In this document: positions 1-64,000 of the stretch, in pieces
Layout of the letters: each line of letters begins with the position of its first letter
Numbering within the stretch: position 1 is the first letter of the stretch
Assembly (NCBI GenBank): GCA_017559505.1
Contig: JAFYSF010000056.1
Span: 17,118 to 81,117, forward strand
Reading direction: 5' to 3'
Source of the DNA: Paludibacteraceae bacterium
GTDB taxonomy: Bacteria; Bacteroidota; Bacteroidia; Bacteroidales; Paludibacteraceae
Length of the DNA stretch: 64,000 nt
The notes under the pieces: model-generated
What the model saw: only the letters and a program-made list of their open reading frames with translations
What the model was told of the DNA's origin: nothing
Database searches by the model: none
Position numbers and translations under genes: made by a program

Positions 1-495
1 ATCAATATGTTGTTGCAACATCCCGATTTGGCTAAAACATCGTCTAAACCAGGTAAAACTCTATTGATAAACCACTTCATTGTCAACAAACAATGGTATA
101 TTGTCGATTTGCCAGGCTATGGCTATGCTCGTGCATCGAAAGAACAACGTAGAAAATTACGTGGTATCATTGAAGGCTACATTCTTTTCCGCCCTCAACT
201 AACCAATCTATTTGTACTAATTGACTGCAGACACGAACCTCAACAAATCGATGTGGAATTCATGCGCTGGTTAGGAGAATCAGGTATACCTTTTTCTATA
301 GTCTTCACTAAAGCAGACAAACTAAGTCAGTCTCGCTTAGCATCCAACATCGAAAACTACAAAAACGAACTACTCAAAGAGTGGGAAGCTCTGCCACCTA
401 TGTTCATAACATCATCAGAAAAAGCTCAAGGACGCGATGAACTTCTCAACTACATCGAAGATATTATGCGCCAAGTTGATGAGGAAGAGAAATAA
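1..495 (+). CDS. engB: Ribosome biogenesis GTPase EngB/YsxC, 5' truncated by window edge
   Basis: TRAFAC-class GTPase needed for late large-subunit assembly. The open frame runs from base 1 (the first codons read I-N-M), so the start codon and the G1 P-loop lie outside the window; the first in-frame ATG at base 7 is internal. Visible motifs are the G3 region DLPGYGYA and the G4 motif TKAD, followed by the usual EngB C-terminus. About 164 residues are present against roughly 200 for the family. A strong hairpin follows the stop codon. The family call is secure. Confidence 0.95.
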
Positions 496-510
496 AAATA
501 CTCTCAAAAA

Positions 511-550
511 AAAATGAGGTTGACCAAAAATTTATGGTCAACCTCATTTT
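511..550. terminator. Bidirectional intrinsic terminator between engB and mscS
   Basis: Perfect 16-bp stem (511-526 with 535-550) and an 8-nt loop, with A-runs on the left and T-runs on the right, so it can act on both strands. It lies between the convergent ends of engB (495) and the channel gene (602). Confidence 0.85.
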
Positions 551-601
551 TTATACAAATACTTACTGTCTATTTTTAATTTTATCAGACAGCAATAATA
601 A

Positions 602-1792
602 TTAATTTACATTCAAAGAAACTCCAACTAAATCACTTCCCATTGGGGATTGGAAGATGCGGAGGCCGAAGGTTGGAAGTATTGCAAAGAGATGCTCAAA
701 TATTTCGGACTGAAGTTGTTCGTACTGAATCCATGCTGTGCCAGCAGAGAAAAAATAGAGCTCGAGCGGAAGCCCCTCGACTGTTGGCTGCAACTGACGC
801 ACCATAATGGTCATATCCTGATTGACACGGGGATGATTACGGAGATATTTTTCTAAATAATTGCGGAAGACATGCAAATTGACAGGGCGGTCATCAGCTC
901 GCTCAATGCCTTCGAGCCAACCTTTTGATTCAAATTCTTTTATCTGCTCTTCGGTGCAGAATTGGATTGAACGCATATCAATATAAACTGATCGTTTCAC
1001 TCGACGACCTCCACTCTCTTGCATTCCGCGCCAATTCTGGAAAGAGTCGCTGACAAGGGCATACGGGGGGATTGTTGTGATTGTTTTATCCCAATTCTGA
1101 ACTTTCACAGTAGTAAGACTCACCTCAATGACATCGCCATCAGCCCCATATTTAGGCATAGCAATCCAATCGCCAGGACGGAGCATATCGTTGACAGACA
1201 ACTGCACTCCTGCAACTAATCCAACAATCATATCTTTGAATACCAACATCAATACTGCGGCAGAGGCACCAAGTGCAGTAAGGATATAACCTGGATTTTT
1301 GTTGATTAGAATACTAACTACAATAATCAGTGCCACACATACGACCAAGACTTTAAGCATCTGATAAACACTTTGTAGAGAGTGATTTTTCAAACGCTCG
1401 TGATGCAATGACAAATTGTAGAGCGAGGCGAGAAATGTGCAAAATAACTTAGCAACTACTACGACAAGATAGATATTGTTGATTCGCATCACAAAATCTA
1501 ATACATCGCTGCCCTCTACAAAGACTATTGGCAACAAAACTGCCAATAATATCGGTGGTATCAAACGTGATATGTCTTTAAGCATTGAATCGCTTAATAC
1601 AATTTCATCCCACTCGAAAGTGGTTTTATTTGTTACTTTGCGTATTGCTGGTGATAGCACTCGACGAAAAATCAAATTGACCATATAAATCACTAATACT
1701 ACACATGAGAGTGTAATAGTCCAATAAAGATATTCGTGCGCAAAGACAGGCACACCCCAGTCGGAAAGCCAATGTAAAATAGTTGTATTCAT
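602..1792 (-). CDS. MscS-family mechanosensitive channel, YbdG/MscM-like
   Basis: Inner-membrane channel that opens on membrane tension to release osmolytes. The 396-residue protein has several N-terminal hydrophobic segments, then the MscS pore-lining region around residues 170-195 with alternating small residues (LGASAAVLMLVF), and the following beta domain with the motif NDMLRPGDWI. Length and the extended cytoplasmic part resemble E. coli YbdG (about 415 residues) rather than the short MscS. The gene is monocistronic, facing engB, and has its own promoter and a structured leader of about 135 nt. Confidence 0.88.
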   Translation of the reverse strand: MNTTILHWLSDWGVPVFAHEYLYWTITLSCVVLVIYMVNLIFRRVLSPAIRKVTNKTTFEWDEIVLSDSMLKDISRLIPPILLAVLLPIVFVEGSDVLDFVMRINNIYLVVVVAKLFCTFLASLYNLSLHHERLKNHSLQSVYQMLKVLVVCVALIIVVSILINKNPGYILTALGASAAVLMLVFKDMIVGLVAGVQLSVNDMLRPGDWIAMPKYGADGDVIEVSLTTVKVQNWDKTITTIPPYALVSDSFQNWRGMQESGGRRVKRSVYIDMRSIQFCTEEQIKEFESKGWLEGIERADDRPVNLHVFRNYLEKYLRNHPRVNQDMTIMVRQLQPTVEGLPLELYFFSAGTAWIQYEQLQSEIFEHLFAILPTFGLRIFQSPMGSDLVGVSLNVN

Positions 1793-1819
1793 AATATATA
1801 GTTTTTGATATTTTTGACA

Positions 1820-1920
1820 AAGAAATACACAATGTGTGTGTCAGTCTTCTTGCTTGAAGGTTGCTTGCACCTTGCTTGAGAGTTAGGAAAAATGACACAC
1901 AATGAAAGTGTGTATTTCCT
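1820..1920 (-). promoter_or_regulatory. Structured leader of the MscS-type gene
   Basis: In the transcript two helices nest: an outer 9-bp helix (AAATACACA with TGTGTATTT) and an inner 9-bp helix (TGTGTGTCA with TGACACACA), separated by a short internal loop. The apical part contains three copies of CAAGCAA at about 11-nt spacing. No terminator is seen before the gene. Function unknown. Confidence 0.45.
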
Positions 1921-1937
1921 TAGAAAAATTTATCGTA

Positions 1938-1945
1938 CAAAGTTA
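1938..1945 (-). promoter_or_regulatory. -7 promoter element for the MscS-type gene
   Basis: TAACTTTG on the minus strand fits the Bacteroidota -7 consensus TAnnTTTG and lies about 145 nt before the start codon; no good -33 TTTG is seen. Confidence 0.5.
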
Positions 1946-1948
1946 CAA

Positions 1949-1986
1949 AAAAATCCTCTTATCCGACATACGAATAAGAGGATTTT
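1949..1986 (-). terminator. Terminator of the rpoBC operon
   Basis: Inverted repeat AAATCCTCTTAT / ATAAGAGGATTT directly downstream of the rpoC stop codon, followed on the minus strand by a T-rich run. Confidence 0.8.
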
Positions 1987-2003
1987 ATAATAAATATTAC
2001 TGA

Positions 2004-5000
2004 TTAGTTGTTTTCTTCAGTAACATCTTCCATATCTGTCACTACGCGGTTTGCTTCTGACATACGTTCGTATTCTTTACGAGAAGCAACAAACAAGTGA
2101 TCGTATTCGCGAAGACCTGTACCTGCAGGGATCTTATGACCAACAATAACGTTTTCTTTCATACCTTCGAGACGGTCAACTTTGCCGTTGATAGCAGCTT
2201 CGTTCAATACTTTTGGAGTTTCTTGGAACGATGCAGCAGACATAAACGATTGAGTTTGAAGAGCTGCACGTGTGATACCTTGAAGCATTTGAAGTGAAGT
2301 TGCAGGCATTGCATCACGAGTTTCTACTGGACGCATATCACGACGTTTGAGAGCCGAGTTTTCGTCACGGAGTTTACGTGCTGTTACGATTTGACCTGCC
2401 ATAAAGTTAGTAGAATCACCAGCATCGGTAACAACTTTTTTGCCCCAGATACGGTCGTTTTCTTCCATGAACTCGATTTTGTCAACCACTTGACCTTCGA
2501 GGAAACGAGTGTCACCAGCATCAGCGATTTGTACTTTACGCATCATTTGGCGTACGATAACTTCGAAGTGTTTGTCGTTGATTTTCACACCTTGGAGGCG
2601 ATAAACGTCTTGTACTTCGTTCACGATATACTCTTGAACAGCAGTAGGACCTTTAATTGCCAAGATATCAGAAGGTGTGATAGCACCATCAGAAAGAGGA
2701 GTACCTGCGCGTACGTAGTCGCCATCTTGTACAAGAATTTGTTTTGACAATTGTACGAGGTATTTTTTCTCTTCGCCTGTACGTGAAGTAAGGATGATTT
2801 CGCGGTTACCACGTTTGATTTTACCGAATGAGATTTCGCCATCGATTTCGGCTACAACAGCTGGGTTAGATGGGTTACGAGCTTCGAACAACTCGGTAAC
2901 ACGTGGAAGACCACCGGTGATGTCACCTGTTTTACCTACAGCACGTGGAATCTTAACGATCAAATCACCTGGTTTTACTTTTTGTTTTGCATCAACCACC
3001 AAGTGAGCACCTACTGGAAGGTTATATGTTTTGAGTACATTACCTGCCTTATCAACAATTTGAGCTGCTGGAGCTTTAGTTTTGTCTTTAGACTCGATAA
3101 TGATTTTTTCCAAAAGACCTGTAGTTTCGTCCGATTCTACTTTGTAAGTAGAGTTTTCTACCATAGATTCGAATTGAACTGTACCGGCAACCTCAGAAAC
3201 GATTACGGCGTTGAATGGGTCCCATTCACAAATCTTATCGCCTTTCTTAACATCTGAACCTGTTGGGATAAAGAGTTTAGAACCGTAAGGGATATTTTGA
3301 GTTGTGAGAGCGATGCCTGTATTATGGTCGATAATACGAGCTTCAGCCAAACGACCTACAACAACTTGATATTTGTTACCTGTTGCATCTTCTGCATCTA
3401 CCGTACGAAGTTCGTCGATTTCGAGACGGCCATCGTATTTAGATGTGATACCGTTGTCAACAGCAATATTCGAAGCCACACCACCAACGTGGAATGTACG
3501 AAGTGTCAACTGAGTACCTGGTTCACCAATAGATTGTGCAGCGATAACACCAACAGCTTCACCTTTGTTAACCATACGGCCAGTAGCGAGGTTACGGCCG
3601 TAACATTTAGCACAAACACCATGACGAGCTTCGCAAGTGAGCACTGAACGGATTTCTACGCGTTCGATTGGTGATTTTTCGATACGTTTAGCAGCCGATT
3701 CGATAATTTCTTCGCCTGCAGCGACAATAAGATCGCCTGTAAGTGGATCGATAACATCATGAACTGATACACGACCAAGGATACGTTCGTAAAGTGAAGC
3801 AACAACCTCTTCGTTGTTTTTGATTTCAGTTGCCACAAGACCACGCAATGTACCACAGTCTTCTTCAGTAATGATAACGTCGTGAGAAACGTCAACAAGA
3901 CGACGAGTGAGGTAACCAGCATCGGCTGTTTTCAACGCCGTATCGGCAAGACCTTTACGCGCACCGTGAGTAGAGATAAAGTACTCCAACACGCTAAGAC
4001 CTTCTTTAAAGTTAGCCAAGATAGGGTTTTCGATAATTTGACCGCCTTCAGCACCTGCTTTTTGAGGTTTAGCCATCAAACCACGCATACCAGACAACTG
4101 ACGAATCTGCTCACGAGAACCACGGGCACCAGAATCCAACATCATATAAACAGAGTTGAAACCTTGGTTGTCTCCCGAAAGTTGTTTCATTACGACATTA
4201 GTCAACTCGCTATTAACACGAGTCCAAGTATCAATAATTTGATTATAACGTTCGTTATTAGTGATATAACCCATGTTATAATCATTCATAATATTTTCTA
4301 CCTCTTCGTAACCAGAGTTGACAAGAGCAGCTTTTTCTTCAGGGATGATAACATCGGCAAGGTTGAAAGACAAACCACCACGGAATGCCATTTGATAACC
4401 AAGGTTTTTGATATCATCGAGGAATTTAGCTGTACGAGCCACACCACAAGTTTCAATCACGCGACCGATAACGTTACGAAGTGATTTTTTAGACAACAAT
4501 TCGTTGAGATAACCACATTCTTTTGGCACAAATTTGTTGACGATAACACGACCAACTGTAGTTTCTTCGATCAAACGAGTTACGAGATTACCTTCTTTGT
4601 CAACATCTTGAGTACGTACAGAGATAATAGCGTGGATATCTACTGCACCTTCGTTGTAAGCGATTTCAACCTCTTCTGGAGAGTAGAATTTCAAGCCTTC
4701 ACCTTTCACACCCTTACGAGCTTTAGTGATATAGTAAAGACCAAGCACCATATCTTGAGAAGGGACAGTAATTGGCGAACCATTAGCAGGGTTGAGGATG
4801 TTGTGAGAAGCAAGCATAAGCATTTGCGCTTCGAGAACAGCCTCGTTACCAAGTGGAAGGTGAACCGCCATCTGGTCACCGTCGAAGTCGGCGTTGAACG
4901 CAGTACATGAAAGTGGGTGAAGTTGGATAGCTTTACCTTCAATCATCTTAGGTTGGAATGCTTGAATACCAAGACGGTGAAGAGTAGGAGCACGGTTAAG

Positions 5001-6314
5001 CAACACTGGGTGACCTTTCATCACGTGTTCGAGGATATCCCAAACAACTGGATCTTTGCGGTCGATGAATTTTTTAGCCGATTTAACTGTTTTTACAATA
5101 CCACGTTCGATGAGTTTACGTATGATGAATGGTTTGTAAAGCTCAGCTGCCATGTCTTTTGGAAGACCGCACTCATGCATTTGCAATTCAGGACCAACGA
5201 CGATAACCGAACGAGCTGAATAGTCAACACGCTTACCGAGAAGGTTTTGACGGAAACGACCTTGTTTACCTTTCAAACTATCAGTCAAAGACTTCAAAGG
5301 ACGATTTGAGTCAGTCTTCATTGCGTTTGATTTACGAGAATTATCGATCAATGAATCGACAGCCTCTTGCAACATACGTTTTTCGTTACGAAGAATAACC
5401 TCAGGAGCTTTGATTTCGATGAGACGTTTGAGACGATTGTTACGGATGATAACGCGACGATACAAGTCGTTCAAGTCAGAAGTTGCAAAACGACCACCAT
5501 CGAGTGGCACCAATGGACGCAATTCTGGTGGAATAACTGGCAACGTTTTAAGAATCATCCATTCAGGACGATTGCGGTGACGAGCAGAACGGAACGATTC
5601 AATCACATTCAAACGTTTCAAGGCTTCAGCTTTACGTTGTTGCGATGTATCTGTATTTGCTTTATCACGCAATTCATATGAAAGTTTATCCAAATCAAGG
5701 TTACGAAGCATATCATAGATAGCCTCAGCACCCATTTTACAGATAAATTTATTAGGGTCTGTATCTTCGAGGAATTGGTTGTTACGATCCTTTTCGTACA
5801 CCATATCCATCAACTCCATATAACGATCTTCTTCGATAAGTTCGCCTACCTCAACACCTTCAACACCTTCGAGAACACCAGCTTGGAGGATGATATATTT
5901 TTCGTAATAGATAATGGCATCTAATTTCTTAGACGGCATACCAAGGAGGTAACCAATTTTGTTAGGAGTAGAACGGAAGTACCAAATATGAGCCACTGGC
6001 ACAACAAGTTGGATGTGACCAGAACGTTCACGACGTACTTTCTTTTCAGTTACTTCTACACCACAACGGTCGCAGACAATACCTTTATAACGGATACGTT
6101 TGTATTTACCGCAATGGCATTCGTAGTCACGACAAGGACCAAAAATGCGCTCGCAGAACAAACCATCACGTTCAGGTTTGTATGTACGATAGTTGATAGT
6201 TTCAGGTTTCAAAACCTCACCGTAAGATGCTTCAAGAATTTCTTCAGGAGAAGCTAAACCGATTGTGATTTTGCTGAAATTAGTTTTTACTTTATTATCT
6301 CTTCTAAAAGCCAT
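2004..6314 (-). CDS. rpoC: RNA polymerase subunit beta'
   Basis: Largest catalytic subunit of RNA polymerase. The 1436-residue protein has the N-terminal zinc ribbon (cysteines in CHCGKYKR and CDRCGVEV), the invariant catalytic [12 protein letters not shown] motif near residue 475 that holds the active-site magnesium, and the second zinc site ([15 protein letters not shown]) near residue 900. Length is normal for Bacteroidota. It lies 96 bp downstream of rpoB in the same operon. No frameshift or insertion is seen. Confidence 0.99.
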
Positions 6315-6340
6315 AGTCTTTTATATAATAGTGGAAATAT

Positions 6341-6378
6341 CTATAAATCTTTATCCCTTACGGGACTAAGATTTATAG
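6341..6378 (-). other. Hairpin in the rpoB-rpoC spacer
   Basis: 11-bp stem CTATAAATCTT / AAGATTTATAG with an inner CCC/GGG pairing. There is no T-run on the minus strand, so it looks like a processing or stability element rather than a terminator. Confidence 0.5.
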
Positions 6379-6410
6379 TTTCCCGTTTTATTAAAAATCT
6401 CTTATTGGTA

Positions 6411-9400
6411 TTACTCTAATCTAACACTGAGGCCAAGACCTTCAAGTTCGTGCAACAATACGTTGAGCGATTCAGGGATACCTGCTTGTGGCATAGGTTC
6501 GCCCTTAACAATAGCTTCATAAGCACGAGCACGACCCATAACGTCGTCAGACTTAACAGTCAAGATTTCTTGAAGAATGCTTGATGCTCCGAATGCTTCA
6601 AGAGCCCAAACCTCCATCTCTCCGAAACGTTGACCACCAAATTGTGCTTTACCACCCAATGGTTGTTGAGTAATGAGAGAGTAAGGACCAATAGAACGAG
6701 CGTGCATTTTATCATCAACCATGTGACCAAGTTTCAAGAAGTAAGTCACACCTACAGTTGCAGGTTGGTCGAAACGTTCACCAGTACCACCATCGTAAAG
6801 ATAAGTTTTACCATAACGTGGAACACCAGCTTTATCACACCATTCGTTGAGATCATCAATATCAGCACCATCGAAGATTGGTGTAGCAAACTTAACTCCA
6901 AGTTCTTTACCAGCCCAACCAAGAACAGCTTCGAAAATCTGACCAAGGTTCATACGAGAAGGCACACCAAGTGGGTTCAAACAGATATCTACTGGAGTAC
7001 CATCAGCGAGGAATGGCATATCTTCTTGACGAACAACTTTTGATACAATACCTTTGTTACCGTGACGACCCGCCATTTTGTCACCCACGCGGATTTTACG
7101 TTTCTTAGCAACGTAAACTTTTGCAAGTTGAAGAATACCTGATGGAAGTTCATCACCAATTGTAAGGTTGAATTTAGCACGTTTGAGCTGTGCATCTAGT
7201 TCTTTAACTTTGCGTAGATAGTTTGTGATAATATCACGAATCAAATCATTGCGATATGAATCTGTTGTCCATTTAGTCAATTGTACGGTATTGAAATCGA
7301 TTTCATTCAATACTTTTTGAGTGAATTTATTACCACGTGGGATAATATCAACACCCATAAAGTCTTTCACACCTTGAGAAGTTTTACCATTGATAGTTGA
7401 AACCAATTTTTCGATTAACAATGCTTTCAATGATGCAACTTCTTGGTTGAAGTTTTCATCCATACGATCGATAATCTCTTTATCAGCAATACGATCTTTA
7501 CGTGTTTTTTGAGCTTTGCAATAGAGCTCTTTGCCGATAATCACACCACGAAGCGATGGAGATGCTTTGAGTGATGCATCTTTAACGTCACCAGCTTTAT
7601 CACCGAAGATAGCACGGAGGAGTTTTTCTTCTGGAGTTGGGTCAGTTTCGCCTTTTGGAGTGATCTTACCAATCATGATATCACCAGGAACAATATGCGC
7701 ACCAATACGAACAATACCATTTTCGTCAAGATTGCGAGTTGCCTCTTCACTTACGTTAGGAATATCTGATGTAAGCTCTTCTGCACCACGTTTTGTTTCA
7801 CGAACTTCAAGAGAATATTCGCTCACGTGAACTGAAGTAAAGATATCTTCACGTACAATACGTTCGTTAAGTACGATAGCATCCTCATAGTTGTAACCTT
7901 TCCAAGGAATATAGGCAACTTTAAGGTTACGTCCAAGAGCCAATTCTCCATTTTGAGTTGAATAACCCTCAGTAAGAATTTGACCTTTTGTTACTTTATC
8001 TCCTTTACGTACGATTGGACGAAGGTCGATCGTTGTATCTTGGTTAGTACGCATAAATTTAGGCAATTTATACTCTTTAACCGAATCAACGAAGCTTACG
8101 AATTCTTCATCATCTGTACGATCATAATTAATACGAATTACAGAAGCATCAACAAATTCAACAACACCATCGCCTTCAGCCATAATTTGAGTACGAGAGT
8201 CGCGGATCATTTGACCTTCGATACCTGTACCTACGATAGGAGCTTCAGAACGAAGCAATGGAACTGCTTGACGCATCATGTTAGATCCCATCAATGCACG
8301 GTTAGCGTCATCATGCTCCAAGAATGGAATCAATGCAGCAGCAATAGAAGCAATTTGTTGTGGAGCAACGTCCATCATTTTCACTTCTGTTGGAGCCACA
8401 AGTGGGAAGTCAGCTTCAAGACGAGCTTTTACTTTGTTACGGATGAATGTACCATCTGCATTCAAAGGTGCATTACCTTGAGCTACTACAAGGTCTTCTT
8501 CCTCTTCTGCTGTCAAATAAACAACATCATCGTTATTAAGGTTTACTTTACCATCTTCTACCTTACGATAAGGTGTTGAAATAAAACCGAGGTCATTGAT
8601 TTTTGCGTAAATACACAAAGAAGAGATAAGACCGATGTTTGGACCCTCAGGAGTTTCGATAGGACAGAGACGACCATAGTGTGTGTAGTGAACGTCACGA
8701 ACCTCGAAACCAGCGCGGTCACGAGAAAGACCACCAGGACCAAGAGCCGACAAACGGCGTTTGTGTGTAATTTCTGCCAATGGGTTAGTTTGGTCCATGA
8801 ATTGAGACAACGCATTAGTACCAAAATAAGTATTGATGACAGAAGATATTGTTTTAGCATTGATAAGGTCAACTGGAGTAAACACCTCGTTATCGCGAAC
8901 ATTCATACGCTCACGGATAGTACGAGACATACGAGCCAAACCAACACCAAATTGATTATATAATTGTTCTCCAACAGTACGCACGCGACGATTACTCAAG
9001 TGGTCGATATCGTCAACAGTTACTTTAGAGTTGATAAGTTGAATAAGATGTTTGATAATCTCAATGATGTCTTCGCGAGTAAGTACGCGAACATCCATAC
9101 TTGTAGAGAGATTAAGTTTTTTATTGATACGGTAACGACCTACTTCGCCTAAATCATAACGTTTTTCAGAGAAGAACAAGCCATTGATTACTTCACGAGC
9201 AGTTTGATCATCGGCTGGTTCGGCGTTACGCAATTGACGATAGATATGCAATACAGCTTCACGCTCAGTATTAGAAGGGTCTTTTTGAAGAGTATTATAG
9301 ATGATTTGATACTCTGTCATATTTTGATCTTCTTTGTGAAGAAGGATTGTTTGGCTACCTGAATCAATAATAGGTTGAATATGAGCTTTAGTCAATTCAG

Positions 9401-10223
9401 TTTCACGTTCAATAATCACCTCTGTACGCTCAACAGTAACTACCTCACCTGTTGCTTCGTCAACAAAGTCTTCAACACGTGGTTTTACAACACGTGCAGC
9501 AAGTTGGCGACCAATAACACGATTGAGGTTAGTTTTGTTTACTTTTACCTCTTCTGCTAAACCGAATGTTTCAAGGATATCTTTATCCGACTCAAAACCA
9601 ATTGCACGCAACAATGTTGTTACAGGTAATTTTTTCTTACGGTCGATATAAGCATACATGACATTGTTGATGTCAGTAGCAAATTCAATCCAAGAACCAC
9701 GGAAAGGAATGATACGTGCAGAATAAAGTTTAGTACCATTAGTGTGTACGCTTTGACCAAAGAATACACCAGGAGAACGGTGCAATTGAGAAACGATAAC
9801 ACGTTCAGCACCGTTTATGACGAAAGTACCCTTATCTGTCATATATGGGATAGGTCCCAAATATACGTCTTGGATAACGGTATCAAAATCTTCGTGATCA
9901 GGGTCTGTACAGTAAAGCTTAAGTTTAGCTTTCAATGGAACACTATAAGTAAGACCTCTGCGAAGACATTCTTCAATAGTATAACGAGGAGGCTCGATAT
10001 AATAATCGAGAAATTCGAGAACGAAATTATTGCGGGTATCTGCAATTGGGAAGTTTTCAGCAAAAACTTTATACATACCCTCATTCTTCCTATGCTCAGT
10101 AGCAGTATCTAATTGGAAGAAATCCCTAAACGATTTGAGTTGCACTTCAAGAAAGTCAGGATAAGGAAAGTGACTTTTCACAGAAGCAAAACTAACTCTC
10201 TGATTGTTAGTATTTAAAGACAT
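6411..10223 (-). CDS. rpoB: RNA polymerase subunit beta
   Basis: Second catalytic subunit of RNA polymerase. The 1270-residue protein begins [12 protein letters not shown] and carries the rifampicin-region context [24 protein letters not shown], the switch/clamp motif [11 protein letters not shown], and the C-terminal [11 protein letters not shown] region. It is colinear with homologues, without the large insertions seen in some phyla. Located between rplL and rpoC as in most bacteria. Confidence 0.99.
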
Positions 10224-10262
10224 GAGTATAAGAATATTTGTTGAACTTAGTGAATTATACGT

Positions 10263-10301
10263 AAAAAGGTTTAGAGTCCCTTTTAATCGGGATTCTAAAC
10301 C
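10263..10301 (-). terminator. rplL-rpoB intercistronic attenuator
   Basis: 13-bp stem with one mismatch (10268-10280 with 10289-10301), loop of 8, followed on the minus strand by TTTTT. It lies between rplL and rpoB, the place where a partial terminator is known in E. coli; here it presumably lowers rpoBC expression relative to ribosomal proteins. Confidence 0.65.
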
Positions 10302-10330
10302 ATATTTCCTGAATTAACAGGAGAAGTTTA

Positions 10331-10708
10331 TTACTTAAGTTCAACTTCAGCGCCTGCTTCAGTAAGTTGTTTTTTAAGAGCTTCAGCTTCGTCTTTAGCA
10401 ACACCTTCTTTAACTGTTGAAGGAGCACCGTCAACCATATCTTTAGCTTCTTTCAAGCCAAGACCTGTAAGTTCTTTAACCAATTTAACTACTGCAAGTT
10501 TGTTTGCACCAGCTGATTTCAAGATTACATCGAATGAAGTTTTTTCTTCAGCTGCTGCTTCAGCACCAGCAACAGGACCAGCAGCAACAGCTACAGCTGC
10601 AGCAGCAGGTTCGATACCATATTCGTTTTTCAAGATTTCGGCCAACTCGTTAACCTCTTTAACGGTCAAGTTTACCAATTGTTCTGCAAAAGCTTTCAAA
10701 TCTGCCAT
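10331..10708 (-). CDS. rplL: Ribosomal protein L7/L12
   Basis: Stalk protein of the large subunit that recruits translation GTPases. 125 residues: an N-terminal dimerisation helix, an Ala-rich hinge ([22 protein letters not shown]), and the C-terminal domain with the conserved [21 protein letters not shown] and [14 protein letters not shown] segments. It lies between rplJ and rpoB. Confidence 0.98.
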
Positions 10709-10759
10709 TGTAATAAATATTTAAATGTTTTGATTATTTGAATTAATTGAATAAAAATA

Positions 10760-11275
10760 TTATCTTTCAGCGAGTGTTTTAAGAACCCCGTGAATTGTAT
10801 TTCCTCCTGATTGGAGTGCAGAAATAACGTTCTTAGCAGGCGATTGGAGCAAGCCAATAACTTCGCCAATAAGTTCGTTTTTGCTCTTAATTGTAGCAAG
10901 AGCTTCGATTTGGTTTTCACCAATATAGAATGATTCTTCAACGTAAGCAGCTTTAAGAACTGGTTTCATGTTCTTTTTGTTGAAGTCCTTGATAAGTTTA
11001 GCAGGAGCATTACCAACATTAGAGAACAAAACAGCTGTGTTAGCTTTCAAAGAACCGTAGAGAGGTGAAAAATCGCCTTCGAGTGATTCGAGAGCTTTGA
11101 TCATCAACTTGTTTTTAACAACAAGCATTTTGATGTCGTTTTTGTAGCATTCTCTACGAAGTTCACTTACTTGCTCAGCATTCATACCTTGTGTTTCTGT
11201 AAGGTAGAAGTGAGAATATGAAGAAATAACTTCTTTAATTTGATCAATTACTATGCTTTTATCTTCCTTTTTCAT
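10760..11275 (-). CDS. rplJ: Ribosomal protein L10
   Basis: Base of the L7/L12 stalk, binding 23S rRNA. 171 residues, normal length, with the LRRECYKNDIKMLVVKNKL segment and a C-terminal helix for L7/L12 dimers. It is 12 bp after rplA and 51 bp before rplL, within the L11/L1/L10/L12 operon. In other bacteria L10 or L1 represses this operon; no specific binding site was identified here. Confidence 0.97.
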   Translation of the reverse strand: MKKEDKSIVIDQIKEVISSYSHFYLTETQGMNAEQVSELRRECYKNDIKMLVVKNKLMIKALESLEGDFSPLYGSLKANTAVLFSNVGNAPAKLIKDFNKKNMKPVLKAAYVEESFYIGENQIEALATIKSKNELIGEVIGLLQSPAKNVISALQSGGNTIHGVLKTLAER

Positions 11276-11287
11276 ACTTTCAGATTA

Positions 11288-11986
11288 TTAGTTTTCATCA
11301 ATAGATTTGGTGTCAACTTTAACACCTTTACTCATAGTTGTAGAAAGATAAATGCTCTTAACGTAAGTACCTTTAGCTGTAGAAGGTTTCAATTTCATGA
11401 TAGTTGCCATGAATTCACGCGCATTTTCTACGATTTTTTGTTCGTCAAACGAAACTTTACCGATAGAAGTGTGAACAATACCATATTTGTCAACTTTGAA
11501 ATCGATTTTACCTTGTTTCACTTCGCGTACTGCGCTAGCAACATCCATAGTCACTGTACCACTTTTTGGGTTTGGCATAAGACCACGAGGACCCAAAACG
11601 CGACCGAGAGCACCGATTTTACCCATGATAGCAGGCATTGTGATGATAACATCAATATCTGTCCAGCCACCTTTGATCTTTTCGATATATTCATCGAGAC
11701 CAACATAATCAGCGCCAGCAGCTTTAGCTTCAGCTTCTTTGTCAGGAGTACATAATGCAAGAACTCTTACTTCTTTACCTGTACCGTTAGGCAATGATAC
11801 CACGCCACGAACCATTTGGTTTGCTTTACGTGGGTCAACACCCAAGCGTACATCGATATCGACAGAGGCATCGAATTTGGTAGTAGTAATTTCTTTTACC
11901 AATTTTGCAGCTTCTTTGAGTGTATAAGCCTTTCCTGCTTCAATTTTTTCTAAAGCCAACTTTTGATTTTTTGTTAGTTTTCCCAT
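11288..11986 (-). CDS. rplA: Ribosomal protein L1
   Basis: L1-stalk protein that helps release deacylated tRNA. I place the start at 11986 (MGKLTKNQ), giving 232 residues, the usual length; the longer frame to 12013 would overlap rplK and lacks family similarity in its first nine residues. Conserved SLPNGTGK and [13 protein letters not shown] segments are visible. Directly downstream of rplK. Confidence 0.97.
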
Positions 11987-12006
11987 TTCAATTGAAGTTT
12001 TAATGA

Positions 12007-12447
12007 TTAACAATTAGGAAATTCGCCTTTAACAGCGATACCCATACTTCTCGCAGTTCCTGCTACCATTTTCATAGCAGCCCCAATTTCAAAGCAGTTC
12101 AAGTCAGGCATTTTATCTTCTGCGATAGCACGAACTTGTTCCCAAGTGATTTCAGCCACTTTTTTACGGTTTGGTTCTGCACTACCAGATTTTTGTTTTG
12201 AAACTTCCAAAAGTTGAATTGCAACAGGTGGAGTTTTTACAACAAAAGTAAAAGATTTGTCTGCATAGTAAGTAATTACAACAGGCAATACCTTACCAGC
12301 TTTGTCTTGAGTTCTGGCATTAAACTGCTTACAGAATTCCATTATATTGATACCTTTAGAACCAAGTGCAGGTCCTACAGGAGGTGATGGATTTGCTGCA
12401 CCACCTTTGATTTGCAATTTAATAAATCCAGCAATTTCTTTTGCCAT
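12007..12447 (-). CDS. rplK: Ribosomal protein L11
   Basis: GTPase-centre protein of the large subunit. The start at 12447 ([12 protein letters not shown]) gives 146 residues; the frame extends ten codons upstream but the family begins here. The proline-rich N-terminal motif ([11 protein letters not shown]) and the C-terminal RNA-binding domain ending GTARSMGI are clear. It follows nusG after a 99-bp spacer. Confidence 0.97.
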
Positions 12448-12546
12448 AATTTTTGATTTTTTTGTGTGTGTTAACAAAAGGGAACTACTCTGAGGTCCCG
12501 TTTCCTTTAATAGTTTAAGAGCGAATCAAATTCGTAACAAGAAGAT

Positions 12547-13098
12547 TTACTCTTTTTCTACTTGTGTAAAACCAAGCTCAACTGGAGTTTGACGTCCAAA
12601 GATTTTGACCATTACTTTCAGTTTCTTCTGCTCGCTGTTAACTTCTTCGATTACGCCAGAAAAACCATTGAAAGGATCTGTGATCACTTTAACATTGTCA
12701 CCAACATAGAAAGGAGTCAAGATCTCTTCTTCTGCCTCTGCAATTTCATCGAATAGGCCTAATATACGTTTCACTTCAGAGTCTCTAAGTGGTTCCGGTT
12801 GTTTTCCTACAGAAGCACCTAAAAAGCCAATGACGTTTGGAACGTTATCACGCAGATGACCAGTCACCTCTCCATTCAATGCCGCTTCAACGAGGACATA
12901 TCCTGGAAGATAACTGCGTTCTTTAACAACTTTTTTGCCGTTACGTACAGAATACACCTTTTCAGTTGGAATCAAAACCTGAGATACATATTGTCCAAGG
13001 TTAGAGTTCTTGATTTCTGCATCAATATACTCCTTTACCTTTGCCTCCTTGCCACTAACAGCACGAAGGACATACCATTTCTTTGTTGTCTCAGACAT
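12547..13098 (-). CDS. nusG: Transcription termination/antitermination factor NusG
   Basis: Processivity factor that couples RNA polymerase to ribosomes or Rho. 183 residues: N-terminal NGN domain starting KKWYVLRAVSGKE and a C-terminal KOW domain with the motif VKVITDPFNGFSGVIEEV. It lies 18 bp after secE and before rplK, the standard order. Confidence 0.98.
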   Translation of the reverse strand: MSETTKKWYVLRAVSGKEAKVKEYIDAEIKNSNLGQYVSQVLIPTEKVYSVRNGKKVVKERSYLPGYVLVEAALNGEVTGHLRDNVPNVIGFLGASVGKQPEPLRDSEVKRILGLFDEIAEAEEEILTPFYVGDNVKVITDPFNGFSGVIEEVNSEQKKLKVMVKIFGRQTPVELGFTQVEKE

Positions 13099-13116
13099 TT
13101 TTAATTCCTCCTAAAA

Positions 13117-13305
13117 TTAAATGTATTTGTAAATTAACGACATGATGTTTTCGAAACCTAAATCCATAACCCAAACCACCAATGCGATAAGGAGGGAAGC
13201 TATCAAAACAACTACCGCACTATTGGTAAGCTCTTTACGAGTAGGCCATGAGGTCTTCTCAACAAGCTCAGTATAGGATTCTTTAAAATAGTTGATTAGT
13301 TTCAT
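13117..13305 (-). CDS. secE: Preprotein translocase subunit SecE
   Basis: Small essential subunit of the SecYEG channel. 62 residues, the short single-membrane-helix form: the amphipathic SWPTRKELTNS segment precedes one hydrophobic helix (VVVLIASLLIALVVWVMDLG). Located between tRNA-Trp and nusG as in most bacteria. Confidence 0.96.
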   Translation of the reverse strand: MKLINYFKESYTELVEKTSWPTRKELTNSAVVVLIASLLIALVVWVMDLGFENIMSLIYKYI

Positions 13306-13325
13306 AATTTACAAATAGTTTTTAG

Positions 13326-13398
13326 CACGGGTCGAGAGGCTCGAACTCCCGACACCTGGTTTTGGAGACCAGTGCTCTACCAACTGAGCTAGACCCGT
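13326..13398 (-). tRNA. trnW: tRNA-Trp (anticodon CCA)
   Basis: Full cloverleaf on the minus strand: acceptor ACGGGTC / GACCCGT, D-arm AGCTCAGTTGGTAGAGC, anticodon stem CTGGT/ACCAG with loop CTCCAAA, and TpsiC arm with GTTCGAG. CCA is not encoded. It sits between tuf and secE. Confidence 0.95.
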
Positions 13399-13403
13399 AT
13401 TTC

Positions 13404-13445
13404 AAAAAGGAGCGGGATTGCGAAACGCTATCCCGTTTCCTTTTT
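13404..13445 (-). terminator. Hairpin after tuf
   Basis: Long imperfect stem (AAAAAGGA, CGGGAT paired with ATCCCG, CCTTTTT) right behind the tuf stop codon, with a T-run on the minus strand. It would end or attenuate the tRNA-tuf transcript before tRNA-Trp and secE. Confidence 0.65.
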
Positions 13446-13462
13446 ATATATTAATTCTTGTA

Positions 13463-14650
13463 TTAGTCAAGAATAGCTGTGATTTGACCAGAACCTACTG
13501 TACGACCACCTTCGCGGATAGCGAAACGAAGACCTTCGCTACATGCTACTGGGTAGATAAGTTGAACTGTGATTTCCAAGTTGTCACCTGGCATAACCAT
13601 TTCAGTTCCTTCTGGAAGAGTGATTTCACCTGTTACGTCCAAAGTACGGATGTAGAATTGTGGACGATATTTGTTGTGGAATGGAGTGTGACGACCACCT
13701 TCTTCTTTTTTCAAGATATAAACAGAAGCTTTGAAGTTAGTGTGAGGAGTCACTTTACCCGGGTGAGTGATAACCATACCACGTTTGATTTCGTTTTTGT
13801 CGATACCACGGAGGAGAAGACCTACGTTATCACCAGCTTCACCTTCATCGAGAAGTTTACGGAACATCTCAACACCAGTAACTGTAGAAGTAAGTTTTTC
13901 TGCACCAAGACCAATGATTTCAACTGCATCACCTACGTGGATGATACCAGTTTCGATACGACCTGTAGCAACTGTACCACGACCAGTGATAGAGAATACG
14001 TCTTCAACAGGCATCAAGAATGGTTTATCAACAGCACGTGGAGGAAGTTGGATCCAGTTGTCAACGTTATCCATAAGTTCCATAACTTTGTCTTCCCATT
14101 GTGCTTCACCGTTCAATGCACCAAGTGCAGAACCGCGGATGATAGGAGTGTTGTCGCCGTCGAATTCATAGAATGAAAGAAGCTCACGCATTTCCATTTC
14201 AACGAGTTCAAGCATTTCTTCGTCGTCAACCATGTCACATTTGTTCATGAATACAACAAGACGAGGAACGTTTACCTGACGAGCAAGAAGGATGTGCTCA
14301 CGTGTTTGAGGCATAGGACCATCAGTTGCAGCTACTACGATGATAGCACCGTCCATTTGAGCAGCACCAGTAACCATGTTTTTAACGTAGTCGGCGTGAC
14401 CTGGGCAGTCAACGTGTGCATAGTGACGGTTAGCTGTTTGATACTCTACGTGAGAAGTATTAATAGTGATACCACGTTCTTTTTCTTCTGGAGCGTTGTC
14501 GATAGAGTCGAATGAACGCAATTCAGAAAGACCTTTTTTTGCAAGCACTGTAGTGATAGCTGCAGTCAAAGTAGTTTTACCGTGGTCAACGTGACCGATA
14601 GTACCAACGTTTACGTGTGGTTTCGATCTGTCAAATTTTTCTTTTGCCAT
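13463..14650 (-). CDS. tuf: Elongation factor Tu
   Basis: GTPase that delivers aminoacyl-tRNA to the ribosome. 395 residues with G1 GHVDHGKTT, the switch II motif [10 protein letters not shown]4 NKCDMVDD and G5 GSALGAL, and domains 2 and 3 complete to the end [15 protein letters not shown]. It is preceded by three tRNA genes in the arrangement known from E. coli tufB, and uses mainly preferred codons. Confidence 0.99.
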
Positions 14651-14700
14651 AGTGAAATAATAGTTTAAAAGTTATTATTTTATTGTTATATTTTTTCAAG

Positions 14701-14772
<72 letters not shown>

Positions 14773-14789
14773 AAAGTCCAGTGGAGGAG

Positions 14790-14872
14790 TGGGCAGTGAT
14801 GGATTCGAACCACCGAAGTCGAAAGACAGCTGAGTTACAGTCAGCCCCATTTGGCCACTCTGGTAACTGCCC
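14790..14872 (-). tRNA. trnY: tRNA-Tyr (anticodon GTA)
   Basis: Class II tRNA with a long variable arm; acceptor GGGCAGT/ACTGCCC, anticodon stem GCTGA/TCAGC with loop CTGTAAC, TpsiC GTTCGAATC. It is 17 bp before tRNA-Thr(GGT). Confidence 0.95.
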
Positions 14873-14906
14873 ATTACCTTAAAAATATATTCAAGGAACT
14901 TTTTTG

Positions 14907-14980
14907 AGCCTCTTGTCGGATTCGAACCAACGACCCCGAGATTACAAATCACGTGCTCTGGCCAACTGAGCTAAAGAGGC
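14907..14980 (-). tRNA. trnT: tRNA-Thr (anticodon TGT)
   Basis: Acceptor GCCTCTT/AAGAGGC, D-arm AGCTCAGTTGGCCAGAGC, loop TTTGTAA with anticodon TGT, TpsiC GTTCGAATC. The anticodon stem has one mismatched pair. It is the first gene of the tRNA-tuf transcript. Confidence 0.92.
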
Positions 14981-14999
14981 ATTCAAAAATCTTTACAAA

Positions 15000-15026
15000 C
15001 CGTTGAGAAATGTTCTTTTCTAACGG
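15000..15026 (-). other. Leader hairpin of the tRNA-tuf operon
   Basis: Imperfect stem CCGTTAGAAAA / TTTCTCAACGG just upstream of tRNA-Thr(TGT) and downstream of the promoter; possibly a processing element. Confidence 0.4.
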
Positions 15027-15030
15027 CTTG

Positions 15031-15061
15031 CAAAGATAGACATTTTATTTGAAACTGCAAA
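15031..15061 (-). promoter_or_regulatory. Promoter of the tRNA-Thr/Tyr/Thr-tuf operon
   Basis: Minus strand TTTG, 19 bp, TATCTTTG matches the Bacteroidota consensus. It lies about 50 bp before the first tRNA. Confidence 0.75.
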
Positions 15062-15160
15062 ATATTTCGAGGATTTTCTTTGAAAAATTTACTATTTCGA
15101 AATAAACTTCTTTTTTATTCTCTGAATATCAAAAAGTTGCAATCCCATTAATTTAACACT

Positions 15161-15451
15161 TTATTTTTTCTCTTTTGCCTTTTTAATCTGTTTTTCGAGT
15201 GCTTCAACGCATAAATCAACCGCTTCTTCGAATGTATCACACACTTTTGAGGCGAAAAATTCCGTATTTGGTGCCAAAACCGTGATTTTTGCCTCTTTAT
15301 TTTCCGCTGTTTCTGGTTTAACAACTTTCAAAATCACTTCGGCCGTAGAGAGGTCATCTGATATACGTTCAAGTTTACTCACTTTTTTTTCGATGAATTG
15401 TTGCAATTTTTCGGCTGCATCGAAATGGATTGATTGAATTCTTACTTCCAT
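15161..15451 (-). CDS. hpf: Ribosome hibernation-promoting factor (short form)
   Basis: Binds the 30S decoding region in stationary phase and inactivates ribosomes. 96 residues with the HPF/YfiA pattern: N-terminal strand VRIQSIHFDAAEKLQQFIEKKV, central strands and a C-terminal helix FEEAVDLCVEALEKQIKKAKEK. It lacks the C-terminal dimerisation domain of long HPF. It follows xerC by 9 bp, the common Bacteroidota order rpsU-xerC-hpf. Confidence 0.92.
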   Translation of the reverse strand: MEVRIQSIHFDAAEKLQQFIEKKVSKLERISDDLSTAEVILKVVKPETAENKEAKITVLAPNTEFFASKVCDTFEEAVDLCVEALEKQIKKAKEKK

Positions 15452-15460
15452 AATTCCTCC

Positions 15461-16345
15461 TTACTTTTTTCCCCGTGGATGGGTACGTTCATAAATAGTT
15501 TTTATTTGCTCAAAGGATGCATGTGTATAAACCTGAGTGGCAGCCAACGTTTCATGACCCAGCAACTCTTTTATTGCTTTCACATCTGCCCCATCATTCA
15601 AAAGCGACGTCGCAAATGTATGCCTTAAAACATGCGGACTGCGTTTCTCTTGTGTAGTCACAGCTCCCATAAGTTTTCTCACCACATTATATATATGCAT
15701 CGGATTCAACGATGTCCCTTTTCTGTGTACAAAAAATTTTGTCGTAACCACATCAACTTCCGCATCTCGTTGCACACGATAGGCTTCTATCATCTCTGCC
15801 AAATTCATGCCAAACGGCACCACCCTCTCCTTATTCCCTTTTCCCAACACTTTCAATTGCCGTTTAACAGTATCAACATTCACATCTTCGAGATTAGCAA
15901 CCTCCGAACGTCGCAATCCTGTTTGATATATAAGCTCAATTATCAAAGAGTTTCTTACGCCCTCAAAGTTACAATTTTTTTCTGAAACTTCCAAACAATT
16001 ATCCAAATCTTTTTCATAAAAAAATTTCGGCAATGATTTAGGTACTTTAGGTGTAACTATTTTCAACGTTGGATTATTGGCTGTCAGGTTTTTAAGATTG
16101 AGAAATTTATAAAAACTCCGTACTGCCGAAATTTTACGTTTCACCGAAGAGGGCTTTTCTCCTACATCCATAAGGGCAATTATCCACTCCCGAAGCTCAT
16201 CTGAAGTAAGTTTTTTCGGATCAAAATCACCTTTTTGCGTAACAACAAAATCACGCAATTGCTCAATATCGGTCTGATAAGACAAAACGGTATGGGAAGA
16301 ATAATTCTTCTCATACCGTATATATTGCAGAAATGATTGAATCAT
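15461..16345 (-). CDS. xerC: Tyrosine recombinase XerC/XerD
   Basis: Resolves chromosome dimers at dif. 294 residues: N-terminal SAM-like DNA-binding domain, then catalytic residues Arg in TGLRRSE, Lys in GKGNKER, the HVLRHTFAT box, His in LLGHE and the nucleophile Tyr in QVYTHAS. All are present, so it should be active. The genomic context (between rpsU and hpf) is that of a housekeeping Xer protein rather than a mobile integrase. XerC versus XerD cannot be decided here. Confidence 0.9.
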   Translation of the reverse strand: MIQSFLQYIRYEKNYSSHTVLSYQTDIEQLRDFVVTQKGDFDPKKLTSDELREWIIALMDVGEKPSSVKRKISAVRSFYKFLNLKNLTANNPTLKIVTPKVPKSLPKFFYEKDLDNCLEVSEKNCNFEGVRNSLIIELIYQTGLRRSEVANLEDVNVDTVKRQLKVLGKGNKERVVPFGMNLAEMIEAYRVQRDAEVDVVTTKFFVHRKGTSLNPMHIYNVVRKLMGAVTTQEKRSPHVLRHTFATSLLNDGADVKAIKELLGHETLAATQVYTHASFEQIKTIYERTHPRGKK

Positions 16346-16386
16346 AATCCTGCTTATTTTTTGCGTATAACAACTAGACTTAAAAA

Positions 16387-16578
16387 TTAGTCTTCGTTTT
16401 GGTGCAATTGTTGTACGTAAATAGCGTGTTGCATTTTTTCGCGTTTGATTACTGAAGGTTTGTCAAATTGTTGACGACGACGAAGTTCTTTAACAACACC
16501 TGTTTTTTCGAATTTACGTTTGAATTTTTTGAGAGCTTTTTCAATGTTTTCGCCCTCTTTTACTGGTACTACAATCAT
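16387..16578 (-). CDS. rpsU: Ribosomal protein S21
   Basis: Small basic protein of the 30S subunit. 63 residues beginning MIVVPVKEGENIEKALKKFK and containing the GVVKELRRRQQF segment. First gene of the rpsU-xerC-hpf operon. Confidence 0.96.
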   Translation of the reverse strand: MIVVPVKEGENIEKALKKFKRKFEKTGVVKELRRRQQFDKPSVIKREKMQHAIYVQQLHQNED

Positions 16579-16660
16579 TTTAATTTGTAATTTTATAGGT
16601 TGATTAATAATTATTTATCGCACTAAACGCACGAAGCGTCCCGAATGAATTTTCGGGTTG

Positions 16661-16691
16661 CAAAGTTAGCAGTTTTTTTTGATACTACAAA
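16661..16691 (-). promoter_or_regulatory. Promoter of rpsU-xerC-hpf
   Basis: TTTG, 19 bp, TAACTTTG on the minus strand, about 80 bp before the rpsU start. Confidence 0.7.
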
Positions 16692-16750
16692 GTGTTTTTA
16701 TGTTTTTTTATCTATTTTTCACTTAAATAATTAAAAATCACCCCCTTTAT

Positions 16751-16786
16751 CAATTCATAATTCATAATGCACAATTCTTAATTATA
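16751..16786. repeat. Degenerate heptanucleotide repeat (AATTCAT type)
   Basis: About five 7-bp units AATTCAT, AATTCAT, AATGCAC, AATTCTT, AATTATA in the rpsU-rpiB spacer; one member of the heptad repeats seen across the window. Confidence 0.6.
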
Positions 16787-16856
16787 TGCTATACTGCACT
16801 GAATCTGTACATTTAATTATGTCTAAAATGTTTTATATAAATACCTTTATTGACTA

Positions 16857-17312
16857 TTATTCTGCAGAAATTGCTATTTTTTCTACGCGACGCTCGTGAC
16901 GACCACCTTCAAAATCGTTAGCAAAGAATGTTTTAAGAATTTCAAGTGCTTTTTCTTCTGAAATAAAACGAGCTGGCAACGAAAGCACGTTTGCGTTATT
17001 ATGTTGACGCGCAAGTGCAGCCAATTCTGGCTCCCAACAAATCGCAGCACGACATCCTTGATGTTTGTTTACTGTCATTGTAATTCCATTTGCACTACCA
17101 CAAATAGCAATACCAAATTCACATGCTCCTTGTTCAACTGCATTAGCAAGTGGATGAGCAAAATCTGGATAATCACAGCTATCTGTGCTATTTGTACCAA
17201 AATCAGTAACAGAAACACCTTGTTCTGCAAGATATTTTTTAATAGTTTCCTTCAAATCATAACCTGCATGATCCGAAGCTATACCGATTGAAAGTGAATT
17301 AATTGGTTTCAT
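16857..17312 (-). CDS. rpiB: Ribose-5-phosphate isomerase B
   Basis: Interconverts ribulose 5-phosphate and ribose 5-phosphate in the pentose phosphate pathway. 151 residues of the RpiB/LacAB fold: IGIASDHAGYDLKE near the N-terminus, the catalytic-cysteine loop ICGSANGI, and the HERRVEKI ending. It has its own promoter downstream of thiL. Confidence 0.94.
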   Translation of the reverse strand: MKPINSLSIGIASDHAGYDLKETIKKYLAEQGVSVTDFGTNSTDSCDYPDFAHPLANAVEQGACEFGIAICGSANGITMTVNKHQGCRAAICWEPELAALARQHNNANVLSLPARFISEEKALEILKTFFANDFEGGRHERRVEKIAISAE

Positions 17313-17361
17313 ATTATATATATGTATTTTTATAGGGATACCCCCGTAATTTTTGCGACTG

Positions 17362-17393
17362 CAAAGTTACAAAAAAGTAACGATATAAACAAA
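17362..17393 (-). promoter_or_regulatory. Promoter of rpiB
   Basis: TTTG, 20 bp, TAACTTTG on the minus strand, about 50 bp before the start codon; an unusually clean consensus match. Confidence 0.75.
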
Positions 17394-17399
17394 TAAAGA

Positions 17400-18440
17400 T
17401 TATTTTTCTTCTTCCCTCTTAAACGCATTCCACCCTTGTGCCGTAATTTTCATCTCTTGACCATCACGTGTAACAAGTGCTGCGCCTGCATTAGCCTCTG
17501 TTATATGACCAATAATATGCACTCCTTCAAGTCCTTGAAGTTTTTCATGTTCCGATAGTGGCACTGTAAACAACAACTCATAGTCCTCACCGCCATTCAA
17601 CGCTACTGTCGTAAGGTTCATATTAAATTCGTCGCACATCGATGCTGTGGCATAGTCGATTGGCAATTTGTCTTCATACACACGACATCCCACCCCACTC
17701 GCTTTGCAGATATGCAACAATTCCGATGACAATCCATCGCTAACATCCATCATCGCTGTTGGCACAATATTTTTCTCACGAAGATATTTAATTGTATCAA
17801 CACACGCCTCTGGTTTCAACTGACGTTCAAGTATATACTCTTTGCCTGCAAAGTCTGGTTGGAATCCTTCATCTTGTCCGCTTTGGAATATACGTTTCTC
17901 ACGTTCAAGCAATTGCAATCCCATATATGCTGCACCAAGGTCGCCTGTCACACAAATCAAGTCTGTCTCTTTTGCTCCGCTACGCAACACTGCACGGTCT
18001 TTTTCCACCTCGCCCAAACAAGTAATACTGATAGTCAATCCTGTCAATGATGCCGATGTATCGCCACCTACCACATCCACGCCTGCCTTCTCGCAAGCTA
18101 AATATATACCTGCATAAATTTCCTCAATCTGCTCTACATGAAAGCGTTGCGATATACCAATACTAACCAACATCTGTGTTGGACGTGCATTCATCGCACA
18201 AACATCCGAAATATTCACCATCGCCGCTTTATAACCAAGATGTTTAAGCGGTGTATATGTCAAATCAAAATGGATACCTTCCAACAACAAATCTGTCGTT
18301 GCCACCACATCTTTATCGCCGTAGTTCATCACTGCGCAGTCATCACCTACACCCACTTTCGATGATTCATTCTGCAATTCAATGCATTCTGTCAATGCAT
18401 CAATGAGGCGAAATTCGCCCAATTCTTGAATTTGAGTCAT
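17400..18440 (-). CDS. thiL: Thiamine-monophosphate kinase
   Basis: ATP-dependent phosphorylation of thiamine monophosphate to the diphosphate cofactor. 346 residues of the PurM/ThiL fold: N-terminal GEFRLIDAL, GDDCAVMNY, the motif VNISDVCAMNARP, GDTSAS and MMDVSDGLSSEL. It starts 21 bp after the S41 protease gene and is probably co-transcribed with it. Confidence 0.95.
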   Translation of the reverse strand: MTQIQELGEFRLIDALTECIELQNESSKVGVGDDCAVMNYGDKDVVATTDLLLEGIHFDLTYTPLKHLGYKAAMVNISDVCAMNARPTQMLVSIGISQRFHVEQIEEIYAGIYLACEKAGVDVVGGDTSASLTGLTISITCLGEVEKDRAVLRSGAKETDLICVTGDLGAAYMGLQLLEREKRIFQSGQDEGFQPDFAGKEYILERQLKPEACVDTIKYLREKNIVPTAMMDVSDGLSSELLHICKASGVGCRVYEDKLPIDYATASMCDEFNMNLTTVALNGGEDYELLFTVPLSEHEKLQGLEGVHIIGHITEANAGAALVTRDGQEMKITAQGWNAFKREEEK

Positions 18441-18461
18441 ATTTTTATCTTTTTACATTAA

Positions 18462-20027
18462 TTATTTTATCATCTCTAATGTTTTGTTCAAAGCCGCATT
18501 CTCAACATGCATCACTCTGTAAAATGCCTCTGTCCCAAACAACCCTTGCGCCACCACTGCTTTCATCTGCAACATCAACAACGACTTGCTTCTCTCTACA
18601 TCCTCCTCCTCAAACTCTACCTTCTCTTTACGCGCATTTTCTATCAATTTCTCATAAATTTTCTCGTTTACCACAAATTCCGCCTCAAAATTCTCAAACG
18701 AGCTATATCTACGAGTCCACGTTTTTCTATTTTGGTCTATATATTCCGACACTGTCTTATTAAACACACCTTTTGCCACCACATTCCTATGCAATTTTGT
18801 CACTCTCGTTGTGTCTAATGGCACAAACACATCAGGGAATATACCTCCACCGCCATACACCGTACGTCCTTCTACCAAGGTTTTATATTTCAACGAGTCT
18901 GGGAATACTATACTGTCCGAATTCACAAATTCTCCATGCTCATATCTGCGCTCAAGGTCTTTGTAATACTCCTCTTTGCCTGCATTATATGGCTTTTGTA
19001 TATTTCTTCCCGATGGTGTATAATATCTCGATGTAGTCAATCTAATTTCCGACCCATCTTTCATCCTCAATGGTCTTTGCACCAATCCTTTACCGAATGA
19101 TCTACGTCCCACTATCGTCGCTCTATCCCAATCTTGCAATGCCCCCGACACAATCTCACTCGCCGATGCCGAGTGTTCGTCTATCAACACATACAACGGC
19201 ATATCTATCAATTTCTTACCACCAAATGACATTGCCGAATATCTATCTTGATGCACTCCTTCGGTATAAACAATCAATCTATCTTTTGGCAAAAACAAGT
19301 TCACCAACTCTATCGCTGCCGACATCACTCCTCCCCCATTCGATTGCAAATCCAACACTAAACTCTTCAATTCTCCCTCTCTGCTCAACTCATCCAATGC
19401 CTTAGCTATCTCATCTGTCGTAGTTACCGAAAAACTATTCAATTTCACATATCCCACTCCTTCAGCCACATAAAACGCCGCATCTACCGAATGAATCGGA
19501 ATTTTATCGCGCACAATCGTAAATACTATTGGCTTTTTCTCTCCTCTACGTACAACCGTAACATTCACTTTCGAACCCTTTGCTCCTCGTATCAATTTCG
19601 GTATTTCCGACTGTTTTTTCCCCACACCAGCAATACACGTCGTATCCACATACGTCAATCTATCGCCTGGCAACATACCCACCTTCTCTGCCGGACATCC
19701 TGCAATCGTCTGACTCACAACCACCGTGTCTTTTATAAACTGATACGAAATACCAATCCCCTCAAAGTTTCCCTGAATTCCCTGATTCATCTCCGCCACA
19801 TCCTCTGCCGCAATATACGACGAATGTGGGTCCAACTCCTCCAACACTTTCACTATTGCCTTTTCCGCCAATTCACTCACATCCACTGTATCAACATACA
19901 AATTATCAAGATAAAACAAAAATTGCGACAACTTCATACCCGCTTGCTCCAATTCTGCTCTATCTGCATATCCTCCAACACTCACTAACAAAGTGAAAAC
20001 TAACAATATATATTTCAATCTATCCAT
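18462..20027 (-). CDS. Secreted C-terminal processing peptidase (S41 family)
   Basis: Serine protease of the tail-specific/CtpA type. The ATG at 20027 (MDRLKYILLVF) is preferred over the upstream TTG codon; it gives 521 residues with an N-terminal signal peptide. Order: S41 N-terminal region, PDZ domain (GIGISYQF, VGMLPGDRL), catalytic domain with nucleophile Ser in DEHSASASEI and the general-base Lys in RRSFGKGLV. It would act in the periplasm. The promoter lies in the divergent spacer shared with the NadR-like gene. Confidence 0.93.
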   Translation of the reverse strand: MDRLKYILLVFTLLVSVGGYADRAELEQAGMKLSQFLFYLDNLYVDTVDVSELAEKAIVKVLEELDPHSSYIAAEDVAEMNQGIQGNFEGIGISYQFIKDTVVVSQTIAGCPAEKVGMLPGDRLTYVDTTCIAGVGKKQSEIPKLIRGAKGSKVNVTVVRRGEKKPIVFTIVRDKIPIHSVDAAFYVAEGVGYVKLNSFSVTTTDEIAKALDELSREGELKSLVLDLQSNGGGVMSAAIELVNLFLPKDRLIVYTEGVHQDRYSAMSFGGKKLIDMPLYVLIDEHSASASEIVSGALQDWDRATIVGRRSFGKGLVQRPLRMKDGSEIRLTTSRYYTPSGRNIQKPYNAGKEEYYKDLERRYEHGEFVNSDSIVFPDSLKYKTLVEGRTVYGGGGIFPDVFVPLDTTRVTKLHRNVVAKGVFNKTVSEYIDQNRKTWTRRYSSFENFEAEFVVNEKIYEKLIENARKEKVEFEEEDVERSKSLLMLQMKAVVAQGLFGTEAFYRVMHVENAALNKTLEMIK

Positions 20028-20054
20028 ATCTAACAAATTATATCATTCAATCCC

Positions 20055-20086
20055 CAAAGATACAAAAAAAATAAATATCTTGCAAT
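20055..20086 (-). promoter_or_regulatory. Promoter of the S41 protease-thiL operon
   Basis: Minus strand ATTG, 20 bp, TATCTTTG, about 28 bp before the start codon. Confidence 0.7.
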
Positions 20087-20116
20087 ACCCCCAAAAAAAT
20101 CTCCTCCCTCCCCCCC

Positions 20117-20210
20117 ACTCCCTACCCCTTACTCCCTATCCCCTACTCCTTGCTCCCTGCACCCTGCTCCCTACTCCCTACTCCTCGCTCCCTATTCCCT
20201 ATCCTCTACT
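20117..20210. repeat. C-rich heptanucleotide repeat (ACTCCCT type)
   Basis: About twelve degenerate 7-bp units such as ACTCCCT, ATCCCCT, GCTCCCT, ATTCCCT in the S41/NadR divergent spacer. Similar units occur at 50045-50093. Confidence 0.8.
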
Positions 20211-20223
20211 TACCTTCAACATA

Positions 20224-20285
20224 GGATACATATACTATAAATATACCATAAATATACTATAAATATATGATAAATATACTATAAA
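20224..20285 (+). repeat. 11-bp AT-rich tandem array, copy 1
   Basis: About five units of TAAATATACTA with variants TAAATATACCA and TAAATATATGA, preceded by ACCTTCAACATAGGATA and ended by TAAAGCAACC. Related arrays at 47704-47774 and, inverted, at 59778-59842. Confidence 0.85.
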
Positions 20286-20344
20286 GCAACCTGCACCCTT
20301 ACCAACAAAATATTTTCAATTATTATAAAAACCTTCTCCAAACA

Positions 20345-20375
20345 CTTGCATTTTCACAAAAAATCACTATATTTG
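20345..20375 (+). promoter_or_regulatory. Promoter of the NadR-like kinase gene
   Basis: CTTG, 19 bp, TATATTTG, about 35 bp before the start codon and 80 bp after the 11-bp array. Confidence 0.65.
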
Positions 20376-20409
20376 CAAGTTGTTTTAGCACAAACTCATC
20401 TATCCCAAA

Positions 20410-20943
20410 ATGAACCTAAAAATTATAGTCGTAACAGGCCCCGAAAGCACAGGCAAATCCACTCTCTGCCAACAACTTGCCGAGCATTTCCATAGCGAAT
20501 ACATCGCTGAATATGCCCGCAACTATGTGGCTGAGCACGGCTATAAATACACCTACGAAGACGTGGAGCATATTGCTCGCCACCAACACAAACACCTACA
20601 AGAAACTATCGAGCGGATAAAAGCTACCCCTTCCGAGTCCGACGAACCATATCTACTATTCGTTGACACTCACCTAATTATCACTAAAGTCTGGTTCGAA
20701 AAGGTCTATGGTCACGAACCTGAATGGATCAACGAGGCTATTGCCAAATCTCCCGTCGATTTATATCTACTCTGCCAACCCGACACGCCTTGGGAATACG
20801 ACCCTGTCCGCGAAAATCCAAACATCCGCCCCGAACTATACAACCGCTACAAAGAGCTAATCGAACAACACGGATTTCCATACGCCGAGGTATCAGGACT
20901 TGGCGAAGAACGCCTCCAATGCGCAATAAATAAATTACAATAA
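20410..20943 (+). CDS. NadR-type AAA ATPase / ribosylnicotinamide kinase-like protein
   Basis: 177 residues starting with a P-loop GPESTGKST at residues 10-18, then EYARNYV, a Walker-B-like LFVDTHLI and the DPVRENP motif; this matches the kinase domain of NadR, which phosphorylates nicotinamide riboside to NMN. The nucleotidyltransferase and repressor domains of full NadR are absent, as in many Bacteroidota. Substrate specificity is inferred from the family only. It is the first of three plus-strand genes. Confidence 0.8.
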   Translation: MNLKIIVVTGPESTGKSTLCQQLAEHFHSEYIAEYARNYVAEHGYKYTYEDVEHIARHQHKHLQETIERIKATPSESDEPYLLFVDTHLIITKVWFEKVYGHEPEWINEAIAKSPVDLYLLCQPDTPWEYDPVRENPNIRPELYNRYKELIEQHGFPYAEVSGLGEERLQCAINKLQ

Positions 20944-20949
20944 AGAAAA

Positions 20950-20980
20950 TGTAGGGACGCACGGCTCGTGCGTCCGCTCG
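20950..20980. repeat. REP-like hairpin GGACGCACG / CGTGCGTCC
   Basis: 9-bp perfect stem (20955-20963 with 20967-20975) and a 3-nt loop, unusually GC-rich for this genome and directly behind the NadR-like gene. There is no T-run, so it is more likely a dispersed palindrome than a terminator. Confidence 0.55.
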
Positions 20981-21000
20981 GCCGCAAGACCGAACATCTG

Positions 21001-21100
21001 TCGACCATTGCCGTTGACCGTTGACTGTTGACCATTGACTGTTGACCGTTGACTGTTGACTATTGACCGTTGACTGTTGACTGCCGCCCATTGACTACTA
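21001..21100. repeat. Heptanucleotide repeat (TTGACYR)
   Basis: About twelve 7-bp units: CGTTGAC, TGTTGAC, CATTGAC and TATTGAC alternate in the spacer before the methyltransferase gene. No promoter motif is obvious inside. Confidence 0.85.
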
Positions 21101-21113
21101 AATATCTAAAAAT

Positions 21114-22280
21114 ATGAAAGATTTTGAATTAGTTGCCAAAACCTACTACGGTTTAGAAGAAATTTTGGCAAAAGAACTCACCGAATTAGGTGCCAACAAC
21201 GTAACTATCGGCCGCCGCGCCGTATCATTCACAGGCGATAAAGCTCTGATGTACAAAACCAACCTACATCTCCGCACAGCAATCCGCATATTAAAACCTA
21301 TCCTAAAATTCAAAGCTACGGATGCCGACATGGTTTACGACAAGGTAAAAGCTTTCGATTGGAGCAAATTCATGACCGTAAAGACTACTTTTGCCATCGA
21401 TGCAACTGTCAATTCCGAAAGCTTCCGCCACTCTAAGTTCGTAGCATATAGAGTAAAAGACGCTATTGTTGACCAATTCATGGAACGCGAAAACCACCGC
21501 CCAAGTGTCCGCATCAACAATCCCGACCTATTCATAAACGTACATATCTCGCACGACGAATGCACCCTCTCGCTCGACTCTTCTGGCGAAAGCCTCCACA
21601 AACGTGGCTACCGCAATTCTCAAAACGAAGCCCCTATCTCTGAGGCTCTTGCAGCTGGTATGCTCCTCATGGCTGGCTGGAATGGCGAGACTGATTTCGT
21701 CGACCCTATGTGCGGTTCAGGCACATTCCTCATCGAAGCTGCCCTCATCGCGCTCAACATCCCACCTTGCATCTATCGCAAATCTTTTGCTTTCGAAAAA
21801 TGGAACGACTTCGACGCCGACCTCTTCGACAACATCTATAACGACGATAGTTGCGAACGTGAATTTACTCACAAAATCTATGGCTACGATATCAACAAAC
21901 GCACCGTTGAGATTGCAAATGAGAATATTAAGTCAGCTGGTCTCTCTAAATATATCGAAATAAAACAACGCCCTATCGCAGAGTTTGAACCAATGCCACA
22001 AAAGGCACTTATGGTCACCAACCCTCCTTATGGCGAACGTATCTTGTCTGACGACCTATTCAACCTCTATCGCCAAATCGGCTCTGCCTTGAAGCATGGT
22101 TTCGTTGGCAACGAAGCGTGGGTCATCTCTTCTCACACCGACTGCCTTGCTGCCATCGGCATGAAACCATCTAAAAAAGTAGAACTCCGCAACGGTGCCC
22201 TCGACTGCGAATATTGGAAATACGAAATCTTCGCCGGCAAACGCAACGACTTCGTCCGCAAGAAAAAAGAGAAAAAATAA
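21114..22280 (+). CDS. THUMP-domain SAM-dependent RNA methyltransferase (RlmL/YcbY-like N-terminal half)
   Basis: 388 residues. The N-terminal ferredoxin-like plus THUMP part (to about residue 160) is followed by a class I methyltransferase domain with SAM-site motif VDPMCGSGTFLIEAAL and the catalytic NPPYGER motif typical of N2-guanine or N6-adenine methylation of RNA. Family relatives methylate G2445 of 23S rRNA; the exact target is inferred. Basic C-terminus RKKKEKK. It runs 12 bp before the PIG-L gene. Confidence 0.87.
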   Translation: MKDFELVAKTYYGLEEILAKELTELGANNVTIGRRAVSFTGDKALMYKTNLHLRTAIRILKPILKFKATDADMVYDKVKAFDWSKFMTVKTTFAIDATVNSESFRHSKFVAYRVKDAIVDQFMERENHRPSVRINNPDLFINVHISHDECTLSLDSSGESLHKRGYRNSQNEAPISEALAAGMLLMAGWNGETDFVDPMCGSGTFLIEAALIALNIPPCIYRKSFAFEKWNDFDADLFDNIYNDDSCEREFTHKIYGYDINKRTVEIANENIKSAGLSKYIEIKQRPIAEFEPMPQKALMVTNPPYGERILSDDLFNLYRQIGSALKHGFVGNEAWVISSHTDCLAAIGMKPSKKVELRNGALDCEYWKYEIFAGKRNDFVRKKKEKK

Positions 22281-22292
22281 TAAATCATATTT

Positions 22293-23012
22293 ATGAAAAC
22301 AAACAAATTGATTTTAAGGGTTATAATTTGTTTGATTCTAATCCCTTGCTCACTAATTGCCCAAGAAAATTGGCTCAATGGCTACAAAAAAGTTCTCGTT
22401 ATCGGTGCTCACCCCGACGACCCTGAAACTATGTGCGGAGGTACAATGCTCAAACTCAAAACCATGGGTGCAGAGGTAGTGTCGGTATATCTCACTTCTG
22501 GCGAAGCTGGCATCAAAGGCAAAAATCACGAAGAGGCTCGCTCCATCCGTCAAACCGAAGCGCGCCATGCCTGCGAAGTTATGGGCGTGAAAGCCGAATT
22601 TCTTACTCAAATCGATGGCAATGCCGAAGTCAACAAAGAGCGCTATGCCGAGATGAAAGCACTCATTGAACGCGAAAAGCCCGATATGGTCATCACCCAT
22701 TGGCCTATTGACTCTCACCGCGACCACCGTGTCTGTGCCGTACTCGTCTATGACGCATGGCGTCAATCGGGCTATAGTTTCGACCTCTATTATGGCGAAG
22801 TAATGACAGGCATCCAAACTCAAAACTTCACCCCAACTCTACTGGTCGACATCACCGACTACAAAGCACAAAAAGAGAAAGCCTACATGTGCCACGAAAG
22901 TCAAGGCATGGCCGATATCAAGCCCTACCACGATGCCATGAAGCGCATGCGTGGCATGGAACACCAAACCCATCACGCCGAAGCCTTCATCAAACAAAAT
23001 TGGGGCAAATAA
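22293..23012 (+). CDS. Secreted PIG-L/LmbE-family deacetylase
   Basis: Zinc-dependent N-acetylglucosaminyl deacetylase-like protein, 239 residues, with an N-terminal signal peptide (LILRVIICLILIPCSLIAQ). Zinc-binding motifs are GAHPDDPE near residue 40 and HRDHR near residue 150. Substrate unknown; related proteins remove acetyl groups from GlcNAc conjugates. Probably co-transcribed with the upstream methyltransferase. A terminator hairpin follows. Confidence 0.88.
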   Translation: MKTNKLILRVIICLILIPCSLIAQENWLNGYKKVLVIGAHPDDPETMCGGTMLKLKTMGAEVVSVYLTSGEAGIKGKNHEEARSIRQTEARHACEVMGVKAEFLTQIDGNAEVNKERYAEMKALIEREKPDMVITHWPIDSHRDHRVCAVLVYDAWRQSGYSFDLYYGEVMTGIQTQNFTPTLLVDITDYKAQKEKAYMCHESQGMADIKPYHDAMKRMRGMEHQTHHAEAFIKQNWGK

Positions 23013-23046
23013 CAACAAACACAAATTCCCCCCTCCCAATAAACCT

Positions 23047-23088
23047 AAAAAACCGACGATTAACCCAGTGTTAATCGTCGGTTTTTTT
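23047..23088 (+). terminator. Terminator of the PIG-L operon (GACGATTAAC stem, loop CCAGT)
   Basis: Stem CCGACGATTAAC / GTTAATCGTCGG, loop CCAGT at 23065-23069, and a run of seven T. The same stem with an inverted loop lies at 24478-24516. Confidence 0.9.
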
Positions 23089-23121
23089 AGTATAAAATCA
23101 CCTATTTTATTCACTTCTATT

Positions 23122-23163
23122 AAGTATAATGGGTAAAAAACGTATTTTTTATCCATTATACTT
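23122..23163. promoter_or_regulatory. 19-bp inverted repeat upstream of ATPase gene 1
   Basis: Arms 23122-23140 and 23145-23163 match at 18 of 19 positions around a 4-base centre. The right arm touches the putative -33 element of the ATPase promoter, so it could be an operator; a hairpin in RNA is also possible. Confidence 0.6.
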
Positions 23164-23192
23164 GCATATATTGAATAAAAATCGTAATTTCG
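23161..23192 (+). promoter_or_regulatory. Possible promoter of ATPase gene 1
   Basis: CTTG, 20 bp, TAATTTCG; the -7 deviates from TAnnTTTG by one exchange. It lies 27 bp before the start codon. Confidence 0.45.
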
Positions 23193-23218
23193 CAGTCGAA
23201 ATATAATGATACAAAAAT

Positions 23219-24463
23219 ATGAAAAGTATATTGTTAAATCAACTTGAAGAACGTAACAGACTATTAAGTCAGCAATACGTTGAACGAATAAACAACTACG
23301 ACATACAATCCTTATTACAAAACCCAATGATAAAACTTATCACAGGGCCTCGCCGTGTCGGTAAATCTGTATTTGCACTCATAATGCTCAAGCAAACTAA
23401 TTTTGCATATCTCAATTTCGACGACAACCAACTATTAAACAATTGGGACGAAAATTTAGTAATGCACACCCTACAAGAAATATATCCAGATTATAAATAT
23501 CTATTATTAGACGAAGTCCAAAACCTCAAAGATTGGGACTTATGGGTTAGCACTCTCTATCGCAGAGGCTACAATCTTATCATTACAGGTAGCAATGCCC
23601 GCATGTTAAGCCAAGAAATGGCAACCGTCTTAACTGGGAGATACATCCCTATCATGATGCTACCCTTCAGTTTACAAGAAACATTACAATTACATAACAT
23701 AAAGCTATTCAACATACCAGAAGAAAAAAAAGCAGAAAGCGACCTTCTTCAAGAAGAATATCTATATCAAGGAGGATATCCCGAAGTAGCAAAAGTTCGC
23801 AGCATCTCCCGAACATATTTAAGTACATTATATGACTCAATACTCCTAAAAGACATCGCTCAACGCCATAAGATTCGCAAAACTGAAGAGTTATACACAA
23901 TAGCAGGATACCTATTAGCTAATTTCTGCAATCTATTTACAACAAACGACTTAACTGCAGAATTTGGCATGAAAAGCGTTACAACCACACAAAAATACCT
24001 CAATTATCTCAACGAACCGTATCTATTCTTCTATCTACAACGCTTCAACAATAAATTCAAAGTAATGAAAAAAGCGGCTCGTAAAGTATATGTTGTTGAC
24101 AATGGTTTTATCGACAATGTAGGTTTCCAATTATCCGAAAACAAAGGTCGTCTTCTTGAAAATCAAACATTCATAGAACTAATACGACAAGGTTACAACA
24201 CCGAAACCTCGATATTCTACTATCATTCGCGCAACAATAAAGAGGTCGATTTCGTCACTCGCAAAGGCACAAAAGTAGAACGACTAATACAAGTATGTTA
24301 CGACCTTTCATCCGAAAAAACACGCAAACGCGAAATTGACTCCCTCCTTGAGTGCGCCGAGGAACTACGTTGCAACAACCTATACATAGTCACCTACAAT
24401 CAAGAAGAAACAATACAAATAGGCACACAACAAATTCAAGTCATCCCGTTTCATAAACTTTAA
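23219..24463 (+). CDS. AAA ATPase with DUF4143 domain (ATPase 1)
   Basis: 414 residues. P-loop GPRRVGKS at 43-50, Walker B YLLLDEVQ at 94-101, sensor-like ITGSNARML near 122-130, then a winged-helix region and a C-terminal DUF4143 domain of PD-(D/E)XK-like fold. The acidic residue in EVDF is kept, but the usual E-x-K is IQVCYD, so nuclease activity is unlikely. The cellular role of the family is unsettled. The gene is flanked by two near-identical terminator hairpins, giving it the appearance of an inserted cassette. Confidence 0.88.
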   Translation: MKSILLNQLEERNRLLSQQYVERINNYDIQSLLQNPMIKLITGPRRVGKSVFALIMLKQTNFAYLNFDDNQLLNNWDENLVMHTLQEIYPDYKYLLLDEVQNLKDWDLWVSTLYRRGYNLIITGSNARMLSQEMATVLTGRYIPIMMLPFSLQETLQLHNIKLFNIPEEKKAESDLLQEEYLYQGGYPEVAKVRSISRTYLSTLYDSILLKDIAQRHKIRKTEELYTIAGYLLANFCNLFTTNDLTAEFGMKSVTTTQKYLNYLNEPYLFFYLQRFNNKFKVMKKAARKVYVVDNGFIDNVGFQLSENKGRLLENQTFIELIRQGYNTETSIFYYHSRNNKEVDFVTRKGTKVERLIQVCYDLSSEKTRKREIDSLLECAEELRCNNLYIVTYNQEETIQIGTQQIQVIPFHKL

Positions 24464-24477
24464 AACTCAATAAACCT

Positions 24478-24516
24478 AAAAAAACCGACGATTAACACTG
24501 GGTTAATCGTCGGTTT
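24478..24516. terminator. Bidirectional terminator (GACGATTAAC stem, loop ACTGG)
   Basis: Same stem as 23047-23088, but the loop ACTGG (24497-24501) is the reverse complement of CCAGT. A-run left and T-run right; it serves the convergent ATPase 1 and HEPN genes. Confidence 0.9.
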
Positions 24517-24535
24517 TATTTTTTGAAATACTAAA

Positions 24536-24934
24536 TCAAAGTCCAATATACGCAATAATCTTTTTAATTAAATTATGTGTCGGCTCAATCATAGGCAACA
24601 CCTCGTCCTCTGAAGTTTGATACACACAGCAACAATCGCCTTTTTCTCTTATAGTTTGCAACCGAGAATACAATCGTCCATCAGCAACATCAAAAATCCT
24701 CGTTCCCACATAATATTGACCAAACATAAGAATTGTACCTTTATGCGTATTCACACTATGCCCATCATTTATCAACAAAGCCAATACTGCATGAAATATA
24801 GCACAATACAAGCAATTAGCCACACTATCCCAATAGCCCAAATTCTTCAATGCCTCTATTTGAGACATCATTGATTGTGCCTTTTTCATTTCAAATCGCA
24901 CAATAATTCTGCGTTCCTCAATCGTTAATCCCAT
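24536..24934 (-). CDS. Orphan HEPN-domain protein
   Basis: 132 residues, all helical. The pattern around residues 34-75 (YWDSVANCLYCAIFHAV, then NTHKGTILMFGQYYV) and the LYSRLQTIREKGD segment match the HEPN family normally paired with a minimal nucleotidyltransferase as a toxin-antitoxin pair. No such partner lies next to it, and the Rx4-6H RNase motif is not apparent. It may be a solitary antitoxin-like or nucleotide-binding HEPN. Function not established. Confidence 0.75.
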   Translation of the reverse strand: MGLTIEERRIIVRFEMKKAQSMMSQIEALKNLGYWDSVANCLYCAIFHAVLALLINDGHSVNTHKGTILMFGQYYVGTRIFDVADGRLYSRLQTIREKGDCCCVYQTSEDEVLPMIEPTHNLIKKIIAYIGL

Positions 24935-25036
24935 TGCAATACTATTTTATTAAATTCAACATTCCCTCCAAAAACATCTTTACCCTCCCATTTTTTATTT
25001 ATACAAATAGTATTCCAAACAAATAATAGAACCACA

Positions 25037-25073
25037 AAAAAAACGACGATTAACTCTCGAAAAGTTAATCGTC
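25037..25073 (-). terminator. Terminator of the M20-like peptidase gene
   Basis: Stem GACGATTAACT / AGTTAATCGTC with loop CTCGAAA and a run of T on the minus strand; shares the GACGATTAAC stem of the two hairpins flanking ATPase 1. Confidence 0.8.
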
Positions 25074-25089
25074 ATTATTTATATTTATA

Positions 25090-25815
25090 CTAAAAACTAC
25101 TCCTTAAAAATGACTTTACAAAGTCTAAACAATTCTTCAATTCTGAGAATCGGGTATATTCACTATTTTTATGAGCATTGTAATATCCACAACTAACATT
25201 ACAAACTGGGATGTTTAAGCCTCGCATTTTCAGTTCAACAACATCAGTTTTTCCACCTTCAACCATTTCATATCCATATTTTTGAAGAATCGGCTGTGAA
25301 ATAAAATCAGAATTACATAATTCTATGCCTCCTTTACCTATACAAACAACATCAGACGCACCTTTTCGGTCGCATTCAATTATGTATTTAACATTATCGA
25401 AAAAAGAGAGGTCGCAAGCACGCGCTCCACGACATCCAGCCAAATCGCCATCTCGTTCTTCTTGTACAAATAAGGCAACTTTCAAAACAGGCTCAGTCTG
25501 CAAGAGATTTAAGACAATCCAAAGTCCATTTTTATCATCAGCACCACAGCCTACTCTATTCCATAGTTCATTCACCGCATATATAATGTCACCCTCGACA
25601 ACCACTTCACGCTGACATGGTGCGTGAATTTCATCGAGATGAGCCGCCACACAAGGATATAGGTCGGCAACTCCTTTTGTAATAAATAAGTTCCCTATAG
25701 CATCAGTTTCGACAGAAATAGGAAGTTGCTGCAATGAATCGAGTAAGAAAGATTTAATTTTATCCTCTTTACCCGATTTTGAATTTATTTTGTATAATTG
25801 AGTTAGTAAATGCAT
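25090..25815 (-). CDS. M20/M28-like zinc aminopeptidase
   Basis: 241 residues, shorter than typical M20 peptidases because the dimerisation domain is missing. Candidate metal ligands: His in AAHLDE near residue 59, Asp in GCGADDKNG, the QEERDG acidic pair, Asp in ECDRKG, and His in AHKNSEY near the C-terminus. No signal peptide. The substrate is unknown; a cytoplasmic peptidase role is inferred. Confidence 0.75.
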   Translation of the reverse strand: MHLLTQLYKINSKSGKEDKIKSFLLDSLQQLPISVETDAIGNLFITKGVADLYPCVAAHLDEIHAPCQREVVVEGDIIYAVNELWNRVGCGADDKNGLWIVLNLLQTEPVLKVALFVQEERDGDLAGCRGARACDLSFFDNVKYIIECDRKGASDVVCIGKGGIELCNSDFISQPILQKYGYEMVEGGKTDVVELKMRGLNIPVCNVSCGYYNAHKNSEYTRFSELKNCLDFVKSFLRSSF

Positions 25816-26226
25816 GGTTTTTCAGGAAATTTTGCCATTTTTCAGGGGGATTTTTGGTATTTTTTGTGCTATTTTTTAGATGCCCAAAAAGTTAATATGC
25901 TGATTTTCTGAGAAATAAACAAATAAGAACACCGAACTTTGCAACTTACAAAGTTTACAAAGTAACTCAACGCATTGATTATCTTTATATTATCAAAAAT
26001 TTTATTCGTTATATTTTTATCCATAAAAACATATATTAATCTAATAATAAAAGACTTAGCTTGAACTTTGCAACTTTGCAATTGCAAAGTTCGATTTTTT
26101 AGATCATAACTTTGTAAAGATTGCAAGTATATGATGTAAATGTGGCTGTTTGCTACGGAGCAGTTTGCTTGCACCTTGCTTGAGTTTAAGATAAAATAAT
26201 AAATTGTACGATTTATAATAAAAAAG
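25816..26226. other. 411-bp gene-free spacer with AACTTTGCA palindromes
   Basis: No convincing gene. A 14-bp direct repeat GAACTTTGCAACTT occurs at 25934-25947 and 26063-26076; the latter starts an 11-bp palindrome (26063-26073 with 26082-26092). At 26165-26184 lies a 20-bp sequence also found in the leader of the MscS-type gene (1861-1880). Small minus-strand frames here show no coding character. Confidence 0.6.
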
Positions 26227-27936
26227 TTAATCGATATAATCTCTCATACCAAAATCATGACCTTTTCTACGAGTTACCATTTCAGAAGGTAATGTTTTTT
26301 GGACATCAGGTTCGAATGCATAATTAAATACGTCTGCTATAGTTTTTATAACATTCAAAAATGTATTATTAAAAATATAAACAAAGCACTCTATTCTTAA
26401 AGTAAAAACATTTTCGGCTTTAATAAAATGAGCTATATTTGCAGAACTAACAGCATACCATTCATTTTTATCAGCGTGCAAATCAAACTTTTCTGAAATT
26501 TCAGCCTCCATTTTATTATACATTTTATCAAAAGCTTCGTAATTAACAATACGAGCTTTCGGATCATCGTATGAAGCATCGTGCTTTTTAGAGTTATAAC
26601 AAAAATGGAATTGCGTTGGTCTATTTCTCAAGCCAGTTGCGCCCAAAATTGGTATAACCCAACTATCTGGTTTTGAAGACAAACGATTTATATCCTCAAT
26701 AAATAATTTCAAATTAGGACAATCATCGACATTTGTAATATTATAATAAGTAGTTGGATCGTCAGGATTGGTTTCAATATCCTTTGCAACATAATTAAAA
26801 CCACCCAATTTAGCAATATGATAAGCTAACCAACTTGACATTGGTTCAGAATATCCAGATGTACTAACTATAGTCACTTTAGAACCTCTATCTATACATG
26901 CCCCATACGGAGTATTAGAGAAATAATTGATAACAACCAAATTGTCTTTTGGATTATCTTGAGGGTTAGATGCCTCTGCCAAATTATACAGATGGAGACA
27001 GTCTGAAGCTTCTACTGCTTTAATTATATCATCTTCAGCAATAAATTTACGAGTTGTGATAGTTTTAATCTGCTTATAACGAGGTACACAAAACAAATTT
27101 GTATGCTGTTGATCTTTTTCAAATTTAAATAAGCGCACAATGCGTTCTATATTATCAGAAATCTCTTTTTCTTTAGCGTCTTCTTCCATTACTTCAGTAA
27201 ATGCTGAACCGATGAGACCGGCAGGTACGGCGAAGATAGCGATACCGAGGATACCGATGATAGTGGCGATTAAACGCCCAACGAGAGTAATAGGAGGAGT
27301 GTCGGCAAAATTACCTGGATCGCCAATATACTGAGCAAAAGCCCAAACAACTGACGTCCAACCATTAGCATAAACCTCTGGTTGCGCTTCGTGTTCGACA
27401 AAAAACAATATGAACGATAGAATAAGAGTCACGATAGAGAGGAACTGAAGGGAAACAATCATCTCGCGTTTTTTGGAAGATATGGCACGCGACAAAATGC
27501 TAAATGCCTTCATATAACGGAAAACACGCAAAAGGCGAGCAATACGCAATGCCTTGAGAGCTACGTAAGGCACAGGCATAAAGAAGTGGAGATAGAATGG
27601 ATAGGTAGAGAGAATGTCTATCAATCCATAGAATGTACAACAATATTTGATTCTACCCCAAAAACCTTTGTATTTATCATCGATTTGATCAGCACACCAA
27701 ATACGCAAAGTGACCTCGATAGTAAAAAATAAGGTTGTAAGTATATCAACAAAATGCAGTATTTTGCCATATTGTTCTACAACACTATCATACGTTGAGA
27801 GAAATACCTCAATAGTTGATAATACAATAAATCCAAGAATGACATAGTCTAAATAGTTATGCCACTGTTTTGTGCGTAGATTATCATCAAATACACGAGC
27901 GAGTTCTTGTTTAAGATTTTTAATTTTTGAGTTCAT
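26227..27936 (-). CDS. Voltage-gated-type ion channel with unusual filter and large cytoplasmic domain
   Basis: 569 residues. Residues about 25-250 form a six-helix channel: S1-S3, an arginine-rich S4 (ALKALRIARLLRVFRYMKAF, 126-145), S5, pore loop and S6. Where potassium channels have TVGYG, this protein has YIGDPG (203-208), so ion selectivity cannot be assumed. Residues about 270-569 form a soluble domain I do not recognise; it does not show the GxGxxG pattern of RCK/TrkA-N. It is third in a pcp-outer membrane protein-channel operon, 12 bp after its neighbour. Confidence 0.78.
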   Translation of the reverse strand: MNSKIKNLKQELARVFDDNLRTKQWHNYLDYVILGFIVLSTIEVFLSTYDSVVEQYGKILHFVDILTTLFFTIEVTLRIWCADQIDDKYKGFWGRIKYCCTFYGLIDILSTYPFYLHFFMPVPYVALKALRIARLLRVFRYMKAFSILSRAISSKKREMIVSLQFLSIVTLILSFILFFVEHEAQPEVYANGWTSVVWAFAQYIGDPGNFADTPPITLVGRLIATIIGILGIAIFAVPAGLIGSAFTEVMEEDAKEKEISDNIERIVRLFKFEKDQQHTNLFCVPRYKQIKTITTRKFIAEDDIIKAVEASDCLHLYNLAEASNPQDNPKDNLVVINYFSNTPYGACIDRGSKVTIVSTSGYSEPMSSWLAYHIAKLGGFNYVAKDIETNPDDPTTYYNITNVDDCPNLKLFIEDINRLSSKPDSWVIPILGATGLRNRPTQFHFCYNSKKHDASYDDPKARIVNYEAFDKMYNKMEAEISEKFDLHADKNEWYAVSSANIAHFIKAENVFTLRIECFVYIFNNTFLNVIKTIADVFNYAFEPDVQKTLPSEMVTRRKGHDFGMRDYID

Positions 27937-27948
27937 ATTTTTTTATTT

Positions 27949-28716
27949 TTAATTTATCAACCATGCAATGCCGAGACCGATATTGGAGTAAGATTTAGGG
28001 GCTTGGCAATTGAAAGAAGCATAGAGGTCGAGTTGAATACGTGGGTGAACAATGTAGTTGAAGCCAAAATCGAGATTAGTTTCGACTGCGGTTTTGCCAG
28101 TTGAGAGGTCATAGCGAGTGAAATAGTTGTAGCTTTCGAGGAATGCGCCGAGATTGTCAGTTATACCAAATCCGAGACAAACGGCAAGAAAAGTGGCAGG
28201 AGTAGCATCTATGCCATTCCACTCAACACCAACATTATAGCCAACATTAAACCAATCTGTTATATCATTTTGAAACAAGAGATAGAGACTTGGAGCAACA
28301 TGCATCGATTGAGCTAATTCGGTAGTAGAAGGGATAGCGAGATTTGCCATAAAACTAACGGCTGGGAGATAACGACCACCTTCGAGCATACGAATTTTAG
28401 TTCCAATGGTAAGAGGCTCGACAGCATAACTCCATGGAGCACTTGAATTTTCGGCAAGAATGCCATCATATTGCAAACGTAATTCAGCAAAATCAGATAA
28501 ACCCACACGCAACATAGCTGTTGGCAAAATAATTGCAGAAGTGGCATCGGAATAGTCCCATTGGAAACCAGTTTCGAACTGAACTTTTTTGAATGGCATA
28601 ATATCCACACCAGTAGCCATACCCGGACGGTCGGCAGAGATTACAGATTCAGACTCTTGTGCCACTAAAACTGAGAGCGACAAGAGAAATAAGAGAGAAA
28701 AAATAATACGTTTCAT
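27949..28716 (-). CDS. Outer-membrane beta-barrel protein, MetA-pathway-like transporter family
   Basis: 255 residues with a signal peptide (MKRIIFSLLFLLSLSVLVAQ) and alternating hydrophobic strands ending in an aromatic/hydrophobic C-terminus, as in small outer-membrane barrels. The start ADRPGMATG resembles the family named after phenol-degradation transporters, which is common in Bacteroidota and of unclear role. Its first bases overlap the pcp stop by 4 bp. Confidence 0.7.
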   Translation of the reverse strand: MKRIIFSLLFLLSLSVLVAQESESVISADRPGMATGVDIMPFKKVQFETGFQWDYSDATSAIILPTAMLRVGLSDFAELRLQYDGILAENSSAPWSYAVEPLTIGTKIRMLEGGRYLPAVSFMANLAIPSTTELAQSMHVAPSLYLLFQNDITDWFNVGYNVGVEWNGIDATPATFLAVCLGFGITDNLGAFLESYNYFTRYDLSTGKTAVETNLDFGFNYIVHPRIQLDLYASFNCQAPKSYSNIGLGIAWLIN

Positions 28717-29306
28717 AAAATCTTAATTATTTCGTGTAAAACAATTTGCATTTGTTGTAGGGGCATAGATGGCTGTTGTGTGTCTGTGACTTGCTCTGGT
28801 AGGCGTGGAAGATGTAGAAAACCAATTTTAGTTGGCAACGACAATTTATCACACCAGTAGAGCAGTTCATAAAAAAGATGATTGCATACGTATGTGCCTG
28901 CTGAATTTGATATTATGGCAGGTATATTTTTTGCTACCACAGCATGTTGTATAGCTTTGATTGGTAAAGATGAAAAATAGGCATTTTTGCCATCTACGTG
29001 GATTAGTTCATCAATAGGAGTATAACCACTATTGTCGGCAGTGCGGGCATCATCAAGGTTCAATGCCACTCGTTCGATGCGGATAGAGTCGCCGGTGCAT
29101 TGTCCGAAAGCTAATACAATATCAGGGTTGTATTGCTTAAGTATCTCTGGCACAAGATTTGACACAGCCTTAAATTCGACAGGCAATAGTAACTTAATAG
29201 ACTCAAAATCACTTGTAGTATTCTTGAAAGAATCTACAAGTGACCAAGATGAGTTTATTTTATACTCATGAAAAGGTTCAAAGCCAGTAAGTAATATGCG
29301 TTTCAA
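28713..29306 (-). CDS. pcp: Pyroglutamyl-peptidase I (C15)
   Basis: Removes N-terminal pyroglutamate from peptides. 197 residues, close to the usual length of about 210. Starts KRILLTGFEPF; the catalytic triad is visible as Glu in RIERVALNLDDAR, Cys in GTYVCNHLFYELL and His in IGFLHLP. First gene of the operon with the barrel protein and the channel. Confidence 0.92.
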   Translation of the reverse strand: MKRILLTGFEPFHEYKINSSWSLVDSFKNTTSDFESIKLLLPVEFKAVSNLVPEILKQYNPDIVLAFGQCTGDSIRIERVALNLDDARTADNSGYTPIDELIHVDGKNAYFSSLPIKAIQHAVVAKNIPAIISNSAGTYVCNHLFYELLYWCDKLSLPTKIGFLHLPRLPEQVTDTQQPSMPLQQMQIVLHEIIKIL

Positions 29307-29463
29307 AATAGTTATATATAAACAAAATAAATTAGAAAAAACTTGTATAATTCAAAAAAACTCAGTAACTCTGTACGCTATTCTGTTATGATTATAACAA
29401 TTCAAATATTCTTTAGTATATTTCTGAATTTAAATTTATCGTAATTATTGTTACTATAATATT

Positions 29464-29548
29464 TTGCTTAACCTATTAAGCAGATTTGCTATGAAATTGC
29501 TTAATCTATTAAGCAAATTTATTGAAAATTATTTGTTTTATTAAGCAA
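29464..29548 (+). promoter_or_regulatory. Triple palindrome array upstream of ATPase 2
   Basis: Three 20-bp sites at 29464, 29497 and 29529; the best is TTGCTTAATCTATTAAGCAA. Spacings are 33 and 32 bp. The third site overlaps the -33 element of the ATPase promoter, as expected of a repressor operator. The same layout with the same spacings occurs at 31328-31412. The rest of the 29307-29636 spacer shows no gene. Confidence 0.8.
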
Positions 29549-29563
29549 AAATTTGTAACTTTG
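29532..29563 (+). promoter_or_regulatory. Promoter of ATPase gene 2
   Basis: TTTG, 20 bp, TAACTTTG; -33 lies inside the third palindrome. It is about 74 bp before the start codon. Confidence 0.75.
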
Positions 29564-29636
29564 CGACAAATTTATGGCAAACTTGCCACAAAAAAGAAAT
29601 ATAATAGCAAATAAAAACGAGTAAATGCTTGAATAA

Positions 29637-30890
29637 ATGGAAATTAAACGAGATTTATACCTAACAAAATTAATTCAATCTAAAGAAAATGGATTAATCA
29701 AAGTCGTAACAGGATTACGCCGTTCTGGTAAATCGTATTTACTAAAAACTCTTTTCAAAACTCATTTATTAGAAACTGGAGTTGAGGCAGACCATATATT
29801 AATTATTGATTTAGAGAACATACGTAACAAAGCTTTTTTAGATATTAATTATTTCATAAAATGGTTAGATGAACATATACAAGACAACAAAACACATTAT
29901 TTGATAATTGATGAAATACAAAATATACCTAACTTTACAGAACTACTTGGAGGATTAGTAACGACAGAACACCTAGACGTATATGTCACAGGGAGTAACT
30001 CTCATTTACTAAGTTCAGATGTTGCTACAGAATTTCGCGGTCGAGGAGAAGAAATTCATCTATATCCTTTATCTTTTGCAGAATTTTGTTCTGTATATTC
30101 TGGAAACGAAGTTGATGCCTTACAAGAATATATTACTTATGGTGGTCTTCCATACGTACACACACTGCCAAATGATGAAAAAAAATCCAACTATTTAGAA
30201 CAAATTTATCGTTCTGTATATTTAAGAGATATTTTTGAAAGATATACTATTGAAAATCCTAAAGAATTTCAAGAATTATTACGAATTTTATCATCATGTA
30301 TAGGTACGCCTCAAAATGCCAATAAAATTGCTAATACATTCAAAACAATAAAAAAGCTACAAGCAATTACACCAAAAACGATTGACAATTATATAAATCA
30401 CATAGAAAATGCATTTCTTTTAGAGGAGGCACAACGCTATGACATCAAAGGTCGTCAATATATTGGTAATTTATCTAAATACTATTTCCAAGATTTAGGT
30501 TTAAGAAATGTGATTCTACATTTTCGACAAATAGAAGAAACACACTTAATGGAGAATCTACTTTATAATCAATTACGTATGCTTGGATATCAAGTAGATG
30601 TTGGTAATATTCCTATTCGTACAACTATCAATGGAGAACAAAAACGTTCTAATTTAGAAATTGATTTTATAGTTAATCGAGGTTCACAGCGCTATTATAT
30701 ACAATCGGCATGGCGTCTGCCCGACGCAGAAAAACGAGAGCAAGAAATTCGTCCTTTCATCAATGTAGCAGATTCATTTCCAAAGATTGTAATTGTTGGG
30801 GAACAAATGAAATTGCGTCGTGACGAAAATGGTATAATCTACATTAGCATCTATCAATTTTTGAAAGAACCACAAATAGTATTAAACTAA
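29637..30890 (+). CDS. AAA ATPase with DUF4143 domain (ATPase 2)
   Basis: 417 residues. P-loop GLRRSGKS at 26-33, Walker B YLIIDEIQ at 88-95, sensor-like VTGSNSHLL, and a C-terminal DUF4143 domain in which the acidic residue of LEIDF is kept while the E-x-K position reads IQSAW. It is similar in layout to ATPase 1 but with clearly diverged sequence. It stands between a triple palindrome array and a hairpin that both have counterparts around ATPase 3. Confidence 0.88.
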   Translation: MEIKRDLYLTKLIQSKENGLIKVVTGLRRSGKSYLLKTLFKTHLLETGVEADHILIIDLENIRNKAFLDINYFIKWLDEHIQDNKTHYLIIDEIQNIPNFTELLGGLVTTEHLDVYVTGSNSHLLSSDVATEFRGRGEEIHLYPLSFAEFCSVYSGNEVDALQEYITYGGLPYVHTLPNDEKKSNYLEQIYRSVYLRDIFERYTIENPKEFQELLRILSSCIGTPQNANKIANTFKTIKKLQAITPKTIDNYINHIENAFLLEEAQRYDIKGRQYIGNLSKYYFQDLGLRNVILHFRQIEETHLMENLLYNQLRMLGYQVDVGNIPIRTTINGEQKRSNLEIDFIVNRGSQRYYIQSAWRLPDAEKREQEIRPFINVADSFPKIVIVGEQMKLRRDENGIIYISIYQFLKEPQIVLN

Positions 30891-30902
30891 ACATTATATT
30901 AT

Positions 30903-30967
30903 TTCAAAGAACGATTTTATATTTGTAGGCATTCAAGGGTTCAATCTTGAATGCCTTATTTTTTCGT
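30903..30967 (+). terminator. Hairpin unit downstream of ATPase 2
   Basis: Stem GGCATTCAAG (30928-30937) / CTTGAATGCC (30946-30955) followed by a T-run on the plus strand; preceded by TTTCAAAGAAC. Homologous units are at 32930-32975 and 34706-34748. Confidence 0.8.
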
Positions 30968-30987
30968 TTTGCCTATTTTATTATAAA

Positions 30988-31230
30988 TTATTTACATCGC
31001 TTCAATGCTTCTTTGGCATCTTCGATATAACGTTTGATGCGTTCGATGTCGCGGTCGTGCGAAGCTGCACGGTCGATTTTATTTTTACGATAAGTTGCTT
31101 TAGACGAAGGAGTAGAAGCACGTTTAATTAAATCGGCATAACGAGCATTGTCACGTTTCTTTTCTTCTTTTTCTTTAGCCAAATCGGCACGCAAATCAAT
31201 AATTTTTTTGCGGTAATACTCTTTACTCAT
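30988..31230 (-). CDS. Small charged coiled-coil protein of unknown function
   Basis: 80 residues, about 45 percent charged, predicted as one or two long helices (KIIDLRADLAKEKEEKKRDN and ERIKRYIEDAKEALKRCK). No membrane segment or signal peptide. It lies tail-to-tail with ATPase 2 and head-to-head with ATPase 3, sharing the palindrome array as divergent control region. No named family recognised; the regular codon use and start favour a real gene. Confidence 0.65.
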   Translation of the reverse strand: MSKEYYRKKIIDLRADLAKEKEEKKRDNARYADLIKRASTPSSKATYRKNKIDRAASHDRDIERIKRYIEDAKEALKRCK

Positions 31231-31327
31231 AATTTTTTAAGATTTAAAGGTTAATAATGTCACTCTACTTTGGCACAGGTTGCTTACACCTATGGAAAGA
31301 TATCTTTTTCAGTCTATATTTGTAATT

Positions 31328-31412
31328 TTGCTTATTACATTAAGCAAAATTCACATAAAATTACTTATTGCATTAAGCAAATATTTATAAAATTGCTTGT
31401 TTTATCAAGCAA
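31328..31412 (+). promoter_or_regulatory. Triple palindrome array upstream of ATPase 3
   Basis: Sites at 31328 (TTGCTTATTACATTAAGCAA), 31361 and 31393, again 33 and 32 bp apart. It sits in the divergent spacer (31231-31572) between the 80-residue protein and ATPase 3, which holds no other gene. Confidence 0.8.
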
Positions 31413-31468
31413 AAAGTTATACAATTTGAATATTTTTCTTTATCACAATAAAAATATCACAACAAATA

Positions 31469-31500
31469 ATTGTGTATATCAAATAATTGCACTATCTTTG
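31469..31500 (+). promoter_or_regulatory. Promoter of ATPase gene 3
   Basis: ATTG, 20 bp, TATCTTTG, about 72 bp before the start codon. Confidence 0.7.
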
Positions 31501-31572
31501 CACTGAAATTATAGTAACCACCATTACGGTAATTACCATTACTATAACTAAACACGTATAACTTTTTACATT

Positions 31573-32895
31573 ATGAAATTCTATAATAGAGAAAATGAAT
31601 TAGAGCTACTACAAGAGATTGTACAACTATCGCAAAGCGCGTCACAAATGACAGTGCTAACAGGTCGTCGCCGCATTGGAAAAACAAAGTTGCTACTACG
31701 AGCAACTGAAAAGATGCCATGTGTATATTTTTTTGTATCACGCAAAAGCGAAAGCATATTGTGCAACCAATTTGCTACCGAAGCATCGCAAGCACTGAAT
31801 GTACCGATTGGCAATTACAATCGTTTTGCAGACTTATTAGAGCACTTAATGCGCATCTCGACATTGCAACCATTCACGCTTATCATCGACGAATTTCAAG
31901 AGTTTGTGAATATTGAAAAGTCTATTATCGGTGATATACAACGAGTATGGGACTTAAACAAAGATAAAAGTCGCATAAATTTATTGGCAAGTGGTAGTAT
32001 ATACTCGATGATGCACCACATTTTTGAAAACGAAAAAGAGCCACTATTTTCACGAGCAAGCAATATCATACATCTTCAATCATTCAGAACTGACACTCTC
32101 AAAGAGATTCTTGCCGACCATAATCCTAATTATACTGCCGAAGATTTATTAGCACTATACACATTCACGGGTGGCGTTGCATGGTATGTTGAACTGCTGA
32201 TGAATGCACGAGCTGTAACCTTCAAAAAAATGGTTGACCATATTTTCCGTGAAAATTCATTATTCCTCAACGAAGGCAAAAACCTACTAATTGAGGAGTT
32301 TGGCAAAGATTATAGCATCTATTTTTCGATTTTAGAATGTATTGCACGAGGTATAAATACACGAGGTGATATATCTAATGCGATAGGAATTCAAGAAATA
32401 GGAGGTCATTTAGCACGATTGGAACGAGATTTCAATATTATTCGTCAAATTCGACCTATATTCAGTAAACCATCCACTAAGACGGTAAAATATTATATTG
32501 CCGATAACTTTCTAACATGTTGGTTTAGATTTATCTATAAGTATATCAATTATATAGAATCAGGCAATATAGAGTTGCTAAAACAGGTATTTATGCGCGA
32601 TTACCCTACTTTTTCAGGTCAGATGTTAGAGCGTTATTTCCGTCAGCAAGCAATCGAAAGTCATCAATATACCACAATAGGCAACTATTGGAATCGCAAA
32701 GGCGAAAACGAAATAGATATTATCTTGGTGAATGAAATAGACAAAATATTACAGATTGGAGAAATCAAACGCCAAGCAAAAAATATTGATATGGAATTGT
32801 TGCGCTCGAAAGCTGACTATTTCTTGTCAGTTCACCCTGAATTGCAATCGTATCAATTAGAATTATGCGCATTATCATTGGATGATATTCTCTAA
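31573..32895 (+). CDS. Archaeal-type AAA ATPase with DUF234 domain (ATPase 3)
   Basis: 440 residues. It begins FYNRENELELL as in ATPases of the archaeal type; P-loop GRRRIGKT at 31-38 and Walker B TLIIDEFQEF at 102-111. The C-terminal DUF234 part has a PD-(D/E)XK-like pattern NEIDIIL with IGEIK, so the nuclease-like residues are intact, unlike in ATPases 1 and 2. It shares flanking elements with ATPase 2 despite belonging to another subfamily. Confidence 0.87.
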   Translation: MKFYNRENELELLQEIVQLSQSASQMTVLTGRRRIGKTKLLLRATEKMPCVYFFVSRKSESILCNQFATEASQALNVPIGNYNRFADLLEHLMRISTLQPFTLIIDEFQEFVNIEKSIIGDIQRVWDLNKDKSRINLLASGSIYSMMHHIFENEKEPLFSRASNIIHLQSFRTDTLKEILADHNPNYTAEDLLALYTFTGGVAWYVELLMNARAVTFKKMVDHIFRENSLFLNEGKNLLIEEFGKDYSIYFSILECIARGINTRGDISNAIGIQEIGGHLARLERDFNIIRQIRPIFSKPSTKTVKYYIADNFLTCWFRFIYKYINYIESGNIELLKQVFMRDYPTFSGQMLERYFRQQAIESHQYTTIGNYWNRKGENEIDIILVNEIDKILQIGEIKRQAKNIDMELLRSKADYFLSVHPELQSYQLELCALSLDDIL

Positions 32896-32909
32896 TTCTA
32901 CTCTACAAT

Positions 32910-32975
32910 ATTTCAAAGAACACATTTATATTGTAGGCATTCGGGCGGTCAAGCCCGAGTGCCTTAATTTTTTTT
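32910..32975 (+). terminator. Hairpin unit downstream of ATPase 3
   Basis: TTTCAAAGAAC, then stem GGCATTCGGGC (32936-32946) / GCCCGAGTGCC (32953-32963) and eight T on the plus strand. It is the counterpart of 30903-30967. Confidence 0.8.
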
Positions 32976-32980
32976 GCTAA

Positions 32981-33295
32981 TTATTTACCTGCAGCAACGA
33001 GAGTAGCAGAGTTATCAGCCAAAGCAGAGTCATCTGCGTTAGCAACTTGAACACCGATACCATACATTTCAGCAACTTTTTTCTCGAAGTTACCCACTTG
33101 CATGTTACCACCTACTGCGAGTTCGCCACCTTTAGCGTCTTTAGCACGGATAGAAGCCAAAGTAGCTTCATCGTCAGCAAATGCACCTTTACAAGTTATG
33201 CTTTTGTAAACGCGAAGAGTTGAACCAAATGCTTTTTTGAATTCGTTTTTCAAGGTTTTCACTTTCATGTTACCTTTCAATGCAATTTCTGCCAT
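32981..33295 (-). CDS. Small two-repeat protein (paralogue of the 34749 gene), unknown function
   Basis: 104 residues with an internal duplication: GNMKVKTLKNEFKKAFGSTL and a partner GNMQVGNFEKKVAEMYGIGV, each followed by a short acidic stretch and a TLxxI/TLVAA ending. The same two-repeat plan occurs in the 121-residue protein at 34749-35114. A small alpha/beta fold is likely; I cannot name a family. It lies downstream of the PD-(D/E)XK gene, 35 bp away, probably in one transcript. Confidence 0.7.
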   Translation of the reverse strand: MAEIALKGNMKVKTLKNEFKKAFGSTLRVYKSITCKGAFADDEATLASIRAKDAKGGELAVGGNMQVGNFEKKVAEMYGIGVQVANADDSALADNSATLVAAGK

Positions 33296-33330
33296 AGTAA
33301 TAAATTTTTAGTTAGTTAATGCCTACTCTT

Positions 33331-34521
33331 TTAGGATTTTCGGCTACGTCCTTTTATCCTTTGTAAAAATAAATGTTTCATATCTTCATATAAATCGTCA
33401 CTAATATCTTTTGTATGTGGATATAACGCATTAACGAAATCACGAAAATAGATATCTTCTTTATATTCTTTTTGTTTTACACAAAAATCATAAACTTGCT
33501 TATAATAAATTTTCTTATAAAAACATCCCGATTTGTATACACTCAAATCAATGTCATTATAATTTGGAGTTAACAAATAAAATGCAGTATCCCAACCCTT
33601 TTCTTTTGCCTCTTTTTTAGCAAATTCATAATACTTTTCGAGTTGTGTACGATCTAATTGGTTCGATTTACGATTAAAAATTAAACCATTTATATGAGAT
33701 TTCACCTTATTCTCAACAACAACGATTTTATTTCCTCCTCGAATCAATAAGTCAATATTTCCCTCCTCGCGCGCAACATCAAAATCGGTTGAGAAGCTAC
33801 ACCCAAGCTCTTCTTTGGCAAAACGAACTAACAAATCGGGATATCGTTCCATAAAAAAAGCAAACGCATTAGAAAAAGCCAATTCATTAGAAGATACACC
33901 ACAAATATCAAAATATGTAATATCCCTTTTATCGACATCTTTCATTTCGACTTTATCCACCCCATTATTCCATAGACTAATATCATTAATCTTCTCTTGC
34001 AGTGCAATATAGTCATTAGGTGTGAGTTCGTAATCAATATATTGTTTAAGAGATGCTTTTGCCTGCTTATTTTCGGTCAACACCACAGTATCAATCCCAT
34101 CCTTATCAAACGACACATATAAAGGTTTAATAGGGCGACTAACACGCTCGGCCTTATATGTCAAATAGACATATTGATACTCATTTTCTATAAAAAGTTC
34201 ATTAAGCAAAACACCTGCATATCGTACATCGTTTTCAACAATATACTTAATCTGATCTTCAGCAGTTTGTTTTGGGTGATAAATTTCTGTAATTCCCTCT
34301 GCCTTCCCAAGCACTTCAAGCATTTTTCGACCAGGCAAAGAGCGAACAAGAAGCACACAACCAACCTTATCTTGTTGCGAAACATGGAACGTTCCTGAAT
34401 GTTGCAAATAGATATAATGAGAACCATTATCTGATTGATAAAGATTTATTATCTCATGACCCAAATTATCGTTAAGATAATCGCCATTATACATTCTATT
34501 TAAAACGATTTTTTTATTCAT
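33331..34521 (-). CDS. PD-(D/E)XK nuclease-like protein
   Basis: 396 residues. The C-terminal half carries a nuclease-type core: an acidic helix around residue 213 (SSNELAFSNAFAFFM), Asp257 in GNIDLLI, then VVVENK with Glu270 and Lys272, and QLDRTQLEKYYEF. This fits the PD-(D/E)XK superfamily family often annotated in Bacteroidota. The N-terminal 200 residues are not recognised. Being among small proteins and ATPases it could belong to a defence or stress locus, but this is inference. The end IKGRSRKS is partly duplicated near 34674-34708. Confidence 0.75.
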   Translation of the reverse strand: MNKKIVLNRMYNGDYLNDNLGHEIINLYQSDNGSHYIYLQHSGTFHVSQQDKVGCVLLVRSLPGRKMLEVLGKAEGITEIYHPKQTAEDQIKYIVENDVRYAGVLLNELFIENEYQYVYLTYKAERVSRPIKPLYVSFDKDGIDTVVLTENKQAKASLKQYIDYELTPNDYIALQEKINDISLWNNGVDKVEMKDVDKRDITYFDICGVSSNELAFSNAFAFFMERYPDLLVRFAKEELGCSFSTDFDVAREEGNIDLLIRGGNKIVVVENKVKSHINGLIFNRKSNQLDRTQLEKYYEFAKKEAKEKGWDTAFYLLTPNYNDIDLSVYKSGCFYKKIYYKQVYDFCVKQKEYKEDIYFRDFVNALYPHTKDISDDLYEDMKHLFLQRIKGRSRKS

Positions 34522-34547
34522 AATTTAAATTTTAAACAACTATCCTA

Positions 34548-34643
34548 TTAATCGAATAATACGCCATTTTTCAATACAGACACTCTATTAACTTCAGCGA
34601 TATTGATAGTATATTCGCCATAAGATGCGGTTTTCTTTGCCAT
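34548..34643 (-). CDS. Very small ORF in the nuclease cluster
   Basis: 31 codons starting MAKKTASYGEYTINIAEVNR, followed 27 bp later by the nuclease gene. Its upstream leader resembles that of the 104-residue gene (shared AAAAGAGTAGGCA and ATG-GCA start). It may be a real peptide or the 5' remnant of a deleted gene. Confidence 0.4.
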   Translation of the reverse strand: MAKKTASYGEYTINIAEVNRVSVLKNGVLFD

Positions 34644-34673
34644 GATAAATTAGATTTTAAGTATTTTCTGCCT

Positions 34674-34708
34674 ACTCTTTTAGATTTTCGGTATCTTCCT
34701 TTTATTTG
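34674..34708 (-). repeat. Partial duplication of the nuclease-gene 3' end
   Basis: On the minus strand this stretch reads like codons IKGRYRKS plus the following leader, matching 33322-33358 at most positions. It suggests loss or duplication of a second copy of the nuclease gene. Confidence 0.6.
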
Positions 34709-34748
34709 TAGGCAAACGGGCGGTCAAACCCGAATGCCTTATTTTTTA
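34706..34748 (+). terminator. Third hairpin unit (GTAGGCA type)
   Basis: Stem GGCAAACGGG / CCCGAATGCC with two internal mismatches, and a T-run on the plus strand. Like the other two units it abuts the 3' end of a minus-strand small-protein gene, but there is no plus-strand gene to terminate. Confidence 0.65.
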
Positions 34749-35114
34749 TCAATACTCACCACGCGCGGCTTTGCCGAGTGTAATTTCGTTTGGCACAAGG
34801 ATTTTGCCTGTTTTGTCCTTGATTTGAACTGTTACGCCAAAAGTTTCGTCGAAGAGTTTTTCGGCATCGCCTACTTTTGTGCTACCTTTGATTTTGAGGG
34901 CATCGGCAGATGCTTTTTTCACTTCTTTAGTCGTTTTTTCGTTCAATTGATTGAGTGTCAAATCGCCATCGGCTATTTGTTTGCCTTTGTAAAAAACAAG
35001 TGACAAATCGAACGCAGCCATGAAATCGGCTGAAATTGTTTTCAATTTTTTGTTTGGAGCAACTGTAAATTCCGCTGAATTAAAACGGTCTTTAATACTA
35101 TCAAAAAGTCCCAT
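34749..35114 (-). CDS. Small two-repeat protein, unknown function
   Basis: 121 residues. After MGLFDSIKDRFNSAEF two related segments follow: KKLKTISADFMAAFDLSLVF and TKVGDAEKLFDETFGVTVQI, the second ending ITLGKAARGEY. The pattern (short strand, helix with F-x3-F, hydrophobic strand) parallels the 104-residue protein at 32981. No named family recognised; no signal peptide. Confidence 0.68.
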   Translation of the reverse strand: MGLFDSIKDRFNSAEFTVAPNKKLKTISADFMAAFDLSLVFYKGKQIADGDLTLNQLNEKTTKEVKKASADALKIKGSTKVGDAEKLFDETFGVTVQIKDKTGKILVPNEITLGKAARGEY

Positions 35115-35141
35115 AATTGTAAATGTTTTTTTAAGTTAATA

Positions 35142-35303
35142 TTATTTTCTTTTTTTAGTTACTGCTTTGAGAATTGCACCTCCGATTTTACGTTCGAGAC
35201 CTTGACGTGTGGTTGGGATGCCTACGGCGTGTGCTACTTTGTTTTTTAGACCAGAGATGCCTACGGCACGTTTTAATGAAAAGCTTAATCCTGGAATTTT
35301 CAT
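35142..35303 (-). CDS. Small basic protein (KRAVGI type), unknown function
   Basis: 53 residues, strongly basic (MKIPGLSFSLKRAVGISGLK, then TTRQGLERKIGGAILKA, ending KKRK). The ATG at 35303 follows an A/T-rich leader; the stop lies 27 bp before the 121-residue gene. Similar short basic proteins with the SFSxKRAxGI-TTRxGxxRKIG pattern are, to my recollection, common in Bacteroidota; nucleic-acid binding is plausible from charge only. Confidence 0.65.
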   Translation of the reverse strand: MKIPGLSFSLKRAVGISGLKNKVAHAVGIPTTRQGLERKIGGAILKAVTKKRK

Positions 35304-35387
35304 GATATTTTAGGTTAAAGTTTATTTATAATATTTTTCCCACAAATTACACAAATAATTACTCTGTCGCACTTACTGTGCTTATTC

Positions 35388-35515
35388 TACTATGACAATA
35401 TCATCAGGGGTTTACACCCCTGCCTGGGCTATATCGCCTCTACGAGGCTTTTTTTAACAATGTTAATATCATCATTACACCCACCGTCTGGATTATATCA
35501 TCTCTGCGAGTTTTT
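35388..35515. repeat. REP-like double unit
   Basis: Two related stretches: AATATCATCAGGGGTTTACA followed by CTGGGCTATATCGCCTCTAC and GAGGCTTTTTT, then a degenerate second copy with ATATCATCATTACACCCACC. Palindromic GGGGTTTACACCCC is included. It looks like dispersed intergenic palindromic repeats; no gene is present in 35304-35581. Confidence 0.6.
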
Positions 35516-35524
35516 TAAATTATA

Positions 35525-35582
35525 GCACTCTTAACCCCTCCCCTCTTCGAGGACCTCCCCTAAAACAGGGAAGGAATATAAT
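35525..35582. repeat. Degenerate core of the MITE-like element
   Basis: ACCCCTCCCCTCTTCGAGGA and CCTCCCCTAAAACAGGGAAG parallel the inner hairpin of the elements at 47500-47675 and 59864-60042, without their terminal inverted repeats. It abuts the lipoprotein stop codon. Confidence 0.6.
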
Positions 35583-36868
35583 CACTTCACAATGGTATAT
35601 TTAGCATTGAAGTATTCGGTCTTTGGGGAAATGGCTATGACTTCGAGCCAAACATAGTTGTGGAATCGCATACGCTCGTTTTCGAAACCAAGATAGATGG
35701 TTTGCTTGCCATTCATTGGAATGCGACCATTGCATGACTGTGTGCCCATTGTGGAATAGTTGATGTTGTATTGCAATGTTGATGTTGCTTTGCCATCTTG
35801 GAAACTTTTGGCTTGAGACGAACTAGTGAATACGAACATATTGATATAAGCATCTTCTTCGCGCGGTGGTTTGTTATCACCCAAAAGAGTTTGGATAAGT
35901 CCAATGCTATGTTGAGACTCGTAGAGTGGCATACCTAAAACTTTGATTTTACTATATGAATGATTCATATCTTCACTAAACTTACCATCGGTGTACATAT
36001 CTTCTTCGTCGGTAGAGATACGCAAACGATAGAGAATGTCGGTTGTGCCTGCTGGCACCTGAACAGCTACAATACCACGATATGAACCTGAGAATGCGGC
36101 TTTGATTTGACCACGAAGTGTAAACTTACGTGGTTCTTCGAATATATTAGACATTTTGAGACCTTTTGTTGATATTGCACGAAAAGCTCCTTTCTCACAT
36201 TCAACAATCTCGGTGTTGACTGTTGCCAAATTATTCAAACGACTGATGTCTGGGACTTTATATCCAACACTGATATTGGCATATTGTGTTGCTCCTGGAT
36301 TGACTTCTACAAGATAGATAGCAGAATTGCGAATAGCAAGCGAATCGTGCACCTTGGTCTTACTACTATAGGTTTTGAGCAATTTACGAGAATCGGCATT
36401 ATAGATTTTGACTGTAGCTGGCGATTCGGTTTCGATAAGATAGAACATTTTATCTCCTTTCTCAAGATAAACTGGGAATGCCTCTGTTCCGCCATCCATC
36501 AAATAGTCTTCTTTCTTATGACTGACAATACCTAATGTAGCAACCTCAGTCTGCAATCTCTCTTTGAGTTTATTGCGAACAAAGTCAGTGCGTTTCTTTA
36601 GATTGTGACATTTTGCCAAAGCAGTAGAATCAAGCCCAGACATATCGTATTCGTAATGCAACTGTGGCACAAATTCAGACAACGAAACAATTTGATCGAC
36701 CGACATCTCGCCAACATCGTCCAACAAAATTTCGACACGTTGCAACGACGCAAGCATTTTTTCATATTCAGAAGATTGCTCTTCAGACATATTGCCATAT
36801 TCGCCACTTTTACCTCCGCCACACGAAACGAACAACAAAACAGTTAAAAACAAAACCAATTTTTTCAT
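35582..36868 (-). CDS. Lipoprotein of unknown function
   Basis: The ATG at 36868 is chosen because it opens a lipoprotein signal (KKLVLFLTVLLFVSC, lipobox Cys at residue 15); it gives 428 residues. The frame stays open upstream for 95 codons, but that stretch is a structured RNA, not coding. The mature protein has a helical N-terminal part (EEQSSEYEKMLASLQRVEIL) and a beta-rich remainder with YLIETESPATVKIYNADSRK. Anchored to a cell-envelope membrane. No family recognised. Confidence 0.7.
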   Translation of the reverse strand: MKKLVLFLTVLLFVSCGGGKSGEYGNMSEEQSSEYEKMLASLQRVEILLDDVGEMSVDQIVSLSEFVPQLHYEYDMSGLDSTALAKCHNLKKRTDFVRNKLKERLQTEVATLGIVSHKKEDYLMDGGTEAFPVYLEKGDKMFYLIETESPATVKIYNADSRKLLKTYSSKTKVHDSLAIRNSAIYLVEVNPGATQYANISVGYKVPDISRLNNLATVNTEIVECEKGAFRAISTKGLKMSNIFEEPRKFTLRGQIKAAFSGSYRGIVAVQVPAGTTDILYRLRISTDEEDMYTDGKFSEDMNHSYSKIKVLGMPLYESQHSIGLIQTLLGDNKPPREEDAYINMFVFTSSSQAKSFQDGKATSTLQYNINYSTMGTQSCNGRIPMNGKQTIYLGFENERMRFHNYVWLEVIAISPKTEYFNAKYTIVK

Positions 36869-36924
36869 ATAATCAAATTTATTAAGACCAAAATCTATCA
36901 CACAAATTAGTTCACTATAGGACA

Positions 36925-36961
36925 TAAAAAAACGTGGAATTCGACTGTTGCCGTTCCACGT
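36925..36961 (-). terminator. Intrinsic terminator at the end of structured RNA 1
   Basis: 8-bp stem ACGTGGAA / TTCCACGT followed by seven T on the minus strand, 57 nt before the lipoprotein start. Four bases of its 5' arm (36958-36961) also belong to the closing helix of the RNA. Confidence 0.8.
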
Positions 36962-37241
36962 AATGAGGCCTTCGCATTGCCCTTGATGTCGGAACAACAA
37001 CGCGAAGCCCACGCTGATATAAGTTATAATGATTACATTATATGCACCAAACGTGCGCCATAATAGATATGGCACAACATGGATACTTACATCCCATAGG
37101 ACATCTATCGTTGTTAGGTTCATGACATCAATAAGAAAGTTGCGAAGTTTCATTACGTCAGAACAAAACGCTGTATAAACGTCTTTTCAATATGTCCGTA
37201 AACCCACCCTAAAAAAAGACATACGCCCCAGCGTGAGCTTA
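36925..37241 (-). ncRNA. Structured RNA 1: rod-like leader or 6S-like RNA
   Basis: From a good promoter to a terminator, about 316 nt. Four helices nest: 36958-36966 with 37150-37158 (9 bp), 36970-36976 with 37141-37147 (7 bp), 36983-36990 with 37124-37131 (8 bp), 36996-37002 with 37109-37115 (7 bp), separated by small internal loops. An apical hairpin GTGCCATA/TATGGCGC is visible, and a 5' hairpin domain precedes the rod. It may be a 6S-like RNA or a transcription-attenuating leader of the lipoprotein gene; the terminator overlapping the closing helix favours the latter. Confidence 0.55.
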
Positions 37242-37247
37242 CAAATG

Positions 37248-37278
37248 CAAAGGTAATAAAAAAACTTCATTCCGCAAT
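37248..37278 (-). promoter_or_regulatory. Promoter of structured RNA 1
   Basis: ATTG, 19 bp, TACCTTTG on the minus strand, with the -33 inside the glgP terminator hairpin. Confidence 0.65.
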
Positions 37279-37301
37279 AGCAGAATGAAGTTTTTTTATT
37301 A
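37259..37301 (-). terminator. Terminator of glgP
   Basis: AAACTTCATTC / GAATGAAGTTT stem with a T-run after it on the minus strand, 22 bp behind the glgP stop codon. Confidence 0.85.
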
Positions 37302-37322
37302 TCAATTTGTCTATATCAAAAA

Positions 37323-39893
37323 TTAGATATGTGCCATTTGCAACCAACGAACATAGCAGAAGTTCATACGGTGTGGAAGGTCGGCATGTTTAGGGAACAT
37401 ACGGAAACCATAACGGAACTCTCCACTTTGTTTCAATTTATGCACAAGCTCGAATGTGAGTTTTGAACCTTCAGTTTTAACCACATCAAATTCACAAACT
37501 TCTTGTATATAGTCTTTGCCTTTTTCGCCTTTGTATGTGATAACAAGTTCAACACCAATACCATTATCAACCAAGCCTTTAGTATCTACATCTACAGAGA
37601 AACGAGTTTTATCACCAACAGAAAGACCTCCATCAAGATTTTCAATTGCAACTGGAGTTGTTTCAATTGCATCCCAAGCACGTGCCATAGTAGTTTTCCA
37701 TGCTGCCAATTCACGTGCTTTTGCACAATTATCGGCTGTAACCATATCTGTACGAGCTGAAAGTGGGTTATAGAAACGTGTGATATAGTCGTCAATCATA
37801 CGTTTCATTGTGAAACGTGGAGTGATTTCGGCAATCGATTTCTTAATCCATTGAATCCATTCTGGCGAGTAACCTTTTGTGTTTTTAGCGAAATACAATG
37901 GAATAATTTCATGCTCAAGCATTGAATAGATTGTAGCAGCATCGAGTTGATCTTGGTATGCTTGGTTGTCGTAAGTACGTTTTTCTGTCAACGCCCAACC
38001 TGCACCTTTCACATAACCTTCGTACCACCATCCATCGAGAACTGAGAAGTTGAGAACACCATTCATTTGTGCTTTTTCGCCTGAAGTACCTGATGCTTCG
38101 AGTGGACGAGTTGGAGTATTCAACCAAATATCAACACCTGAAATCAAACGTTTAGCAAGACGCATATCGTAGTTTTCAAGGAAGATGATTTTGCCAAGGA
38201 ATTGTGGCATACGCGAAATTTCAACAATGCGTTTAATCAAACCTTGACCACCACCATCTGCTGGGTGAGCCTTACCTGTGAAGAGGAATTGCACTGGATG
38301 AACTGGGTCATTTACAATTTTCTCAAGACGTTCGAGGTCAGTGAACAAAAGGTGAGCACGTTTATATGTAGCAAAACGACGACCGAAACCGATAATCAAA
38401 GCGTTAGGATTGATACGTTCGAGGATAGATACGATTTTCGATGGGTCGTTTTGGTTTTTCAACCAAGTCATCGTAAATTGATCTTTGATATAAGTGATCA
38501 ATTTGTTTTTCAACGCTGTGCGAGTAGCCCAAATTTCTTCGTCTGGCACATTGTTGATTGCGCTCCAAATCTTCATGTTAGATTGGTCGCCATAGAATGT
38601 TTTATCGAAATATTTTTCGTAAAGAGCTTTCCATTCCGAAGTTGCCCAAGTTGGCATGTGAACACCGTTAGTTACATAACTAACGTGAAGTTCTTCTGGA
38701 AGATAACCTTTCCAAATTGGGTTAAACATCTCTTGGCTCACTTTACCGTGCAACCAGCTCACACCATTAACTGCTTGGCATGTGTTACAAGCAAATACCG
38801 ACATAGAGAATTTCTCGTTAGAACCTGGATTTTCACGACCCATATCCATAAGCTCGATCCAAGAGATACCAAGTTTAGCAGGATATTCGCCCATATATTT
38901 ACCAAAGAGACCTTCATCGAAGCTATCGTGACCAGCTGGCACTGGAGTATGCACTGTATAAAGGCTTGATGCACCAACTACTTCAAGAGCTTCTTGAATA
39001 TTAAGACCTTTAGCTACATTATCAGCAAGACGTTGAAGGTTCAAGAATGCAGCGTGACCTTCGTTACAGTGATAAAGTTTTTGATCAATACCAAGTTTTT
39101 GAAGTGTAAGAACACCACCGATACCAAGCATAATCTCTTGTTTAATACGGTTTTCCCAGTCGCCACCATAGAGTTGGTGAGTGATTTGACGGTCAAATTC
39201 GCTATTGAGTTCCATATCTGTATCAAGAAGGAACAAAGGCACACGACCCACTTGTGCTTTCCATACGTTAGCATAAACTACGCGATTTGGATAAGGCACT
39301 TCAACTACCACTGGATGACCTTCTGCATCTTTCACTTGAGTAATTGGCAAGTGGCTGAATTGTTGTGCTTCGTAATTAGCAATTTGTTGACCATCAACAC
39401 TAAGTGTTTGTGTGAAATAACCAAAACGATACAAGAAACCGATAGCCACCATATTCACATTGCTATCTGATGCCTCTTTTATATAGTCACCAGCAAGAAC
39501 ACCAAGACCGCCTGAATAAATTTTAAGGTGATCAGTCAAACCATATTCCATTGAGAAATAAGCAACTGAAGGCACATCTGTACGGTGTTTTTCGCTCATA
39601 TATGCAGTATATTTTGCATATACTTTATCAAGCTCTGCAAGATATTCTTTGTCTGCAGCCAATTCGTTCAAACGCTCCAAACGTGCATTTTCAAGCATGC
39701 TAATTGGATTATGACGACAATCAGACCACATTTTTTCGTCCATTTGACGGAACAATTTCTTTGCATCAACATTCCACACCCACCAAAGGTTATGTGCAAT
39801 TTCATCAAGATGTTGTAGTTCTTCTGGCAAGCGAGTTTTTACTGTGAAGTCCACAAAATTTGGCTCATTCACATGATTTACTTTTACTTCCAT
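37323..39893 (-). CDS. glgP: Alpha-glucan (glycogen) phosphorylase
   Basis: Phosphorolysis of alpha-1,4-glucan to glucose 1-phosphate. 856 residues of the GT35 type with [10 protein letters not shown] near residue 105, the substrate region [10 protein letters not shown], and the PLP-binding segment [17 protein letters not shown] (Lys in GEKAQMNG) near residue 605. It follows glycogen synthase by 79 bp in one operon, so synthesis and mobilisation of the same polymer are co-expressed. Confidence 0.94.
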
Positions 39894-39972
39894 TGTGTTA
39901 ATTAAATTTACCTTTTTATTTTATTTTTTATTAAAATTAAATTCTTAAAACACTTAGACAAATAATTGTGAT

Positions 39973-41574
39973 TTATGCATTGTGCATTTTGCTTTGTCTA
40001 AGGGCTATATCATAAGCCACTTTGTAATGTTTAAAGAAATGTTTCCATTGTGCTTTTTTAGCATAGGCTTGTGCCGCAGTTTTCACCGTCTTCATCTGTT
40101 TAGCATCATCTGCAATCTCCATAATGCGCTCAATTTGAGCAACAATTTCATCACTAACAGCATCAAAATTATGGTCACCACGTTTCACTACACCAACGCC
40201 TAATTCAATACTTTGTCCTTCAGCATTCACCCAACGACCAAAACCCGACAAGTTAGTTGTAATCGTAGGCACCGCAAATGCCACACTCTCCATTGGCGTA
40301 TAACCCCATGGCTCATAATATGATGGGAATACAGTAAAATCAAATCCTGCTAATAAATCATAATACGACATATTAAATATGCCATCATCACCCATCAAAT
40401 ATGCAGGCACAAATATCACCTTCACACGACTATCTATCGAATTATTAAATCCATAGAAACGAAATGCATTCGATACTGGGTCGTTCCATGGCTCTACAAG
40501 TTGATGTGTTGTGTAACAATCTCCATGTTGCGACAAATCTTTTGCTCCTTGTTGCCATCCTGGCACTAAAATAAACGCCACAAGTTGCCCACTGCCATTA
40601 TGATTCAACTTATTCAATGCGTTTATATACAAGTCGATACCTTTATTTTTATATTCATATCGACCTGAGATAGCACACAATTTTGCATCATTTGCCACTG
40701 GATAACCAAGCAATTCTGATGCTACTTCAAGCAATTTTGCACGCGAACACTTAGCCAACTCCGTCAATGCTTTGCCTTTTGGCACAAAGTCAAGTTCAAA
40801 ACCATTAGGTGTAACCTCCGCAGAACGTATTTCCAACAATTGACCACACTCATCATCTGTAATTTCACTCACTGTTGTAAAGCAATCAGCCAAATGCGCT
40901 GCACGTTTCTCAATAGAATGCTTACTTTCTACATTCAACTCTTGCGCCATTTGATCACCAAAATATCCTGGCATATAATCATACAATGGTTTGCCATTGC
41001 CAGCTATCGAACGTCCTACTGTTGTTGCATGTGTTGTAAACAATGTTGCTATACGAGGCTCAAAATATTTCAAATAACAAAGCCCAAATCCTGTCATCCA
41101 CTCATTAAAATGAGCTACAACCTTTTGGTTTTCTAACTTATAGTAGTCATAAAACGCATGCATCACCATACCCGATACATAACCAAACATGCTCGCTTCA
41201 TCATAATCGCCATAGGCATGCAACGAATCAACCTTAGCTGTTTCCCACATCAAGCCATATATCTCATCTTTTTGAGCATACAACGGAGTAAAATCCACTA
41301 AAATTGCTAACGGACGACCAGGCACAGTCCAACGTCCCACACGCACTTTAAGACCAAATCGCTCCATCACATACTCTGCAAAACCCTCCAACTCTTGCGT
41401 TGGCTCAAAATAGATTGACTCTTGCTTTTTCCAAACATCTGGTCCTACAAATACAACATTATTCTCCCCGACAAATTCAACCATCGACTGCGCGCGAGTT
41501 GACAAAACGGCATAAATTCCACCTATTTTATTACAAACTTCCCAACTCGTTTCAAATATATAATTAGGTTTCAT
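39973..41574 (-). CDS. Glycogen synthase, GT3 (eukaryotic-like) type
   Basis: 533 residues. The N-terminal ETSWEVCNKIGGIYAVLSTR matches the EVxNKVGGIYTV signature of GT3 synthases, not the KTGGLADV of bacterial GlgA (GT5). The C-terminal glycosyltransferase part has PSYYEPWGYTPMESVAF with the catalytic E-x7-E pattern. GT3 enzymes use UDP-glucose; this donor is inferred. Bacteroidota commonly have this form. First gene of the glycogen operon. Confidence 0.9.
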   Translation of the reverse strand: MKPNYIFETSWEVCNKIGGIYAVLSTRAQSMVEFVGENNVVFVGPDVWKKQESIYFEPTQELEGFAEYVMERFGLKVRVGRWTVPGRPLAILVDFTPLYAQKDEIYGLMWETAKVDSLHAYGDYDEASMFGYVSGMVMHAFYDYYKLENQKVVAHFNEWMTGFGLCYLKYFEPRIATLFTTHATTVGRSIAGNGKPLYDYMPGYFGDQMAQELNVESKHSIEKRAAHLADCFTTVSEITDDECGQLLEIRSAEVTPNGFELDFVPKGKALTELAKCSRAKLLEVASELLGYPVANDAKLCAISGRYEYKNKGIDLYINALNKLNHNGSGQLVAFILVPGWQQGAKDLSQHGDCYTTHQLVEPWNDPVSNAFRFYGFNNSIDSRVKVIFVPAYLMGDDGIFNMSYYDLLAGFDFTVFPSYYEPWGYTPMESVAFAVPTITTNLSGFGRWVNAEGQSIELGVGVVKRGDHNFDAVSDEIVAQIERIMEIADDAKQMKTVKTAAQAYAKKAQWKHFFKHYKVAYDIALRQSKMHNA

Positions 41575-41650
41575 ACTCTTTCAAACATTAAAGACAATTG
41601 ATAAAAAAACATCTTTATCTAGTAAAAATACTATGTGAAAATTAAAAATG

Positions 41651-41682
41651 CAAAGTTACATAAAGATTTTTAGATATACAAA
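41651..41682 (-). promoter_or_regulatory. Promoter of the glycogen operon
   Basis: TTTG, 20 bp, TAACTTTG on the minus strand, about 75 bp before the start codon. Confidence 0.7.
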
Positions 41683-41831
41683 CATTTTAGCAAATATTTT
41701 CAAATAAGGAATACACCCATTTTAGCGCCTAAAACAACTATTACTACTGTAAATCAGAAACTTTAATACTAAATGTAATTAATACATTAACAAACTAAAA
41801 ACATGTTATAAAACATATTTTTCACATAAAA

Positions 41832-41863
41832 ACAAAAGAGACGCAAAATATTGCATCTCTTTC
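41832..41863 (-). terminator. Terminator of the lpx operon
   Basis: Stem AGAGATGCAA / TTGCGTCTCT (one mismatch) with T-rich sequence downstream on the minus strand, behind lpxA. Confidence 0.65.
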
Positions 41864-41895
41864 TAAATATATACCATTTACATTTACCTTTTATC

Positions 41896-42663
41896 CTATT
41901 TTATAATTCCTCGAGCCGAATTACGCACAAAAAGCAATATCTCATCACGTTCTGCTGTTGCAAGAAACTCCGATTCTATTTTTGCTATTGCATCTGTTGT
42001 ATTCAATCCTGAATTATATATCAATCTATAAATATCTTGTACATTATTTATCTGCTCATTTGTGTACCCACGACGACGCAACCCGATAGAATTGATACCT
42101 GCGTACGTAATAGGCTCTCTGCCTACAGTAACAAATGGAGGAATATCTTTCGTCACCTTCGAGCCGCCTTGTATCATCGTATGTTTACCAATATGCGTAA
42201 ATTGATGCACTAATGTTCCACCTCCAATAACAGCAAAATCAGCCACTTCAACCTCTCCTGCCAACTGCGTCGAGTTACTCATGATAATGTTGTTACCCAA
42301 AATGCAATCATGTGCCACATGGCAATACGCCATAATCAAACAATTATCTCCAATAATCGTTTTTCCACGAGAAGCAGTTCCTCTATGCACTGTCGCACAC
42401 TCACGAATTGTTGTATTATTACCAATTATCACAAGCGAATCTTCCCCTTTGAATTTCAAGTCTTGAGGTTCTGCACCTATCACTGCGCCAGGAAAAACCG
42501 TACAATTCTCCCCAATACGTGTACCTGAAAGTATCACTGCATTACTACGAATACGCGAACCTGCACCAATAACCACATTTTTATCAATAGTAACAAATGG
42601 TTCAATCACCACATTGTCTGCAATTTTTGCTTCTGGGTGAATATATGCTAATGGTTGTTTCAT
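41896..42663 (-). CDS. lpxA: UDP-N-acetylglucosamine O-acyltransferase
   Basis: First step of lipid A synthesis. 255 residues: left-handed beta-helix of hexapeptide repeats (IGENCTVFPGAVIGAEPQDL), the catalytic His region AYCHVAHDC, and a C-terminal helical domain (GLRRRGYTNEQINNVQDIYR). Last gene of the lpxD-lpxC/fabZ-lpxA run, 44 bp after the fusion gene. Confidence 0.96.
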   Translation of the reverse strand: MKQPLAYIHPEAKIADNVVIEPFVTIDKNVVIGAGSRIRSNAVILSGTRIGENCTVFPGAVIGAEPQDLKFKGEDSLVIIGNNTTIRECATVHRGTASRGKTIIGDNCLIMAYCHVAHDCILGNNIIMSNSTQLAGEVEVADFAVIGGGTLVHQFTHIGKHTMIQGGSKVTKDIPPFVTVGREPITYAGINSIGLRRRGYTNEQINNVQDIYRLIYNSGLNTTDAIAKIESEFLATAERDEILLFVRNSARGIIK

Positions 42664-42707
42664 ATTTAATCTTAAATATCAAGCAATGAGATTATCATCA
42701 CTAATTA

Positions 42708-44090
42708 TTATTTATTCTTAACTATTTGTGCTGTCATTTCTGCTTCTGTGGTAATCTTACCATTCACAAAACAATAACCTTTGATTGTAGCCAAACCACG
42801 ACGTATTGGCGAAGTCAACATCACTTTCATCACAATTGTATCGCCTGGCACCACTTTGTTACGGAATTTCACGCCGTCAATTTTCAAGAAATATGTCGAA
42901 TATGCTTTAGGGTCTTCTACTTGCGACAACACAAGAATACCCGCACATTGTGCCATTGCCTCTACATGCAACACACCTGGCATAACTGGTTCGTCTGGGA
43001 AGTGACCAATAAAATGCATTTCGTTGAATGTTGCATTTTTAATTGCTACGATATGATTATCTCCCACTTCCATCACTTTGTCAACCAAAAGGAATGGATA
43101 GCGGTGTGGCAACAATTCTTTGATTTGGTTAATATCAAGCACTGGTTTTGCATCAATTGCAATCACTGGCGCAAACACCTCTTGTTTGCGTATCTCTTTA
43201 CGAATTTGTTTTGCAAAAGCGGTATTCACTCCATGACCTGGACAAACAGCTATAACACGACCTTTTATTGGGCGACCTATCAATGCCAAGTCACCAATCA
43301 CATCAAGCAATTTATGACGTGCTGGCTCATTATCAAATTGCAATGGTCCATTCAAATAACCTAATTCCGACACTTGTGGTGCTGTTTGACCCAAAAGTGC
43401 TGCTATTTTTTCCAATTGACCTTGCTCTGCTTCTTGATCATAAATCACCAATGCATTATTCAAATCGCCACCTTTAATCAATCCTGCTTCTACCAACTGT
43501 GCTATCTCGCGAACAAACACAAACGTACGACATCCAGCCACTTCTGCCTCAAAATCTTTCATCGAATCGAGTATTGCATATTGATTTCCCAACACACAAG
43601 AATCATAGCTTACCATCGCTTGAGCCGAAAATTCTGTATCTGGCAATATCGTAATTGAAGATTTTCCATCTTCCGAAGTAAACACTTTTTTCGATGTCAC
43701 TTCATAATACTCTTTCTCTGCCGATTGCTCTTCTACACCTACACTATTTATCGCTTCAATAAATGGTTTTGCACTACCATCGAGAATAGGAAATTCTGGC
43801 GCATTCACCTCTAACACACAGTTATCCACACCAACTGCATACAACGCTGCCATACAGTGTTCTATGGTACTAACCTTAACATCTCCTTTCGCTAAAACTG
43901 TTCCTCTTTCTGTAGCTATTACATTCTCTGCCAATGCAGGAATTTCGTTATCTATCTCTAAATCAACACGACGCACCACTCGACCGGTATTCTCTGCCGC
44001 TGGTTTCACGGTCAACACTACGTTCAATCCCGTATGCAATCCTTTACCTTCTAAGGTAAATGGAGCCTTTAATGTCAATTGTTTTGCCAT
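42708..44090 (-). CDS. lpxC/fabZ: Bifunctional LpxC deacetylase / FabZ dehydratase
   Basis: 460 residues, a fusion typical of Bacteroidota. Residues 1 to about 310 are UDP-3-O-acyl-GlcNAc deacetylase (HCMAALYAVGVDNC zinc histidine, ARHKLLDVIGDLAL, CPGHGVNTAFAKQI). From about residue 320 comes 3-hydroxyacyl-ACP dehydratase (LLPHRYPFLLVDKV and the active-site region GHFPDEPVMPGVLHVEAMAQ). The fusion links the committed step of lipid A synthesis with fatty-acid elongation, which compete for the same acyl-ACP. Confidence 0.97.
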   Translation of the reverse strand: MAKQLTLKAPFTLEGKGLHTGLNVVLTVKPAAENTGRVVRRVDLEIDNEIPALAENVIATERGTVLAKGDVKVSTIEHCMAALYAVGVDNCVLEVNAPEFPILDGSAKPFIEAINSVGVEEQSAEKEYYEVTSKKVFTSEDGKSSITILPDTEFSAQAMVSYDSCVLGNQYAILDSMKDFEAEVAGCRTFVFVREIAQLVEAGLIKGGDLNNALVIYDQEAEQGQLEKIAALLGQTAPQVSELGYLNGPLQFDNEPARHKLLDVIGDLALIGRPIKGRVIAVCPGHGVNTAFAKQIRKEIRKQEVFAPVIAIDAKPVLDINQIKELLPHRYPFLLVDKVMEVGDNHIVAIKNATFNEMHFIGHFPDEPVMPGVLHVEAMAQCAGILVLSQVEDPKAYSTYFLKIDGVKFRNKVVPGDTIVMKVMLTSPIRRGLATIKGYCFVNGKITTEAEMTAQIVKNK

Positions 44091-44097
44091 ATTATTT

Positions 44098-45120
44098 CTA
44101 TTTCAATTTCTTTTCTAAATCATAAATTTTGCGCGCCAAGTCGGGCAATTGTTTTTGCAATACATTCAATTTTCTGAATCCCATAATTGGCATCACCGGA
44201 TAACCCTGCCACACCTGATTTGGCTCTTTTATATTACTTGTTACCCCTGATTTGCCACCAAAAATCGACCCATCGGCAACCGTAATATGTCCTGTAACTC
44301 CAACTTGTCCTCCAAACATACAACGCTTACCTATTTTTGTCGATCCTGCTATACCTGTTTGTGCGGCAATCACCGTATCTTCTCCTATCTCCACATTATG
44401 AGCCACTTGCACAAGATTGTCTATCTTCACTCCTCTACGAATTATCGTAGAACCCATCGTTGCTCTATCTATCGTTGCATTCGCACCCAACTCTACATCG
44501 TCCTCTATTACAACATTCCCTATTTGCGGAATTTTATGATAATGCCCTTCTGCATCTGGCGCATGCCCAAATCCATCACTACCCACAACTGCCCCTGCAT
44601 GCAACACACAACGCTTACCTACTCTACACCCTTCATAAATCTTCACCCCTGCATAAATCACACTATCTTCACCTATCACTACATCATCATCTATAACTGT
44701 ATTTGCATAAATCTTCACATTATCTCCTATCTCCACATTTGCTCCAATCACCACAAAAGCCCCCACATAAACATTCTCTCCCAATTTAGCTGTTTCATGA
44801 ATATCCGATTTCGCACTGATTCCTTGCTTTTTAGGCTTTAAACTATCTACCAAAGTGAGCAGTTTCGCCAAACATTCATACGCATTATCTACTCGTATCA
44901 ATGTTGTCGTCAATGGTCGCTCCGCCACAAAATCCCTATTCACCAAGCAAGCCGATGCTTGAGTGGTATATATATATTGTGTATATTTAGGATTCGACAA
45001 AAAAGTCAATGTCCCAGGACGCCCCTCCTCAATCTTCGACAATTCCGCCACTTTCAACGCGCCATCTCCTTCCACCGTTCCCTTCAAATAATCAGCAATC
45101 TGCTGCACTGTAAATTCCAT
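44098..45120 (-). CDS. lpxD: UDP-3-O-(3-hydroxyacyl)glucosamine N-acyltransferase
   Basis: Third step of lipid A synthesis. The start at 45120 ([12 protein letters not shown]) gives 340 residues; the TTG three codons upstream is unlikely. N-terminal uridine-binding domain, then hexapeptide repeats, catalytic His in [10 protein letters not shown], and a C-terminal helix. It ends 7 bp before the lpxC/fabZ gene. Confidence 0.96.
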
Positions 45121-45125
45121 ATATT

Positions 45126-45163
45126 TCAAAGTTGAGTGTTGAGTGTTGAGTGTTGAGTGTTAA
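45126..45163. repeat. Heptanucleotide repeat (GTGTTGA)
   Basis: Four to five GTGTTGA units in the 107-bp spacer before lpxD; followed by a few ATTCCTC/ACTCCTA heptads around 45203-45232. Confidence 0.8.
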
Positions 45164-45227
45164 TTCCTCAACCAAACAACCTCCAACATTATTAATTATA
45201 ATTCATTCCTCACTCCTAATTCCTCAT

Positions 45228-46460
45228 TCATTTATATATCGGCATATAAAACAAATATCTCTTCTCTATCACCTCTCTCATCATATCCACATTCATCATA
45301 TCCGACGCATGCGCCACATCATCCAAACGTCCATCGCCATACATAATCATAATATTTGCTCCATCTGGATTATATGTGTTACTTCTCACCGACTCTTCTA
45401 CATAAAAATATTGAGCTAAATCTTCATCTATACCAAATTTATCGGCATACTGACGTTTCAAATTTTCGGCATTATACAACAACATATCGTCGCCCGACAC
45501 TGCCTTAAAGAATCTACGTTCTATGAATCCTTTCGACAACTCGCTCAACACCACATCTTCCGACTTCATCCACACCTTCACTGCCGACATCACATCCACG
45601 TCATCCAACTCAACATATCTTTTCAACACATAATCCGTATCAAACAAACTCGCATCTACATCATTCTCCAAAAAATATTTCAATGCTGGTGTTGCAAACA
45701 AATCAACTCCACTTTTAATCAATTCTTTAGCTCTACGCAATATATTCACCAACATCTTTTCTGCCGCCACCGAAGTCTTATGCAAATAAACTTGCCAATA
45801 CATAAATCTTCGTGCTACCAAAAAATTCTCAATCGAATATATTCCTTTTGCCTCAACCACCAACTTATCATCCGACACATTCAACATTTTTATAATTCGA
45901 GCTGCACCAATCGAACCCTCCATCACTCCCGTAAAGAAACAATCCCTACACAAATAATCCATCCTATCCATATCCAACTGCGACGAAATCAACTGATGCA
46001 AAAATCTCTTTTCGTATTTATCCGTAAAAATACTTATTGCCAACGACAATCGTCCTCCCATCTCCTCATTTATCAACTCCATCATTTTGAGCGACAACTC
46101 TTCATGCGAAACGCCTTTTATAATCGTATGCTCCAACACATGCGAAAATGGCCCATGCCCAATATCATGCAACAACATCGCTGCCAACACACCATTCTCC
46201 TCTGCTGGCGTAATCACCTGCCCTTTCAATCTCAACTGTTTAACCGCCTCTCCTACCAAATGCATCGCACCCAACGAATGTTGGAATCTCGTATGCTGAG
46301 CTCCGGGATACACCACATTTGCCAATCCCAACTGTTTAATGCGAGTCAACCTCTGAAACAACGGATGTTGCACCAACTCATAAATCAACTCATTGGGGAT
46401 TGTTATAAACCCCAACACAGGGTCATTTATAATCTTATTCTTATTTCTCGCCGAAAACAT
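45228..46460 (-). CDS. HD-domain phosphohydrolase (YwfO/dGTPase-like)
   Basis: 410 residues. Metal-binding HD signature HTRFQHSLGAMHL near residue 55 and LLHDIGHGPFSHVLEH near residue 97. Related proteins hydrolyse dNTPs or nucleotide alarmones; the substrate is not determined here. It overlaps nothing but lies 1 bp after the Wzz-like gene and upstream of lpxD, an arrangement common in Bacteroidota. Confidence 0.88.
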   Translation of the reverse strand: MFSARNKNKIINDPVLGFITIPNELIYELVQHPLFQRLTRIKQLGLANVVYPGAQHTRFQHSLGAMHLVGEAVKQLRLKGQVITPAEENGVLAAMLLHDIGHGPFSHVLEHTIIKGVSHEELSLKMMELINEEMGGRLSLAISIFTDKYEKRFLHQLISSQLDMDRMDYLCRDCFFTGVMEGSIGAARIIKMLNVSDDKLVVEAKGIYSIENFLVARRFMYWQVYLHKTSVAAEKMLVNILRRAKELIKSGVDLFATPALKYFLENDVDASLFDTDYVLKRYVELDDVDVMSAVKVWMKSEDVVLSELSKGFIERRFFKAVSGDDMLLYNAENLKRQYADKFGIDEDLAQYFYVEESVRSNTYNPDGANIMIMYGDGRLDDVAHASDMMNVDMMREVIEKRYLFYMPIYK

Positions 46461-46461
46461 C

Positions 46462-47391
46462 CTATTTCTCTTTCAAATAAGCTACAATAATTCCTCTATA
46501 TCTATGCACTAAAGCCACAAGCATACCCAAAATTCCACCTATCATCAAACCTATAGCATATTTATACACCGGTGGCAAGAAATAAGGCACAAACGGAGTC
46601 TGGAAATTGATAATCTCAGGTGTCAACATATCTTGCATTTCCAAATGATTCTTATGCTCCAACACAACCATCATTGCGTCATAATACAAGCTTTGCTTAC
46701 TTCCAATAATAAAGTCCTTATGCTCCATCATCACCACACTACGAGGTCTCTCAAAATAGTCGTATGTCGAAAAACTATCCAATCGAGCCATCTCTCTCGT
46801 GAAATAATCCAAACGGTCCTTTTGTATTGCTTTGCAACGCTCAAACGCCTTAACCAAATACTCTTGCGAATTAAAAAAGTTCTTCAATGCAACCTCAAAC
46901 GATGTCAAATCATCCATCCCTTTCACTTTCAACACCAAGTGAATTCTATCTCTCATCACAAGATTTATCGTATCACTCAAACTTACTCGTCTATCTTCAT
47001 CAATATAATCCACCACCGAGTCCGCATTGCAGTCAATCACATTATAGAAATCCAATCTACTAAATGCATCAAGCAATTCTTCCGACAAACCATATTCTAT
47101 TTTCTCCGATCTTGGCAACATCAAAAAGTCTATAATCCCCTCTTGCACAACCTCACGCATCCCCTCAGCATACACTATCGTAGAATGTCCCTTATATGTA
47201 GTAGCAAAGGGTTTCGACCACAACCATCCAGCCAAAACACCCAAAGCAGCAAACAAAAACACAACCCAAAAATATTGCAATCCCAAACGCACCAAACTCA
47301 AAAACAACATAGCAACATTTTTAACCAATTTACTTAACGCTTTAAAACAAAGCAAAATAAAATCAAATAAACTCATATCTCTATTTTCCAT
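46462..47391 (-). CDS. Wzz-like membrane protein
   Basis: The ATG at 47391 (MENRDMSLFDF) follows a good promoter by about 30 bp; upstream in-frame codons lie before the transcript start. The resulting 309 residues have a membrane helix near 45-60 (YFWVVFLFAALGVLAG), a long periplasmic part with charged helices, and a second helix near the C-terminus (YAIGLMIGGILGMLVAL). This two-helix layout recalls chain-length determinants, but the typical proline-rich motif is weak, so the function is uncertain. First gene of the lpx operon. Confidence 0.65.
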   Translation of the reverse strand: MENRDMSLFDFILLCFKALSKLVKNVAMLFLSLVRLGLQYFWVVFLFAALGVLAGWLWSKPFATTYKGHSTIVYAEGMREVVQEGIIDFLMLPRSEKIEYGLSEELLDAFSRLDFYNVIDCNADSVVDYIDEDRRVSLSDTINLVMRDRIHLVLKVKGMDDLTSFEVALKNFFNSQEYLVKAFERCKAIQKDRLDYFTREMARLDSFSTYDYFERPRSVVMMEHKDFIIGSKQSLYYDAMMVVLEHKNHLEMQDMLTPEIINFQTPFVPYFLPPVYKYAIGLMIGGILGMLVALVHRYRGIIVAYLKEK

Positions 47392-47419
47392 AATAATTCG
47401 GTATATAATTAATAATCTG

Positions 47420-47451
47420 CAAAGATACAAAAAAAAACTGAACCCCACAAT
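47420..47451 (-). promoter_or_regulatory. Promoter of the Wzz-like/HD/lpx operon
   Basis: ATTG, 20 bp, TATCTTTG on the minus strand, 28 bp before the chosen ATG. Confidence 0.75.
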
Positions 47452-47499
47452 ACCCCCACACTTCTCATTCCTAATTCCCAATTCCTCATTCCTAACTGC

Positions 47500-47675
47500 G
47501 GTTCTTCGTCAACTTAGTTGAAAGTATTATAAGAGCATATCCTCTAAACTAAAAATAAACACTCAAAACTATGATAACCCGATATTCTCCCCCTGTTTTA
47601 GGGGGAGTACCCGAAGGGGGAGGGGGTTATGTAAAGCAACGAATGTATTTCTTTCAACTAAACTGACGAAGAACC
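47500..47675 (+). mobile_element. MITE-like inverted-repeat element, copy A
   Basis: 176 bp with 25-bp terminal inverted repeats (GGTTCTTCGTCA...; 23 of 25 match) ending GGTTC/GAACC, no ORF, and an internal CCCCCT-GTTTT-AGGGGG hairpin. The 8-bp sequence CTAACTGC flanks both ends directly (47492-47499 and 47676-47683), as expected of a target-site duplication. Copy B is at 59864-60042 in the opposite orientation. Confidence 0.82.
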
Positions 47676-47703
47676 CTAACTGCTACCTACCTTCAACATA
47701 GGA

Positions 47704-47774
47704 TAAATATACTATAAATATACCATAAATATACCATAAATATACTATAAATATAGGATAAATATACTATAAAG
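47704..47774 (+). repeat. 11-bp AT-rich tandem array, copy 2
   Basis: Six to seven units of TAAATATACTA with variants ending ACCA and AGGA; flanked by ACCTTCAACATAGGATA and TAAAGCAACC exactly like copy 1. It lies 21 bp from the MITE-like element's target duplication. Confidence 0.88.
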
Positions 47775-47861
47775 CAACCATCGCCCAAGCCCCGCCACCC
47801 CTCTCTCATCACTCAAAACAAGAAAAAAAACAAATCACTTTCACATTCCAACTTTTTTTCG

Positions 47862-47869
47862 TATCTTTG
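47862..47869 (+). promoter_or_regulatory. -7 promoter element of the C1 peptidase gene
   Basis: TATCTTTG, about 56 bp before the start codon; the -33 position reads CTTT, a weak match. Confidence 0.6.
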
Positions 47870-47924
47870 CCCCCAAATATCAATTGCTCAATTACTAACC
47901 CCAAAAACAATACTAAAAGCAATT

Positions 47925-49121
47925 ATGAAAAAAGCACTTTTAGCCCTCATGCTCGGTTGTAGCATCGCTGTTTCGGCTCAAACAACAGAAACAAAAACTG
48001 AAGAAAACAAAGAAGGTTTTCAATTCACAACTATCAAAGAAGTACCTATTACTCCTATCAAAGACCAACACCGCTCTTCTACTTGCTGGAGCTTCTCATC
48101 TGTAGGTCTTCTCGAAGCAGAAGTACTTCGTCTCACAGGCAAAACTGTTGACCTTTCTGAAATGTTCATCGTTAGCCACACTATGCAAGAACGCGCTCGC
48201 CTCTTCGTTCGCCTCCACGGCAACGCAACTTTCGCTCCTGGTGGTGCATTCTCTGACGCTCTTTCTGTAATGAAAGACCACGGTCTCGTACCTCAAGACG
48301 CTATGCCTGGCATCATGTACGGCGAAGAACTCCCTGTTCACAACGAACTCGACGCTGTTGCTAAAGCCTACGTTCACGCTATCGCTAAAGGCAACCACAA
48401 AAAACTCACTCCAGTTTGGGCTGACGGTCTCCGTGGTATCTACGATGCATACCTCGGCAAATGCCCTACTCAAGTAACTGTCGATGGCAAAACTATGACT
48501 CCACAAGAGTATGCTAAATCGCTCAAACTCGATGCTGATAACTACGTATCTATCACATCTTTCACTCACCACCCATTCTACACTCAATTCGCTGTAGAAA
48601 TCGAAGACAACTGGCGTCACGCTCTTTCTTACAACGTTACAATCGACGAACTCCTCGAAGTTATGAACCACGCTATCAACAATGGCTACACTTTCGCTTG
48701 GGGATCTGACGTTTCTGAAACTGGCTTCACTCGCAATGGTATCGCTGTTATGCCTGACGAAGCTCACGGTGCCGAACTCACTGGCTCTGACATGGCTAAA
48801 TGGACTGGTATGACTTACCAAGACCAACGCGCTGAACTCACAGCTCGTCCTCTTCCTGAAGTCGAAGTAACTCAAGAACTCCGCCAAGAAGCTTTCGAAA
48901 ACTGGAAAACTACTGACGACCACGGTATGCTCGTTTACGGTAAAGCTAAAGACCAAAATGGCAAAGAATACTTCCTCGTTAAAAACTCTTGGGGCGACGA
49001 AGGCACTTACAAAGGCATTTGGTATGCTTCTGAAGCATTCATGAAATACAAAACTATCAACATCGTGCTTCACAAAGATGCTCTCCCTAAAGCTCTTGCT
49101 AAAAAACTTGGCATTAAATAA
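47925..49121 (+). CDS. Secreted C1-family peptidase (bleomycin hydrolase-like)
   Basis: 398 residues with a signal peptide (KKALLALMLGCSIAVSAQ). Catalytic residues fit papain-type C1B enzymes: Gln in KDQHRSSTCWSFSSVG with the nucleophile Cys, His in TDDHGMLVYGKA and Asn in VKNSWGDEG. Codons are biased to NNC in Phe, Leu, Ile and Asn and to GCT for Ala, unlike its neighbours, which suggests high expression. This bias also leaves a 353-codon antisense frame open. Export indicates an extracytoplasmic peptidase. Confidence 0.9.
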   Translation: MKKALLALMLGCSIAVSAQTTETKTEENKEGFQFTTIKEVPITPIKDQHRSSTCWSFSSVGLLEAEVLRLTGKTVDLSEMFIVSHTMQERARLFVRLHGNATFAPGGAFSDALSVMKDHGLVPQDAMPGIMYGEELPVHNELDAVAKAYVHAIAKGNHKKLTPVWADGLRGIYDAYLGKCPTQVTVDGKTMTPQEYAKSLKLDADNYVSITSFTHHPFYTQFAVEIEDNWRHALSYNVTIDELLEVMNHAINNGYTFAWGSDVSETGFTRNGIAVMPDEAHGAELTGSDMAKWTGMTYQDQRAELTARPLPEVEVTQELRQEAFENWKTTDDHGMLVYGKAKDQNGKEYFLVKNSWGDEGTYKGIWYASEAFMKYKTINIVLHKDALPKALAKKLGIK

Positions 49122-49130
49122 ACTTATAAA

Positions 49131-49171
49131 AAGAAGGCTGTGATACATGAGTATCACAGCCTTCTTTTTAT
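49131..49171. terminator. Bidirectional terminator (C1 peptidase / patatin)
   Basis: Stem AAAAAGAAGGCTGTGATAC / GTATCACAGCCTTCTTTTT with a short loop, between convergent genes. Confidence 0.9.
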
Positions 49172-49180
49172 ATAAATAAC

Positions 49181-50029
49181 TTAATCTTCCGACAGAAACT
49201 GTTTTATCCGAGGTAGCAACACTTTAGCATCACCTATACCCAAATCATACATCTCTTGCAAACGCTCTGGATCTGACTCTATTCTACCTAAATGCAACTC
49301 CTTCGATGGTTGTACCAACACAATTTCACCTCTTGCATCCAAATCATCTATCTCTTGCAATATATCATTATATGCCGAATAACGATTATTTATTGTCTCT
49401 ACCAAATTAGGATATTTCGAATAAAACAACTTTGCTGGCAACGAACTTGACTTCGATTTACGATAACCTTTCGGACGAGTCTCCACTACAATTATACGCT
49501 CATAACCATCTGCCTGACATTTTTTCAATGGAATACTATCCGACAATCCACCATCCAAATACAACTGCCCATCCAACTCCACCATCTGCGACACAAATGG
49601 CATTGCCGAAGCCGCTCGCAACACCTCCATCTGTCTCAAAACGCTCTTCACTTCAATATATTCAACCCCGCCACTATGCACATTTGTCACTGTTGCCACC
49701 ATCTTAACATCCGAATTCATATACGCCTCATCATCAAAAACATCGAGCGTAAAAGGCACTTCATAAAAGGCAAAATCCTTATTAATAACATTTCCCGAAG
49801 TCACTAATGAATAAATACCCATATAGCGTTTATCACGAGAGAAACGCTTATTATATCTAATCGCACGACCTCGTTGCCCTGAAATATAATTCACCCCAAA
49901 CAACACTCCTGCCGACGTAGCATAAATAGCATCCACCTTGATCCCTTCTTCCATCAACACATCAAGTACCGCTGCGGAATACATACCCCGCATCGCTCCA
50001 CCTTCTAAAACTAAAGCTGTCTTTTTCAT
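49181..50029 (-). CDS. Patatin-like phospholipase
   Basis: 282 residues. Oxyanion-hole motif LEGGAMRGMYSAAVL at the N-terminus, nucleophile elbow reading ATSAG instead of the usual GxSxG, and the catalytic dyad partner in LDGGLSDSIP near residue 155. No signal peptide or membrane helix. Serine and aspartate are both present, so lipase activity is expected; the first Gly exchange occurs in some relatives. Confidence 0.88.
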   Translation of the reverse strand: MKKTALVLEGGAMRGMYSAAVLDVLMEEGIKVDAIYATSAGVLFGVNYISGQRGRAIRYNKRFSRDKRYMGIYSLVTSGNVINKDFAFYEVPFTLDVFDDEAYMNSDVKMVATVTNVHSGGVEYIEVKSVLRQMEVLRAASAMPFVSQMVELDGQLYLDGGLSDSIPLKKCQADGYERIIVVETRPKGYRKSKSSSLPAKLFYSKYPNLVETINNRYSAYNDILQEIDDLDARGEIVLVQPSKELHLGRIESDPERLQEMYDLGIGDAKVLLPRIKQFLSED

Positions 50030-50044
50030 ATTCTTAATTTATAA

Positions 50045-50093
50045 TTACTCCCTATTCCCTGCTCCCTATCCCCTACTCCCTATCCCCTGCTCA
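50045..50093. repeat. C-rich heptanucleotide repeat, second locus
   Basis: Seven units such as ACTCCCT, ATTCCCT, GCTCCCT and ATCCCCT between mutS2 and the patatin gene; same type as 20117-20210. Confidence 0.8.
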
Positions 50094-52487
50094 TCACTTC
50101 ATTTCAACCACCGTAATCCCAGCTCCTCCAAATTGCACATGCTCATCTCTATACGACTTCACCATCGAAGCCTGATGCAAATAATCACGAATAGCCTGAC
50201 GCAAAGCACCAGTACCGGTGCCATGCAATATTCTCACTTGCGATGCCGACACCATCGATGCATCATCAATAAAATAAACTACCGCCTGCAATGCCTCATC
50301 TACTCGCATACCGCGCACATCAATCTCTTGTTTGAACGATAATTGACGATTACGAATATCTGCCGTAGCATTCGTCTCCCTACTTGCTGCCATACGTTGC
50401 TCGGCCTGCTTAACCTGTCCTTCCAACACTCTTTCAAGACGATTAAGTGCCACTGTCGATTTTATTTGCCCAAATGCCACAATAGCAGCCTTTCCTTGTA
50501 TTTCAAGCAATTTGCCTATTACATTCTGCCCCACTATCTGCACATGCTCTCCTACTTGAAGCGGTTTTTGTTGCTTCTTAGGTGCTGTTTGTTGAGCTCC
50601 TTTCTCCATCTTCTCACGCAACTTACCCACCTCTTCACGACTCTTTCTCGTCGCCTCCTTGTCTGCTTGTGTCTCTTTTATTATACGAATTGTCTTTTCT
50701 ATCTCTTTGTTTGCTTGCGACAATATCTCTGCTGCCTCTTGTTTGGCTTGGCGCAAAGTCTCTTTTTCCTTCACCCTCATTCCTTCTATCAACTGCTCAT
50801 AACGCTCTGTCAACTGCTGCAATCTCTTCTCTTTGTCCTTCACTTGCTGACGTTTATTCTCCCAATAACGCTTATCTCTAGCCACATCTTGCAGGTGTTT
50901 ATCGAAGTCCACTTGCTCCGAACCAACCATCTCTGATGCGGCTGCAATAACATCTTCAGGCAAACCAATTTTACGCGCTATCTCTATTGCAAACGACGAC
51001 CCTGCTGTACCTATCGACAACATAAACAAAGGACGCATCTGATTGCGGTCATACAACATCGCACCATTCACAATCCCCTCTGTTTGTGCTGCAAAGTGCT
51101 TAAGATTAGTGTAGTGTGTTGTTATCACTCCAAACACCTTGTTTTTGTTAAATCTATCCAACACTGCCTCTGCAATAGCTCCTCCCAGTTGCGGCTCCGT
51201 ACCTGTACCAAATTCATCTATCAACAACAACGACTTTCCATTACTGAATTTAATACAATTCTTCATATTCAACAAGTGAGAAGAGTATGTCGAAAGGTCA
51301 TTCTCGATACTTTGTTCATCACCGATATCAATAAATATCGACTTAAACAAACCAGCACGACTACGCTCATGCAATGGTATTGGCAAACCGCATTGCAACA
51401 TATATTGCAACAACCCTACTGTCTTAAGGCAAACCGATTTACCCCCTGCATTTGGTCCTGATATAAGCAAAATACGTTGTTTTTTCGTGAGCTTAATAGT
51501 CAATGACTCAATCTTACGACCTTGACGTGTAAGCGACATCTCAAGCAATGGGTGTCGTGCTTCATGCCAATCCACTTCACATTCCGACACTAAATATGGT
51601 TTAATTGCACGAATAGAAATAGAAAATTGCGCTTTTGCCTGCAAAGCATCTACCTCTGCAAGAAAATATATCGATTGTGCTATCGCTTCATAATATGGAC
51701 GAACCGAATCTGTAAATTCAACCAATATACGAATAATCTCACGACGCTCCTCATTCTCCAACTCACGCAAGCGATTGTTCACCTCCACTACAGCCGTAGG
51801 CTCAACAAAAGCGGTCTTGCCTGTAGCCGATTCATCATGAATAATACCCTGAATCTTACGCTTATTCATTGCCGAAACTGGTATTACCAAACGCCCATCA
51901 CGTATAGTAGGCGAAGCATCTTTCTCAACAATCCCCGATGCTTGTGCCTGACGTAAAATAGCATTCAACGTTTTCGATATCGAACTCTGAGCTGACAGTA
52001 TAGCGCGACGAATTTCCGCTAACTGAGGTGATGCAGTATCCTTCACCTCTCCATATTTATTTATAATACGCTCAATATCATGTTCAATATTAGGAAATAG
52101 TTCTACCGATTCTGAGAGTTTCAACAAAGCAGGGAAACGTTCTGCATCGCGCGTACGCAAATATGCAGTCACTGCCCTCAATGTTGTAATATTCAACCTT
52201 AAATCTACAACATCCTTCACGTCAAGAAAAGTACCATCGGCTTGTGTACGAGCAAATGCTGGACGCAAATCTGCCAATGAACCCAAAGGCAACCCTTCGC
52301 CCGTCTCGGTCAACAAAGTCATCATCTCCTCTATTTGAGTAAGCGACAATACTATCGCATCAAAATCCGACGAAAACTCCATTGCATCAATCAATTCAGA
52401 GCCTTGCTGACTAACACAACGCTCCTTAATCAATTGACGGATTTGGTCAAACGATATTTTATTTTCAAAGTTTTTTGGATAAAGCAT
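50094..52487 (-). CDS. mutS2: Endonuclease MutS2 / RqcU-type ATPase
   Basis: 797 residues. MutS core and ATPase domain with Walker A ISGPNAGGKSVCLK near residue 340 and the downstream LLLIDEFGTGTEP; long coiled coil around residues 520-620 (RQQVKDKEKRLQQLTERYEQ); C-terminal Smr nuclease domain with DVRGMRVDEAL and LHGTGTGALR. Family members suppress recombination and rescue collided ribosomes. Normal length. Confidence 0.95.
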   Translation of the reverse strand: MLYPKNFENKISFDQIRQLIKERCVSQQGSELIDAMEFSSDFDAIVLSLTQIEEMMTLLTETGEGLPLGSLADLRPAFARTQADGTFLDVKDVVDLRLNITTLRAVTAYLRTRDAERFPALLKLSESVELFPNIEHDIERIINKYGEVKDTASPQLAEIRRAILSAQSSISKTLNAILRQAQASGIVEKDASPTIRDGRLVIPVSAMNKRKIQGIIHDESATGKTAFVEPTAVVEVNNRLRELENEERREIIRILVEFTDSVRPYYEAIAQSIYFLAEVDALQAKAQFSISIRAIKPYLVSECEVDWHEARHPLLEMSLTRQGRKIESLTIKLTKKQRILLISGPNAGGKSVCLKTVGLLQYMLQCGLPIPLHERSRAGLFKSIFIDIGDEQSIENDLSTYSSHLLNMKNCIKFSNGKSLLLIDEFGTGTEPQLGGAIAEAVLDRFNKNKVFGVITTHYTNLKHFAAQTEGIVNGAMLYDRNQMRPLFMLSIGTAGSSFAIEIARKIGLPEDVIAAASEMVGSEQVDFDKHLQDVARDKRYWENKRQQVKDKEKRLQQLTERYEQLIEGMRVKEKETLRQAKQEAAEILSQANKEIEKTIRIIKETQADKEATRKSREEVGKLREKMEKGAQQTAPKKQQKPLQVGEHVQIVGQNVIGKLLEIQGKAAIVAFGQIKSTVALNRLERVLEGQVKQAEQRMAASRETNATADIRNRQLSFKQEIDVRGMRVDEALQAVVYFIDDASMVSASQVRILHGTGTGALRQAIRDYLHQASMVKSYRDEHVQFGGAGITVVEMK

Positions 52488-52492
52488 TTATT

Positions 52493-52530
52493 GAATGTTT
52501 AGTGCTTAGTGTTGAGTGTTAAGAATTAGG
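52493..52530. repeat. Degenerate heptanucleotide repeat upstream of mutS2
   Basis: Units TGTTTAG, TGCTTAG, TGTTGAG, TGTTAAG in the mutS2-asnS spacer. Confidence 0.6.
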
Positions 52531-52531
52531 T

Positions 52532-52571
52532 CTAATAAAAAAGACGAGATGAACTCGTCTTTTTTTATTAG
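52532..52571 (-). terminator. Terminator of asnS
   Basis: Near-perfect palindrome with stem AAAAAAGACGAG / CTCGTCTTTTTT directly around the asnS stop codon. Confidence 0.88.
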
Positions 52572-53971
52572 AACTCGCAATTATTTGGAGTACGTGGGAA
52601 AGGTATCACATCACGAATGTTTTGCATACCTGTAACGAACAATAAAAGACGTTCGAAACCAAGACCAAAACCTGAGTGAGGTGCTGTACCAAAACGACGA
52701 GTATCAAGATACCACCATATATCTTTATCAGGCACACCCATTTCAGCTGCACGTGTACGAAGTTTTTCATAATCCTCTTCACGTTGTGAACCACCGATAA
52801 TCTCACCAATTTTAGGGAATAATACGTCCATAGCACGCACAGTTTTACCATCCTCGTTTTGTTTCATATAGAACGATTTAATCTCTTTTGGATAGTCTGT
52901 CAAAATAACTGGACGTTTAAAGTGTTCTTCAACCAAATAACGTTCATGTTCCGATTGAAGGTCTGTACCCCAATCAACTGGGAATTCAAATTTATGACCA
53001 TTAGCCACAGCTGCTTTCAATATTTCAATACCTTCAGTATAAGTCAATCGTTTGAAATCGTTAGCAAGCACAAAGTTCAAACGCTCAATAAGGTCATGAT
53101 CATACATTTTTGCAAGGAAATCGATATCATCTTTACAATTATCGAGAGCCCAACGGATACAATATTGAATGAAGTCTTGAGCCAATTGCATATTATCTTC
53201 TATTTCGAAGAATGCCACCTCTGGTTCAATCATCCAGAACTCTGCCAAGTGACGAGGTGTATTCGAGTTTTCAGCACGGAAAGTTGGACCAAATGTATAA
53301 ATTTTACCCAATGCCATAGCAGCCAACTCACCTTCCAATTGTCCTGACACAGTCAACGAAGCTTGTTTGCCAAAGAAATCATCTGAATAATCAATCTTAC
53401 CATCTTCGTTGGTTTTGAGATTATAAAGGTTTTTAGTTGTCACTTGGAACATTTGTCCTGCACCTTCACAGTCCGAAGCTGTAATAAGTGGAGTATGGAA
53501 ATAGAAATAGCCACGTTCGTGAAAGAATGTGTGAATAGCCATAGCCATGTGGTGACGGATACGGAACACAGCACCAAACGTATTAGTACGAGGACGAAGG
53601 TGTGCTACTTCACGAAGGAATTCAAGCGTATGTCCCTTCTTTTGCAATGGATAAGTATTATCTGCTGTACCATAAATTTCAATTTCCTCTGCTTGAACTT
53701 CAACAGATTGACCTTGACCCATAGATTCAACAAGAATACCATTTACCGAGATACAAGCACCTGTTGTAATTGGTTTAAGATACTCTTCGCCAAATTTAGC
53801 AATATCAGCTACAATTTGAATATTATTGATAGAAGAACCATCGTTGAGAGCGATGAAGCTAACGTTTTTATTACCACGGCGAGTACGCACCCAACCCTTA
53901 ATATTCACTTTTGCACCATAATCTGTACGTTTAAGTGCATCAACAATAACTGTTCTTTGAATTTTTTCCAT
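52568..53971 (-). CDS. asnS: Asparaginyl-tRNA synthetase
   Basis: Charges tRNA-Asn with asparagine. 467 residues: N-terminal OB-fold ([20 protein letters not shown]), class II motif 2 in [17 protein letters not shown], and motif 3 in [12 protein letters not shown], ending [16 protein letters not shown]. This ending distinguishes AsnRS from AspRS. The hairpin downstream overlaps the stop. Confidence 0.97.
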
Positions 53972-53992
53972 AAAAACTTATTTCTTTCAAGC

Positions 53993-54026
53993 AAAAAAGC
54001 ACCGACCTGAAGTAAGTGCTTTTTTG
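53993..54026 (-). terminator. Terminator of the GldJ/GldK-like gene
   Basis: AAAAAAGCAC / GTGCTTTTTT stem between the lipoprotein stop and asnS. Confidence 0.8.
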
Positions 54027-54059
54027 GTTATACATAGTTTTACTTATAAATTAGTCGCA

Positions 54060-55634
54060 TTAAAATTCTTTACCACCAACAATACTCATCACGCAACGGA
54101 AACCAATATCATTGCGACAAGCTTTTTCTTCGAGCCAACGACGTTGAGTTGGGTTCAACCAAACTGCACGGTCATTCCAACCGCCACCTTTATATACGCG
54201 AGCTGTATTAGAAATAGCGTTTGCTTTTTCGATTGGAGTCATATCTTTATATATCGACTCAATCTTAGCAGAATCACCTTCAAGAGCAGATTGAATATCA
54301 CCATCTTTGAAGTCGCGATAGTCGCCACCTGTTTTTGTGATACCACGTTCTGCAATCAACACTGTGCGCATAGAATCACGCATAGTTGGATCGAGGTAAG
54401 TAAAGTGTTTGTTAAGAATTTCTTCAGCATACAAAGAGTCTGATTCAAATTCATTACCACGATAAGAGTTGATCTCTTCAACGATACCTGAATTTGCACG
54501 ATATACGTCTTTCACCCATTCATTTACGTTACCTGCCATATCATACAAACCATAACTATTAGGAACGCCAAAATAACCAACAGGCAATGTTAATGTTCCA
54601 TTACTTTGAATACCAACAGGATCCCCTCTTCCTCTTAAAAAATTCGCTCTAAACAAACCCTCTTCTTTTTTATCATCCACAACCCTTAAACTAGAGCCAT
54701 TCCAAGGATAAACATTTGTTTGTTCATAAATACCCTCTTCTGTTTCCAAACCCATCGCAGCATATTCCCATTCTGCTTCTGTTGGGAGACGACATTCTGA
54801 GTCATACAATACACCACCAAGAAGAGCATTCATTTTTTTCAAATTGATAGAATCACCTTCGAGCAAATCATAAGCTTTGAAATTTGACTTAAAACGAATA
54901 ACATCACCTTCTTCGTTTGCAAATTCTTCAATATTTTCTTCATTATTAATGAAAGCAATATAATCACGAGCATCTTTTGTTGTAAACACAAAATACTTAG
55001 AATCATTTGGTCTTTCTCTTAATTTCAAATTAACGATATCAAGAGGCACATAAGGAATGAAACCAGTATTAATAAGTTGCAATTCATTCAAACGGTCAGT
55101 ACGCCATTTGCAATATTCTGTAGCTTGCACCCACGAAACACCAACCACAGGATAGTTGTTGTATGCAGGGCTTACATAATATTCGCGCACGTATGGCTCG
55201 TTATACGCCAACTCTTTACGCCAAACTGTTTCATCTGGCAAAGCACGAACTGCCACATCAGGTCTGTGTTTATAAACCTTTTGCAACCAAGTTACATACT
55301 CACGCCAATCTATATTAGTTACCTCATATTGGTCCATATAGAATGCCGAGGCAGCAACACGTTTTTTCGCATTATTTCTAACAACTGAAAGCATATCGCT
55401 ATTTTGTCCACGAACAGTAGTTGCTACATCAATATAAACCATTCCGTTAGGAAGTTTACGTTGAAAATCTGTTTGAACATCAAAAAAGCCTCGCTTTGAA
55501 TCATTGTAAGTCCAACCTGTTGTATTAGAAGTGTTACCTTGACTGAACCTTGGTTTCCCGTTAGAATTACAGCCAGAAACCACGAGTAGCACTAACAAGC
55601 TACTCAATACCAATAATTTATTAAATGACTTCAT
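54060..55634 (-). CDS. SUMF1/FGE-domain lipoprotein, GldJ/GldK (PorK)-like
   Basis: 524 residues with a lipoprotein signal (LLVLLVVSGC). The FGE-sulfatase-like fold is shown by FYMDQYEVTNIDWREYV, YPVVGVSWVQATEYCKWR, CRLPTEAEWEYAAMG, YDMAGNVNEWVKDV and the end RNDIGFRCVMS. The catalytic cysteines of formylglycine-generating enzyme are not conserved. Such lipoproteins belong to the type IX secretion/gliding machinery; the TTGWTYND segment favours GldJ. It is alone here, without gldL-M-N. A T9SS substrate (57568) is in the same window. Confidence 0.82.
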   Translation of the reverse strand: MKSFNKLLVLSSLLVLLVVSGCNSNGKPRFSQGNTSNTTGWTYNDSKRGFFDVQTDFQRKLPNGMVYIDVATTVRGQNSDMLSVVRNNAKKRVAASAFYMDQYEVTNIDWREYVTWLQKVYKHRPDVAVRALPDETVWRKELAYNEPYVREYYVSPAYNNYPVVGVSWVQATEYCKWRTDRLNELQLINTGFIPYVPLDIVNLKLRERPNDSKYFVFTTKDARDYIAFINNEENIEEFANEEGDVIRFKSNFKAYDLLEGDSINLKKMNALLGGVLYDSECRLPTEAEWEYAAMGLETEEGIYEQTNVYPWNGSSLRVVDDKKEEGLFRANFLRGRGDPVGIQSNGTLTLPVGYFGVPNSYGLYDMAGNVNEWVKDVYRANSGIVEEINSYRGNEFESDSLYAEEILNKHFTYLDPTMRDSMRTVLIAERGITKTGGDYRDFKDGDIQSALEGDSAKIESIYKDMTPIEKANAISNTARVYKGGGWNDRAVWLNPTQRRWLEEKACRNDIGFRCVMSIVGGKEF

Positions 55635-55699
55635 ATCTATTATTTATATTTTTTTTACAATACAACACTATATCCCATAGGGAATATAGAAATCGACCG

Positions 55700-55707
55700 C
55701 AAATTTA
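55700..55707 (-). promoter_or_regulatory. -7 element of the GldJ/GldK-like gene
   Basis: TAAATTTG on the minus strand, about 65 bp before the start codon; a CTATATTCCC/GGGATATAG hairpin lies in the leader. Confidence 0.55.
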
Positions 55708-55792
55708 CCAATAATTTATGACATAACAAGTATTTTTTACAAGTTTTTTTACTTTTTACAATAAAAAATTATTTCAGGTCAGTTTTTTTGAC

Positions 55793-55800
55793 TAAATTTG
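55793..55800 (+). promoter_or_regulatory. -7 element of folP
   Basis: TAAATTTG, 25 bp before the ATG at 55825. It contains the TTG that opens the longer frame, which argues for the internal ATG as start. Confidence 0.65.
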
Positions 55801-55824
55801 CAGTCAAAAATAACACATTCCTAT

Positions 55825-56721
55825 ATGATTAACGCAAATTACAACAAACTTATTGCCCTCAACGAAAAAATAATTGACACATCCCATCCTATTGTGATGG
55901 CAATAATCAATATAACGCCCGATTCTTTTTTCGAAAATAGCAGATCCAACTCCGAAGAATCAATATTAAAATCAGCTCAATATGCCATCGACAACGGAGC
56001 TTCGATATTAGACATAGGTGGCTACTCTACCCGCCCTGGTGCCGATGCAGTAACCGAAGAGGAAGAGATCGAGCGCATATCGTTTGCTCTGAACACCATA
56101 CGCTCCCGTTTCCCCAACATACCTATTTCAATAGACACCTTCCGTGGCAATGTTGCTCGCGTAGCAGTAAAAGAGTTTGGCGTCAGCATGATAAATGACG
56201 TATCCGGTTTCGAATGGGACGAAAATATGCTCGATGCGATTATCGAATTGCAAGTGCCCTACATATTGATGCACTCAAAAGGCAATCCACAAACCATGCA
56301 ATCGCTCACCCGCTACGATGATTTCCTATCTGACATACTCCAATATTTTGCGAAGAAAATCGCAATTCTCCGAGAAAAAGGCTTCAACAAAGAAATCATC
56401 ATCGACCCCGGCTTTGGTTTTGCCAAAACGGTCGAACAAAATTACACCCTCCTTCGCGAATTAGATCTTTTCGAATGTTTTAGATCGCCCATCTTGGTTG
56501 GTGTATCACGCAAGTCAATGATATACAAACCACTCAATATCGATCCAACCGAAGCTCTGAATGGCACATCCGTATTAAACACCCTTGCCATCGAGCGAGG
56601 AGCCAACATCCTCCGTGTTCACGATGTCAAAGAGGCTTCCGAAGCAATCAGATTATATAACTTATTAGGCATAAAAAACAATGAAAATCACATTAGTACA
56701 ACAAGAAATTATGTGGGGTGA
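55825..56721 (+). CDS. folP: Dihydropteroate synthase
   Basis: Condenses p-aminobenzoate with the pterin diphosphate in folate synthesis. The start at 55825 (MINANYNKLIAL) gives 298 residues; the frame's upstream TTG lies within the promoter. Conserved motifs: MAIINITPDSFFENSR, DIGGYSTRPGA, SIDTFRG, MINDVSGF, DPGFGFAKT and VGVSRKSMI. The last 41 bp overlap the following nitrilase gene. Confidence 0.95.
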   Translation: MINANYNKLIALNEKIIDTSHPIVMAIINITPDSFFENSRSNSEESILKSAQYAIDNGASILDIGGYSTRPGADAVTEEEEIERISFALNTIRSRFPNIPISIDTFRGNVARVAVKEFGVSMINDVSGFEWDENMLDAIIELQVPYILMHSKGNPQTMQSLTRYDDFLSDILQYFAKKIAILREKGFNKEIIIDPGFGFAKTVEQNYTLLRELDLFECFRSPILVGVSRKSMIYKPLNIDPTEALNGTSVLNTLAIERGANILRVHDVKEASEAIRLYNLLGIKNNENHISTTRNYVG

Positions 56722-57454
56722 CAAAACTGCCAACCTCACCACCTTTGAAAATATAGTAAAAACTCTCTACGGACAAACCGACGTAGTCGTATTCCCTGAG
56801 ATGTTTTCTACTGGATTCAGTGTTGACAAGCCCGAATTGGCCGAAGGCACCGATGGCGAAGCCATTCAAGCCATCAAACGCTGGGCTCGCGAGGGCAATT
56901 TTGCCATTGCCAGCAGCTTTATGGCATCCGAAAATGGCAAATCCTACAACCGTGGCTTCTTCTGCCAACCCGACGGCACAATCCAATTTGCCGACAAACG
57001 CCACCTATTCATTGGCGACGAACAAAAACATTTCACTCCGGGCGACAAACACTTAGATGTTGAATTTCGTGGCGTAAAATTCCGCGTACTCATCTGTTTC
57101 GACCTCCGTTTCCCTGTGTGGAGTCGCAATTTCTCAGGCAACGAATACGACGTACTCATCTATACCGCCAACTGGCCGAAGGACCGCATCGAAGCATGGG
57201 ATGCCCTCACCGTGGCTCGCGCTATGGAAAACCAATCGTATGTATGTGCCGTGAATGCCATAGGCACCGACTCGTATAGCGTGCAACACAATGGCCACTC
57301 CGTGATGCTCGACCCTCGCGGAAAATGTATTGCCTCATTCGAAGAATGGGAGGCAGGCACTCGTACAGTAGAAATTGACATGGCTTATTTAGATAAGGTG
57401 AGAAATCGTTTGCCATTTTGGAAGTCAGCAGACCAGTTTAGAGTTGAGTGTTAA
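56681..57454 (+). CDS. Nitrilase-superfamily amidase (YafV/omega-amidase-like)
   Basis: 257 residues. Catalytic triad: Glu in VVFPEMFSTGF, Lys in FADKRHLFIGDE, Cys in VLICFDLRFPVW. The MFSTGF and omega-amidase-type context suggest hydrolysis of omega-amides such as ketoglutaramate; specificity is inferred. Translationally overlapped with folP. The last codons (FRVEC) are encoded by the beginning of a heptanucleotide repeat. Confidence 0.9.
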   Translation: MKITLVQQEIMWGDKTANLTTFENIVKTLYGQTDVVVFPEMFSTGFSVDKPELAEGTDGEAIQAIKRWAREGNFAIASSFMASENGKSYNRGFFCQPDGTIQFADKRHLFIGDEQKHFTPGDKHLDVEFRGVKFRVLICFDLRFPVWSRNFSGNEYDVLIYTANWPKDRIEAWDALTVARAMENQSYVCAVNAIGTDSYSVQHNGHSVMLDPRGKCIASFEEWEAGTRTVEIDMAYLDKVRNRLPFWKSADQFRVEC

Positions 57455-57489
57455 GTGTTAAGTGTTAAGTGTTAAGTGTTGAGTGTTAT
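57440..57489. repeat. Heptanucleotide repeat (TGTTAAG)
   Basis: Units AGTTGAG, four TGTTAAG, TGTTGAG; it overlaps the 3' end and stop codon of the nitrilase gene. Confidence 0.85.
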
Positions 57490-57512
57490 TTTAACTTAAA
57501 GACCTTATAAAA

Positions 57513-57551
57513 AGACAAACGAGATACATTGACTGATGTATCTCGTTTGCT
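57513..57551. terminator. Bidirectional terminator (nitrilase / LRR protein)
   Basis: Stem CAAACGAGATACAT / ATGTATCTCGTTTG with 6-nt loop between convergent genes. Confidence 0.88.
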
Positions 57552-57567
57552 TTTTATAACATTGAGT

Positions 57568-59412
57568 CTATAGAGCTATTTTTTCTACTTCGCCACCCAT
57601 TGTAACGAGGTATATGCCTCGTGGGAGGGTGAGAGTAGAGGCGTTGCCTGAGTAGATTAGGCGACCTGCAGCATCGAGGATGTGATAGTTTTCGGTTGCG
57701 TTTTCTACGTGAAGTGTGCCGTTGGTTGCGTAGATGTTAGCAGATGAGATTTTTGAGGTTTCTACGTTTGTTGCTTCCGCTACTTTGAAGTAAGCGTATA
57801 ATTCAATATCTTCAGTTAATGTTAAAGTGCGTGGATTTTCGGTATTGCCATCGCTCCAGTGGTCGAATACTAAGCCTTCGATAGGTTTGGCATTCAATAT
57901 AACTTCTACGCCACCCATGCTTGGAACTGCAGCTGCGGTTGTAATAGTATAAGTTTGGACTTCAAATTCAGCAGTATAAGTTTTGTTTTCGGTTACTGTT
58001 ATGATGCGAGGATTGTCGGTGTTGCCGTCGGACCATTGAGCGAAACGGTAGCCTTCGTTGGCAGTGGCAGTTAGGGTGATTTCGGTGCCGTAGGCATATT
58101 CGCCACCTTCGGTTACAGAGCCCATAGCGTCATCGTTTACCGCAGTTGTGATAGCGAATGAGTTAGCTTCGAATATAGCAGTGAAAGTAGAGTCTTGAGT
58201 AACTACTACGGTGCGAGGATTGTCGGTAACTTCGTCAGACCATTGAGTGAAGCGGTAGCCTGAGTTGGCAATGGCAGTGAGAGTTGCAGTTTTGCCATTG
58301 TCGTAATAACCACCACCTTCTACAACACCCCATTCAGCATTGTTTGCAATAACAGTGAGTTTTTTATAATCTACATCAATAGTTTCTATATTCAAGAATT
58401 GTCCCCAATAATCATGGCGTAAATAACTACTATATGCTACTTTAGGAACTATCAAAGTACAAGTTGAGGTTGGTGCGCCTAAATCACTCGCTTCAGGAGG
58501 AGTAGAGCCAAGGCATGTGATAGATGTAAGAGCATTGCACCAATAAAATGCATGATTTCCAATAGAAGTAACGCTATTACCGATTGTGATAGAAGTTAGA
58601 GCATCGCAAGAAGAAAATGCCCAATTTCCAATAGAAGTAACGCTATTAGGGATTGTTATAGAAGTTAGAGATGAGTAATCTTCAAATGCATAATCCTTAA
58701 TAGAATTAACACCTTCGGGTATAACTAAATCTGTTATTTTATTACCATTTACATATAAACATACTTTTTGATTGTTATTGAAAGGATTGCTTGAACTTCC
58801 TTTAAAATCAATATCACACCATTTTGCTATGTCAGATATATGTATTTCTGTTAGAGCATCGCACCTAAAAAATGCAGAATATCCAATAGAATTAACGCTA
58901 TTGCCGATTGTGATAGAAGTTAGAGCATCGCACCAATAAAATGCATCTTCTCCAATAGAAGTAACACTATTAGGGATTGTGATAGATGTAAGAGCATCGC
59001 ACCAATAAAATGCATGATCTCCAATAGAAGTAACGCTATTGCCGATTGTGATAGAAGTTAGAGCATCGCACGAATAAAATGCAGAATTTCCAATAGAAGT
59101 AAGATTTTCAGGGAGGATGATTTTAACTAAATTGTCTTTTTCTTTGAAATTAACTCCTGAGGTATTTGTGATACTAGATAAATCGACATCGACTAAAGAG
59201 ATCATAGTTTCGCGCATGCAGGTGAAATCGTCGTCGTTGAGAGTGCCTGTTACGGTGAGTTTTGTAACAAGTGCAGGACGCTGACCAGCATCAAAGATTT
59301 TGTCGACGAGTGTACCTGGAGTTTCGACGTGGACAGTAAGTGCTACCTCTTCTGCTTTGAGAATTGTGATACAGCAAAGTATCACAAAAAATAGTGTTGT
59401 AACTTTTTTCAT
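57568..59412 (-). CDS. Secreted BspA-like leucine-rich protein with T9SS sorting domain
   Basis: 614 residues. Signal peptide (KKVTTLFFVILCCITILKAE); about seven BspA-type LRR_5 repeats of 23 residues (LTSITIGNSVTSIGDHAFYW) between residues 100 and 315; three divergent InlB/Flg_new-type beta repeats (GYRFAQWSDGNTDNPR) up to about 550; and a C-terminal type IX sorting domain ending in LPRGIYLVTMGG. It is probably exported and surface attached, with a role in binding. The LRR codons are near-identical at DNA level. Its mRNA starts with structured RNA 2. Confidence 0.88.
   Translation of the reverse strand: MKKVTTLFFVILCCITILKAEEVALTVHVETPGTLVDKIFDAGQRPALVTKLTVTGTLNDDDFTCMRETMISLVDVDLSSITNTSGVNFKEKDNLVKIILPENLTSIGNSAFYSCDALTSITIGNSVTSIGDHAFYWCDALTSITIPNSVTSIGEDAFYWCDALTSITIGNSVNSIGYSAFFRCDALTEIHISDIAKWCDIDFKGSSSNPFNNNQKVCLYVNGNKITDLVIPEGVNSIKDYAFEDYSSLTSITIPNSVTSIGNWAFSSCDALTSITIGNSVTSIGNHAFYWCNALTSITCLGSTPPEASDLGAPTSTCTLIVPKVAYSSYLRHDYWGQFLNIETIDVDYKKLTVIANNAEWGVVEGGGYYDNGKTATLTAIANSGYRFTQWSDEVTDNPRTVVVTQDSTFTAIFEANSFAITTAVNDDAMGSVTEGGEYAYGTEITLTATANEGYRFAQWSDGNTDNPRIITVTENKTYTAEFEVQTYTITTAAAVPSMGGVEVILNAKPIEGLVFDHWSDGNTENPRTLTLTEDIELYAYFKVAEATNVETSKISSANIYATNGTLHVENATENYHILDAAGRLIYSGNASTLTLPRGIYLVTMGGEVEKIAL
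58500..59110. repeat. Near-identical 69-bp coding repeats in the LRR gene
   Basis: Repeats around 58525, 58600, 58920, 58990 and 59060 share stretches such as AGAGCATCGCACCAATAAAA, allowing repeat-number change by recombination in steps of 23 codons. Confidence 0.75.
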
Positions 59413-59440
59413 AGTTGTAAAATATTTTAGAATTAGACAT

Positions 59441-59467
59441 AAAAAAGCGAGAACTTAACTTTCTCGC
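59441..59467 (-). terminator. Terminator in the leader of the LRR gene
   Basis: Stem GCGAGAA (minus strand 59467-59461) / TTCTCGC, loop of 7, six T; the T-run ends 29 nt before the start codon, leaving no room for another promoter. Confidence 0.8.
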
Positions 59468-59654
59468 TACTAATAGGTATTTGGCGTGACCTTGAACATA
59501 CGGATAAGTTAAGTTCACGCATCTATATACGAAACGTGAACATTTTCTAACTTATTCCCCCATGTTCTAAAATCGCCAAATTTTATTAGTAGAAGAAATG
59601 AGCAAAAATGCTATATAAATAACCAAGAATGACCCACTTGGTTATGTTTTATGT
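59441..59654 (-). ncRNA. Structured RNA 2: attenuator-like leader of the LRR gene
   Basis: From promoter 59661-59692 to the terminator, about 213 nt. Five nested helices form a rod: 59467-59475 with 59584-59592 (9 bp), 59480-59486 with 59574-59580 (7), 59494-59499 with 59562-59567 (6), 59502-59511 with 59548-59558 (10, one bulge), 59513-59519 with 59535-59541 (7). The segment 59506-59516 is also exactly complementary (11 bp) to 59451-59461, so rod tip and terminator can exclude each other. Either a switch controlling the LRR gene or an independent small RNA. Confidence 0.6.
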
Positions 59655-59660
59655 CGAGTG

Positions 59661-59692
59661 CAAAGGTAGGGATTATTTTTGAAATGAACAAG
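59661..59692 (-). promoter_or_regulatory. Promoter of structured RNA 2 / LRR gene
   Basis: CTTG, 20 bp, TACCTTTG on the minus strand; the -7 is identical to that of structured RNA 1. Confidence 0.65.
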
Positions 59693-59777
59693 GGTTTGAG
59701 TGGGTATTTTTAGGATTGTTTGAATATTTGTTTATTATGAGAGTTTGAAATGAGGTCTATTTTATTTGCAGATTCGG

Positions 59778-59842
59778 TTATAGTATATTTATAGTATGTT
59801 TATAGTATATTTATCATATATTTATAGTATGTTTATAGTATT
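59778..59842 (-). repeat. 11-bp AT-rich tandem array, copy 3 (inverted)
   Basis: On the minus strand: TAAACATACTA, TAAATATATGA, TAAATATACTA, TAAACATACTA, TAAATATACTA. Again next to a MITE-like element and between divergent genes. Confidence 0.85.
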
Positions 59843-59863
59843 TTGTAGGTAAGTTGAAAGTTG

Positions 59864-60042
59864 GGTTCTTCTTCAAGTTAGTTGAAAGAAATACATTCGT
59901 TACTTTACACAACCCCCTCCGCCCATTGGGCTCGTCCCCCTAAAACAGGGGGACAATATCGGGTTATCATAGTTTTGAGTGTTTATTTTTTAGTTTAGAG
60001 GGGATACTCTTATAATACTTTCAACTAAGTTGAAGAAGAACC
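59864..60042 (-). mobile_element. MITE-like inverted-repeat element, copy B
   Basis: 179 bp, inverted relative to copy A, starting GGTTCTTCTTCAAGTTAGTT and ending in AACTAAGTTGAAGAAGAACC. The interior (CCCCCTAAAACAGGGGG, then ATCATAGTTTTGAGTGTTTA) matches copy A. It is flanked by an 18-bp direct repeat with one mismatch (TAGGTAAGTTGAAAGTTG and TAGGTAAATTGAAAGTTG). Confidence 0.82.
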
Positions 60043-60086
60043 TAGGTAAATTGAAAGTTGAAAGTTGAGAGTTAAAAGTTTTTTTA

Positions 60087-60200
60087 GACATGAATTACTC
60101 CTTTCAGTCGTGTCGATGGTCGACGGTCGACGGTCAACAGTCAACTGTAATCTGTACTCTATTTCATGTCTTCTTGTCTTTTGAAAATATTATAAAGAAG
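60087..60200 (+). repeat. About 110-bp direct repeat, left copy
   Basis: Starts ACATGAATTACTCCTTTCAG and includes heptads GGTCGAC, GGTCGAC, GGTCAAC, AGTCAAC. The right copy at 61755-61862 has two heptads fewer. The pair brackets the rlmD-like gene. Confidence 0.8.
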
Positions 60201-60233
60201 TGAAAGTCGGGAAATAAATAATAAAAAAAGTGT

Positions 60234-60265
60234 GTTGGTGGATTGACTTTTTTTTATTATCTTTG
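60234..60265 (+). promoter_or_regulatory. Promoter of the rlmD-like gene
   Basis: GTTG, 20 bp, TATCTTTG; the expected transcript start is only a few bases before the ATG at 60280. Confidence 0.65.
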
Positions 60266-60279
60266 CAAATTGTAATAAT

Positions 60280-61722
60280 ATGCACAAAAAAACTAAACGA
60301 GATATGGCAAGAAAAGGAAAACAACTACCTATTTTTTATGAAGTTACGATAACTGATGTTGCGGCTGAGGGTAAGGCTTTGGCTAAGGTGGATGATATGG
60401 TGATTTTCACACAATATGCAGTGCCAGGAGATGTGGTGGATTTGCAAATTGTGAAAAAGAAAAAAAATTACATGGAAGGTCGTGTAATTAAATTTCACTC
60501 GTATGGCGAAAAACGCTGCGAGGCTATGTGCGAACATTATGGCACTTGCGGTGGATGTAAATGGCAAATTTTACCTTACGACGAGCAAATACGATATAAA
60601 CAAAAACAGGTGGTTGACAACTTGACTCGCCTTGGGCATGTGGAATTGCCTGAAATTACACCTATTTTGGGTTCGGAAAAGACGTATTTCTATCGCAACA
60701 AATTGGAATATACATTCTCGAACCGCAAATGGTTGACAATGGAAGATATGCAAAAAGAGCATAAACCAGAGGAGTTGAATGGCGTGGGATTTCATATTCC
60801 GGGTATGTTTGACAAGGTGTTGGACATCAACAAATGTTGGTTGCAAGACGACATTTCGAACCAAATACGCAACGAAATACGCCGATATGCACAAGAGAAG
60901 AGATTGACATTCTTCGACTTGCGCAATCAAGAAGGTTTCCTTCGCACGCTGATGATTCGTACTACTTCGACTGGCGAATTGATGGTGGTGGTGGTGTTCT
61001 TCTATGAAGACGAAACGGAGAGAGTGGCGTTGTTGCAACACTTGGCTGATATGTTCCCACAAATCACTGCCCTACTATATGTGATAAATTCGAAATGCAA
61101 CGACACAATCACCGACCAAGAGATTGTATGCTTCAAAGGCGCAGAGGCTATATACGAGGAGATGGAGGGATTGCGATTCAAGATTGGTCCGAAATCGTTC
61201 TACCAAACAAACTCGGAACAGGCATACGAACTATATAAGGTGGCACGCAATTTTGCGAAATTGACAGGCGATGAATTGGTGTATGACCTATATACTGGTA
61301 CGGGTACGATTGCGAACTTCGTGAGCAGAAAAGCGCGCCAAGTGATTGGTATAGAGTATGTGCCAGAGGCTATTGAGGATGCGAAAGTGAACTCAGCCAT
61401 CAACGGCATTGACAATACACTGTTCTTTGCTGGCGATATGAAAGACATATTGACCGACAAATTCATCGAAGAATATGGTCGCCCAGATGTGATAATCACC
61501 GACCCACCTCGCGCTGGTATGCACGAAGATGTGGTGAACGTGATACTAAACGCTGAGCCTAAACGCATTGTGTATGTGAGCTGTAACCCAGCAACTCAGG
61601 CACGCGATTTGCAATTGTTGGATGTGAAATATAAAGTAACAGCCGTGCAACCAGTGGATATGTTCCCTCATACACACCATGTGGAAAATGTGGTGAGATT
61701 GGAGTTGAAAGTTGAAAATTGA
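60280..61722 (+). CDS. rlmD: 23S rRNA (uracil-5-)-methyltransferase, RlmD/RumA type
   Basis: 480 residues, or 472 if the ATG at 60304 (MARKGKQLP) is used, which would leave a more normal leader. TRAM domain (residues 15-75), iron-sulfur cysteines CEHYGTCGGCKW near 90, SAM-binding VYDLYTGTGTIANF, TDPPRAGMHEDV, and the catalytic SCNPATQARDL near residue 430. The exact uridine target is inferred from the family. Its last codons (ELKVEN) coincide with heptads GTTGAAA/ATTGAAA. Confidence 0.93.
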   Translation: MHKKTKRDMARKGKQLPIFYEVTITDVAAEGKALAKVDDMVIFTQYAVPGDVVDLQIVKKKKNYMEGRVIKFHSYGEKRCEAMCEHYGTCGGCKWQILPYDEQIRYKQKQVVDNLTRLGHVELPEITPILGSEKTYFYRNKLEYTFSNRKWLTMEDMQKEHKPEELNGVGFHIPGMFDKVLDINKCWLQDDISNQIRNEIRRYAQEKRLTFFDLRNQEGFLRTLMIRTTSTGELMVVVVFFYEDETERVALLQHLADMFPQITALLYVINSKCNDTITDQEIVCFKGAEAIYEEMEGLRFKIGPKSFYQTNSEQAYELYKVARNFAKLTGDELVYDLYTGTGTIANFVSRKARQVIGIEYVPEAIEDAKVNSAINGIDNTLFFAGDMKDILTDKFIEEYGRPDVIITDPPRAGMHEDVVNVILNAEPKRIVYVSCNPATQARDLQLLDVKYKVTAVQPVDMFPHTHHVENVVRLELKVEN

Positions 61723-61754
61723 AAATTAGGAATTTTTGACATGAAGACATGAGA

Positions 61755-61862
61755 ACATGAATTACTCCTTTCAGTCGTATCGACGGTCGACAGTCAACTG
61801 TAATCTGTAATCTATTTCTTGTTTTCTTGTCTTCCTGTATTTTGAAGAAATCATAAAGAATT
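61755..61862 (+). repeat. About 110-bp direct repeat, right copy
   Basis: ACATGAATTACTCCTTTCAG followed by heptads GGTCGAC, AGTCAAC, TGTAATC, TGTAATC, then TTGTTTTCTTGTCTTCC and ATAAAGAA. Counterpart of 60087-60200. Confidence 0.8.
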
Positions 61863-61905
61863 AAAAATTTCACTTCCCTTCAGCATGTATGTTGACTAAA
61901 ATAAT

Positions 61906-63324
61906 ATGAATCTAAAAGAGCATTTACAAGATAGGGTGTTTGCGCTATTGAGCGAGACTGCCGATGAATTGGGCTTGGAGGCTTATATCATCGGGGGGTA
62001 TGTGCGCGACATACTACTGCAACGTCCATCGAAAGATATTGATGTTGTAGTGGTGGGCAGTGGCATAGAGATGGCTGGTGCGTTTGCACGCAAATTGGGC
62101 AAAGGCGCATTCTTATCGGTATTCAAAACATACGGTACGGCTCAAGTAAAGAAGAAAAACATTGAAGTTGAATTTGTTGGCGCAAGAAGTGAGAGTTATA
62201 ATAGAGACAGTCGCAACCCAATAGTTACGGCTGGCACACTGCAAGACGACCAAAATCGTAGAGACTTCACGGTGAACGCCCTTGCATTATGCTTGAATAA
62301 GGAGAGATTTGGAGAATTGGTTGACCCATTCGGTGGATTGGCTGACATGGATGCAAAAATACTCCGCACACCACTCGACCCCGACATCACATTCAGCGAT
62401 GACCCACTGAGAATGATGCGCGCCGTGAGATTTGCTTCGCAACTGCAATTCACAATTTATCCAGAAACATTTGACGCCATAACTCACAACTGCGAGCGCA
62501 TCGAAATAATCACAAAAGAACGCATAATAGACGAGTTCAACAAAATAATGCGTTCGCCAAAGCCGTCGATAGGGCTAATGCTATTGGAACAATCGGGACT
62601 ATTGGCAAAGATATTTCCAGAATTGGACCGCTTGAAAGGTGTTGAAAAACGTAGCGAAAGAGCACATAAGGATGTATTTTTGCACACATTGAAGGTGTTG
62701 GATTCGGTGGCAGAAAAGAGCGATGACTTGTGGCTTCGCTGGGGAGCATTGCTACACGACATTGGTAAACCAGCAAGCAAACAGTGGGACGACACACACG
62801 GATGGACATTCCGCAATCATAACTACCTTGGGCAACGAATGATACCGGGCATATTCAAACGAATGAAATTGCCCCTCGGAGAACCGATGAAGTTTGTACA
62901 GAAAATGGTTGATCTACACATGCGCCCGATAGTGTTGAGCGAAGATGAGGTGACAGACTCGGCTGTAAGACGATTGCTATTTGACGCTGGAGATGATATT
63001 GACTCGTTGATGCTACTCTGTGAATGCGACATAACGAGTGCTAATCGCGAAAAAGTGAAACGCTTTTCGGACAACTTCAACCTCGTGAGAGTAAAACTAA
63101 AAGAACTGGAAGAACGCGACAGAATACGAAACTTTCAACCCCCTGTAGATGGTTTGGAAATTATGAATATATTCGGCATCGAGCCGTCTAATATAATAGG
63201 TGAATTGAAATCTATAATCAAAGATGCTATTTTGGACGGAGAAATCCCGAACGAACATGATGCAGCAAAAGAACTGTTGATAAAAATAGCCGCAGAAAGA
63301 GGACTTTATCCAGTTGTGAATTGA
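61906..63324 (+). CDS. cca: CCA tRNA nucleotidyltransferase / poly(A) polymerase family with HD domain
   Basis: 472 residues. Class II nucleotidyltransferase head: IIGGYVRDILLQRPSKDIDV (catalytic DxD), RRDFTVNALAL and the neck DPLRMMRAVRFASQL; HD domain around residue 280 (GALLHDIGKPASK). CCA is not encoded in the four tRNAs of this window, consistent with need for the enzyme. The stop codon lies inside a heptanucleotide repeat. Confidence 0.94.
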   Translation: MNLKEHLQDRVFALLSETADELGLEAYIIGGYVRDILLQRPSKDIDVVVVGSGIEMAGAFARKLGKGAFLSVFKTYGTAQVKKKNIEVEFVGARSESYNRDSRNPIVTAGTLQDDQNRRDFTVNALALCLNKERFGELVDPFGGLADMDAKILRTPLDPDITFSDDPLRMMRAVRFASQLQFTIYPETFDAITHNCERIEIITKERIIDEFNKIMRSPKPSIGLMLLEQSGLLAKIFPELDRLKGVEKRSERAHKDVFLHTLKVLDSVAEKSDDLWLRWGALLHDIGKPASKQWDDTHGWTFRNHNYLGQRMIPGIFKRMKLPLGEPMKFVQKMVDLHMRPIVLSEDEVTDSAVRRLLFDAGDDIDSLMLLCECDITSANREKVKRFSDNFNLVRVKLKELEERDRIRNFQPPVDGLEIMNIFGIEPSNIIGELKSIIKDAILDGEIPNEHDAAKELLIKIAAERGLYPVVN

Positions 63325-63394
63325 GAGTTGAGAATTGAGAATTGAGAATTGAGAGTTGAGAATTGAGAATTGAGAATTGAGAGTTGAGAATTAA
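63316..63394. repeat. Heptanucleotide repeat (ATTGAGA)
   Basis: About eleven units ATTGAGA and GTTGAGA starting within the last codons of cca and ending 22 bp before the next gene. Confidence 0.9.
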
Positions 63395-63415
63395 CAACTA
63401 ATAATAACTAATATT

Positions 63416-63589
63416 ATGGAAAAAGCAAAAGTATTAGAAACAATCAAAGCTGCTGGCGAACCTATCAATGCTGGCAAAGTGGCAGAATTATCTGGTCTCG
63501 ACCGCAAAATCGTAGATAAAGCCATGAAACAACTCAAAGAAGAGGGCGAAATCGTATCGCCAAAACGTTGCTATTGGACTGCAAAATAA
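63416..63589 (+). CDS. Small winged-helix/HTH protein
   Basis: 57 residues: [20 protein letters not shown], then [20 protein letters not shown] and [16 protein letters not shown]. The three-helix plus wing pattern ([18 protein letters not shown] as recognition region) is that of a minimal MarR-like DNA-binding domain. It is highly charged, with no other domain. Probably a transcription or nucleoid factor; its targets are unknown. Confidence 0.8.
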
Positions 63590-63609
63590 TTCATTATTAC
63601 TCACAAAAA

Positions 63610-63645
63610 AATGGCTATCAACACGATGTATTGATAGCCATTCAT
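63610..63645. terminator. Bidirectional terminator (HTH / PAS genes)
   Basis: Stem ATGGCTATCA / TGATAGCCAT with A-run left; between convergent genes. Confidence 0.8.
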
Positions 63646-63661
63646 ATTTTATAGAACTATT

Positions 63662-63991
63662 TTATCCACGAACATAGTGAGGCATTTCGGCAGGGATTAC
63701 AAGCGAAAGCTCGACATAGCCACCAAAATCGCCATTCTCTTCGAACCAAGGAACTTGATAAATCAATTTGTGCAAACCTTCTTTCTCAATGGTATAGGCA
63801 TTGACATTGTGATTTTCGAGAAGTCCACGCAATACCTCAGCTGCACGAGGCGGATGACACTCGAAAAGAGAACGACCTATGATATCGCCATATTTGGCAA
63901 AAGTTTGTTTTGAACGATTGTTCATATCAAGGATTTTACCATCCTTATCACAAATAGTAATTGCGAAACCAGCATTTCTTAATTGTTCCAT
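63662..63991 (-). CDS. Single PAS-domain protein, start uncertain at window edge
   Basis: 109 residues from the ATG at 63991; the frame is still open to the window end, so a few more N-terminal residues are possible. PAS core: AGFAITICDKDGKILDMNNRSK, a turn GRSLFECHPPRAAEVL and strands YTIEKEGLHKLIYQVPWF. There is no output domain, so it may sense a ligand or redox state and act through a partner. The cofactor is unknown. Confidence 0.8.
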   Translation of the reverse strand: MEQLRNAGFAITICDKDGKILDMNNRSKQTFAKYGDIIGRSLFECHPPRAAEVLRGLLENHNVNAYTIEKEGLHKLIYQVPWFEENGDFGGYVELSLVIPAEMPHYVRG

Positions 63992-64000
63992 ACAAAATAA

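What the first reader, a model, noticed from the sequence alone, without database searches (positions are those of the whole stretch)
29464..35303. Modular ATPase / small-protein / nuclease locus with shared flanking elements
Seen directly: two ATPase genes of different subfamilies (DUF4143 at 29637, DUF234 at 31573) have the same upstream array of three palindromes with identical 33/32-bp spacing and the same kind of downstream unit (TTTCAAAGAAC plus a GTAGGCA hairpin). Each hairpin abuts the 3' end of an opposite-strand small gene (80, 104 and 121 residues). The locus continues with a PD-(D/E)XK nuclease-like gene and a 53-residue basic protein. Inference: ATPases are exchanged between fixed control elements, as in defence or conflict systems.
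Basis: partly seen in the sequence, partly recalled or inferred. Interest (0 to 1): 0.8.

Follow-up and report, generated by a model that had tools for sequence, protein, structure and literature searches.

The report
ATPase genes with private DNA repeats
In the genomes examined, many genes of a very common but uncharacterised ATPase family carry, just in front of them, their own set of evenly spaced DNA repeats that the protein itself likely grips to control its own gene, and in this locus two different ATPase genes carry the same set.

Summary
Two ATPase genes (DUF4143 type, PADLOC PDC-S01; DUF234 type, PDC-S27) share a triplet of palindromes, TTGCTTAA-N4-TTAAGCAA, at 33/32 bp; exact copies occur nowhere else in this genome, and the GTAGGCA hairpin (up to 2 mismatches) only three times, all here.

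The larger result: upstream triple-repeat arrays were found at 84 of 140 such ATPase entries, mostly DUF4143 (genus plus wider samples), 60 of 78 relatives in named bacterial and archaeal records, and 22 of 25 loci of three archaeal genomes, against 9 of 119 control genes. Repeat sequence differs from gene to gene; spacing is quantised (22-24, 32-33, 40-41 bp) and follows the ATPase clade. In the best-sampled clade repeat sequence co-varies with the winged-helix and PD-(D/E)XK-like domains (exploratory). The DUF234 clade mostly lacks triple arrays (7 of 30) and has a double palindrome instead.

Best reading: the array is the operator of its own ATPase, which likely binds it as a phased oligomer and represses its own gene. 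The window pair carries an array type otherwise seen before a third clade, so shared control is likely. Hairpins belong to the neighbouring small-protein operon; a defence role is untested.

The parts
29464..29548 (+). Array 1: three palindromes TTGCTTAA-N4-TTAAGCAA (29464-29483, 29497-29516, 29529-29548), spacing 33/32; the third lies just before a TAnnTTTG promoter-like box at 29556-29563 (consensus recalled)
   Evidence: not reached by 100 shuffles, reached by 2 of 60
29436..29460 (.). GTAAT/ATTAC element, like the own element of the DUF234 clade
   Evidence: inverted repeat I4, 84% complementary to 31508-31532; relatives by eye
29575..29588 (.). palindrome TGGCAAACTTGCCA followed by an A-tract, likely the own element of this DUF4143 clade
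   Evidence: seen by eye, with counterparts before L079, L093, L209, L210, L213; no statistic was run
29637..30890 (+). ATPase 1: AAA_14 + DUF4143 (PDC-S01); C-terminal D...QSA in place of D...ExK
   Evidence: model pLDDT 85.8; nearest listed folds 2qen and 2fna
30902..30956 (+). TTTCAAAGAAC (30902-30912) and hairpin (30925-30956), terminator-like
30988..31230 (-). 80-aa charged protein, part of a conserved small-protein neighbourhood
31328..31412 (+). Array 2: three palindromes at 31328-31347, 31361-31380, 31393-31412, spacing 33/32
   Evidence: also before the 95% identical gene of G124 (L078/L240)
31508..31548 (.). GTAAC-N4-ATTAC-G-GTAAT-N4-ATTAC element between a TATCTTTGC box and the ATG: the clade's own element
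   Evidence: by eye: same layout before L241-L247, gene-specific variants before others
31573..32895 (+). ATPase 2: ATPase_2 + DUF234 (PDC-S27); invariant E380-I-D382...E397-x-K399, PD-(D/E)XK type
32911..32964 (+). TTTCAAAGAAC (32911-32921) and hairpin (32933-32964), terminator-like
32981..33295 (-). 104-aa two-repeat protein; homologues in 19 of 150 family genomes; neighbour, not part of the ATPase modules
33331..34521 (-). PDDEXK_4-like gene, variable cargo of the small-protein locus
34708..34739 (+). third hairpin, no ATPase beside it
34749..35114 (-). 121-aa protein, a relative of the 104-aa protein
   Evidence: (104-aa query finds it at E 3e-6)
35142..35303 (-). 53-aa basic protein, recurs in the neighbourhood

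Best explanation
The two window genes belong to the PDC-S01 and PDC-S27 ATPase families; genes of the first kind commonly carry an upstream array of three or more repeats with gene-specific sequence and clade-specific spacing, and this array is likely the operator that the encoded ATPase itself binds to repress its own gene. Shown: arrays, spacing, orientation and association with the ATPases; the AAA+ / winged-helix / PD-(D/E)XK-like architecture comes from profiles, motifs and predicted models. Inferred: an oligomer docks on repeats placed close to whole helical turns apart; the winged helix and the C-terminal domain read the variable bases and the protein's build sets the spacing; binding over or beside the promoter keeps the ATPase scarce until a signal, perhaps infection, changes its state. 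Divergent repeats would let many paralogues (up to 32 DUF4143 matches in one genome) live together without cross-talk. In this window the rule is bent: both ATPases carry an array of the type otherwise found before a third, 398-aa clade, as well as clade-own elements, so the two genes are likely under one shared control.
For: Arrays not reached in 100 shuffles: 84 of 140 ATPase entries (mostly DUF4143 type; one gene is in twice, as L025 and L157) against 9 of 119 other genes taken from the window and L078-L097 (Fisher p 5e-20); 60 of 78 usable of the 80 best-matching loci in named genome records; 22 of 25 usable of 30 loci from three archaeal genomes, of which three repeat loci. Spacing of regular arrays by clade: L013 clade 32.7-bp class 28 of 28 (2 more irregular), L019 clade 7 of 7 (1 irregular), L100 clade 22.5-bp class 17 of 19 (2 irregular), L018 clade 5 of 5, L021 clade 40.5-bp class 3 of 4; the archaeal arrays fall in the same classes (the archaeal 23-bp proteins match the clade seed only weakly). 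Exactly 3 copies in 49 of 75 and 45 of 57 regular arrays (the search itself asks for at least 3). The L013-clade repeat is bipartite (TCGCTTG - A-tract - nTGT) and lies on the gene's strand in 78 of 84. Local protein identity, with overall identity held constant, tracks repeat similarity in the winged helix (28 proteins, p 0.0005); per half-site, block 2 tracks the winged helix (p 0.006) and block 1 the C-terminal domain (p 0.002), the AAA+ part about zero (63 proteins). L013's repeat has 3 copies at its own gene and 1 elsewhere in the genome. The model of ATPase 2 resembles PABY2304, SSO1545 and ORC/Cdc6.
Against: No binding or expression data. In the second sample the winged-helix signal (r 0.13) stayed below the permutation threshold and the peak lay in the C-terminal domain; with both samples pooled the C-terminal domain leads over all pairs and the winged helix leads only below 50% identity (p 0.015). 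In the 23-bp clade the winged-helix peak was not significant (p 0.11-0.15) and N-terminal windows came close (0.33 against 0.36). One search made eight tests without correction; relatedness is only partly controlled. 56 of 140 entries have no array by this statistic: among proteins of 330-391 aa only 6 of 26 have one, and outside the genus only 10 of 42. Among 30 DUF234-clade genes only 7 pass, some of them irregular; their double palindrome was seen by eye. In the clade of window ATPase 1 only the window gene itself passes, 1 of 6, and its G066 orthologue (89% identical) has no TTGCTTA array. No other gene in this genome shows a TTGCTTA array, so the protein that reads the window arrays is unknown. 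Arrays lie upstream of the promoter-like box in 38, downstream in 24 and across it in 5 of the 67 of 75 arrays with such a box, so repression is not the only possible effect.
Confidence: 0.6

Rival explanations
1. Iteron-like site: the ATPase is initiator-like, and the array is where it assembles to act on DNA (replication, maintenance or movement of a small selfish element), with autoregulation secondary.
For: Iterons (recalled) are phased direct repeats private to each Rep gene. The fold resembles ORC/Cdc6. 32 DUF4143 matches in a 1.5-Mb archaeal genome; relatives in 60 plasmid and 12 phage records (arrays not checked there). The DUF234 gene is present in G000 and absent in G066 between the same small genes.
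Against: No terminal repeats or target duplication noticed by eye at that one presence/absence pair (no alignment run). No replication function was found, but none was looked for; the scored arrays lie within about 330 bp of one ATG because only that stretch was scored.
Confidence: 0.17
2. The arrays are operators for separate regulators encoded elsewhere, or for one other ATPase clade; the window arrays would be sites of a 398-aa clade protein such as L026.
For: TTGCTTA arrays in G428 and G436 precede 398-aa clade genes; L026 in this genome is 60% identical to the G428 protein, with repeats differing by about one base per half-site.
Against: As a general account it needs a separate regulator for each of about ten arrays in this genome, and does not explain clade-specific spacing or co-variation with the adjacent protein. 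For the window pair alone it is quite possible; L026's recognition helix differs from that of the G428 protein at the first residue (T, not N; by eye).
Confidence: 0.13
3. The repeats act in the RNA leader (attenuation, antisense or a binding site in the mRNA).
For: In 24 of 67 arrays with a promoter-like box the repeats lie downstream of it.
Against: In 38 of 67 they lie upstream of it; near whole-turn spacing fits double-stranded DNA.
Confidence: 0.05
4. Chance or low-complexity repeats in AT-rich promoters.
For: Control genes also show 9 of 119 array-like regions, three of them from a dispersed AT-rich repeat.
Against: Enrichment with p 5e-20; equal spacing in 66 of 84 ATPase arrays against 4 of 9 controls; the same spacing classes in three samples.
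Confidence: 0.02

Closest known systems
PDC-S01 and PDC-S27 (PADLOC phage-defence candidates; ATPase fused to a PD-(D/E)XK-type domain)
   Same: The window proteins match the models; PMC12988326 (found passages and section 20 read) describes the same architecture and says most PDCs lack experimental validation.
   Different: No array or operator is mentioned in what I read; defence activity is not shown for these genes.
SSO1545 (2fna) and PABY2304 (2qen), archaeal ATPases of solved structure
   Same: Best structural matches over residues 1 to about 320 and 1 to about 295.
   Different: The alignments do not cover the C-terminal domain; sequence identity 16-20%; no phmmer match among PDB sequences at E 0.01.
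Plasmid iterons with Rep autoregulation (recalled)
   Same: Phased direct repeats, private to each gene, next to the gene of their binding protein.
   Different: Spacing here depends on the ATPase clade; no origin was looked for.
Archaeal Orc1/Cdc6 with origin recognition boxes (recalled)
   Same: AAA+ plus winged helix, repeated DNA sites near the gene.
   Different: ATPases here carry a PD-(D/E)XK-like domain and sites that differ from gene to gene.
Toxin-antitoxin operators (recalled)
   Same: Palindromic arrays over the module's own promoter.
   Different: No partner gene in the same direction beside either window ATPase.

Membership tests
PDC-S01 (window 29637-30890) | match to the PADLOC model over full length | tested here: met
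   E 4e-118, residues 3-411 of 417
PDC-S01 (window 29637-30890) | AAA_14 with DUF4143 | tested here: met
   115.1 and 58.4 bits, above cut-offs 27 and 28.1
PDC-S01 (window 29637-30890) | intact D...ExK nuclease motif | tested here: not met
   D343...Q356-S-A in this clade, invariant in 22 sequences; the L013 clade has D378...E391-x-K393 invariant in 21. That this motif would define PDC-S01 is my assumption, not taken from a call.
PDC-S27 (window 31573-32895) | match to the PADLOC model; ATPase_2 with DUF234 | tested here: met
   E 1.2e-43; 50.9 and 47 bits, above cut-offs
PDC-S27 (window 31573-32895) | D...ExK nuclease motif | tested here: met
   E380-I-D382 and E397-x-K399 invariant in 25 sequences
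PDC-S01/S27 as defence systems | protects cells against phage | not testable with these tools
iteron-controlled replicon | phased repeats private to the adjacent gene | tested here: inconclusive
   phasing shown; privacy tested for two arrays only: L013's has one extra copy, the window array serves two genes
iteron-controlled replicon | replication origin or Rep domain | not tested
   no origin search made; no Rep family among the hits
autogenous operator | bound by the protein of the adjacent gene | tested here: inconclusive
   co-variation only
toxin-antitoxin module | second, neutralising gene in the same operon | tested here: inconclusive
   none in the same direction beside either window ATPase; relatives not surveyed

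The most novel reading that the evidence does not exclude
PDC-S01-type ATPases are a hypervariable set of self-addressed AAA+ nucleases: each protein and its DNA address of three or more sites co-evolve as a lock and key, with spacing set by the protein clade and conserved from bacteria to archaea. Dozens of mutually blind copies share a genome, and loss or capture of an address, for example by an invader, is the trigger that frees the enzyme. The shared address in this window makes two different ATPases answer to one lock.
Probability: 0.25. Interest if true: 0.95.

Novelty: new variant of a known kind. Interest (0 to 1): 0.84.

Why it matters
PDC-S01 is reported as the fourth most common defence across all prokaryotes (PMC12988326, passages read) and as the most frequent individual locus in a rumen survey (PMC13356809, passages read), yet most such candidates lack validation. 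Many of these genes turn out to carry their own evenly spaced DNA arrays, with the same few spacings in bacteria and archaea. That gives a direct handle: the likely DNA ligand of each protein can be read off the genome, binding can be assayed at once, and the protein-DNA pairs give a data set for a recognition code of a winged helix plus a PD-(D/E)XK-like domain. The window adds a test case in which two different ATPases share one array.

Tried and rejected
Palindrome scan with a wrong register: fewer matches than the reversed control; redone with the right one. The upstream statistic (three 16-mers) misses palindromes with free centres (L021, L024, L026 by eye) and asks for three copies by construction. 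Start codons were taken as the first ATG of the frame. Direct similarity of the two window ATPases: nothing beyond the P-loop, so the shared array is not explained by recent duplication of the genes. Hairpins as part of the ATPase module: rejected. Winged helix alone as reader of the repeats: found in the first sample, not reproduced in the second; the two-domain split was looked for after that and its direction was opposite to my guess, so it is exploratory. 21 of 84 arrays were left out for weak or reversed register. The 7-member 32-bp clade had no power. Dropped for too little upstream sequence or no clear start: 6, 2 of 80, 5 of 30; the number dropped was not recorded, and 2 of its 142 candidates were left out as not of the family. 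The 78 hold 77 distinct proteins, one of them a fragment of 126 aa; most are metagenome-assembled genomes, so a taxon label may be wrong for some. Overlap between the unnamed and the named genomes was not checked, except that three archaeal loci carry the same arrays as L353, L360 and L363. No PDB chain covering the C-terminal domain was among the rows shown with a full span; that is not evidence of a new fold.

Literature searches: DUF4143 (1 paper), DUF234 (26), SSO1545 (39), PDC-S01 (59: 3 papers), AAA_14 with winged helix (60), guilt-by-embedding and PDC (84), COG1373 (85, 86), AAA+ ATPase with direct repeats and autoregulation (96). No title or abstract start listed mentions such arrays. 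Only PMC12988326, PMC13356809 and PMC5760070 were opened (found passages; one section of the first). Absence from print is claimed for these searches only.
Full report
CHECK OF THE FINDING. The two ATPases, the palindrome triplets, the 33/32 spacing, the TTTCAAAGAAC motif and the hairpins are at the stated places. In the 2.34-Mb assembly (96% complete) the exact palindrome occurs only in front of these two genes, and the hairpin with up to 2 mismatches only three times, all in this locus, with a fourth place at 3 mismatches. The host is likely close to Paludibacteraceae by its best protein matches.

WHAT BELONGS TO WHAT. Relatives of the 104-aa protein occur in 19 of 150 family genomes. In many of the 20 stretches fetched around them, relatives of the 80-, 121- and 53-aa genes recur with varying genes between, often near a putative channel gene (named by eye). 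In G066 the DUF4143 ATPase is present and the DUF234 ATPase absent from the same place; hairpins are there all the same. So the small-protein locus and its hairpins are one thing, and the ATPases look like insertions beside it. TTTCAAAGAAC follows these two ATPases in all four ends seen, but not other ATPases of the same loci.

THE GENERAL PATTERN. Looking upstream of the DUF4143 matches of this genome (15) showed that most have their own short repeat array. I scored the best triple of 16-mers in the 330 bp upstream against 100 dinucleotide shuffles. Arrays: 84 of 140 ATPase entries (one gene is in twice); own genus 74 of 98, this genome 10 of 14, outside the genus 10 of 42. Controls: 9 of 119 non-ATPase genes of the window and L078-L097. 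Proteins of 330-391 aa have arrays in 6 of 26, those of 412-519 aa in 63 of 81. In the DUF234 clade 7 of 30 pass.

FURTHER SAMPLES. A scan of GTDB genomes with the L013-clade alignment kept the best 80 of 582 relatives; 60 of 78 usable loci have arrays, with gaps of 33 (79 times) or 32 (26 times) leading. By record title they include Bacteroidota, Bacillota, Treponema, Desulfovibrio piger, Coriobacteriia, Lentisphaeria and archaea; most are metagenome bins. In three archaeal genomes with 10, 32 and 19 DUF4143 matches, 22 of 25 usable of 30 fetched loci have arrays, gaps mostly 23-24 or 32-33; three of these loci repeat.

SPACING GOES WITH CLADE, SEQUENCE WITH GENE. Among regular arrays the 32.7-bp class holds 28 of 28 of the L013 clade and 7 of 7 of the L019 clade; the 22.5-bp class 17 of 19 of the L100 clade and 5 of 5 of the L018 clade; the 40.5-bp class 3 of 4 of the L021 clade; 2, 1 and 2 arrays of the L013, L019 and L100 clades were irregular. 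These gaps are close to whole helical turns. Exactly three copies: 49 of 75 and 45 of 57, though in the L100 clade only 8 of 19. The L013-clade repeat is bipartite with a constant A-tract and points the same way as the gene in 78 of 84. In this genome the L013 repeat occurs three times at its own gene and once elsewhere.

WHO READS IT. Repeat similarity follows local protein identity in the winged helix in the first sample (28 proteins, p 0.0005). In the second sample (56 proteins) the peak is in the PD-(D/E)XK-like domain (p 0.001) and the winged helix is weak; pooled, the C-terminal domain leads (p 0.001), and below 50% identity the winged helix (p 0.015). In the 23-bp clade (17 proteins) the winged helix peaks without significance (p 0.11-0.15), N-terminal windows close behind. 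Splitting the repeat gave block 1 with the C-terminal domain (p 0.002), block 2 with the winged helix (p 0.006; 0.022 below 60% identity), the A-tract with nothing significant, and the AAA+ domain about zero (eight uncorrected tests). This favours self-binding through two domains but is exploratory and only partly corrected for ancestry.

THE WINDOW PAIR. The DUF234 clade has its own palindromic element between promoter-like box and start codon (by eye), present before ATPase 2 and, in part, before ATPase 1. ATPase 1's clade seems to have a palindrome plus A-tract beside the start codon (by eye). The TTGCTTA triplets come on top: this array type is otherwise found before the 398-aa clade (G428, G436). 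The DUF234 gene of G124 has it too, the 69%-identical gene of G008 does not. So the two window genes are likely under one shared control. Its reader is unknown: the only close 398-aa clade member found here, L026, is 60% identical to the G428 protein but has slightly different repeats of its own.

VERDICT. A real and general feature, found through an unusual instance of it. The autorepression step, the oligomer and any defence role are inferred. On checking, the claim for the DUF234 family was narrowed (7 of 30), and confidence lowered from 0.62 to 0.60 for that reason.

Noticed in passing
window 20229-20296 and 47704-47787: A dispersed AT-rich repeat (ATAAATATACTATAAATATACC...) in 22-bp phase with like flanks, before unrelated genes; it made three of the nine control hits.
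   Followed up: partly
window 34548-34643 (-): A 31-aa ORF before the nuclease-like gene, perhaps a truncated remnant of a longer small protein (MAKK...GEY start) at the same place in L078 (translated by eye).
   Followed up: partly
window 32981-33295 and 34749-35114: The 104- and 121-aa proteins are relatives with no Pfam match; the 104-aa query found 1096 proteins. Function unknown; varying genes sit near them in relatives.
   Followed up: partly
window 26227-27936: A 569-aa putative channel protein (named by eye) has relatives beside the small-protein genes in several related loci, sometimes two in a row.
   Followed up: no
G598 (genome of L357): 32 DUF4143 matches in a 1.5-Mb archaeal genome, a very high density for one family.
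   Followed up: no
L154/L238 (G436): The TTGCTTA-type array seems to run on for many units over several hundred bases upstream of the 398-aa ATPase (by eye).
   Followed up: no
398-aa clade: First residue of the recognition helix: N or Q mostly goes with GC in the half-site, S or T with GT, in the few arrays compared by eye; L224 (N, but GGTTA) is an exception.
   Followed up: no
window 23849-24295 (G000:C62:40966-41412): A further DUF4143 ATPase of this window (L020) has no array by the statistic (16 of 100 shuffles reach it), only an imperfect inverted repeat by eye.
   Followed up: partly
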